Shown here in pieces: positions 1-35,458 of a stretch of DNA of 35,458 bases. The notes beneath the pieces were generated by a model that worked only from the letters and a program-made list of their open reading frames with translations, did no database searches and was not told where the DNA came from. Source of the DNA: an uncultured Bacteroidales bacterium (GTDB lineage Bacteria; Bacteroidota; Bacteroidia; Bacteroidales; Paludibacteraceae); NCBI GenBank assembly GCA_902780235.1, contig CACZEL010000019.1, positions 1-35,458 of the forward strand. The letters are read 5' to 3'. Every line of letters starts with the position of its first letter. Position 1 is the first letter of the stretch. The translations under genes and the position numbers were made by a program.

Positions 1-3000
1 AGGCGTACTCTTTGACATCAATAAACGCCTTCCCATGAATATTGACATGCTCCTGTCCCGCCATAGAGGCACCGTCCGGAAAATAGATATGATGGCAGTG
101 GTTTTCCGTATAATTGATATCATACTGCGCGATAGACTCGTCGTCGAACAGGACGTTGTAGTCCGAGTCTCTCATTAGAAGGACATCCGTCTCGCGCATC
201 GGTATAAACGAATCCCAATTATCATCTTCATTCCATTCGCCACCTTGCCACGTCACCACATCCGGCACGATACGCAGCGTGAAATACGTATATCCGCGAT
301 TACATTTATCTTCAGCCGACTCCCCTATGAAAGCCATATGGAACGTGTAGTCGTATCCTGCTTTAAGCGTACTTAATTTTGCACCAGAGAGGGTGACAGT
401 ATCTACAAGACCTATTACTTCTTTATCGCTTGTCAGCCGGATAGACCGCCAGCCGACATCCGTCGAAGAAACAATATAGATACTATCTACCCTATACTCC
501 TCTCCGGGATCGCCTTCCAGGAAGAGCGGCAATTGGAACTCACCACTCTTCTTCTGCGCATTGGAGATACGCACGATACGTGGTCGGTCCTTCACCGCTT
601 GCGGCAGATCTTCTGCGGAATTACCGACCTTCATCATATTAACCACCGCCTCACTCGGATTAATATTCAAGAATCGCGGTGTGAGACAGACGGACATCCC
701 GTTTGCGGCGGATTCACCCACAGGAAATGCCGTATAGCTAAGCGAAAGAGAAGGCTGCATGATCGTGGTTGCGGAATTCAGTACCAGCAGATTATTCCGA
801 AGCAGATGTTTCACAATCGTTTTCGAGAGCGGCCTCGGATCAGAGGTACGGTAGTCCTCCACTGCCTGCTCGATCTGCCGGAAGGTATAGTGATAAACAT
901 CGAAGTTCGCGTTAACATAGGTTGAGTCACCGATCAGCCAATCCGCCCTGCAAGGAGTAGTATATTCCTCCAACGCGTCAGTCTCTTCATTTCGGGCAAT
1001 ATACGTCAGCACGATATCCAGCGTATAGGAGCGGCTTCCACAGATATCTACTACCGAGTCGCCTAACGCTTCGCCGTTAATCAGGATTCGTGTACCACCG
1101 GCTATCAACAACTCTGCTTTTGTACCACAGCCCGTCTCAGAACCCAAGTCTTCAGGACGTATCGCTACATAACCGGTATATTTAAAATTGGTACGCGCGT
1201 ACATAGGCTGCGCGATGTACATCACATAACGCTCCGTTGATGCGTCCACAAATTCCTTCACGTACTTAACCAACGGCACTTCTGTATTATAATACTTGGC
1301 ATCGAACGAAAGGAGCGACGAACACGTATCTCCCGCAGCAATAACCGCCGCCTCGCTCTCCGGTAGGACGATCCTACCATATGTTGAGGCATCACCGTTA
1401 TTTCCATTAAAATACGGCATACGGATTGCCTCATCATCGCCGTCTCTCCATTGATAATAGAACGTATTCTGCTGGTCGTCAATCGCCTGATAGTCCACAC
1501 GCAAGTACGCCGTGATCGAGTCCCATAAGTTGGTCGGACAGTCATACGAGGATGCCTGAATAGGTCGAACCGGCGGCTTCTGAACATAAATACGGATATC
1601 ATCTATCGCAAAGTCATTACCGTCCGAAGAAGTACTCTTGTTACGAATACGAAGTCGATAAGACGGATAGGTAGTCTCGGCGGTAAACTTAACAGGGAAC
1701 ATTATTTGATGCCATTTGGCACGCTCCATCCGGTTGGTCGTACTCCAGGCTCCTTGGCTTAAATCTTCCGGTGCATTGATGCCGAACTCACCGGTAGTAA
1801 AGGTAGTCAACGCGTGTTCTCCGCCTTCTGAATCCACACCCGTTACCTCAAAGTCCATATTTGGCGCACTACGGCCATTATTGCCACTCTTCTCACTGGA
1901 CACATCGCATAACCACGCTGTAAAATACATGGTTGCACCCGGACACAAGTCGGCACTGACCTTCAAGTCAAACACCAAACCCGGTTGCTGCGATCCATCA
2001 ACATAAAGCATATATCCTTCTTTGGCATTATTAGCTACGTTTTCTGTAGAATCCACATGCTGATAGACCTGCGGAGCTGTACCGCTATCCACCCAAACTT
2101 GCTTCCTATTCGTTATGGCATACTCACTCCACGTGACATTTCCCTGACGGATTTTTCTTTGTGACGGAGATCCATCGAGATTCTTGTTATAATATCCGTA
2201 CGTGGACTCATCGACGTCAAGGTGTCCGAGCCAAAATGCAAAATTAGTAGTTCCAGGCCTCTCAAAATTGAAATTCTGCTCGTATATCTTGTCCATCTTC
2301 TTCGTCGTTGCAGGCAAAGAAAGAGCTGGTCCGACAATATTTTGATCTTCGTACGTTACCCGAAATCGTGCTACATTGAAATAAACACCTTCTGCGGAAT
2401 TATATTTCAATTCATACACAACCGTTCCGGGTGTAGTACTACTCATCGGAGCAAACTGTGCCGCCGTTCCCGGCAATACAATCGTCGGATCTTCTACCCC
2501 GTTTTTGTACCATTTCCAGTTATTGTTGGTCGCGGCTGCGGTTACATTTCCTTGACTATTGATATAGTAATAATTGGATCGCGCGTAGCACGTATATTGT
2601 TTTAATGTCACTTTTTTAGTATGGTACATATACTCCGGTCCGATATATAGTTGTCGCCCGGTCGGGGCAATCATATCATACTCTTCTAAAAAACGGTCGT
2701 TTGTTCCGTCCATGTCCTTACAGAGCTCCATTCTGGCTGCCATTTCAGACGCCGGGTGAATCTCATAGATAATACGCTTGGAGAGAGTAGGTTCTGAAAC
2801 CGCACCGGATGCATTCCACGTAAAGCCATCCTTCCATATAGATTGATCGCACGCGATGCGATACACCGAATCGCCTTTATGCATCCGGTACTTTATTTCT
2901 ATATAAGATACGTCTGACGTAGTTACGCGATCCGACGCGTAATCGCAAGCAAACCATCCATAGTCGTTCTTCGGCTTGAATTTCCCTTGCGTCGTATCCT

Positions 3001-3340
3001 TTGCCCATGTGCTCTCAATACGAGTAACTATAGCCCCGGTCGGAGAGTCCTCCGCCGAATAGTTCTTGGGAATAGCGCGGTCGGTATCGTAGTTATACCA
3101 CCGCACGTATGAGATAAACGACGAGCGTTCGGGGCGATACAGATATACCCATTCTCCCGGTTTCGCATAAAGGATCTGCGTCTCCGTATGAACGGCTTGC
3201 ATGCCATTATCCTGCAAAGCATCGTACATGCCCACTTTATGCACCAGGCTGAAATCTGCATGTACAGGTAACGATACGAATAAAAACATCCACAAAGGAG
3301 AAATACCTAAAAAGAATTTCTTTCTAAGACTAAATACCAT
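1..3340 (-). CDS. Giant secreted surface protein, C-terminus beyond left edge
   Basis: The frame is open from an ATG at 3338-3340 to the left edge, about 1113 codons without a stop. The protein starts with a signal peptide: a basic n-region (SLRKKFF), a hydrophobic core and a cut site near VHA, residues ~26-28. Residues ~365-580 look like a MAM/jelly-roll type beta-sandwich, closing with the typical segment FAIDDIRIYV. Near residue 1038 is a tryptophan-rich motif (WQGGEWNEDDNW) common in Bacteroidales T9SS cargo proteins. No enzyme motif was seen, and the C-terminal sorting domain, if present, lies outside the window. The gene has its own promoter and dyad operator (3372-3445) and sits just downstream of an AraC-type gene. 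Export and surface location are inferred; the biochemical role is unknown. Confidence 0.85.
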   Translation of the reverse strand, partial: MVFSLRKKFFLGISPLWMFLFVSLPVHADFSLVHKVGMYDALQDNGMQAVHTETQILYAKPGEWVYLYRPERSSFISYVRWYNYDTDRAIPKNYSAEDSPTGAIVTRIESTWAKDTTQGKFKPKNDYGWFACDYASDRVTTSDVSYIEIKYRMHKGDSVYRIACDQSIWKDGFTWNASGAVSEPTLSKRIIYEIHPASEMAARMELCKDMDGTNDRFLEEYDMIAPTGRQLYIGPEYMYHTKKVTLKQYTCYARSNYYYINSQGNVTAAATNNNWKWYKNGVEDPTIVLPGTAAQFAPMSSTTPGTVVYELKYNSAEGVYFNVARFRVTYEDQNIVGPALSLPATTKKMDKIYEQNFNFERPGTTNFAFWLGHLDVDESTYGYYNKNLDGSPSQRKIRQGNVTWSEYAITNRKQVWVDSGTAPQVYQHVDSTENVANNAKEGYMLYVDGSQQPGLVFDLKVSADLCPGATMYFTAWLCDVSSEKSGNNGRSAPNMDFEVTGVDSEGGEHALTTFTTGEFGINAPEDLSQGAWSTTNRMERAKWHQIMFPVKFTAETTYPSYRLRIRNKSTSSDGNDFAIDDIRIYVQKPPVRPIQASSYDCPTNLWDSITAYLRVDYQAIDDQQNTFYYQWRDGDDEAIRMPYFNGNNGDASTYGRIVLPESEAAVIAAGDTCSSLLSFDAKYYNTEVPLVKYVKEFVDASTERYVMYIAQPMYARTNFKYTGYVAIRPEDLGSETGCGTKAELLIAGGTRILINGEALGDSVVDICGSRSYTLDIVLTYIARNEETDALEEYTTPCRADWLIGDSTYVNANFDVYHYTFRQIEQAVEDYRTSDPRPLSKTIVKHLLRNNLLVLNSATTIMQPSLSLSYTAFPVGESAANGMSVCLTPRFLNINPSEAVVNMMKVGNSAEDLPQAVKDRPRIVRISNAQKKSGEFQLPLFLEGDPGEEYRVDSIYIVSSTDVGWRSIRLTSDKEVIGLVDTVTLSGAKLSTLKAGYDYTFHMAFIGESAEDKCNRGYTYFTLRIVPDVVTWQGGEWNEDDNWDSFIPMRETDVLLMRDSDYNVLFDDESIAQYDINYTENHCHHIYFPDGASMAGQEHVNIHGKAFIDVKEYA

Positions 3341-3371
3341 AATTTACCTTTCTTGTACCTAAATTCGCTTG

Positions 3372-3403
3372 CAAAATTACTACTTTTGAAGGATACGCGC
3401 AAG
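3372..3403 (-). promoter_or_regulatory. Bacteroidetes promoter of the giant gene at 1-3340
   Basis: On the minus strand the -7 box TAATTTTG (3372-3379) is a full match to TAnnTTTG. Exactly 20 bp upstream is CTTG (3400-3403), one mismatch from the -33 box TTTG. The ATG follows 31 bp after the -7 box. The imperfect -33 box next to an upstream dyad suggests a promoter that depends on an activator (inference). Confidence 0.75.
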
Positions 3404-3410
3404 AAAAGAA

Positions 3411-3445
3411 TACCGCCCATTTGGGTGCGTCCCAAATAGGCGGTA
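3411..3445. promoter_or_regulatory. Dyad operator 1, 9 bp upstream of the -33 box
   Basis: An inverted repeat with 15-bp arms, one mismatch and a 5-bp centre: outer part TACCGCC/GGCGGTA, inner part ATTTGGG/CCCAAAT. Its 31-bp core (3413-3443) matches the dyad at 3999-4029 at 23 of 31 positions, and the differences cluster in the centre and between half-sites. It also lies 38 bp after the stop of the AraC-type gene and is followed on the minus strand by a moderately T-rich tail, so a terminator role is possible as well. Confidence 0.7.
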
Positions 3446-3483
3446 AAATTTGATGTAAAGTCTAATATATTAAGATCCAATAA

Positions 3484-3912
3484 TCATATGTTTCTATATT
3501 CAGAGGGAGTAATTCCGAAATATTGACGAAAGAGCCGACGAAGATTGTCCGGAGTCAATCCTACTTCTCCTGCTATTTTTACTATTGATTTATTAGGACT
3601 ATTTTTCAATAAATCACATGCTATATCTATTCGGATCCGGTTGAGCCATTGCGGAAAGGAAAGCCCATTGGTGTTAGAACTTATGATCTTATTCAACGAG
3701 TGCCGTGATAGTTTCATACGTGAAGCAAAGGTTTCTCGATCCATTTGCACATCCGCGTAGAGTTTTTCCTCAAAAACAGCAGTCATGAGTCGCAGGTACT
3801 CATTCTTAGTATCCTCATCCTGCGGCTTTAATAAAGGATCTACATTACTGCTGCGCATCTTGTCAATCATTTCGACCAACACTTCAAGATTCTTTTTAAT
3901 GACCTGACGCAT
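3484..3912 (-). CDS. AraC-family transcriptional regulator (142 aa)
   Basis: The C-terminal ~85 residues form an AraC-type (HTH_18) DNA-binding domain with two helix-turn-helix units. The first is around SRHSLNKIISSNTNGLSF, followed by FPQWLNRIRIDIACDLL. The second is the hallmark IAGEVGLTPDNLRRLFRQYF followed by GITPSEYRN. The N-terminal ~50 residues are short and carry no cupin or receiver domain, so it resembles the free-standing output domain of a hybrid sensor. An ATG at 3996 is in frame, but it lies upstream of the promoter found at 3958-3989; the ATG at 3910-3912 is therefore the likely start. The gene reads toward the giant secreted gene, and both carry the same dyad at the same promoter distance. 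I infer that it regulates itself and that neighbour. Confidence 0.85.
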   Translation of the reverse strand: MRQVIKKNLEVLVEMIDKMRSSNVDPLLKPQDEDTKNEYLRLMTAVFEEKLYADVQMDRETFASRMKLSRHSLNKIISSNTNGLSFPQWLNRIRIDIACDLLKNSPNKSIVKIAGEVGLTPDNLRRLFRQYFGITPSEYRNI

Positions 3913-3957
3913 AACAATAAAAATACGTTTATACAGACTAATATCAACAATTTTTTG

Positions 3958-3989
3958 CAAAATTAGTGCTTTTTTCTGACATATGCAAA
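3958..3989 (-). promoter_or_regulatory. Bacteroidetes promoter of the AraC-type gene
   Basis: The minus strand reads TTTG (3986-3989), a 20-bp spacer and TAATTTTG (3958-3965), a perfect match to the TTTG-N20-TAnnTTTG form. The ATG at 3912 lies 45 bp downstream. This promoter settles the start choice, because the longer frame would begin upstream of it. Confidence 0.85.
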
Positions 3990-3998
3990 AAATCATAT

Positions 3999-4029
3999 CC
4001 GCTCATTTGGGACACTCCCAAAATAGCGG
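3999..4029. promoter_or_regulatory. Dyad operator 2, 9 bp upstream of the -33 box
   Basis: An inverted repeat with half-sites CCGCT-cat-TTGGG and CCCAA-aat-AGCGG around a 5-bp centre; 11 of 13 arm positions pair. Its centre (4014) is 52.5 bp from the centre of the -7 box, exactly as for the dyad at 3411-3445 and its promoter. This points to a bound protein rather than a terminator. Confidence 0.75.
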
Positions 4030-4375
4030 CATTTTATCGAATATCTTTTAGGAAAGTCAATATATAACAAAAAAAAACGTGAACTTACTGCATTTGGTCC
4101 GTTCGGGCTACCACACCCATAGTGTCCAATATATACAGAAAGCTCACGTGCGTACGTGAGCGTTTTGCATCTATTATAGGAACACTAATAATTCAAGTTG
4201 TGGTAGTATGAACGAATCCCTAATAAAGCAAACGCTAATTATTACATGTCAGTGCGCAACGCTTTGCGCCTTTAAAATCGGTCAATAATAGCCGATATAT
4301 TTTTACCGTTTTATAATGCTGTCAATGCCTGCGGAGAGGATCATTTCAGCAAAAGCATGCTACAAACCGAGATAG
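4030..4375. other. Gene-free stretch between the AraC promoter and nagB
   Basis: I see no convincing gene in these ~345 bp. They hold an A10 run near 4069-4078, a perfect 8-bp-stem hairpin at 4142-4161, a 6-bp-stem hairpin at 4254-4269 (GCGCAA/TTGCGC) and a weak hairpin at 4277-4296 (ATCGG/CCGAT, followed on the minus strand by TTTTA) that could end the nagB transcript. A small RNA cannot be excluded, but no Bacteroidetes promoter was recognised inside. Confidence 0.5.
4142..4161 (-). terminator. Perfect hairpin, possible terminator after nagB
   Basis: GCTCACGT and ACGTGAGC pair perfectly around a 4-base loop. The minus-strand tail CTTTCTGTAT is only moderately T-rich and the site is ~215 bp after the nagB stop, so the terminator role is weakly supported. 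It could also be a dyad protein-binding site. Confidence 0.3.
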
Positions 4376-5185
4376 TTACAGCAATGTTTTCGGGTCGAGG
4401 TTATTGCGCTCGATATCTTTGAAATAGTTGAATGTGCCGACTTTGAGTTCTTCGCAGGCAGCTTCATCGCAGACGATGATACCGTGCTGGTGCATCTGGA
4501 GCATGGATACGGTCCACATGTGGCTGATCGGCTCTTCGATCGCATGTTGAAGGGCACGAGCTTTGTTGTGTCCGTTCACCATGATCAGCACCTCTTTGGC
4601 GTCCATGACAGTACCTACACCTACGGTGAGGGCAGTCTTGGGCACTTTATTCACGTCATTGTCGAAGAAACGGCTGTTGGCGATGATCGTGTCGGTCGTG
4701 AGCTCTTTCTTACGCGTACGGCTGGTGAGCGACGAACCCGGTTCGTTGAACGCGATATGTCCGTCGGGACCGATACCGCCGAGGAACAGGTGGATACCAC
4801 CGATATTCTTGATTTTCTCCTCGTAGCGAGCGCACTCGGCTGCGAGGTCGGGGGCGTTGCCGTTCAGGATATTGACATTCTCTTTGCGGATGTCGATGTG
4901 CGAGAAGAAGTTATTCCACATGAAGCTATGATAGCTCTCCGGGTGCTCTTCCGGCAGGTTGACATACTCGTCCATGTTAAACGTCACTACATTGCGGAAC
5001 GATACCTTGCCCGCCTTGTTGAGTTTGATGAGTTCTTTGTACATACCCAGCGGCGATGAGCCGGTCGGAAGACCCAGCACAAACGGTTTGCTCTCTTTCG
5101 GGTCAAACTCATTGATTTTTTTTGCTACATAATTCGCAGCCCACTGACTGAGCAGGTCATACGAAGGTTCGATAATTACTCTCAT
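4376..5185 (-). CDS. nagB: Glucosamine-6-phosphate deaminase
   Basis: This cytoplasmic enzyme converts glucosamine 6-phosphate to fructose 6-phosphate and ammonia, feeding amino sugars into glycolysis. The 269-aa length fits the short NagB type (E. coli 266 aa). The phosphate-binding [13 protein letters not shown] is at residues 37-49. The catalytic residues fall at the same numbers as in E. coli: D72 (FNMDEY), D141 and H143 ([11 protein letters not shown]) and E148 (NEPG). The sequence [18 protein letters not shown] near residue 220 is also typical. It is the last gene of a minus-strand set: the lipoprotein gene upstream stops at 5216, leaving a 30-bp AT-rich spacer. The order glgB, thioredoxin-like gene, nagB suggests co-transcription and a link to sugar storage and amino-sugar catabolism. 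Confidence 0.96.
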
Positions 5186-5215
5186 TGTTATTTTTTCATT
5201 TTATCATTTTCTCAT
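5186..5215 (-). repeat. Microrepeat spacer between nagB and the lipoprotein gene
   Basis: The 30-bp spacer is built from degenerate copies of a TTTTCATTT-like unit (plus strand). It belongs to the same style as the spacers at 5747-5762, 10986-11020 and 15990-16032 and the in-gene segments described elsewhere. The unit identity is only approximate. Confidence 0.5.
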
Positions 5216-5746
5216 TTATTCGCCGAGAAGGATCTCTTCGATCTCGGGTTCTTCGAGGTTGACGCCAACGATCTTGCCGTCACGGTCGATAAGGACGGTA
5301 TGCGGGATAAACTGCACTTGGTACTTATCGGAGCAAGGATGATCTGCGTCTTCACGCATCTGCGGCCAAGGCATCTGCTCTTCGTTGAGCGCTACCTGCC
5401 ATGCCATGATGTCCTGGTCCACTGAACAACTGAGGATCTGCAGATGACCGGCGGGTTGCGACGCATAGATCTCTTTGAGAACCGGCACAAAACGGCGGCA
5501 TGGATTGCACCACGAAGCCCAGAAATCGACAAGCACGTAGTCGGTTTTGCCGACAAGGGTGCTCAGCGACAATTCTTCACCATTCGGCATAACACCTGTG
5601 ATGTCGAGGAACATGGTAGAATCTACTACTTGCTCTTGTTGCTCCTGTACGGGCTGCTCTTCTTGCTGTTCAGCCGGTTTTTTAGCACAAGCTACCATCA
5701 ATAAGATGGCGGCGATAAATAAAAGATATCTATTCATTTTTCGCAT
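5216..5746 (-). CDS. TlpA/ResA-like thioredoxin-fold lipoprotein
   Basis: A lipobox (LLMVAC) puts the acylated cysteine at residue 20, followed by a Q/E-rich linker (~residues 21-41), so the protein is anchored in a membrane facing the periplasm. The rest is a TlpA-type thioredoxin domain with the redox motif WCNPC (C80, C83) after VLVDFWAS, and a cis-proline segment FIPHTVLID (P148). Such proteins reduce or reshuffle disulfides of exported proteins. The 176-aa length is that of a single domain; the N-terminal beta-sandwich of larger Bacteroides homologues is absent. A second ATG at residue 4 is an equally plausible start. It lies between glgB and nagB with short spacers. The partner is unknown; the exported proteins nearby contain cysteines, but no link can be shown. 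Confidence 0.88.
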   Translation of the reverse strand: MRKMNRYLLFIAAILLMVACAKKPAEQQEEQPVQEQQEQVVDSTMFLDITGVMPNGEELSLSTLVGKTDYVLVDFWASWCNPCRRFVPVLKEIYASQPAGHLQILSCSVDQDIMAWQVALNEEQMPWPQMREDADHPCSDKYQVQFIPHTVLIDRDGKIVGVNLEEPEIEEILLGE

Positions 5747-5762
5747 TTTTACATTTTCACAT

Positions 5763-7820
5763 TTAACATCTTTTCAGAACAACTGCACTACGTGCCGGGA
5801 GGTACATCTTGAGCCAGCCTTTACCGTCTTTGGCATAGAGTTCATCGTGCTCGGTAAAGTGCTCTACGGAGTCATCGCTAAGACCAAAGCCTGCAAACTC
5901 TTTGGCGTCCGTGTTGAGAACTACTTTGTATTTACCCTCGGGCACGAGCATGCCGTAATCGGTGAAGGATTTCTGACCATTCCAGTTGAAGATGAACAGC
6001 AGGTCGTTGCGGGAATAAGCAACTACCTGATCGCCTTCATTATCCCACCATTTCATGACCCAAGGCAGGTGTTTGCCGACATTGTATTTCTTCTCCTCTG
6101 CGGTCGGATTCTGCGTCAGGATATGTTGCTTGAGCAGATGGATCATGGCTGCATCAAAGCGATTGAGGTCAGCGAAGAAATAGTTCGGGTTATCCACAAG
6201 TCCCCATTGACGACGGGCGTACTTATAACTCCAGCCGTTACCTTCGCGCGGGAAATCGATCCATTCCGGATGACCAAACTCATTGCCCATGAAGGTCAGA
6301 TATCCACCATTGATGGTAGATGCAGTTACCAAACGGATCATCTTATGCAGGGCGATACCGCGGTCGACCATATAGGTGGAATGACCATGCTCGAAATGCC
6401 AGTACATATCAGCATCCACGAGACGGAAGATAATCGTCTTATCGCCCACGAGTGCCTGGTCGTGCGATTCAGCGTAGGAGATGGTTTTCTCATCCTCGCG
6501 GCGGTTGGTCATCTCAAAGAGGATATGACCGGCTTTCCAGTCTTCGTCCTTGACTTCCTTGATATACTTGATCCAGAAATCAGGAATTCCCATGGCCAGA
6601 CGGTAGTCGAAGCCGACGCCGCCGTCTTCGATAGCAGCTGCGAGACCGGGCATGCCGGACATCTCTTCCGCGATCGTGATGGCCTCGGGTTTGACTTCAT
6701 GGATGACCTTGTTGGCAAGAGTCAGGTACATGAGCGCATCACCGTCTTCATTACCGCTGAAATAAGAAGGATAGCCGTTGAAGTCTTCGCCCAGACCATG
6801 ACTCCGGTAGATCATCGAAGTCACGCCGTCAAAACGGAAGCCATCGAAGTCATACTCATCGAGCCAGAACTTACAGTTCGAAAGCAGGAAATGCAGCACT
6901 TCGTTCTTGCCATAGTTAAAGCAGAGCGAGTCCCAAGCCGGGTGCTCACGGCGGTAGCCGTCATGGAAATACTGATAGCCCGTTCCGTCGAAGTTACCAA
7001 GACCCTCGAGTTCATTCTTCACCGCGTGGCTGTGCACAAGATCCATGATCACGTGCATGCCGCGACCATGGGCGTCATCGATGAGGGCTTTGAGTTCGTT
7101 CGGTGTACCGAAACGGCTGGAGGCTGCAAAGAAGTTCGATACATGGTATCCGAACGAGCCGTAATAGGGGTGCTCCTGGATGGCCATGATCTGGATGCAG
7201 TTATAGCCCAGTTTGTCGATACGAGGCAACACATCGCGACGGAACTCTTCGTAGGAGTTCACCTTCTCTTCTTCGGACGACATACCGATATGGCATTCGT
7301 AGATATAAAGCGCGCCCTTCTCTTTGAGGCGTTTGCCTTTGTTCTTCCACTGATATTCGGGTTCGTTCCAAACCTGCGCAGAGAAGATCTTCGTTTGCTC
7401 ATCCTGCACAACGCGACGTACATAGGACGGGATACGCTCTCCGTAGCCGCCATTCCACTCTACGAGCAGTTTATACATCTGTCCGTGAGACATGGCATTC
7501 TCCGGCAGTTTGGCTTCCCAAACGCCGTTGCCTACAGGCTGGAGACGATAGGCCTCGTCCTTGGTCCAGTTATTGAAATCGCCTTTGATATAGATCGCCG
7601 TGGCATTCGGTGCCCATTCGCGCATGACCCATCCTTCGGGCGTATGATGGAGACCGAAATAGAGGTATCCGGTAGCCCACTCACTCAGCGGTTTCCCGCC
7701 GGATAGTTCTGCTTCTTTATTACGTGCATAGTCTGCGCGTGCTTGCAACGCTCCTTCATAGGGTTGCAGATACGGGTCGCGCTCCACGATTTTCAAGTGT
7801 TTTCCTTTCTTGGTAGCCAT
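5763..7820 (-). CDS. glgB: 1,4-alpha-glucan (glycogen) branching enzyme, GH13
   Basis: This cytoplasmic enzyme introduces alpha-1,6 branches into glycogen. The 685-aa protein has an N-terminal CBM48-type sandwich (~residues 50-135, WVMREWAPNATAIYIKGDFNNW) and a GH13 barrel. Region I is at DLVHSHA (260-266). The nucleophile is D331 in GFRFDGVTSM and the acid/base is E385 in ITIAEEMSGMP. The later histidine/aspartate region is SYAESHDQALVGDKT. The wording FDGVTSM and AEEMSGMP is that of the eukaryote-like branch (GH13_8) rather than E. coli GlgB, as is usual in Bacteroidetes. It leads the glgB - TlpA-like - nagB set, with 16 bp to the next gene. YhcH lies 110 bp upstream in the same direction. 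A perfect AT-rich dyad lies 34-54 bp before the start. Confidence 0.95.
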   Translation of the reverse strand: MATKKGKHLKIVERDPYLQPYEGALQARADYARNKEAELSGGKPLSEWATGYLYFGLHHTPEGWVMREWAPNATAIYIKGDFNNWTKDEAYRLQPVGNGVWEAKLPENAMSHGQMYKLLVEWNGGYGERIPSYVRRVVQDEQTKIFSAQVWNEPEYQWKNKGKRLKEKGALYIYECHIGMSSEEEKVNSYEEFRRDVLPRIDKLGYNCIQIMAIQEHPYYGSFGYHVSNFFAASSRFGTPNELKALIDDAHGRGMHVIMDLVHSHAVKNELEGLGNFDGTGYQYFHDGYRREHPAWDSLCFNYGKNEVLHFLLSNCKFWLDEYDFDGFRFDGVTSMIYRSHGLGEDFNGYPSYFSGNEDGDALMYLTLANKVIHEVKPEAITIAEEMSGMPGLAAAIEDGGVGFDYRLAMGIPDFWIKYIKEVKDEDWKAGHILFEMTNRREDEKTISYAESHDQALVGDKTIIFRLVDADMYWHFEHGHSTYMVDRGIALHKMIRLVTASTINGGYLTFMGNEFGHPEWIDFPREGNGWSYKYARRQWGLVDNPNYFFADLNRFDAAMIHLLKQHILTQNPTAEEKKYNVGKHLPWVMKWWDNEGDQVVAYSRNDLLFIFNWNGQKSFTDYGMLVPEGKYKVVLNTDAKEFAGFGLSDDSVEHFTEHDELYAKDGKGWLKMYLPARSAVVLKRC

Positions 7821-7853
7821 AGTATTGATTATTTAGAATTTCAAAATCACGGA

Positions 7854-7874
7854 ATAATATACATAGTATATTAT
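7854..7874. promoter_or_regulatory. Perfect AT-rich inverted repeat upstream of glgB
   Basis: ATAATATAC and GTATATTAT form a perfect 9-bp dyad with a 3-bp centre, 34-54 bp before the glgB ATG. Just downstream on the minus strand is TGATTTTG (7842-7849), one mismatch from a -7 box, without a matching -33 box. Position and symmetry suggest a binding site for a dimeric regulator; no protein can be named. Confidence 0.45.
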
Positions 7875-7900
7875 AGGTATGGGTATGATACGACATTCCC

Positions 7901-7926
7901 TCGAGGCGCTCTCGAAGCGTCCTCGA
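7901..7926 (-). terminator. Hairpin just after the YhcH-family gene
   Basis: TCGAGGCGC and GCGtCCTCGA pair with one bulged base, 6-31 bp after the stop of the YhcH gene. The segment also contains three CTCGA(A/G)-type direct copies. There is no T-run after it on the minus strand, so it may be an mRNA 3' structure or processing site rather than a true terminator. Confidence 0.3.
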
Positions 7927-7931
7927 ACCGC

Positions 7932-8387
7932 TTAGTTGTTCACTCTTGCTTTGACGATGATCTTCCGGTACTCTTTGCCCGGTGCTATTCCCGGTTGGTG
8001 TGCATCGGAGGGGAAGAAGACCGCGAAATGGCCGGCAGGAACGGTAAATTTAGCCGTAGCCTTGTCACCATAGAACTCGACGTCCTTGCCTTCGTCGTAC
8101 TCCTGGGTCACATCTTGGCAGTCCACCTGTGCTTTCCAGCCCATGACCTCATCGTCACCCAGCGGAATCTGGATGTCGAGGTAGTCCTTGTGTGCCTCCA
8201 TGCGGCATTTGGATTCCTCTTTGCCTTTGAAATCGAGGATGTTGACGAACAAGTCCTTGCCGTCCAAGTAGATCTTACAAGCCGGCATCTCTTCGAGATC
8301 ATTGTCGTTGTAGAATTTCATGAATTCTTTGAGTCCGGGTACACTGTCGTAGTACCAATCGGCGTTTTCCAATTTGTCGAGTATCAT
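7932..8387 (-). CDS. YhcH/YjgK/YiaL family protein (DUF386)
   Basis: The 151-aa length and the conserved blocks fit this small cupin-like family: EAHKDYLDIQIPLGDDEVMGW in the middle and FFPSDAHQPGIA near the C-terminus. The conserved His and Asp/Glu in EAHKDYLDIQ and the His of DAHQP are the likely metal ligands. Members occur with sialic acid, beta-galactoside or other sugar genes and are thought to act on sugar anomers or N-acyl sugars (known for a few members only). Here the gene lies upstream of glgB and nagB on the same strand, which fits a sugar role. It has its own promoter, which overlaps that of the divergent pepO. Substrate unknown. Confidence 0.9.
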   Translation of the reverse strand: MILDKLENADWYYDSVPGLKEFMKFYNDNDLEEMPACKIYLDGKDLFVNILDFKGKEESKCRMEAHKDYLDIQIPLGDDEVMGWKAQVDCQDVTQEYDEGKDVEFYGDKATAKFTVPAGHFAVFFPSDAHQPGIAPGKEYRKIIVKARVNN

Positions 8388-8426
8388 ATTATTTACGATT
8401 TATGATTCAAATTTAAAATTTGGGTG

Positions 8427-8458
8427 CAAAGTTACACTTTTTTTTGCATATATGCAAG
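8427..8458 (-). promoter_or_regulatory. Promoter of the YhcH-family gene
   Basis: On the minus strand the -7 box TAACTTTG (8427-8434) is a full match to TAnnTTTG. Twenty bp upstream is CTTG (8455-8458), one mismatch from TTTG. The start codon follows 39 bp after the -7 box. Confidence 0.75.
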
Positions 8459-8474
8459 ATTTTTTGTAATTTTG
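8443..8474 (+). promoter_or_regulatory. Promoter of pepO
   Basis: TTTG (8443-8446), a 20-bp spacer and TAATTTTG (8467-8474) match the Bacteroidetes consensus exactly. The chosen ATG at 8505 follows 30 bp later. An in-frame ATG at 8424 lies upstream of this promoter and is rejected as a start. Confidence 0.85.
8444..8457. promoter_or_regulatory. 14-bp perfect palindrome shared by two divergent promoters
   Basis: TTGCATATATGCAA is perfectly symmetric. It contains three bases of the pepO -33 box at one end and three of the yhcH -33 box at the other, so the two promoters overlap back to back. The symmetry may simply reflect the paired -33 boxes, or it may be an operator. Confidence 0.5.
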
Positions 8475-8504
8475 CAGCCGATTTGCATAAAAATAATAGT
8501 AACA

Positions 8505-10541
8505 ATGAAAAAAATTCTATTTCCATTAGTATTGTTGACGCTTATGACAACAGCATGTACGAACCCTCAACAGACGACGGGTATTCACCCGGAGAACCTC
8601 GACACGACGGTCGTGCCGCAGTATGATTTTTACCAATTCGCCTGTGGCGGTTGGATGGCAAACAACCCTTTGACACCCGAATACAGCCGTTTCGGATCCT
8701 TCGACAAACTGGGTCTGCAGAATCTTGAACAAGTGAACGGACTGATTCAGGAAATCGCGGATAAGGTGAAGGGTGAAAGGTTAAAGGTGAAAGACGGTTC
8801 TATTGAGCAGAAGATCGGCGACATGTATAATTTGGCGATGGATACGGCTCGCCGTGATGCCGAAGGGATCGCGCCGGTTCAACCGACCCTTGCTGAGATC
8901 GCCGCTATTGAGTCACGCGAGCAGTTATCGGTGGCTTTGGGTAAAGCGATGGACTACAGCCTCTGGGCAATGTACGTAGATGCCGACGCAATGAACAGTT
9001 CGATGAACATCATGAACGAGTATCAAGCCGGTTTTTCGCTGGGCGAGAAAGAGTATTATATAGATGAAGACGAGCACACGCGCTCGATACGTGCAGCGTA
9101 TGTAGCGTACGTAGAGAAGATGTTCGATTTGTTCGGTTTTGACCACGTGGCAGAGCGTGCGCAGACGGTACTGCGCATGGAGACGCGTCTGGCAAAGGCA
9201 GCATACTCGAATGTTGAACTTCGCGACCCGCAACGCAACTACAACAAGATGAGTATTGATGAGTTACAGGCACTTGTTCCGCAGGTCGATTGGAAAGCAT
9301 ATTTCGCTGCTTTGGGCGTAGAGTTAGACAGCCTTTCCATCGGTCAGATCCCTCATCTGCAGGAAGCAGGAAAGATGTTAGCCGACGAACCGTTGGACGA
9401 TCTCAAGACCTTGTTCTCTTGGCAAGTGATCGAAGGTGCGGCATCGTACCTGACGACAGAGATCTACATGACCAGTTTTGATTTCTACGGTCGTGTGCTG
9501 TCCGGTACCGAAGAACCGCGTCCGCTGTGGAAACGTGCGGTTGGTATCGTGAACGGTACGTTAGGCGAGGCAGTAGGACAGATGTACGTAGCGAAGTACT
9601 TCCCGGAGGAGAACAAAGCGCGTATGTTAGCGTTGGTAAAGAACCTGCAGAAGGCACTCGGTATCCGTATCGAGAACCTCGCATGGATGAGTCGCGAAAC
9701 GAAAGACAAGGCGCTGGAGAAGCTGAACGCGATGACGATCAAGATTGGTTATCCGGACGAATGGCGCGACTATAGCAAGTTGGAGATCAACGCCGAGAAC
9801 ACCTATTATGCGAACCTGCAACGTGCGGCTAAGTTCGAGCAGGACTACAGCTTGAGTTACCTCGGCAAACCGGTGGATAAGAAAAAATGGTATATGACGC
9901 CGCAGACGGTGAATGCGTACTATAACCCGTCGAGCAACGAGATCTGTTTCCCCGCCGGTATCCTGCAATATCCGTTCTTTGACATGAGTGCCGACGATGC
10001 ATTCAACTACGGCGCTATCGGCGTCGTGATTGGTCATGAGATGACCCACGGATTCGATGATCAAGGCTGTCAGTTTGACAAAGATGGTAACATGATCAAC
10101 TGGTGGACCGCCGAAGACAAAGCCGCTTTTGACGCCCGCACGAAAGTGATGGAAGAGGCGTTCAACAAGATCGAAGTAGCACCCGGCGTACATGCGAACG
10201 GTGCGTTCACCTTGGGTGAGAACATCGCCGACCACGGTGGTCTGCAGGTCAGCTATCTGGCTTTCACGCTGAACGAAGAGGCAAAGGCTGAGAAAGACCG
10301 CTTGCAGGAGCGTGACGGCTTCACGCCGCAACAACGTTTCTTCTTGGCGTACGCAAATGTATGGGCAGGAAATATCCGTCCGGAAGAGATCCTGCAACGC
10401 ACAAAGAGCGATCCTCACTCGCTGGGTCGTTGGCGCGTGAACGGAGCCCTGCCGCAGATCAACGCTTGGTATGAAGCATGGAACGTGACGGAAGAAAGTC
10501 CGATGTATATCGCACCCGAAAATCGGGTATCGATATGGTAA
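8505..10541 (+). CDS. pepO: M13-family zinc metallopeptidase lipoprotein (PepO/neprilysin-like)
   Basis: This periplasmic or surface oligopeptidase cleaves small peptides with a catalytic zinc. The 678-aa protein starts MKKILFPLVLL and has a lipobox (LMTTAC), so it is membrane anchored. The N-terminal part (~residues 30-420) is the mainly helical M13 lid. The catalytic domain carries HEMTH (H511, E512, H515) within VIGHEMTHGFDDQG, and ENIAD (E572 the third zinc ligand, D576). NAYYNP near residue 470 and the C-terminal SPMYIAPENRVSIW are also typical. Residues ~87-98 (VKGERLKVKDGS) come from a microrepeat insertion at 8764-8795 placed just before the conserved SIEQKIGDMY. The gene is alone on the + strand, with its own promoter and a terminator at 10550-10571. 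Confidence 0.95.
   Translation: MKKILFPLVLLTLMTTACTNPQQTTGIHPENLDTTVVPQYDFYQFACGGWMANNPLTPEYSRFGSFDKLGLQNLEQVNGLIQEIADKVKGERLKVKDGSIEQKIGDMYNLAMDTARRDAEGIAPVQPTLAEIAAIESREQLSVALGKAMDYSLWAMYVDADAMNSSMNIMNEYQAGFSLGEKEYYIDEDEHTRSIRAAYVAYVEKMFDLFGFDHVAERAQTVLRMETRLAKAAYSNVELRDPQRNYNKMSIDELQALVPQVDWKAYFAALGVELDSLSIGQIPHLQEAGKMLADEPLDDLKTLFSWQVIEGAASYLTTEIYMTSFDFYGRVLSGTEEPRPLWKRAVGIVNGTLGEAVGQMYVAKYFPEENKARMLALVKNLQKALGIRIENLAWMSRETKDKALEKLNAMTIKIGYPDEWRDYSKLEINAENTYYANLQRAAKFEQDYSLSYLGKPVDKKKWYMTPQTVNAYYNPSSNEICFPAGILQYPFFDMSADDAFNYGAIGVVIGHEMTHGFDDQGCQFDKDGNMINWWTAEDKAAFDARTKVMEEAFNKIEVAPGVHANGAFTLGENIADHGGLQVSYLAFTLNEEAKAEKDRLQERDGFTPQQRFFLAYANVWAGNIRPEEILQRTKSDPHSLGRWRVNGALPQINAWYEAWNVTEESPMYIAPENRVSIW
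8764..8795 (+). repeat. In-frame microrepeat within pepO
   Basis: Three to four degenerate copies of a GGTGAAAG/GGTTAAAG-type unit, encoding VKGERLKVKDG in a variable loop. The unit is the complement of the spacer repeats of the TTTCACCTTTCACC type found at 15987-16034. Confidence 0.6.
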
Positions 10542-10549
10542 GAAAAAGA

Positions 10550-10579
10550 AAAGTCCGCGTTTGCGGACTTTCTTTTTTT
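10550..10579. terminator. Bidirectional Rho-independent terminator
   Basis: AAAGTCCGC (10550-10558) and GCGGACTTT (10563-10571) form a perfect 9-bp stem with loop GTTT. It is followed by a T-run to 10579 on the + strand and by TTCTTTTTC on the minus strand. It separates the convergent pepO and HIT genes and overlaps the HIT stop codon. Confidence 0.95.
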
Positions 10580-10985
10580 AGAGTTTGTCAATTGCCTCTG
10601 CGATCGAGTTGGCGATAATCGCCATCTCCTCAGCAGGAAGCGAGAGTTTGGGGTTGGTGAAGAGCATGTCTTTCTCGCTATTCATCGGCACGAGGTGTAC
10701 ATGTACATGATTTACCTCCATACCCAATACAGCGACACCGACACGCTTGCAACCGGTGGCTGCTTTGATGCCTACAGCCACTTTCTTGGCAAAAGTCATC
10801 AGACTCTGCAATTGCTCGTCCGAGAGGTCGAAGATATAATCCGCCTCGGGTTCAGCCAACTTAGGCACTACCAAGGTATGCCCTTTGACGATCGGGTTGA
10901 TATCCAGGAAAGCGTAGTTCTTCTCGTCCTCCGCTACCTTGTAACTCGGTATCTCACCCTTGATGATTTTCGTAAAAATAGTCAT
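10578..10985 (-). CDS. HIT-family nucleotide hydrolase
   Basis: The histidine-triad motif HVHVHLVP (H93, H95, H97) marks the active site; these enzymes hydrolyse nucleoside phosphoramidates or similar nucleotides in the cytoplasm. The N-terminus (FTKIIKGEIPSYKVAEDE, FLDINPIVKGHTLVVPK) is the conventional HIT fold start, and the 135-aa length fits the HINT-like group. The usual zinc-binding cysteine pair of some members is absent. It lies 35 bp after greA on the same strand, an arrangement that suggests a greA-HIT operon. The spacer consists of degenerate CATTTACGATTTAGT-like repeats. The exact substrate cannot be read. Confidence 0.93.
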   Translation of the reverse strand: MTIFTKIIKGEIPSYKVAEDEKNYAFLDINPIVKGHTLVVPKLAEPEADYIFDLSDEQLQSLMTFAKKVAVGIKAATGCKRVGVAVLGMEVNHVHVHLVPMNSEKDMLFTNPKLSLPAEEMAIIANSIAEAIDKL

Positions 10986-11020
10986 ATCATTTACGATTTA
11001 GTCATTTACCATTTGGTCAT
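10986..11020 (-). repeat. Microrepeat spacer between HIT gene and greA
   Basis: The spacer consists of about three imperfect copies of a TCATTTACGATTTAG / TCATTTACCATTTGG type unit (plus strand). It is similar in style to other spacers in the window. Confidence 0.5.
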
Positions 11021-11491
11021 TTAGAGGCTGATTTCGAGCACTTCAAACTCGAGCAGACCGATCGGTACTTTAACTTGTGCGATCTCGCCGACTTTCTTGC
11101 CGAGCAAGCCCTTCGCAATCGGAGTAGAGATAGCGATCTTACCTTCTGCGATATTGGCTTCGCCCTCTGTAACGATCTGGAAAGTTTTCTCCATACCGTT
11201 ACTCAGTTGGCGCACTTTGACACGGGTAAGGATCTGCACCTCATCCGTCTTGATATCTGCCGCGCTGATCACACGTGCATCCATCAGTCGCGCCTTGAGT
11301 TGCGCTATCTTTGTCTCCAGCGCACCCTGTGCTTCTTTTGCGGCATCATACTCCGCATTCTCACTTAAATCCCCTTTCTCACGCGCTTCTGCAATAGCGG
11401 CAATGATACGTGGGCGCTCTACAGTCTCAAGGAACTGTAAGTCCTCTTTCAATTTCTTTAGACCTTCTTCGGTCATGTACGTTACTGCCAT
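11021..11491 (-). CDS. greA: Transcription elongation factor GreA
   Basis: GreA rescues backtracked RNA polymerase by stimulating cleavage of the nascent RNA. The 156-aa protein has the N-terminal coiled-coil with the acidic tip GDLSENAEYDAAKEAQG (~residues 39-55; the D and E of GDLSENAEY coordinate the second magnesium ion). The C-terminal FKBP-like domain includes STPIAKGLLGKKVGE and ends VLEISL. It starts MAVTYMTEEGLKKL, as is usual in Bacteroidetes. It is followed by a HIT gene and preceded by a 32-codon ORF, a hairpin and a 12-codon ORF behind one promoter, so its expression may be controlled by attenuation (inference). Confidence 0.97.
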   Translation of the reverse strand: MAVTYMTEEGLKKLKEDLQFLETVERPRIIAAIAEAREKGDLSENAEYDAAKEAQGALETKIAQLKARLMDARVISAADIKTDEVQILTRVKVRQLSNGMEKTFQIVTEGEANIAEGKIAISTPIAKGLLGKKVGEIAQVKVPIGLLEFEVLEISL

Positions 11492-11562
11492 ATATATAAA
11501 TTATTTCGTTTTCAGTTGTTAGATGTTGTTTGAGATAGTTCAAACCTTCAAACTTTCAAACC

Positions 11563-11661
11563 CTAAAACTTCGGTTTGAGTATCTCGTTGGCGATGATAG
11601 CTTTGCGCACCTCATCGATGTCCGTCATATCCGGAATATTATGTTTTGTTTCGTCTTCCAT
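11563..11661 (-). CDS. Small ORF (32 aa) upstream of greA
   Basis: ATG at 11659-11661 and TAG at 11563-11565 enclose 32 codons. The peptide starts MEDETKHNIPDMTDIDEVRK and ends ILKPKF. The composition is soluble and helical-looking with an acidic start and a basic end, and no codon looks forced. It lies 71 bp before greA behind the promoter at 11754-11785, just after a terminator-like hairpin. I do not recognise a named family. It could be a real small protein or a leader that controls greA. Confidence 0.55.
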   Translation of the reverse strand: MEDETKHNIPDMTDIDEVRKAIIANEILKPKF

Positions 11662-11675
11662 GCTGTAAGATTTTT

Positions 11676-11714
11676 TTAAAAACGAAAGGAAACTTCACAG
11701 CCTCCTTTCGCCAT
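11676..11714 (-). CDS. Possible 12-aa leader peptide before greA
   Basis: ATG at 11712-11714 opens a 12-codon frame (MAKGGCEVSFRF) that ends in TAA at 11676-11678, inside the T-run of a terminator-like hairpin. Translation of this frame would run straight through the hairpin and could open it, as in classical attenuators. Nothing else supports translation, so this is tentative. Confidence 0.35.
   Translation of the reverse strand: MAKGGCEVSFRF
11678..11710 (-). terminator. Terminator-like hairpin (attenuator?) in the greA leader
   Basis: CGAAAGGA (minus strand, 11703-11710) pairs perfectly with TCCTTTCG (11683-11690) and is followed by five T residues (11682-11678). It lies ~40 bp after the expected start of transcription and upstream of both small ORF and greA, so it would terminate part of the transcripts before greA. 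Confidence 0.6.
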
Positions 11715-11753
11715 TAAACCTAAACCTTAACTATGAAAATTTTGTTTTCGGTA

Positions 11754-11785
11754 CAAAAGTACTGCTTTTATTTGACATGACCAAA
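11754..11785 (-). promoter_or_regulatory. Promoter of the greA leader
   Basis: On the minus strand TTTG (11782-11785), a 20-bp spacer and TACTTTTG (11754-11761) match the Bacteroidetes consensus exactly. There is no better promoter between it and greA, whose ATG lies 262 bp downstream. Confidence 0.85.
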
Positions 11786-11819
11786 TATTTTATCAAAAAA
11801 ATGCGAAAATTCTTACTTT

Positions 11820-13178
11820 TTAAACAATTTCGCCCCTTAAAGTCGCCGCAGAGGCTTCCAAAACACGCACTTTGACGATATCGCTCACTTTTTGGTCAGT
11901 ACGAGGAAAGACAACTGTTTTGTACTGCTGCGTACGTCCGTACATGTCGTCATGACTGCGTTTGGAGAAGCCTTCGACGAGTACCTCAACCACCTTTCCA
12001 ATCTCGCGCTGGTTGGACTCGAGCGACAGTTGGGTTTGCAGTGCGATGATCTCATTGAGACGCCGCACTTTCTCATCCTCGGGGATATTATCCTCCAGAT
12101 GTTTGGAAGCGTAAGTACCTGGTCGCTCGGAGTACTTGAACATAAAGGCAGAGTCAAAGCCCACTTCGCGCATGAGGCTGAGCGTTTCGGCATGATCCTC
12201 GAGCGTCTCATCGTGGAAGCCGCAGAGGATATCCGTACTGATTGCGGCATCGGGTAAGATACGCCGAATTGCAGCCACACGCTCCAAGTACCACTCACGG
12301 GTATATTTGCGGTTCATGAGTTTGAGCACGTGGTTCGAACCCGACTGCACCGCCAAGTGGATGAACTTACAGAGATTGTCATGGCGGCTGATGGCCTCTA
12401 GCGTCTTGTCGGACATATCCTTCGGATGGCTCGTTGTGAAGCGGATACGCATGTCGGGTACTGCTTCAGCGACGATCTCAAGTAAGTCAGCGAAATCTAT
12501 GACCTCTGATGGCTTTTGACTTTCGACTTTTGACTTTGGACTATACCTATACGAATTGACATTCTGACCGAGAAGCGTGACCTCTTTGTATCCGCGTGCC
12601 TGAAGGTCACGCACCTCATTAAGGATGGACTCCACATCGCGGCTGCGTTCGCGACCACGGGTGTAAGGCACGACGCAGTACGCACAGAAATTATTACAGC
12701 CTCGCATGATCGACACGAAGCCGGAAATACTACGACCAATACGGGCTGGTATGATCTGGCGGTAAGTCTCCGTCGTACTCAACTGCACGTTCATCGCCTT
12801 ATGCCCCTGTTCGCATTGCGCGAGCAGGTTCGGGATGTCCAAATAAGCATCGGGACCGGCCACAAAATCGACGCCGAAGGTATCGATCAGTTCTTGCCCC
12901 ATACGCTCGGCCATGCAGCCGATCACTCCGATGATCGGCTGTTGGCTCTTGGCTCTTAGCTTTTGGCTTTTCAGATGCGCTTTCAACTCACGCAGGCGAG
13001 AGCCGACTTTCTGTTCGGCATTGTCACGGATGGAACAGGTGTTAAGCAGAATGATGTCGGCATCCTCCCAACGCTCGGTCAGTTCGGCATCCGTGGTCTG
13101 CAAAATAGCCGCCACCACCTCGCTATCCGCCACGTTCATTTGGCATCCGTATGTCTCAATATAAAATTTTTTACTCAT
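11820..13178 (-). CDS. miaB: tRNA-2-methylthio-N6-isopentenyladenosine synthase MiaB
   Basis: This radical-SAM enzyme adds a methylthio group to i6A37 of tRNAs reading UNN codons. The N-terminal domain ligates an auxiliary cluster through C12 (YGCQMN), C48 (LLNTCSIR) and C88 (VIGCMAERMG). The radical-SAM motif is CNNFCAYC (C161, C165, C168), followed by VVPYTRGRERSR. A TRAM domain closes the 452-aa protein. The start MSKKFYIETYGCQMN at 13178 is chosen; the frame stays open further upstream, but only across the tRNA-Pro gene on the other strand. Two microrepeat insertions add KSQKLRAKSQQ (~70-80) and SKVESQKPSE (~216-225) in loops that are shorter in the usual family. No clear promoter was seen. 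Confidence 0.96.
   Translation of the reverse strand: MSKKFYIETYGCQMNVADSEVVAAILQTTDAELTERWEDADIILLNTCSIRDNAEQKVGSRLRELKAHLKSQKLRAKSQQPIIGVIGCMAERMGQELIDTFGVDFVAGPDAYLDIPNLLAQCEQGHKAMNVQLSTTETYRQIIPARIGRSISGFVSIMRGCNNFCAYCVVPYTRGRERSRDVESILNEVRDLQARGYKEVTLLGQNVNSYRYSPKSKVESQKPSEVIDFADLLEIVAEAVPDMRIRFTTSHPKDMSDKTLEAISRHDNLCKFIHLAVQSGSNHVLKLMNRKYTREWYLERVAAIRRILPDAAISTDILCGFHDETLEDHAETLSLMREVGFDSAFMFKYSERPGTYASKHLEDNIPEDEKVRRLNEIIALQTQLSLESNQREIGKVVEVLVEGFSKRSHDDMYGRTQQYKTVVFPRTDQKVSDIVKVRVLEASAATLRGEIV
12513..12541 (-). repeat. In-frame microrepeat 1 within miaB
   Basis: On the plus strand: about three copies of a CTTTTGACTTTxGACTTTTGAC type unit of ~10 bp. It encodes SKVESQKPSE in a surface loop between the radical-SAM motif and DFADLLE. 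Confidence 0.6.
12942..12973 (-). repeat. In-frame microrepeat 2 within miaB
   Basis: On the plus strand: four degenerate copies of a TTGGCTCT/TTGGCTTT unit, encoding KSQKLRAKSQQ just before the conserved PIIGVIGCMAER. Confidence 0.6.
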
Positions 13179-13202
13179 TTTCGTTAAAAAAAGTGCAATA
13201 AA

Positions 13203-13234
13203 TTTGCGTATGTCATTTTTTTGTTGTACCTTTG
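13203..13234 (+). promoter_or_regulatory. Promoter of tRNA-Pro
   Basis: TTTG (13203-13206), a 20-bp spacer and TACCTTTG (13227-13234) match the Bacteroidetes consensus exactly. The mature tRNA starts 25 bp further on. Confidence 0.88.
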
Positions 13235-13238
13235 CACC

Positions 13239-13256
13239 CGCTTTTGAAAAAAAGCG
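13239..13256 (+). other. Hairpin in the 5' leader of the tRNA precursor
   Basis: CGCTTTT (13239-13245) and AAAAGCG (13250-13256) pair perfectly around a GAAA loop, two bases before the mature tRNA 5' end. It would be removed by RNase P. Confidence 0.45.
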
Positions 13257-13258
13257 TT

Positions 13259-13332
13259 CGGGGAGTGGCGCAGCCCGGTAGCGCAACGGTCTGGGGGACC
13301 GGAGGTCGCGTGTTCGAATCACGTCTCCCCGA
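13259..13332 (+). tRNA. tRNA-Pro(GGG)
   Basis: A complete cloverleaf. Acceptor CGGGGAG/CTCCCCG, D stem GCGC/GCGC with loop AGCCCGGTA, anticodon loop CTGGGGG (13291-13297) with anticodon GGG at 13293-13295, T arm GCGTG-TTCGAAT-CACGT and discriminator A. The outermost anticodon-stem pair (A27/G43) is mismatched and one T-stem pair is a G-U wobble. No CCA is encoded. It is the only tRNA in the window and is transcribed alone from its own promoter. Confidence 0.97.
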
Positions 13333-13333
13333 C

Positions 13334-13358
13334 AAGAGAACTTCGGTTCTCTTTTTTT
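13334..13358 (+). terminator. Rho-independent terminator of tRNA-Pro
   Basis: AAGAGAAC (13334-13341), loop TTCG and GTTCTCTT (13346-13353) form a strong hairpin with a stable tetraloop, followed by a T-run to 13358. The T-run overlaps the porW-like stop codon on the other strand. Confidence 0.95.
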
Positions 13359-15996
13359 ATTTTACTAGCGGTAGGTTCAGCTCGGTGACGGCACGAACCG
13401 TTACGCCGGTCAGGGTCGTTTGCATCTCTGCATTCTTCTGCGTGAGGTCGAGCCACCATTCGGCTTCGTCAAGATCCGCAAAACCGCTGACACGCAGGGC
13501 ACAGCCTTCTCCGAAGACCGGCATCTTCTGCAGGTCGAAATCACGAATAAGGAACTGCGAGAAGTTAAACAGCGCCACCTCATAAAGCAGGTCATTGAGT
13601 GCCTGCTCATCCGCCGTAGGCAGAATCAGCAGCACGACGGACGGCTGTTTGCGATCCTCGCTCCATTGTTGAGCACCTTCTGCTTCATCGGACTTTTCGT
13701 CCGTCTCAGTGGATTGGTTTCTCAAGTCTGCAAGGTCAGACGTAGCTCCACCTTTCTGACTCTCCATACCCTGCCCCATCATAGCTAACATATCCTTTGC
13801 CATTGAGCCTAACTCACTCGATCCGTAGTTAGCCACGAGTTCTTGCAGTTCGCTGATAAACGCCTCTTGTCCTTCCGTTCGGGCCACCGCAATCGCGTTG
13901 AGGAACAGGAAACGGGGAGCGAGAGACCATTTATCATTTATGATTTCTGATTTATGATTTTTTATTACTGACTTCACTTCGGTGAAGCTGCCATGCTTGT
14001 AGGCATCGTACGTGAGCGCATAGAGCGAGTCTTGCGCTGCGAACATACGTTGCATGCGCGCAATATAAGCCGTATCATGCCGCAAGGCTTGCAGACGCAT
14101 ATCTTCGTAGATATCTGCCATGCAAGGATGGTTCGGGAAACGACGTTCCAGTTCGCGCAAGGTCTCTTCGGCCTGTATCGTATCGGTCAAGCGGTCGCGG
14201 TAGATATAATAGAGCGCCACCATCGCATCACGCCACAAGCTGTCACTCATCAAATAGTCCTGTTCGGTTTTCGGAATCTGTTGCAGGTAATACTCCGGTT
14301 TATGGGTGTCCGTCTCGATCGGATTAGCGGCTTGGGTATTCGTGTTGAGCGAGTCAGCGGTCATACCTTCACTTTCCTCCGTCAAACCATCATCCGACAG
14401 ACTACTATCATCCGTGATGAGCGCCTGTTTGTTCTGTCGCCGCCAGTTATCTTCGAGCGGTCGGTTACCCCATTTGCGGCGCCATTCCTGCTGTCCTTGC
14501 TTGATAAGTTGCGGGTTATAGAAATACCACTCGCCTTTCTGTCCGCCTCCGCCTCCAAGCATGTTCGCCGTATTGACACTTCGCGGTTCAGAATCCCCAT
14601 GCGCCAGTTCGCGCGCCAGCTCAGCCTGCTTGATCGAGTCTTGTTTCTCCGCCTCGATGAGGTCGGCGATGATCTTATCGACGATCGCGCGTTGTTCCTC
14701 TTCGGTCATATGACCGAGCCGTTGAAGCGAGTCCTGCAGTTGGGCTTGGGTATAAGAGACAATCAGTTCGTCCAGTACCTCAGAGCGCTTGAGTACACGG
14801 GCGTAGTCCTTATGTTCGGCGGTGAGGATAGTCACTGCTTCGCGGTAACAAGGCTGTGCGTTCACGTACGCGCGTTGTTCAAAATAAATATCGCCCGCGC
14901 GCACGAGGATAGCGGCTTTCGGCATACCGGCCTGCGTCGATTCGGCGATCGCTTTCTCGTACATCTCCAATGCCTGCGCCGTATCATGATGCTGCAGATG
15001 GATATTTCCCATCGCGCCGTAGATCTGATCCAGCCGATCTTTGAACTTCGTCTGTTTGGTCATCGTACGCAATTGCCGCAAGCTGTTCTTACCTCCTAAC
15101 TCCGCCATACGGATACGGGCATTGAACTCCATCTCATTGGACGGAGCCATCCGAACAACGTACTTATACGATTGGAGTGCTTCGTCTTTATTGCCTTCCA
15201 GTTCATACAGTTGTCCAAGCACGTAGGCAAAACGCGGACGATAGATCTTGCGTTTCTCATACGGCATGGCAATCTTGACGAACGGCAATGCATCACGGTA
15301 ATGTTCGCCTTTAAGCAGTACGACAGCTTTTACCGCCGAATAGAGTTTGGCGTGCTGCCTGCTGAGGGCATCGATCTGAACGCGCTGAAGCATGTCCTCC
15401 GCCTCGTACTGCCAGCCCATCTCGGCATACGCACGCGCAATCCATAACTGGCATTGCGCGATCATATCGGCGTCGTTCTGGTAGTGCTTGATGATATAAT
15501 TGAAGGTACTGACTGCACCTAAGAAATCACCTTTATGAAACTCTGCCTGACCGAGTCGCAGCCATGCCAAGTCCATCTCGGCATTGAACTCCTCGGATTG
15601 GAGCCATAACTTATATTTGGGATCGTTCGCCTTTTTAGGGTCACGTTTGGGTTTCGCTTTGATTGAATGCAGCTTGATGCACTTACGGCATTTCTCGATG
15701 GTCTTATCCATCTGAGAAGCCGATGCTTCCGCTGCCTGATGGTTGGATACCGGATAGAGATACAGCACGGAACTGTAGTCATCCGTATTGGCATCTCGAA
15801 TGGCCTTGAGGCCTTCCTCGTATGCCACGTTTCCGTTATAGAGAATGTTATATTTGACTTTCGTCTGATGGAACGACCGAGTCGCCCACGTATTTTTCTG
15901 GGTAGAACAAGAAATAATTGAAAATTGAAAACTGAAAATTGAAAGGATCATCAACCCTCTCAACACTCCCCTATATATTTTTCTTCCACCTTTCAT
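13357..15996 (-). CDS. porW: PorW/SprE-like TPR lipoprotein of the type IX secretion system
   Basis: The 879-aa protein resembles PorW (Porphyromonas) / SprE (Flavobacterium), a TPR lipoprotein needed for T9SS export. A lipobox cysteine is at residue 30 (SIISC), followed by the family hallmark NTWATRSFHQTKVKYNILYNGNVAYEEG. TPR-like helical repeats run to ~residue 410 (e.g. AWLRLGQAEFHKGDFLGAVSTFNYII, YVLGQLYELEGNKDEALQSYKYV). A Q/E-rich middle follows, then HPCMADIYEDMRL and a C-terminal domain. The hydrophobic core of the signal peptide is encoded by a microrepeat (15911-15946), and another encodes KNHKSEIINDK (13928-13966). It is the last gene of a train that starts with T9SS-type cargo genes. 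The name rests on remembered family resemblance. Confidence 0.85.
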   Translation of the reverse strand: MKGGRKIYRGVLRGLMILSIFSFQFSIISCSTQKNTWATRSFHQTKVKYNILYNGNVAYEEGLKAIRDANTDDYSSVLYLYPVSNHQAAEASASQMDKTIEKCRKCIKLHSIKAKPKRDPKKANDPKYKLWLQSEEFNAEMDLAWLRLGQAEFHKGDFLGAVSTFNYIIKHYQNDADMIAQCQLWIARAYAEMGWQYEAEDMLQRVQIDALSRQHAKLYSAVKAVVLLKGEHYRDALPFVKIAMPYEKRKIYRPRFAYVLGQLYELEGNKDEALQSYKYVVRMAPSNEMEFNARIRMAELGGKNSLRQLRTMTKQTKFKDRLDQIYGAMGNIHLQHHDTAQALEMYEKAIAESTQAGMPKAAILVRAGDIYFEQRAYVNAQPCYREAVTILTAEHKDYARVLKRSEVLDELIVSYTQAQLQDSLQRLGHMTEEEQRAIVDKIIADLIEAEKQDSIKQAELARELAHGDSEPRSVNTANMLGGGGGQKGEWYFYNPQLIKQGQQEWRRKWGNRPLEDNWRRQNKQALITDDSSLSDDGLTEESEGMTADSLNTNTQAANPIETDTHKPEYYLQQIPKTEQDYLMSDSLWRDAMVALYYIYRDRLTDTIQAEETLRELERRFPNHPCMADIYEDMRLQALRHDTAYIARMQRMFAAQDSLYALTYDAYKHGSFTEVKSVIKNHKSEIINDKWSLAPRFLFLNAIAVARTEGQEAFISELQELVANYGSSELGSMAKDMLAMMGQGMESQKGGATSDLADLRNQSTETDEKSDEAEGAQQWSEDRKQPSVVLLILPTADEQALNDLLYEVALFNFSQFLIRDFDLQKMPVFGEGCALRVSGFADLDEAEWWLDLTQKNAEMQTTLTGVTVRAVTELNLPLVK
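13928..13966 (-). repeat. In-frame microrepeat within the porW-like gene
   Basis: On the plus strand: four degenerate copies of an ATTTATGATTTCTGATTTATGATTT type unit of ~9-10 bp, encoding VIKNHKSEIINDK. It interrupts a predicted helical region between EVKS and WSLAPRFLFLNAIAV. Confidence 0.6.
15911..15946 (-). repeat. Microrepeat that encodes the porW signal-peptide core
   Basis: On the plus strand: four copies of (A)ATTGAAA/ACTGAAA spaced ~9 bp apart. Read on the minus strand they encode LSIFSFQFSII, directly before the lipobox cysteine. Confidence 0.65.
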
Positions 15997-16034
15997 TTTT
16001 CACTTTTCATCTTTCACTTTTCACCTTTCACCTT
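15987..16034 (-). repeat. Microrepeat spacer between tsaB and the porW-like gene
   Basis: About five copies of a CTTTTCA(T/C)CTTTCAC type unit (plus strand) fill the 36-bp spacer and extend into the first codons of the porW-like gene. Confidence 0.6.
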
Positions 16035-16734
16035 ACTTGAGTCCTTTGACATGACTCTGTGCGGCTATGAACTCTTTCAGATAGAATGGCTCGTAGTAGG
16101 CTAATTGCTTTGACTCCCGACGGTCAACCGACGGTGAGCCGACAGTCAAAGCCAAGAACATTGCTTGAGGAACTATCCCTGGAACGTAGTGCCAATTCGG
16201 TTTGGTGAACACTTTCTGGCATTTTGCTGCCCCGTCACCGAAGTAATAGACGTCCTCATCTCCTGCATACAAGCTATCTTCGTTCTCAACGACTACAGCT
16301 TTTGCCCTTTCACCATTCAACCATTCACCGTTCACCATTACAGATGTATAGACCTCCATACGACGGGCATCGATCATAGGAATGAGAATATCCGACTTCT
16401 GAATTCTGATTTCTGAATTGTCAAGGGCTGCTTCGCAGAGCACCTCCAATGTCGGTACGGGAATGAGAGGAACATTGAGTCCGTAACAGAGCCCTTTGGC
16501 GGTGGAAGCGCCGATACGCAAACCGGTATAACTGCCGGGACCTTCAGAGAGGGCAACGGCATCTATAGAGAGCGCCTGCTCCCGCGCGAACGAGAGCAGT
16601 TCCTCTATATACAGAGGCAGCAACCGTGCATGGTTGCTTCCCTCATAATTGATACACTGCTTGACCGGCACGCCATCCTTACAGATGGCGGCCGAACAAA
16701 CAGATGTACTTGTTTCGATACATAGTATCGTCAT
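16033..16734 (-). CDS. tsaB: tRNA threonylcarbamoyladenosine biosynthesis protein TsaB
   Basis: TsaB is the inactive ASKHA-fold partner of TsaD in synthesis of t6A37 on ANN-decoding tRNAs. The 233-aa protein has the N-terminal ILCIETSTSVCSAAICKDG, then NHARLLPLYIEELL, the signature SEGPGSYTGLRIGASTAKGLC (~residues 63-83) and PMIDARRMEVYT. Two microrepeat segments lie in its variable second half: NSEIRIQKSD (16395-16420) and NGEWLNGERAK (16305-16340). It starts 3 bp after the stop of the outer-membrane protein gene and is followed by the porW-like gene, so it appears to be co-transcribed with surface-protein genes. That setting is odd for a housekeeping gene. Confidence 0.95.
   Translation of the reverse strand: MTILCIETSTSVCSAAICKDGVPVKQCINYEGSNHARLLPLYIEELLSFAREQALSIDAVALSEGPGSYTGLRIGASTAKGLCYGLNVPLIPVPTLEVLCEAALDNSEIRIQKSDILIPMIDARRMEVYTSVMVNGEWLNGERAKAVVVENEDSLYAGDEDVYYFGDGAAKCQKVFTKPNWHYVPGIVPQAMFLALTVGSPSVDRRESKQLAYYEPFYLKEFIAAQSHVKGLK
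16305..16340 (-). repeat. In-frame microrepeat 1 within tsaB
   Basis: On the plus strand: four copies of a (T)TTCACCAT / TTCAACCAT / TTCACCGT type unit of ~9 bp, encoding VNGEWLNGERAK. Confidence 0.6.
16395..16420 (-). repeat. In-frame microrepeat 2 within tsaB
   Basis: On the plus strand: three copies of an ACTTCTGAATTCTGATTTCTGAATT type unit of ~8-9 bp, encoding NSEIRIQKS. Confidence 0.6.
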
Positions 16735-16737
16735 GCT

Positions 16738-18108
16738 TTAGAAGAGTTTCGAATTGCTAAAACGTTGCTTCTTCGGGAAATTGAAGTGGTATGCCAGTTT
16801 GATACCTGCATCGAAGAAACTCAACTTATCTGCATACGCATGGGTTGCGGACAGAACGTCCAAGTGCGCCTTGTCCGAACTGGTCGGAGCCGTCAGATTG
16901 AACAGACCTTCTGCATTCGGGGTGTTCTTATAGGACAAGTTCCAGCCGTAGTTAGCATACGCTCCCAGACCCAACGAGTTACCGCTCTTCAGCACCCACT
17001 CATAACCGATCTCGGCTGTGAGCATGAGGTTCATATTGAACTGGATACCGTTCTTCTCCGTCGGTTGCTGACCGTCGTATTTACCGGTTACGATATTATC
17101 GATCATGGTGACACCCGTCTCCTCGAAGTAAGCCGAGATATGGGTATCGTCCTGGTTGACAGTCTGCTTATACGGGGTATAAAGCGGAATCATGAATTTC
17201 GGACCGAAGTTGAAGAACACACCGTTATCAGCGATCAACGAGAACATCACCGGAATCTCCAGTTGGAGTTGGTGGTCGGTCTCCTTGATACCCTTGGCTA
17301 CAACGGTATAGTCCACGTCATACGCACCCACAGGACGCTTGAAGAACGAGCTGTCGTTCGTCGTCAAGCCACTCTGTTGATAACCGAGACCGAGACCAAC
17401 GATGATACCCAAGTCCACAGGACGACCATCTTTAGCCCAGTAGTGTGCATACTGCAGGTCGAGCACAGCGTCTCCACCGCAGAGCCACTTACCGTTCTCC
17501 GCATGGTGCATGAGGGACGAAGCGCCACCGCGCACACCGATCGTGAAGCGGTCATAGTTATGCTTGAAGAACTGTTGGCTCATGACAGCTTCGCCTTTGG
17601 CTTGCTCTTTCTCAACAGTCTCCTCCTCAGCAACAGGAGCAGGTTCCTCTGCCTTCGGTTCCTCCACTACGGGTTCCGGTGCAGGCGCAGGAGCAGGCTC
17701 TTCTGCTTTCGGTTCTTCCTCTACGGGTTTCGCCGGCGCAGGAGCAGGTTTCTCTGCTTTCGGTTCCTCTGCTGCCAGAGCCGGTTCTTCTGCCGGTTGC
17801 TCTTCTTCTGCATTCACAGGGATCAAGCATTCCTCGCAGATCCATGAATTGATGTTCATCAGCAAGACACCTTCGGGGAAACGTTTCGTTCCCAATTGAT
17901 ATACGGTATGTACTTTATCCCATACCCAAACAGAAGGTCTCTCACCGGTGAGGTACTCTTGGCACTCGCGTTTGATCATCACGGAGTCTCCTTTTGCCAC
18001 TTTCCATTGGTGTTGGCTGGGCTGTGCAGCCTGTTGTGCCGATACATTCGACACAACAGATGCACTTATCATAGTGGCTGCAATCAGAATTGTTTTTAAA
18101 GTCTTCAT
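16738..18108 (-). CDS. Outer-membrane beta-barrel protein with Pro/Glu/Ala-rich linker
   Basis: The 456-aa protein has a signal peptide (ILIAATMISASVVSNVSA, cut before QQ, ~residue 24). A small N-terminal region follows (~residues 30-98, WKVAKGDSVMIKRECQEY, with a CEEC pair near its end). Then comes a P/E/A-rich linker (~residues 99-170) of EEPKAEEPAPAPA-like repeats, and a C-terminal region of alternating aromatic strands (RFTIGVRGGASS, LGIIVGLGLGYQQ, FDAGIKLAYHFNF) typical of an outer-membrane barrel. The linker is of the kind that spans the periplasm or peptidoglycan. It follows the 2142-aa surface protein by 14 bp, behind an unusually strong Shine-Dalgarno site. By analogy with barrel proteins paired to giant T9SS adhesins (SprF with SprB), it might help display that protein; it does not look like PorP/SprF itself. 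Confidence 0.75.
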   Translation of the reverse strand: MKTLKTILIAATMISASVVSNVSAQQAAQPSQHQWKVAKGDSVMIKRECQEYLTGERPSVWVWDKVHTVYQLGTKRFPEGVLLMNINSWICEECLIPVNAEEEQPAEEPALAAEEPKAEKPAPAPAKPVEEEPKAEEPAPAPAPEPVVEEPKAEEPAPVAEEETVEKEQAKGEAVMSQQFFKHNYDRFTIGVRGGASSLMHHAENGKWLCGGDAVLDLQYAHYWAKDGRPVDLGIIVGLGLGYQQSGLTTNDSSFFKRPVGAYDVDYTVVAKGIKETDHQLQLEIPVMFSLIADNGVFFNFGPKFMIPLYTPYKQTVNQDDTHISAYFEETGVTMIDNIVTGKYDGQQPTEKNGIQFNMNLMLTAEIGYEWVLKSGNSLGLGAYANYGWNLSYKNTPNAEGLFNLTAPTSSDKAHLDVLSATHAYADKLSFFDAGIKLAYHFNFPKKQRFSNSKLF

Positions 18109-18114
18109 AGTGCT

Positions 18115-18121
18115 ACCTCCT
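18115..18121 (-). promoter_or_regulatory. Strong Shine-Dalgarno site of the barrel gene
   Basis: AGGAGGT lies 6 bp before the ATG at 18106-18108. Such a full site is unusual in Bacteroidetes and stands out from the other genes here; it nearly abuts the stop codon of the upstream gene at 18123. Confidence 0.7.
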
Positions 18122-18122
18122 A

Positions 18123-21100
18123 TTATTTAACAATGTAACGTAAGGTTGATTTCAAGCTCTCATTGCTCAGTTCAACGAGATAGAATCCGAAGTCACCGGC
18201 AGCCTTGATGGTGAAGGAAGTGTCGCCATAAGCCTTATAGGTCTTTTGGAGCAATCCTTCTGCGGTGTAGATACGGATCAGCGTCTCTACCGTCGGGTCA
18301 AGGTTAATGATTTGGATATCCTCACCCGGTTTAGCGAGCGACGGCACGAGTGCCGGAGCAGCAGCCGGAGAACCGATCGTGATAACTTCGGTAATACCAA
18401 TCGAACCACAAGTTGCGCCGACCGAAGCAGGAATATCGATGTAAGCGTAGTACTGGTTACCTGCCGGAAGCGGTTCGCCGTTCGGCAAGGTGTAGTAATA
18501 ACCGGTAGCTACTTTCTTATCCGTCGTGATATCCGGTGTTGCACCGAGCATCTGATACCATGTCACATACTCCGGATGATCGAGATCAAGCGAGTCGAGA
18601 TCTGCCCAACCCGGCATATCATTGATCTGGTTACGGTTGATCATGATGACACGATAGCCATAGTATGCTTTCACCTCAAGCGTATCAACGTATGGAGTAC
18701 CATTGATCGTAACCTTAATCGTTACCACAGAGTCGCAACCGTGAACGGTTGAGAAGGTATGCTGATAGGTATGCGTACCGGTGGTAGTGATCGTCGTATC
18801 AGCCTCAGCCCAGTAGAACAAGTTACAATGCTCCTCGTCCGGATGAGTAGAGGTCTTCGACGGATAGATCGTGATTTGCTTCGAAACGACAGAGTCACAG
18901 CCGTGTCTATTCGTGAACGTATGCGTGTAAGTATACGTACCTACAGTTGTAATCGTCGTATCAGCATCAGCCCAGTAGTACGAATCGCAATCCGAAGCCT
19001 CGGTATCGGTCGAACTCTCCGTTGCGAAGATCGTTACTTTCTTCGTTACCACGGAGTCGCAACCGAATCTATTGGCGAACGTATGTTGATACGTATGCTC
19101 ACCTACGGTCGTGATCGTCGTGTCGGCATCTGCCCAGTAGTACGATACGCAAGCCGAGTCATGCTTAGCGGTCGAACTCTCCGGAGCAAAGATCGTTACC
19201 GTCTTCGCTACAACAGAGTCGCATCCGTGACTACTTGGGAACGTATGGTAATAGGTATGCTCACCAACGGTCGTGATCGTCGTATCAACATCTGCCCAAT
19301 AGTACGATACGCAAGCCGAGTCATGCTTAGCTACGGTACTGTCTGTCTTGTAGATGATGACAGAGATCGTTACTACGGAGTCGCAACCATTCACGTTCGT
19401 GTACGTGTGAGAATAGCTATGCTTACCAACCGTGTTGATGACGGTATCCACACCTGCTTCCCATTGATAGGTGTAACTCAAGCAACCTTCGAAATCACCC
19501 GGAATAATTGTCTCAGGCGAAGCATGGTTGATCGTTACATCTACATAATAGATCAAGTCACATGCAGAACCGGCCGATTTCGGACCGTCGTTGTAATAAT
19601 ATCTACCATCGGTCGTGTAAGTTGCATTATCCATCGGCCAAACGAAGCTCTCGCATCCAAATGCGCCGGTCGGATAGCTCGGATCCACGATCGTATCGTT
19701 CGTACATGCCTGAGCCGGTACGTTGATTACAAACAGCGAGCTGGTATCCTTCACGCCGCACTCGGTATTGATCAGATAACGCATGTTGATTGTCGAAGCG
19801 GTAGCCTGGAGCGTAACGGTGTACGGCATCTTATGCCATGTACCAGCATCCTGAGCTTCCCACTCGATGAAGATCACATCCATGATGGTCTCGTCATCGT
19901 AACTGTTGAAGAGCGATTGGAGCGCATTGATGGTGTTCGTCGTATCGATGACACCGGTTGTTCCAACAGAAGGCATAACGCCTAAGCCGGCCAACTCGGT
20001 TTGATCAATCATCGTCGGACGATCCAATGCTACGTACGTCACTACGGTATCAATATAACGCGGACGGTTGTAGTAGAGCGGCTCAAGAACGGTTGTTACG
20101 TTCGGAATCGTATCCGGGTTAACGGCAGGCAGCGGCGGACAAACGCGCTCACTCTTCGGAGCGTATTTCCAATCCTCAAGCGGGAAGACGATGTCCTTGC
20201 GATAAGTAACGCCACACTCTCCGCCCTTGATAACCAACAAGAGGGTATCAAGCACTTTCGTCTTCGGATAGTACGAAGTCAAATTGAGCGATGCCTCGTC
20301 TGTCACATCCAAGTCGCCTTCGTCGTAAACTGGTTTTGCCCAGTAAACGGTATCCACTTTGAAGATCGTATCAACAGCCAGAGCATGTGCACGGTAAATC
20401 TCTGTCAACTTGACGCTGGACGAATCCACGAACAGCTGCATACCTTGTACAAGTACAGGAGCCGCATTGAGTTTCTTCATCGAGTCAACCGTCAGCGCTT
20501 CAGGAGCTACGAGCGGGTGAACTTGGAAGAGGGTGATCGAGTCTTTCATCACTGGACCGTCTTGGAACTCAACCGTATCACGCCACTCCATCGAGTAGTT
20601 GATGACATACGGCGTATTGGTAATCGTATCGGTGAAGGTTTCTCCCGCACATACGTATGCTATAATAGTATCGCGCAAGGTGTCACGCGGCACATTCGGG
20701 ATCAGTTCAGCCCATATATGCGAAGTGGTATCCGAATTATATTCGATGAACATGTACGGAGGCCAACCGAGGTTAGCGATGAGGTCTCGGTCGATATCGA
20801 TCGAGTCTCTGGACGATTGACCTTGCTTGTAGGTCTTGGAAATCGTCGCTTTCTCGCCACATTCGAAGTAAACGCTTGCTGATACCTTGACGCTATCCAA
20901 TGCATCACTCCAGTTATCCACGTGCAGACGTAAGTCGCAGCTGTCGGGGATAGCCACAGAGTCCAAAGTAACCTGATACCAAGTCTTCTGATGGGCCGGG
21001 TTCACATTACCATGCTCCCAGTCGAACATCATCGCGTTCATACATGCATCACCGGTGGTCTGTTCAAGAACGAGTTTCACTTTCAGGTCGTTATCCGTCT

Positions 21101-24100
21101 TGATACGCACGTATCCGGTAATAGAGTCTTTGGTAATATAGCGATGGAGCAGACTATCCATGAACGCAGGATCCGTACCCGAGAAGTCAAAGGTTTGTCC
21201 GGCTTTCTTAATCGCTTTCTCAATCAACTCACGCAGCGGTTTAGCACCCTTATGGTAGCCACCGCTCTTATTGATGGTACGCTTACGAACCGGCATAGCA
21301 CAATCCATCTCGTCTTGGAACGTAGCCGTCGCTTCGATGGTTGCTTTACCATTCAGTTCGTATTCCAGTTTGGCACCGTCCGTGTAGATGTAGTTATTCT
21401 GCATGTACGGGATACAAACCATGTACCAATGCTCTTGGTTATCACCCGGAACAACGTACTCTACATTCGGAGCCAACAGTTTAGCCTCAGCCTGCTTCGG
21501 ATCAACGGCCTTCGGAGCGTAGGTACCATTGAATTTGGTTTCAAAAAGAAGCGAATCCGTAGTACGAAGCTTGATATACAACTCGACATCGCCTACGCCG
21601 TATATTGCTTGCGCCGGAATGTTATGCGATTTGCTTTGACCTTTCTTTACCGTACGTTTACGGTAGTCGTTAAGACCGTATTCTTCCAACAGATCAACTT
21701 CCGAGAGCAGTCCTTCATAAACGGAAACTTGCACTTCCGCATCGCCCTTTCCGGCATTCTTACCGACTACCAGCAGGGCTTTGTTGAACAAGGTGGTATC
21801 TTTCTTCAGATCTGCCGTGTTCAGTTTATACCACATCTCTGTGTTCGGTCCTTGGGTGTAGCGCTCGCCCAAACGAATCGGAAGGGCGTCGTTACGGGTA
21901 TTACCGGAGAAAGCACTCACGAGCTCAGCACGGAACTGGAAGTTGCTACCTCCAACCGGACGAGTCACGCGAATGATGATCGAGTCTTTCTTGATGATCT
22001 GATCAAACGTACCGGACGGAACGGTATCCGTGAAGTGTTGATTAGCCTTGAGTTTCTGGCTCTTGGTCATCATCTTCTTCGTGATCGGGAATGCGAACGC
22101 ACCTTCCGCCTTGATGGTCATAGCTGAACCTAAGTTGATCAGGTGAGCTACCGGTTTGGCTTTCTCTTCGAGGTTACGTACTTTCTCAATCTCTGAATTC
22201 GGGATGATGTACCATGCGGTATCAACAGTCTGGGTATAGAGCGTATCCCACTGCAGCGGAATAAGCGTCAGACCGTCTGCATAGATCGTATCGAAATGCT
22301 TGAGCGGCAGCAGTTCCACCCAGAAGCGGAGACCGGTCGTTCCTTGCAGGTTCACATACGCCATACTGTCAGACAGAGTCTCGAATGCACTGTTCTGCAC
22401 GGTGATGGATTTCTCTGCATGGGCTTTCAGCGTGAAGTCCTGAACGGACGGCGCCGAAACGGTCGGGCACTCATAGATCAACTGTGCCACACCCTTACAG
22501 GTCGCATTATCGCGGTTCTCGATATGCAGACGGATATCATTGCCTTGCTGCATCACAGTACGCATATCCACTACATACCAGAAGTTGTCATTCGCATTCT
22601 GCGAGTTACCGGATACCCAGTTGAAGGGGATAGCGGACGAGCAGCTTGCACCCTCTGCCTCTTCGGTCAGACGGATCTGCAAAGCGATGCTCTCGGTCGT
22701 GATCACCTTGAGGTAAATCGTATCCTGAACGATGTTCTCGAACAAGTTACGGGACAACTGCTTGCTGAATGATTCGTTAGCGGCAAGTGTTTTGGTGCGC
22801 TTCTGGTTAGCAATCGAATCCGGGCACTCGAGCGAGAGCTCTGCGGTGATCTTCGCCGGGTTGGTGCTGCTCAGGTTCTGAACAAAGACCGTCGGGAACT
22901 TCGCGGATTTCTCACGCACTTCGTCCATCGAGATCTTATACCAAACGGTGTCGCCACCATTCTGCATAGCGCCTTCTTCCCAGTTGAACTTAACGGCATT
23001 CAAGCAGGCTTCATCGGGCTCGGTGGTCTTCGCCGGTTTGGTGGTAGCCCAGAACTTAATACTCTGGTTCGTCTCCACACCGATCCAGATCGTATCGGTC
23101 ATCATGGCGTAGGTGGAGTAACCCAAAGTACGCACTTCCGTAGCGCCGGCAGCGAGCGTATGATGCATCTCCTGCAAGTCGATATACGGGCAAGAGAAAG
23201 CCACCGATGCATCCAAAGAAGCTTTAGCATTACCGAGGTTCTGTACGTGAACCACGATATCCTCGATGTTATCACGCGCATCCGCTACATCGATGGCATA
23301 CCATAACTTGGTGCTCGCAGCCTGCGTATGACCGTTGATCCAGTCGAAGTCGATATTCGTGCGGCAAGCTTTACCTTCGCGCAAATGCTTGAAACGGCTG
23401 ATCAACTGAATGTCCTGATCCGAGGTGATCTTCACATAGATGTAAGCGTTATCCAAACCGAGAAGGGTGTTCTTGGTGAGCACCTCAATCGATTCGTCAT
23501 TACCGTCCAGCACGAGAGTGTTACCCTGTGCAGAGAAAGCCGGTACGTCAAACGCCATCTTACGATCGATCGTAGCCTGCGTCGAACCCGTGTTGCGGAA
23601 TGTGAACTCCGGCTCATATTTCTTGAGCGCGTTCAGTTTCGCTACGTCGTACTTGAAGTAATAGGTCACACCTGCCGACAAGGTCGTTACATCCACTGTA
23701 TGCAACGAGGTGTCCGGCACGATTTTCTCTTCGTACTTAAGCCCCATCGGATCAGCCGGCAATACCGGAACCAGCGGACGGTTGGCATACTCGGCCGTCA
23801 CCGTGATCGGTTGGTCATTCTCCAAGCTGACATACAACTCATCGAAAGCCACACCGTTGAGCATGGTGTTTGGAATGGTGTCACGCAGGGTCTGTCCTGC
23901 CGCCAACTCGATGGTACGTCTGGTGACACCCGAAGACGGACAGTCTAATGACTGACCGGCAATCAGCGTCAGTGTTTTCGTACCGTTGTTCGTTACTACG
24001 ACGCATACGTCTTGACCTGTGTTAGCTTTGGCATCCTTGATGTTTACCTTGTACCATACGGGTACACCGGCTGGTTTGGTAATGCCGGTTGCCCAGTTAA

Positions 24101-24551
24101 AGAGTAAAGCATCCGTACATGACTCATCCAAATCCTCAGCTTCAAAGACACGGGCACTCATCATCACCGGTCCGTCGGATGTCAGCGTCAGGTAAATCTC
24201 CTTCTGCTTCAAACGAACCAGCATCGTTGCGTTAGCAGACCATACGCGTTGCTGTTTGGGATGGATCGTGAACGATTTCTCATCCGTCTGTCCGGCAACG
24301 GTAGCCTTCAAACTCGTGTGAGTGTCGTTAAATGCATCCTTGTTGGCCAAGAATAGATTCAACGCCGGCGTCTCCTCTTCGTAGAGAGGGGCCAGATCTA
24401 CGCGATACCATTTCGTACCACTGGTGTGCGTCATCGGGGTCTCCCAGTCAAAGTCAATAGCATTGGCTTTGGTGGAGCCGTCGTTTCGGCCAATGGCCAT
24501 CATAGGGATGGTCATTACCAACGCGACAACAAATGTTAGAAATTTCTTCAT
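18123..24551 (-). CDS. Giant secreted repeat protein with T9SS-type C-terminal domain (2142 aa)
   Basis: A signal peptide (FLTFVVALVMTIPMMA) is followed by about nine degenerate domains of ~120 aa. They are recognised by C-x2-A-x2-FxW...G....WY.V (e.g. CTDALLFNWATG near 145, CLNAVKFNWEEG near 520, CSSAIPFNWVSG near 637, CMNAMMFDWEHG near 1170). Residues ~1685-1950 hold five ~53-aa units with SYYWADADTTITT...HTY.HTF....GCDSVV. The last ~70 residues (IRIYTAEGLLQKTYKAYG...GFYLVELSNES) resemble a type-A T9SS sorting domain. The protein is most likely exported and attached to the cell surface as an adhesin or fibre; no catalytic motif was seen. It is followed by an outer-membrane barrel gene and, two genes further, the porW-like gene. 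Confidence 0.88.
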   Translation of the reverse strand: MKKFLTFVVALVMTIPMMAIGRNDGSTKANAIDFDWETPMTHTSGTKWYRVDLAPLYEEETPALNLFLANKDAFNDTHTSLKATVAGQTDEKSFTIHPKQQRVWSANATMLVRLKQKEIYLTLTSDGPVMMSARVFEAEDLDESCTDALLFNWATGITKPAGVPVWYKVNIKDAKANTGQDVCVVVTNNGTKTLTLIAGQSLDCPSSGVTRRTIELAAGQTLRDTIPNTMLNGVAFDELYVSLENDQPITVTAEYANRPLVPVLPADPMGLKYEEKIVPDTSLHTVDVTTLSAGVTYYFKYDVAKLNALKKYEPEFTFRNTGSTQATIDRKMAFDVPAFSAQGNTLVLDGNDESIEVLTKNTLLGLDNAYIYVKITSDQDIQLISRFKHLREGKACRTNIDFDWINGHTQAASTKLWYAIDVADARDNIEDIVVHVQNLGNAKASLDASVAFSCPYIDLQEMHHTLAAGATEVRTLGYSTYAMMTDTIWIGVETNQSIKFWATTKPAKTTEPDEACLNAVKFNWEEGAMQNGGDTVWYKISMDEVREKSAKFPTVFVQNLSSTNPAKITAELSLECPDSIANQKRTKTLAANESFSKQLSRNLFENIVQDTIYLKVITTESIALQIRLTEEAEGASCSSAIPFNWVSGNSQNANDNFWYVVDMRTVMQQGNDIRLHIENRDNATCKGVAQLIYECPTVSAPSVQDFTLKAHAEKSITVQNSAFETLSDSMAYVNLQGTTGLRFWVELLPLKHFDTIYADGLTLIPLQWDTLYTQTVDTAWYIIPNSEIEKVRNLEEKAKPVAHLINLGSAMTIKAEGAFAFPITKKMMTKSQKLKANQHFTDTVPSGTFDQIIKKDSIIIRVTRPVGGSNFQFRAELVSAFSGNTRNDALPIRLGERYTQGPNTEMWYKLNTADLKKDTTLFNKALLVVGKNAGKGDAEVQVSVYEGLLSEVDLLEEYGLNDYRKRTVKKGQSKSHNIPAQAIYGVGDVELYIKLRTTDSLLFETKFNGTYAPKAVDPKQAEAKLLAPNVEYVVPGDNQEHWYMVCIPYMQNNYIYTDGAKLEYELNGKATIEATATFQDEMDCAMPVRKRTINKSGGYHKGAKPLRELIEKAIKKAGQTFDFSGTDPAFMDSLLHRYITKDSITGYVRIKTDNDLKVKLVLEQTTGDACMNAMMFDWEHGNVNPAHQKTWYQVTLDSVAIPDSCDLRLHVDNWSDALDSVKVSASVYFECGEKATISKTYKQGQSSRDSIDIDRDLIANLGWPPYMFIEYNSDTTSHIWAELIPNVPRDTLRDTIIAYVCAGETFTDTITNTPYVINYSMEWRDTVEFQDGPVMKDSITLFQVHPLVAPEALTVDSMKKLNAAPVLVQGMQLFVDSSSVKLTEIYRAHALAVDTIFKVDTVYWAKPVYDEGDLDVTDEASLNLTSYYPKTKVLDTLLLVIKGGECGVTYRKDIVFPLEDWKYAPKSERVCPPLPAVNPDTIPNVTTVLEPLYYNRPRYIDTVVTYVALDRPTMIDQTELAGLGVMPSVGTTGVIDTTNTINALQSLFNSYDDETIMDVIFIEWEAQDAGTWHKMPYTVTLQATASTINMRYLINTECGVKDTSSLFVINVPAQACTNDTIVDPSYPTGAFGCESFVWPMDNATYTTDGRYYYNDGPKSAGSACDLIYYVDVTINHASPETIIPGDFEGCLSYTYQWEAGVDTVINTVGKHSYSHTYTNVNGCDSVVTISVIIYKTDSTVAKHDSACVSYYWADVDTTITTVGEHTYYHTFPSSHGCDSVVAKTVTIFAPESSTAKHDSACVSYYWADADTTITTVGEHTYQHTFANRFGCDSVVTKKVTIFATESSTDTEASDCDSYYWADADTTITTVGTYTYTHTFTNRHGCDSVVSKQITIYPSKTSTHPDEEHCNLFYWAEADTTITTTGTHTYQHTFSTVHGCDSVVTIKVTINGTPYVDTLEVKAYYGYRVIMINRNQINDMPGWADLDSLDLDHPEYVTWYQMLGATPDITTDKKVATGYYYTLPNGEPLPAGNQYYAYIDIPASVGATCGSIGITEVITIGSPAAAPALVPSLAKPGEDIQIINLDPTVETLIRIYTAEGLLQKTYKAYGDTSFTIKAAGDFGFYLVELSNESLKSTLRYIVK
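18690..19500 (-). repeat. Five tandem ~160-bp coding repeats (GCDSVV units)
   Basis: The codons for GCDSV recur near 18730, 18891, 19051, 19211 and 19376, a period of 160-165 bp. The central units are the most alike, which suggests recent duplication. A related unit occurs in the gene at 26211-28580. Confidence 0.85.
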
Positions 24552-24591
24552 AGAGTTTAATGATTTAAATTTGTTTGTTATATATTGTTTT

Positions 24592-26178
24592 TTATTGTTG
24601 TTTCACAGGGCGACCTAAAAGGTCGTATTCTTTTCCTTCGCGACGGATATAAATCACTCCGTCCCGCATATATTTGAACGCCGGCATGTCGGATACGGGA
24701 ACTTCGTCGATCCCCACTCCGATGCTTCTCTGCTCAATATGGAGTTGTATCCAACGGGTACATTCGTTTCGTTTGGTTTTCACAATTAAGGTATCGCCGT
24801 AATCCTTGATCAGAATCATATATCCGCTATGCCAATATCCGCTCGCGCCAAACCATTCCATCGGGATAGCGATGGTGTCGTATTCTATTTCCGGATCGGT
24901 AAAATGAAGCGTGATATCGCGTACCATCCAGGTATCCTGATCTACCCAAAGGGAATCGCGGAAGACCGTGTCACTCGAATACGTGACGCCGCCATAGGTA
25001 GCGGTCTTACCCAGACAAAGGGTATCATTTACCTCAGTCTCTTGGCGAACGATAATACGCTCCACATGCACATTCACGATATCATCGCATCGATTCGCCT
25101 GCCGGATCGTGAAGGTATAATCGCCCCATCCGTCTTTCGGGATGATCTGATTGCGATAGTTATAGGGTAACTGACTGGCTTTCAAGCGCAGCGTATCATA
25201 CATTACCTCTGTCTGTTCCACCGTCAGGTAGTAAGTCGTAAACGCCAAAGTGTCTCCGGCTTTGAACAGGATATCATTCGGATAAACGGTTGTCTGCCTA
25301 AGCGTCGTGTCCGGCAACTGCAGACCCATTCCCTGGCAGATCGTGGTATCAATACGTTGATTGTCCCATTTGAGGGTATTGCGATAGATGACACGTCCCA
25401 CATACGAAGAGTCATGCGTCACATGGACATAGATCGTATCTTGCGCCGTCTTGATGGCTTTCATCTGCACCGAATCCAAGATATAAACATGCATCGAGTC
25501 GCGCAAGGTCACGTTGGCAATCTCCTCGCCGTTGCAAGAGTCCTTGGTCAGACGGATTGTAGCAGGCTGATTGTTCTTCTGCTTCCAACGAATGAATCCC
25601 TGACCGTTGGTAGCGATATTAGTCGGTTGCAACTTATAGACCTCTTCAGCTTGGTCGCAGACATAAGTCATACGCGGCAGGAAGCGCAAGATGGTATCGC
25701 AGGTTGATTTGGGTCCTTCATCGTACGGGTAACAATAGACCGTACCGGTGCCTCCATTATTCGGATAGACCTTGATACGCGGAACCAACGTAGAAATCAC
25801 GCCACCCATACCGGATCCACCCATCTGATCCAGTTTGCTATTGATCTCATCCATGCTCATCTCACGCATCTGATTTCCTCCGACGGTCATCGTGATGGTC
25901 GGCGTATACGAAGAACAGAAAGCATATACTTCAAACGTAAGCGAAGTGCTGGCGAGCCAATAGGCAGAGAGACCCAATTTCAGATCCTCCACCGTCGTAG
26001 AAAACCACATGGTATCGGTCAGCGCCACCTGCAACGGGAACTGGAAAGGGGTTCCGGCACGACAATCGCAGAAATGGTCCGGATATCCTTCCTTCCACCA
26101 TTCGCATGGACCTTCACTTTGCGCTACAGCCATCAGGCTCATCGCCAACAGGATCACTATGTTTGCTATTCGTTTCAT
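24592..26178 (-). CDS. Secreted protein with conserved C-terminal tail (528 aa)
   Basis: A signal peptide (IANIVILLAMSLMAVA, then QSEG) leads to a cysteine-containing mature protein. An N-terminal domain (~residues 40-100, PLQVALTDTMWFSTTVEDLKLGLSAYWLASTSLTFEVY) resembles, in layout, the first domains of the neighbouring secreted proteins. Later segments such as TTICQGMGLQLPDTTL and DTLCLGKTATYGGVTYSSDTV are divergent relatives of the C-x-G...Y repeats of the flanking genes. The last ~30 residues (FKYMRDGVIYIRREGKEYDLLGRPVK) match the tails of the proteins at 26211-28580 and 31244-35458. Spacers of 32 and 40 bp link it to the flanking genes. Function unknown; surface export is inferred. Confidence 0.8.
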   Translation of the reverse strand: MKRIANIVILLAMSLMAVAQSEGPCEWWKEGYPDHFCDCRAGTPFQFPLQVALTDTMWFSTTVEDLKLGLSAYWLASTSLTFEVYAFCSSYTPTITMTVGGNQMREMSMDEINSKLDQMGGSGMGGVISTLVPRIKVYPNNGGTGTVYCYPYDEGPKSTCDTILRFLPRMTYVCDQAEEVYKLQPTNIATNGQGFIRWKQKNNQPATIRLTKDSCNGEEIANVTLRDSMHVYILDSVQMKAIKTAQDTIYVHVTHDSSYVGRVIYRNTLKWDNQRIDTTICQGMGLQLPDTTLRQTTVYPNDILFKAGDTLAFTTYYLTVEQTEVMYDTLRLKASQLPYNYRNQIIPKDGWGDYTFTIRQANRCDDIVNVHVERIIVRQETEVNDTLCLGKTATYGGVTYSSDTVFRDSLWVDQDTWMVRDITLHFTDPEIEYDTIAIPMEWFGASGYWHSGYMILIKDYGDTLIVKTKRNECTRWIQLHIEQRSIGVGIDEVPVSDMPAFKYMRDGVIYIRREGKEYDLLGRPVKQQ

Positions 26179-26216
26179 TAATTCGTTAATTCTTTCACTC
26201 TTTCACTCCTTTATTC
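26179..26216 (-). repeat. Microrepeat spacer between two secreted-protein genes
   Basis: On the plus strand: degenerate TTAATTC/TTTCACTC/CTTTATTC units of 7-9 bp fill the spacer and reach the stop codon of the upstream gene. Confidence 0.45.
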
Positions 26217-28580
26217 CTTAATCCTTCTCCCAAGTACATCGTACATCATCCCTTGGTAAATCATGTATATCTGTCCGTCTTTGAGCACTTTGCGAACAGT
26301 GGTAGATTCTGCGTCAATATTCTCGACATCTTCGGTAGAACCGACAGGAATCGTCTCTGAGAAGATATGTCCGCAAGTGAAGCGCACTTCGATCGTCAAG
26401 CGACCAAAATCTTTCCATACGGGTTCTGCCGTACTCTGCAGGGTCTCGATAGCCGTTTCGCCTTTCTTGATAAACGTCCATTGGATCTGCTTCACGGGTT
26501 CCAATTCGCCGATATAGTGTGCCTCGAGTGCCTGTTCTACATGACGCAGGGCAAGCTCCACGCGGCGATCTTGTTGCGAAAGAAGAAGACCTTCTTGGTA
26601 ATCCCACTCAGCCGGCGACTCATAGACATACATGCGGTAGCGACGAATCGTCGTCTCGCTGATCAACTCCTCATGTTCCGTGTTAAAGCCTTGGCAGAAA
26701 TAAACGGTGTCGTACATATATTCGCGATCTACGATCGTCAAGTGCAACGTAGCCGTGGAATCACAACCGTGACTATTCTTCGTCTCATAGGTATAATCGC
26801 CGCTCTCCGTATAGGTCGTACCATGCCAGATATAGCTATTAATTTCCGTACGGCTCTCTTCTCCGGCGGTAGCATGATAAATGGTCAGATGCAGCGTCAC
26901 CGTCGAGTCGCAACCGTGACTGTTACCTCCGACGAACGTATGGTCATACTCCCCACTCTGCTCATACGCCTGTCCATACCATTCGAACGACTCGCAAGCC
27001 GTAGCCGTCGTATCGCCGGTAGTGGCATGATAGATCGTCAGATGCAATGTTACCACCGAGTCGCAACCGTGACTATTGGTGAACGTATGCTTCGGTTCCG
27101 CACTTTCCGTGTAGGTAGCGCCATACCATTCAAACGACTCGCAAGCCGAGGCTGTCGTGTCACCTGTAGTCGCATGATAGATCGTCAGATGCAGCGTCAG
27201 CACAGAGTCGCATCCATGGATATTGCGGCCCTCCAACGTATGATCATAATCACCACTCTGCTCGTACGTGTGTCCGTACCATTCGAACGACTCGCAAGCC
27301 GAAGCCGTCGTATCGCCGGCACTTACGGGCAAGATCGTCAAGTTCACCGTATGCACGGTATCCATATAGACGCCATTTACCTCCTTACCAAGAATCGTAT
27401 CGGTGGTATGAAGTCCGGCATCGATGTACGATTTGCCGTACCATTCAAACGGCAACTCCGTCTCGCAAATAGTCTGCGGGAAGGTATCAATCACTTGCAG
27501 ATGGCGAATGGTCAGATTGAGCGTTACGATCGAATCACAACCGGCAGCATTCACGAAATAATCCGTTGCACCGCTAATGGATTTCCGATACGTGATCCCT
27601 AAATTGGTGGTATAACTATCATAGGCAGTCACGTTAACCCCTGCTGCCGGACCATAGGTGATATCCTTGAATCGTACGGTTTGTGTAACCACGCTATCGC
27701 ATCCGAAAGCCGTCTGGAAATGACGGGTATATGTACCGGCATCACGAATCGTCGTATCGCCCTTAACCGGATCAGACCAGATATATTCATAGCCTTCCAT
27801 CTCCAATTCGCACACCGCTGTATCCGGCAACAGATTCTTCACAGAATGATGAATTGTCAGATGCAGAATTGCCGTACTGTCGCATCCGGCTGCATTGGTC
27901 GTATGATATTCATAATCGCCGGACTCCTTGCGCCACTCTCCGTTCCAGAACAGCGAGTCGCACTCCTCCAAAGTCACTTCCCCACTCGTCGGATGATTGA
28001 TCGTCAGATGTAAGGTCACAATCGAGTCACAGCCTGCAGCATTGGTTGTCACATACTCATAATCGCCGGATGCATAACGCCATTCCCCTTTCCACAGCAG
28101 CGAGTCGCATGCTACGGCCGTTGTATCGCTCGTAGTAACATCGCATGTATGCGGGAAGAACTCCGCGATAGCATTGTTCTCGTGCGTCGAGAAATAGAAA
28201 TAACGCACATTCTCTTCTTCAGCAGCCTCAGCCAATTCCCATTTCCAACCCATATGGCAGCCCTCGGAAACCATCTTAGCGGACAATGTATCATCCACAG
28301 CTTTCACCTCAACAAGCATCGGTATCGGGCCAAACGCCGTGTCCGGCCAATAATAGACCGTTGCCGGCAGATGATTAGCTTGAATCTGGAAATAATTCTC
28401 CGATCCGTCCGTCACAATAGCCGTCATATGCTGATCCACATCCAGCGCGTTACTGATATTCGTGCCCATAGACGCGTGCTGCGCGCTCGCGTAAGAAAAA
28501 ACGGACACAAACAAGCATAGCGCCAGCGCCCTATGGAGGATAGACTCTATTTGATATGTATTGTTCATGTCTGTTTTCAT
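26211..28580 (-). CDS. Secreted repeat protein with GCDS repeats (789 aa)
   Basis: The protein starts with a long n-region and a hydrophobic core (ALALCLFVSVFSYASA). An ATG at residue 5 is an alternative start; both lie after the promoter at 28606-28637. After an N-terminal domain (~residues 35-145), the protein consists of about eight GCDS(V/T)VTLHLTI repeats. The best kept are ~49-50 aa long: HATTGDTTASACESFEWYG, a Y..SG.Y.HTF segment, and HGCDSVVTLHLTI. The C-terminus VRKVLKDGQIYMIYQG...YDVLGRRIKE matches two other secreted proteins here and is probably a sorting or anchoring tail. It is the first gene of a train that runs to the porW-like gene. A surface adhesin or layer role is inferred. 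Confidence 0.85.
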   Translation of the reverse strand: MKTDMNNTYQIESILHRALALCLFVSVFSYASAQHASMGTNISNALDVDQHMTAIVTDGSENYFQIQANHLPATVYYWPDTAFGPIPMLVEVKAVDDTLSAKMVSEGCHMGWKWELAEAAEEENVRYFYFSTHENNAIAEFFPHTCDVTTSDTTAVACDSLLWKGEWRYASGDYEYVTTNAAGCDSIVTLHLTINHPTSGEVTLEECDSLFWNGEWRKESGDYEYHTTNAAGCDSTAILHLTIHHSVKNLLPDTAVCELEMEGYEYIWSDPVKGDTTIRDAGTYTRHFQTAFGCDSVVTQTVRFKDITYGPAAGVNVTAYDSYTTNLGITYRKSISGATDYFVNAAGCDSIVTLNLTIRHLQVIDTFPQTICETELPFEWYGKSYIDAGLHTTDTILGKEVNGVYMDTVHTVNLTILPVSAGDTTASACESFEWYGHTYEQSGDYDHTLEGRNIHGCDSVLTLHLTIYHATTGDTTASACESFEWYGATYTESAEPKHTFTNSHGCDSVVTLHLTIYHATTGDTTATACESFEWYGQAYEQSGEYDHTFVGGNSHGCDSTVTLHLTIYHATAGEESRTEINSYIWHGTTYTESGDYTYETKNSHGCDSTATLHLTIVDREYMYDTVYFCQGFNTEHEELISETTIRRYRMYVYESPAEWDYQEGLLLSQQDRRVELALRHVEQALEAHYIGELEPVKQIQWTFIKKGETAIETLQSTAEPVWKDFGRLTIEVRFTCGHIFSETIPVGSTEDVENIDAESTTVRKVLKDGQIYMIYQGMMYDVLGRRIKE
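26730..28130 (-). repeat. Eight coding repeats with GCDS motif
   Basis: The GCDS codons recur near 26757, 26907, 27058, 27204, 27532, 27692, 27877 and 28024. The first four are spaced 146-151 bp apart and are nearly identical over CESFEWYG and DSxVTLHLTIYHAT; the others are more diverged. Confidence 0.85.
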
Positions 28581-28605
28581 TCACACACGTACGTAAAAAA
28601 CGCGG

Positions 28606-28637
28606 CAAAGATACTGCTTTTTTTTGACATACGCAAA
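28606..28637 (-). promoter_or_regulatory. Promoter of the long secreted-protein/porW gene train
   Basis: On the minus strand TTTG (28634-28637), a 20-bp spacer and TATCTTTG (28606-28613) match the consensus exactly, 25 bp before the first ATG. No other consensus promoter was recognised in the spacers down to 13357, and these spacers are only 3-40 bp long. Confidence 0.85.
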
Positions 28638-28679
28638 TTTATTTATAAATTTTAATTATTTTTCGTGAAAAATTGCCAT

Positions 28680-30551
28680 TTATTCCACATTCAGCACTAA
28701 ATTTTCCACATCTCCATGCAAAGTATATGTCCCCGGAGCGAGGGTTAGATCATGTGTCTCGGCAGTGGTTTGTGACCATGATTCGACGGGTGTCAAACCG
28801 GATATATCCGTTATCTCTCCGGCAAAAAGAGACAGCGCTTGATCATGGGAAACACGCACGGTGTATTGCTGTCCAGCGGCAGATTTCTCACCGCAAATCG
28901 CGGCAATCGAAGCAATAGGATACGTCTCTTCTATCGGGTCCTGCTCGGCAGGAGATAAAGAGGTAACCGTAATTGTTCCGGCAACACCCGGATAAAAAAT
29001 CACATACAGATAACCATCTGCATCTACATGTCCGGCCCAATCTTTAGACACCATATTAGCAGGGGTACGTGTCCAAGTTGAACCTTTTGTGATCGCCTTG
29101 TATGCCAACACTTGATTAGAGCCCGTATTGAGGGAGAAAGTACATCCATCTCCAATATAGGTCGGACAGTTTCCCGTACCACTCGTTGTCCACTTGAACG
29201 ACATATCGCCGTCTTTCCATTCGTTGAAATAGAAACGATAATACACTGCTCCGTAGCTTCCTTTCTCCACATTCAGCGTAGCTCCCGGCCATTTTATCTC
29301 TTGGCAATTCATACAGGAAGATGCATTCCATATTGCCGGTTTGATGGTTGTCTTGGCGGTACATTCAAAGCGCACATAAAGGTATTTGGCGGTAATGCCA
29401 TTCCACAAGGCTTTCATCTCCGCATCCGGAATTCCGAACCAGTGTCCGTTGTCGTTCTTATGGAACTGATAGGTCCTAATCGCTTCCGGCAATGTAAAAG
29501 TCGGACTCGTACCGATATACATCTTGAAGACATGATCAGTCGGAGTAGTAAAGATCGTAGCCGTATCCCATGAGTACGGAATCGCAAAGAGTGCATTGGT
29601 GTCAGCCGGAACAGGCGTAATCTTATCATAACGCAGCAAGGTAGCCCCACCCTCAGGAGGAGCTTGCGGCACGCGCTCAATCTTCATGACGCCGCTGCCC
29701 GTAGTGTAGAACTTGGCAAAGAACATACCGGCTTCGCTACTCACTTCTTCGCTATGGATATAGTATCTCACTTCATCGCGAGTCATCTTAAGCGTATCTT
29801 GCGGCTGTAAGACAAAATAGTCCAAACGATGCTCATCAGTTCCATCCGTAGGATCATAATCGCAATCGTTTCCTACAGCCACCTCTACCGGCGCTGTACC
29901 ATCCCATACATAGCGGATGGAGTCTTCCTGCCATTGAATATACGGCACAATCACATGTCGCTCTTTATCAAGCGGTTTCACGCGTACCGTATCGCCCAAA
30001 TGCATGAATTTCACACTATCCATACAGTTTGCAAACATATCATCCGGTGCGATACTCATCGATCCGGCACATTTGTAGGTCACCTTGACGAACACCTCCA
30101 CATTATAGCTGATACCGGTTTTCAGAAGCAAATCGCGGTACTCCTTTCCGATCGCTATATAATAGCAAAACCGACCGTCATCCAGTGTCTTGCTGTTCAA
30201 ACTCGGCTTATGCGGCATATCAAACTGAATACCACTACCGCTGTTCTTGCAGAAAAGGCTGCAGATGATGCTATCTGTATATACTCCGGATTGGCAACTG
30301 AAGTCCATCTCCACCTCCGGTTTCGGATCGGACGCACCGTTCTGCGGAACAAAATAGACCGCCAACGGCAAGTCAAACGTCCATGCCGAGTACCAAACCG
30401 TTTTAGATTTGTCTATGGATGCAGTATATCCATCTGCCAAGGGTATCGCCGTAGCACATGTCGTACCCGGAGATGCCGCGCGCGCAGGTGCGCTCATTCC
30501 CATAAGGAACGCGCACACGCATAATATATTTCTAAGTTTCATCATATTCAT
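28680..30551 (-). CDS. Secreted protein, paralogue-like first domain (about 623 aa)
   Basis: A signal peptide (LRNILCVCAFLMGMSAPARA) is followed by CATAIPLADGYTASIDKSKTVWYSAWTFDLPLAVYF, similar in layout to the first domains of the other large secreted proteins. The rest alternates beta-rich segments with scattered cysteines; residues ~410-500 hold CMNCQEIKWPG and YYRFYFNEWKDGDMSFKW. The C-terminus is LAPGTYTLHGDVENLVLNVE and lacks the RDG..Y...GR tail of its neighbours. Several starts are possible; the ATG at 30549-30551 overlaps the TGA of the upstream reading frame (ATGA), while MKLRN at 30542 gives the neatest signal peptide. No promoter was found directly upstream. Function unknown. Confidence 0.8.
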   Translation of the reverse strand: MNMMKLRNILCVCAFLMGMSAPARAASPGTTCATAIPLADGYTASIDKSKTVWYSAWTFDLPLAVYFVPQNGASDPKPEVEMDFSCQSGVYTDSIICSLFCKNSGSGIQFDMPHKPSLNSKTLDDGRFCYYIAIGKEYRDLLLKTGISYNVEVFVKVTYKCAGSMSIAPDDMFANCMDSVKFMHLGDTVRVKPLDKERHVIVPYIQWQEDSIRYVWDGTAPVEVAVGNDCDYDPTDGTDEHRLDYFVLQPQDTLKMTRDEVRYYIHSEEVSSEAGMFFAKFYTTGSGVMKIERVPQAPPEGGATLLRYDKITPVPADTNALFAIPYSWDTATIFTTPTDHVFKMYIGTSPTFTLPEAIRTYQFHKNDNGHWFGIPDAEMKALWNGITAKYLYVRFECTAKTTIKPAIWNASSCMNCQEIKWPGATLNVEKGSYGAVYYRFYFNEWKDGDMSFKWTTSGTGNCPTYIGDGCTFSLNTGSNQVLAYKAITKGSTWTRTPANMVSKDWAGHVDADGYLYVIFYPGVAGTITVTSLSPAEQDPIEETYPIASIAAICGEKSAAGQQYTVRVSHDQALSLFAGEITDISGLTPVESWSQTTAETHDLTLAPGTYTLHGDVENLVLNVE

Positions 30552-31052
30552 TGTATTAGTTGCCAAACACCTTTTATCTTCGAATGATCTTTAGGTAAAT
30601 AGCCTAATTCCTTCAGGGTGTCAATTGCACGTGCTATAGTACGCTCAGTAACTCCAAGATTATCTTCCATCTCTGAATATTTAATCTTTGGATTAAGACG
30701 AATTAAATCATATACATTCTTTACTAATAGAGTTGGAAATCGCCTAATGTCAGTTTTTGAAGGTTCAATGTCAGTTTTTATGTCAGTTTTTGAATAATCT
30801 ATGTCAGTTTTTATGTCGGATTCTGATTCTATGAGTCCTTGTTCGATAGCTGAAGCTATCAATCGGATGAATGGTGCCGTCATCGTTCACTCCGAGGAAC
30901 AAGTAACCGGGCTTGCGATTGTTGGGAAGATCATTAGCGAACGCACAAATAGCCTGACCAAACTTATCCGTATTGGTCGTGCTAATTGTCCGCTCTACTC
31001 GATCGCTTTCCAAATCGTTGAGCAAAGTACGTATTTCCTCGTTTGATAACAT
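30548..31052 (-). pseudogene. Remnant of an AlbA_2-type DNA-binding/ATPase-like gene with internal deletion
   Basis: The ATG at 31050-31052 opens a frame with a clear AlbA_2 start (LESDRVERTISTTNTDKFGQ, then AICAFANDLPNNRKPGYLFLGVNDDG). It then runs out of family resemblance and stops at 30804. In another frame, 30548-30883 carries a low-complexity KTDI linker and a C-terminal winged helix-turn-helix (SEMEDNLGVTERTIARAIDTLKELGYLP). Complete proteins of this kind have several hundred residues between these parts, so the middle is missing and the two ends are out of frame. The C-terminal piece could still be made from the ATG at 30883 as a 111-aa wHTH protein. Its TGA overlaps the ATG of the secreted-protein gene. 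Confidence 0.75.
30746..30818 (-). repeat. TGTCAGTTTTT direct repeats in the AlbA_2 remnant
   Basis: On the plus strand the unit (A)TGTCAGTTTTT occurs near 30748, 30769, 30781 and 30802, with a fifth diverged copy at about 30814. It encodes the repeated KTDI in the linker before the winged helix. Confidence 0.75.
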
Positions 31053-31106
31053 GGAATAATTTCAACTGCTTACAAAATGTAATCTTTTCTCTAATTTGCT
31101 AATCGT

Positions 31107-31238
31107 TCATAAGAACACATCCGTTCTGCGAGGAGGAGCCATTTCCGGGTTCGGAGTACTACCTGCTCCTGACCACTTCATTACCGAAGTAGTTAGAATA
31201 ATCGATTGAGATGTCGGAATATAATATTTCTTTTTCAT
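31107..31238 (-). CDS. Small ORF (43 aa) directly after the giant InlB-repeat gene
   Basis: ATG at 31236-31238 lies 5 bp after the stop codon of the giant gene and runs to TGA at 31107-31109. The peptide begins MKKKYYIPTSQSIILTTSVM and ends in PRRTDVFL, with a G/S/P-rich middle (SGAGSTPNPEMAPP). The basic start, short hydrophobic stretch and Gly/Pro-rich tail look like the many short Bacteroidales proteins of M-K-K-x-Y-x-x-P type (from memory). Tight spacing suggests co-translation with the surface protein. Function unknown. Confidence 0.65.
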   Translation of the reverse strand: MKKKYYIPTSQSIILTTSVMKWSGAGSTPNPEMAPPRRTDVFL

Positions 31239-31243
31239 AATTA

Positions 31244-34200
31244 TTATTTTGCTTTTTGTCCGGTTATCGTATAGATTTCTTCTCCTCGAAGGACATACAC
31301 TTGATCATCAATCAGTACCTTCTGGATTGGCGATGAAGCATTATCACCCGAAAGTTGCTCCATATCCGTAGTCACTGCCGGTGCATTGCTGCGAACGAGT
31401 TTGAGACCATAACGCGTATTGGTTCCTTTTTCGAACGAAGCGGAATAAGGAGCGTAAGTCAAATTCCAGATGATGCGACCATCGTAAGTCAGATAGAGCA
31501 TATCGCCATTCTCGCCAGCCGGTGAGCTGATTTCATATTCTCCAGCTTGCGGAACAGAGATTCCTAATGGATAGGTAGCTTGATTATTTCTCAATGCAGT
31601 AGTATTTTTACATAACTTAAGTCCATATCGGTTTATCCACATTTGAGCCCTTACAGTACTCAATCCCGCCTTAGACAAGTCACGGGTGATAATATAATGA
31701 TCTTCTTTATCCTCATCTGCCATGAGGTAAATACGATCGGCCATTGGCGCATCAACCGGAGCTATTTGCACTTCCAGACGTTCGGAAGCACTTACTCCTT
31801 GACTGCGACGTGGAGCAGCAAGAGGACTGATACCACCATCTTGATTCGTAGCTTTATCTATGCGTACGGTGGTCTTTGGCGCTCTCACTTGTACATATAC
31901 AGCTTGTCCGACTACGAACTTACCACTCATATCATACGGAGTATAACCGTCAGAACCGATGGTATCGCCATTATAAACCTGACATTCCGTAACGCCCTCT
32001 CCCACATTCAGCAACGCATGGAAGGTTGTTGGATTGGCAACACTATTCCATCCGTGATTGTGGTTAGTATCATCCCCTCCATAATTAGTCACAATTATTT
32101 CTCCATCAAATGCGATTTGCTTATCCGCTTTCTTTGGGAAACGAATCGTACCGACATGAATCGGAAGACCTATCATATATGCCACACCAGGCTGAAGAAC
32201 CCACGAGGGGTCATCTTCTACGTATTTCCAGCAAGCAGGACTCGGACCATTCTTAGCACGTTCATTACCGTCGTAATAAAGAATATCTACATCTCTTCCA
32301 AAGATCAACGGATGATTGACTTCATTGCCTTTAATATCTTTTATCTCTATCAATTGATCATTTTTGAGATCCACAGGCCAAGGCACACCGAACGCATGCC
32401 AGTGACGTGCCCAAGAGTTCAGCGTCAGGTCGAAATACACATTGGTATTGGTCGTATTAATGTACTCTGCACCGGTGATTTCGCCGGAAGTAGCATTGGT
32501 AGCATTATTCGTATTACCGTCACCTGACGTCGCTTGCAGGATAAGCGTATTGGTCGTTAACGAACCTGGGCTTTGAATATTCAGTTTTCCGGTTGTTTCT
32601 ACCGTTGTAGTCACAATGTCCGTGGTTGGAACACTAATTGTAACAGGCTCAGACGAATTTTCCGAAGCAACAATATCGCCTCTAAATTGTGCCGTATATA
32701 TCTGATCATGCGCAACAAGATCACCCTCTACGAATGCAGGAGACCAACCAATGAAAGTATAAGTAACTTTTCCCGAAGGATCCTCTTTTGCCGGTCTTTC
32801 ACCATTATAAGAAATAGCGGCACCATATTGCATATCTTGGTCTTCGCCATCTATCTCCAAGTCGTCTCCATTCCAGTTTTTCCAAGTAATGGTATAATAA
32901 TGCGTATTTGCATTAAATGAACCGGAATATATCTGGTCTTTATCTACAGGGTAAACAGAAGGTTTCCAACCGGCAAACGAGTAATCATACTGCGCATTCG
33001 AAACTTTAGTCGGAGTTGAACCATAATTAGGAGTTGTGCCGTAAGCCACATCTTCTGTTTTAACCGTTACGCCTTCTATTTTCCAAGTGATGGTGTAATT
33101 CTTCAACCAGTTTGCCGTATACGACTTATCACCCGTCGAACCATGATCAATTGTTACAGTTTTAGAGGCCTCACTTAAACCGGTTCCTGTCCAACCGGCA
33201 AAAGTATATCCATCCTTCGTCGGATTGTTTATTGTGATTGTATTGCTCTCCACCGTGTAACTCGTCGGATTAGATGTTACATTTCCGCCATCCAAATAGT
33301 AATTGATCGTGTAGGTAATCAGTGTCCATTTCGCATAGAGCGTAAAGTCAGCGGTATAATCGGTAGCTCCTATTTCCGTCAATGCCGTACCTGTGCATTC
33401 GGCATTATCGTACCAACCATCGAATGTATAACCCTCTTTGGTCGGACTTACCAATACTGTTGCTGTACCATATGTATGCGTGGTCGGATAGCCAGAACCA
33501 TGTACACCGCTAAATTCTGCATCTCCTTGATCTTTATAGGAAATGGTATATTCATCCGGTGCAAAGCCTGCCGTTACGGTTGCGCTAGCAGCCGTAGCCT
33601 TGATTGTCGTAGATGCCGCACTTAAATCAGCTATCGTTACCTTCGAAGCGTTAGTGCCGGATACTGTCCAACCAGTGAAATGGTATCCTGTGTTAGGTGT
33701 GGCTACTAAACTCCTCGCACTAACGTGATATACCTTTGCTGTTCCTCCGGCATCAACAACAGCGCCATTATAACTGATCGAACCATTACCATTATGCATA
33801 AATGTGGTAGTATAGCTCTTCTGAGACCACCTAGCGTAGAGCGTAGTAGGCATAGTTGTTCTAATCCACACACCACCAACTCCGGTATAGCCTGAGACAT
33901 TCTCTGACATGACACCCTTAGACGAAATCACCTGTTTCCTTGTACTACTGCTTGCCGTAGTGTTCCAACTATGGAAAGTGTAGCCCGTTCTGGTCGGATT
34001 TGTGATGGCCGTGTGATCCGCTGAATTATAGGTCATCGTTACACTTGTTGAGCCACCAGTGCCCCCATTAGCATCAAGTGCTACTTCATACGTAGCGACA
34101 GTCCATTTCGCATACATGTCAACGACAGCTCCTTGAGTTGCACTCAGGTTGCTTACCGACTGACCATCGGTATATACAACATTACCTCCGGCAGACGTTG

Positions 34201-35458
34201 CCCAACCGGCGAAGTTGTAGCCGGTCTTGGTGAACGCATTAGAGGTCAATGCTTTCGCTACATCGTACGTGAATGACTCATTGGACATCGTACCGGTAGC
34301 ATCCTCATCGTTCTTGTTAAAGCGTACCGAATAGGTAACAGCTGTCCATTGTGCCGTATAGGTTGTGTTCGCCGCAGGCATGGTTGTTGCAGGCGTTACA
34401 ACGCTCGTTCCATTATGCCAACCGGCAAATACATACCCGGTCTTCGTCGGAGTGTTCGGCGCTGTAATTGCGGTACCGTATGCCACCGTACCGCTTGTAT
34501 AACCTTCGGTTAAGACATCGCCATCCGTTACCCATGACAAGGTGTAACTTCTGGTTGTACGCGTGAACACAGCCGTAATATTCGTTACGTCTTCCGTTAC
34601 CGTATTCGGCAGGTCATTCCACTTGCTGAATGCATAGGTATATTCCGCCGTTGTCGCAGTTGGAGTAGCCGTAACGGTGGTAGTACCTATCGTCAGCACG
34701 TTGCCACTTGTTGAAACGGATGTACCATACGGCACGGTCACGGATGTCTCATTCACAATACCATAACCGGCTTCGACGACGCCAATCGTCAGTGTATAGT
34801 TATTCTTTACTTTCGTTACATCAGCCGTGTAAGTAGCCGCACCGCTAACAGCCGGAATAGCATTTGCGGCATATGTGGTTGTACCATCATTCCAACCATG
34901 GAACGTATAATCCCATTCTTGCGTATCCTCTTTACTATAATCCGGCGGCGTAAGGCTCTCACCTATCAGTTTTTCTTCTCGGCTGAGTTCGTTGCCGTTT
35001 TCATGTTACCACCTTCAGCCTTAGTGTACCAACCTTCTAAGATGTGACCTGCTTTGGTGGCAGCGGGTAGCGCTATGGTTGCACCATGGCGTACATCTGT
35101 TGAAGCCGTCGCGCACGCGCCTCCGTTCGCGCTTGCGTTCCAATTAATCGTATATACGACACGGTCGTAATTATATACCAACTCGCTTGTACCGGCAGCG
35201 CCAATGGTCAACTGCTGAGGTGTAGGAGTCAGGAATCCATCGTAACTCTTACGATCCGGAGTAATAGTTGCATCCGTTGTTCCGGTGAGTTCATCCGTCT
35301 CAACTAAAGTATAGTTATCATCATCAATATTCTGCTGATAATGCTTTACATAATACTTGGTATTGGTTGCCGGATTCCATAAAGCGGTATAAGTTACATC
35401 GTTGTCCGGCATGCTGCTTGTCGGTACCGGATCCCAACGATTGAACACATATCCGGCC
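31244..35458 (-). CDS. Giant InlB/Flg_new-repeat surface protein, open at right edge, with a frameshift
   Basis: The segment from the right edge to ~34970 and the one from ~35005 to 31244 lie in different frames but form one continuous series of InlB_B/Flg_new repeats (GYVFNRWDPVP, GHILEGWYTKAEGG, GYVFAGWHNG, GYNFAGWATSAGG, GYTFDGWYDN). At least ten repeats span ~32700-35458. The C-terminal part (31244-32650) holds ARHWHAFGVPWPVDLKN, a region around VVGQAVYVQVRAP, and a tail PIQKVLIDDQVYVLRGEEIY related to two other secreted proteins here. Such repeats build extended adhesin stalks. The start lies outside the window. The frame break is at an A5 run (34970-34974): frame 1 reads AEKKN-stop, while the other frame continues KLIGESLTPPDYS. 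A one-base error, a real mutation or programmed -1 shift could explain it. Confidence 0.8.
34966..34978 (-). other. Frame break at an A5 run in the giant repeat gene
   Basis: On the minus strand GAG-AAG-AAA-AAC-TGA stops the upstream frame. One extra A would give GAG-AAG-AAA-AAA-CTG-ATA and join the two halves. The slippery stretch GAAAAAC precedes the stop directly. Confidence 0.75.

Follow-up and report, generated by a model that had tools for sequence, protein, structure and literature searches.

Twin palindromic dyads as probable activator operators of an AraC-type regulator and a neighbouring giant gene in an uncultured Bacteroidales lineage

The two dyads that precede the gene of an AraC-type protein and the adjacent gene of a giant secreted protein are interpreted here as class-I-like, autoregulatory activator operators of the AraC-type protein whose gene they flank, with a probability of approximately 0.82. 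Two copies of the regulator, each with two helix-turn-helix motifs, would bind head to head, one half-site apiece; with the -7 box centred at -7, the dyad centre would lie near -60 relative to the inferred start, just upstream of the -33 element, where the bound protein would recruit RNA polymerase, and the regulator would activate both its own gene and that of the giant protein. Binding and the dimer arrangement are predicted from sequence; activation is suggested by the position of the site just upstream of -33, without overlap, and positive autoregulation by the presence of a dyad ahead of the regulator gene. Computation provided the sites themselves and showed that they are conserved, have a fixed geometry, co-occur with the regulator and are reused ahead of unrelated genes. 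The idea of an AraC-type regulon element, put forward in a preliminary description of this DNA, is supported, as all 18 regulator homologues carry the core at a nearly constant distance and, among the 178 genomes of the genus, strict sites are confined to those with the regulator.

The window, i.e., the whole analysed stretch of 35,458 nucleotides, is contig C19 of a 58-contig assembly of 2.28 Mb with a completeness of 78.6% (genome G000). On the minus strand, the nagB-like gene is followed by a gap with a hairpin (4142-4161), a dyad, a promoter, the regulator gene, the second dyad, a promoter and the giant gene (Table 1). The hairpin, GCTCACGT-N4-ACGTGAGC, located between the nagB-like gene and the regulator, is perfect and terminator-like on both strands. 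The search of the window against Rfam at gathering thresholds revealed tRNA only.

Table 1. Features of the regulator and giant-gene locus in the window.
Feature	Position	Strand	Basis or remark
Giant gene, 5' part, signal peptide-like start, cut by contig end	1..3340	-	P0002
-7 box TAATTTTG of giant-gene promoter	3372..3379	-	52.5 bp to dyad centre
-33 element CTTG of giant-gene promoter	3400..3403	-	Sequence; consensus from PMC7366714
Dyad ahead of giant-gene promoter, candidate target operator	3413..3443	-	0 mismatches to pattern; kept in G006, G029 and G090
AraC-type regulator, 142 aa, DNA-binding domain only	3484..3912	-	HTH_18, HTH_AraC; alignment with 13 homologues
TTAGTCTG in regulator leader, common to other regulator leaders	3934..3941	-	Leader comparison
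-7 box TAATTTTG of regulator promoter	3958..3965	-	52.5 bp to dyad centre
-33 element TTTG of regulator promoter	3986..3989	-	Sequence
Dyad ahead of regulator's own promoter, candidate autoregulatory operator	3999..4029	-	0 mismatches; core ahead of 18/18 regulator homologues
nagB-like gene	4376-5185	-	PF01182

Both 31-bp dyads were found at the coordinates given in the preliminary description, match its pattern without mismatches and are identical to each other at 23 of 31 positions, as it had reported. In the whole assembly of the same genome, the pattern at ≤3 mismatches occurs only in these two places, both ahead of promoters, while the pattern read backwards as a control gave 0 matches at the same threshold, and 100 shuffles of the window also yielded 0 matches at ≤3 mismatches. 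Thus, the numerous copies after genes that would have spoken against a regulatory site were not seen in the genome.

The half-site consensus CC(G/A)C(T/C)NATTTGGG was derived from 20 distinct sites, i.e., 40 half-sites, among which positions T8, T9, G11 and G12 are invariant. The half-site comprises about 13 bp, the centre 5-6 bp, and the distance from the outer CC to the inner GG within a half-site is 10 bp, a spacing that would allow a single AraC domain to place its two recognition helices on the same DNA face. The left and right halves within sites agree at 218 of 260 positions, compared with a mean of 204.3 for re-dealt halves (as high in 1 of 5000, a figure inflated by relatedness); such likeness of the two halves is expected of a symmetric binder.

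Both promoters correspond to the sigma-ABfr type of Bacteroidetes, with TAnnTTTG at -7 and TTTG near -33 (consensus from PMC7366714): the box TAATTTTG is present twice, accompanied by TTTG in the regulator promoter and by CTTG (3/4 positions) in that of the giant gene. The distance from the dyad centre to the -7 box, described earlier as identical, is indeed exactly 52.5 bp for both dyads of the window, but it varies from 51.5 to 53.5 bp among relatives. The imperfect -33 element of the target promoter is likewise a property of the window, retained in G029, but is not conserved, since G006 has TTTTTTGC.

The core TTTGG-N7/8-CCAAA was found ahead of the regulator gene in 18 of 18 genomes, with 51.5-53.5 bp between it and the -7 box; in two cases the site deviates by one base, G004 having the -7 box TACCTTTT and G173 one core mismatch. 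Loci totalling 392 kb were scanned in 19 genomes (G077 and the 18 holders of the regulator), with the box permitted up to about 90 bp away, and 40 pairs of core and -7 box without mismatches were detected; 31 of them lie at 51.5-53.5 bp, although these are not independent, as several are near-copies from close relatives and the pair G004:C67 is chance-like, and nine lie at 19.5-31.5 or 81 bp. In G318, belonging to another genus, two TTTGGG-N6-CCCAAA dyads (L152 and L153) are located on one contig, 53 and 52 bp from TAnnTTTG boxes; one precedes genes that by eye look conjugation-related, the other a 928-aa frame. No close homologue of the regulator was found in G318.

The regulator of the window is a member of the AraC/XylS family, with an AraC-type domain of two helix-turn-helix motifs. 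The 170-aa frame P0001 matches HTH_18 with E 9.6e-15 (55.1 bits at a cut-off of 33.6) and HTH_AraC with E 3.8e-9 (36.9 bits at a cut-off of 26.6). The in-frame ATG at 3996 was taken as unused because it lies upstream of the predicted promoter; accordingly, the P0001 query, used in the regulator homologue search over 178 genomes and in the NCBIfam scan, carries 28 leader-encoded residues believed to be untranslated. Single-sequence modelling of the 142-aa protein gave a structure of modest confidence (pLDDT 69.8), with helices fitting two helix-turn-helix motifs; the structural search with this model gave no match at E 0.001, the best being an AraC-type domain, the C-terminus of AraT, at E 0.018 only.

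Homologues of the regulator were found in 18 of the 178 genomes of the genus (E 1e-20 or better). A profile of ten DNA-binding domains, searched over 358 genomes of the family from 33 genera, recovered these 18 genomes at E 4.2e-55 or better; no other genome gave a match at E 1e-18, the 180 sampled from other genera included. In eight genomes searched at E 1e-4, the strongest AraC domain outside the family reached E 4.5e-13. The regulator family is sharply bounded and patchy in the genus. Identity to the regulator of the window is 92% in G006, 91% in G029 and 57% in G090. The octamer TTAGTCTG is located between the -7 box and the regulator start codon in 7 of the 13 leaders examined (G000, G006, G029, G106, G109, G058 and G062, in the latter inside the frame as called) and, with one change, in G151; it is absent from both long-form leaders examined and from the giant-gene leader of the window.

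The full pattern at ≤2 mismatches was detected in 7 of 101 genomes of the genus. Besides the genome of the window, these are three genomes with a pair of dyads separated by 559-588 bp (G006, G029 and G090), two with a single dyad (G074 and G033) and G076, where the 2-mismatch place looks like chance. Loss of the element where the regulator and its target persist, which would have weakened the proposal, was not observed: G006, G029 and G090 keep both dyads. Of the 178 genomes of the genus, 12 contain the strict pattern of site plus promoter, at 17 places in total (0 for the reversed control), and all 12 belong to the 18 that contain the regulator (Fisher p 1.3e-14, a value that ignores shared ancestry). 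This co-occurrence is partly built in, because the regulator's own promoter accounts for 8 of the 17 places; the other 9 lie elsewhere.

The loose pattern TTTGGN{7,10}CCAAAN{36,43}TANNTTTG matched in 100 of 358 genomes of the family, mostly by chance. Within that list, exact TTTGGG-N5/6-CCCAAA sites, selected by eye, are present in 13 of the 18 regulator genomes, in 1 of the 160 other genomes of the genus (G077) and in 3 of the 180 genomes of other genera (G216, G318 and G352). The core alone at ≤2 mismatches, sought in 19 genomes, gave 7 places in the genome of the window among the matches listed, versus 4 in the reversed control; since this is near noise, no wider regulon is claimed from core matches.

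The dyads could also be operators from which the regulator represses, or to which another regulator binds. This is improbable: distance and place by themselves cannot separate an activator from a repressor, but the site lies upstream of -33 and overlaps neither promoter element, as activator sites do. Another binder is brought to mind by G077, which contains two full sites and in whose assembly (80% complete) no regulator was found, but the site otherwise follows one regulator family, far removed in E value from the best other AraC domain of the eight genomes searched at E 1e-4. The absence of the regulator from G077 may be a gap, given that the assembly is incomplete and a contig ends about 400 bp from one of its sites.

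The proposed activator sites precede several types of genes. Close homologues of the giant gene are located beside the regulator in G006, G029 and G090 (93-95% identity, for G006 over the 414 residues present), and in these genomes and the window, 4 of 4, the dyad precedes the giant gene. The homologues of G029 and G090 are open frames of 1404 and 1433 aa, and 1033 of 1121 aligned residues are identical between the giant protein of the window and that of G090. Between G000 and G090, the giant protein is thus 92% identical and the regulators 57%, which reflects either unequal divergence of neighbouring genes or transfer of one of them. No Pfam or NCBIfam match at 0.01 was obtained for P0002 or the giant proteins of G090 and G029; the ends of the latter two resemble a type IX secretion C-terminal domain in motif, without a model match at 0.01.

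Several other regulator genomes contain only distant members of the giant-gene family, with about 30% identity over part of the length. The regulator-less genomes G157, G049, G095, G012 and G083 contain giant-gene homologues with 52-60% identity, and in 0 of 5 was the dyad found at ≤3 mismatches within 400 bp upstream; the homologue of G146, split over two frames, was left out of this check. Of two more distant homologues, L106 has only 3-mismatch matches, located over the -33 region of L106 itself, and for L107 no start position could be assigned.

In G074, a dyad at the usual distance precedes an OEP-HlyD-AcrB operon of an RND pump, and the same operon is preceded by a dyad in G077, where AcrB is 99% identical to that of G074. 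In G141, a dyad is located ahead of the gene following the regulator, whose product shares 96% identity with the S8 peptidase found in G074; it was assigned as a target by gene order, because its start lies about 370 bp past the -7 box. In G106 and G109, two divergent genes, for a protein without Pfam hits and an MFS transporter, share a single dyad located between them, with promoters at 51.5 and 53.5 bp. G147 contains a further dyad site besides that of the regulator promoter.

Inverted repeats near gene ends may also be intrinsic terminators, and the dyads could be hairpins with T-rich tails that end the upstream gene (the AraC-type gene in the case of the giant-gene dyad), with promoters merely close behind. 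The giant-gene dyad has such features: it lies 40 bp past the regulator stop, has a stable fold (-26.3 kcal/mol, z -5.31) and a T-rich tail, and is listed as terminator-like by the scan, as are the G077 dyad at 9093 and, on one strand or on both, the two G090 dyads. G058 and G074 have the site about 30-40 bp past an upstream gene of the same strand. However, the regulator dyad is unlisted by the scan and located 346 bp past the nagB-like gene, with another hairpin in between, and the dyad of G106 and G109, between divergent genes, has no upstream gene to end. Directly upstream of the dyads of G141, G077 (9093) and G147 (C110), a separate hairpin with five or six T is present (-23.6, -17.2 and -20.1 kcal/mol), although these three hairpins were not listed by the consensus scan. 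Terminators are not characterized by a restriction to two genomic copies, by co-occurrence with a single regulator or by a constant spacing from the -7 box, and this explanation is regarded as quite unlikely, even less probable than repression or another binder; some dyads may nevertheless have a double role of operator and terminator. Recent duplication of a promoter, or a functionless chance pair of palindromes, was rejected as contradicted by cross-species conservation: TAATTTTG is common to the two promoters, which are also similarly laid out, but the dyad centres and spacers differ, shuffling gave no matches, the pair is retained in G006, G029 and G090, and the site also precedes unrelated genes in other species.

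Under the preferred reading, one operator type is served by regulators of different architecture, from TPR-membrane-AraC proteins to the bare DNA-binding domain, with constant site and geometry. The long form is represented by seven open frames of 555-566 aa (G074, G141, G144, G139, G004, G155 and G147); three of them were translated, and in the two scanned, weak TPR hits are followed by the AraC domain and no kinase or receiver domain was matched. Inspection by eye suggested a lipobox-like start and a single membrane stretch. Five regulators of the middle form, of 176-210 aa (G106, G109, G058, G151 and G062), have one hydrophobic stretch ahead of the AraC domain, and six consist of the domain only (G000, G006, G029, G090, G033 and G173). 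The protein of the window retains a linker resembling the one that follows the membrane stretch in long-form regulators. In the tree of DNA-binding domains, the three architectures are grouped (3 changes versus a mean of 6.7 for shuffled labels, as low in 1 of 200), while the tree does not settle in which order sensor and anchor were lost or gained.

The long-form regulator of G074 (L052) heads a cluster with S8 and M4 peptidases. Judging by frame lengths, L062, L063 and L064 may contain a similar cluster: in other genomes, frames of matching lengths follow the regulator, with open frames of about 1650-3320 aa beyond them, cut by the end of the stretch examined.

A doubtful but conceivable scenario is that a membrane-anchored sensor-activator lost its periplasmic TPR sensor and then its anchor, and that the bare domain activates itself from the operator of its target, the sensorless pair acting as a bistable, self-sustaining switch that controls a giant surface protein. 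If so, the state of the cell would be set by the level of the regulator and not by a signal.

The motif, its fixed geometry and the regulators form a complete, testable regulator-operator-target set from an uncultured Bacteroidales lineage, and the operator motif can be used for finding the regulon in metagenome assemblies. The natural series of regulators with sensor and anchor, with anchor only and with neither, on seemingly the same site, could show the contribution of the membrane and the sensor to AraC-type control. The operator sequence, in several spellings, was not found in the literature searched, and among publications on TPR-bearing AraC regulators of Bacteroidetes, no title or beginning of an abstract describes this system.

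The palindromic layout, considered unusual for the AraC family in the preliminary description, has known precedents: according to PMC3870299, RhaR and RhaS of E. coli, members of this family, have inverted-repeat sites, and RhaR activates its own operon, whereas direct-repeat sites are described there for other AraC groups, including the RhaR of Bacteroides. Similar to RhaR and RhaS, the system of the window combines an AraC-type DNA-binding domain with two inverted half-sites upstream of a promoter. However, RhaR has 17-bp half-sites with a 17-bp spacer, compared with about 13 bp and a 5-6 bp centre here, and the protein of the window differs from RhaR and RhaS in sequence and has no sugar-sensing domain. 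MarA and SoxS consist of the DNA-binding domain only, with two helix-turn-helix motifs, and bind asymmetric single sites as monomers. The protein of the window resembles them in this composition (HTH_18 match), but its site is a conserved palindrome, and the NCBIfam hits to SoxS and MarA are far below the cut-offs. Hybrid two-component systems of Bacteroidetes end in HTH_18 (PMC11253607). Seven relatives of the regulator, with a TPR-like region, a membrane stretch and a terminal AraC domain, resemble membrane-anchored regulators of Bacteroidetes, but, unlike in the hybrid systems, the two scanned long forms have no kinase or receiver match, and the protein of the window contains neither sensor nor anchor. 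Binding of AraC-family proteins to inverted repeats is already known, and the sensor-loss series is the less ordinary part of this system.
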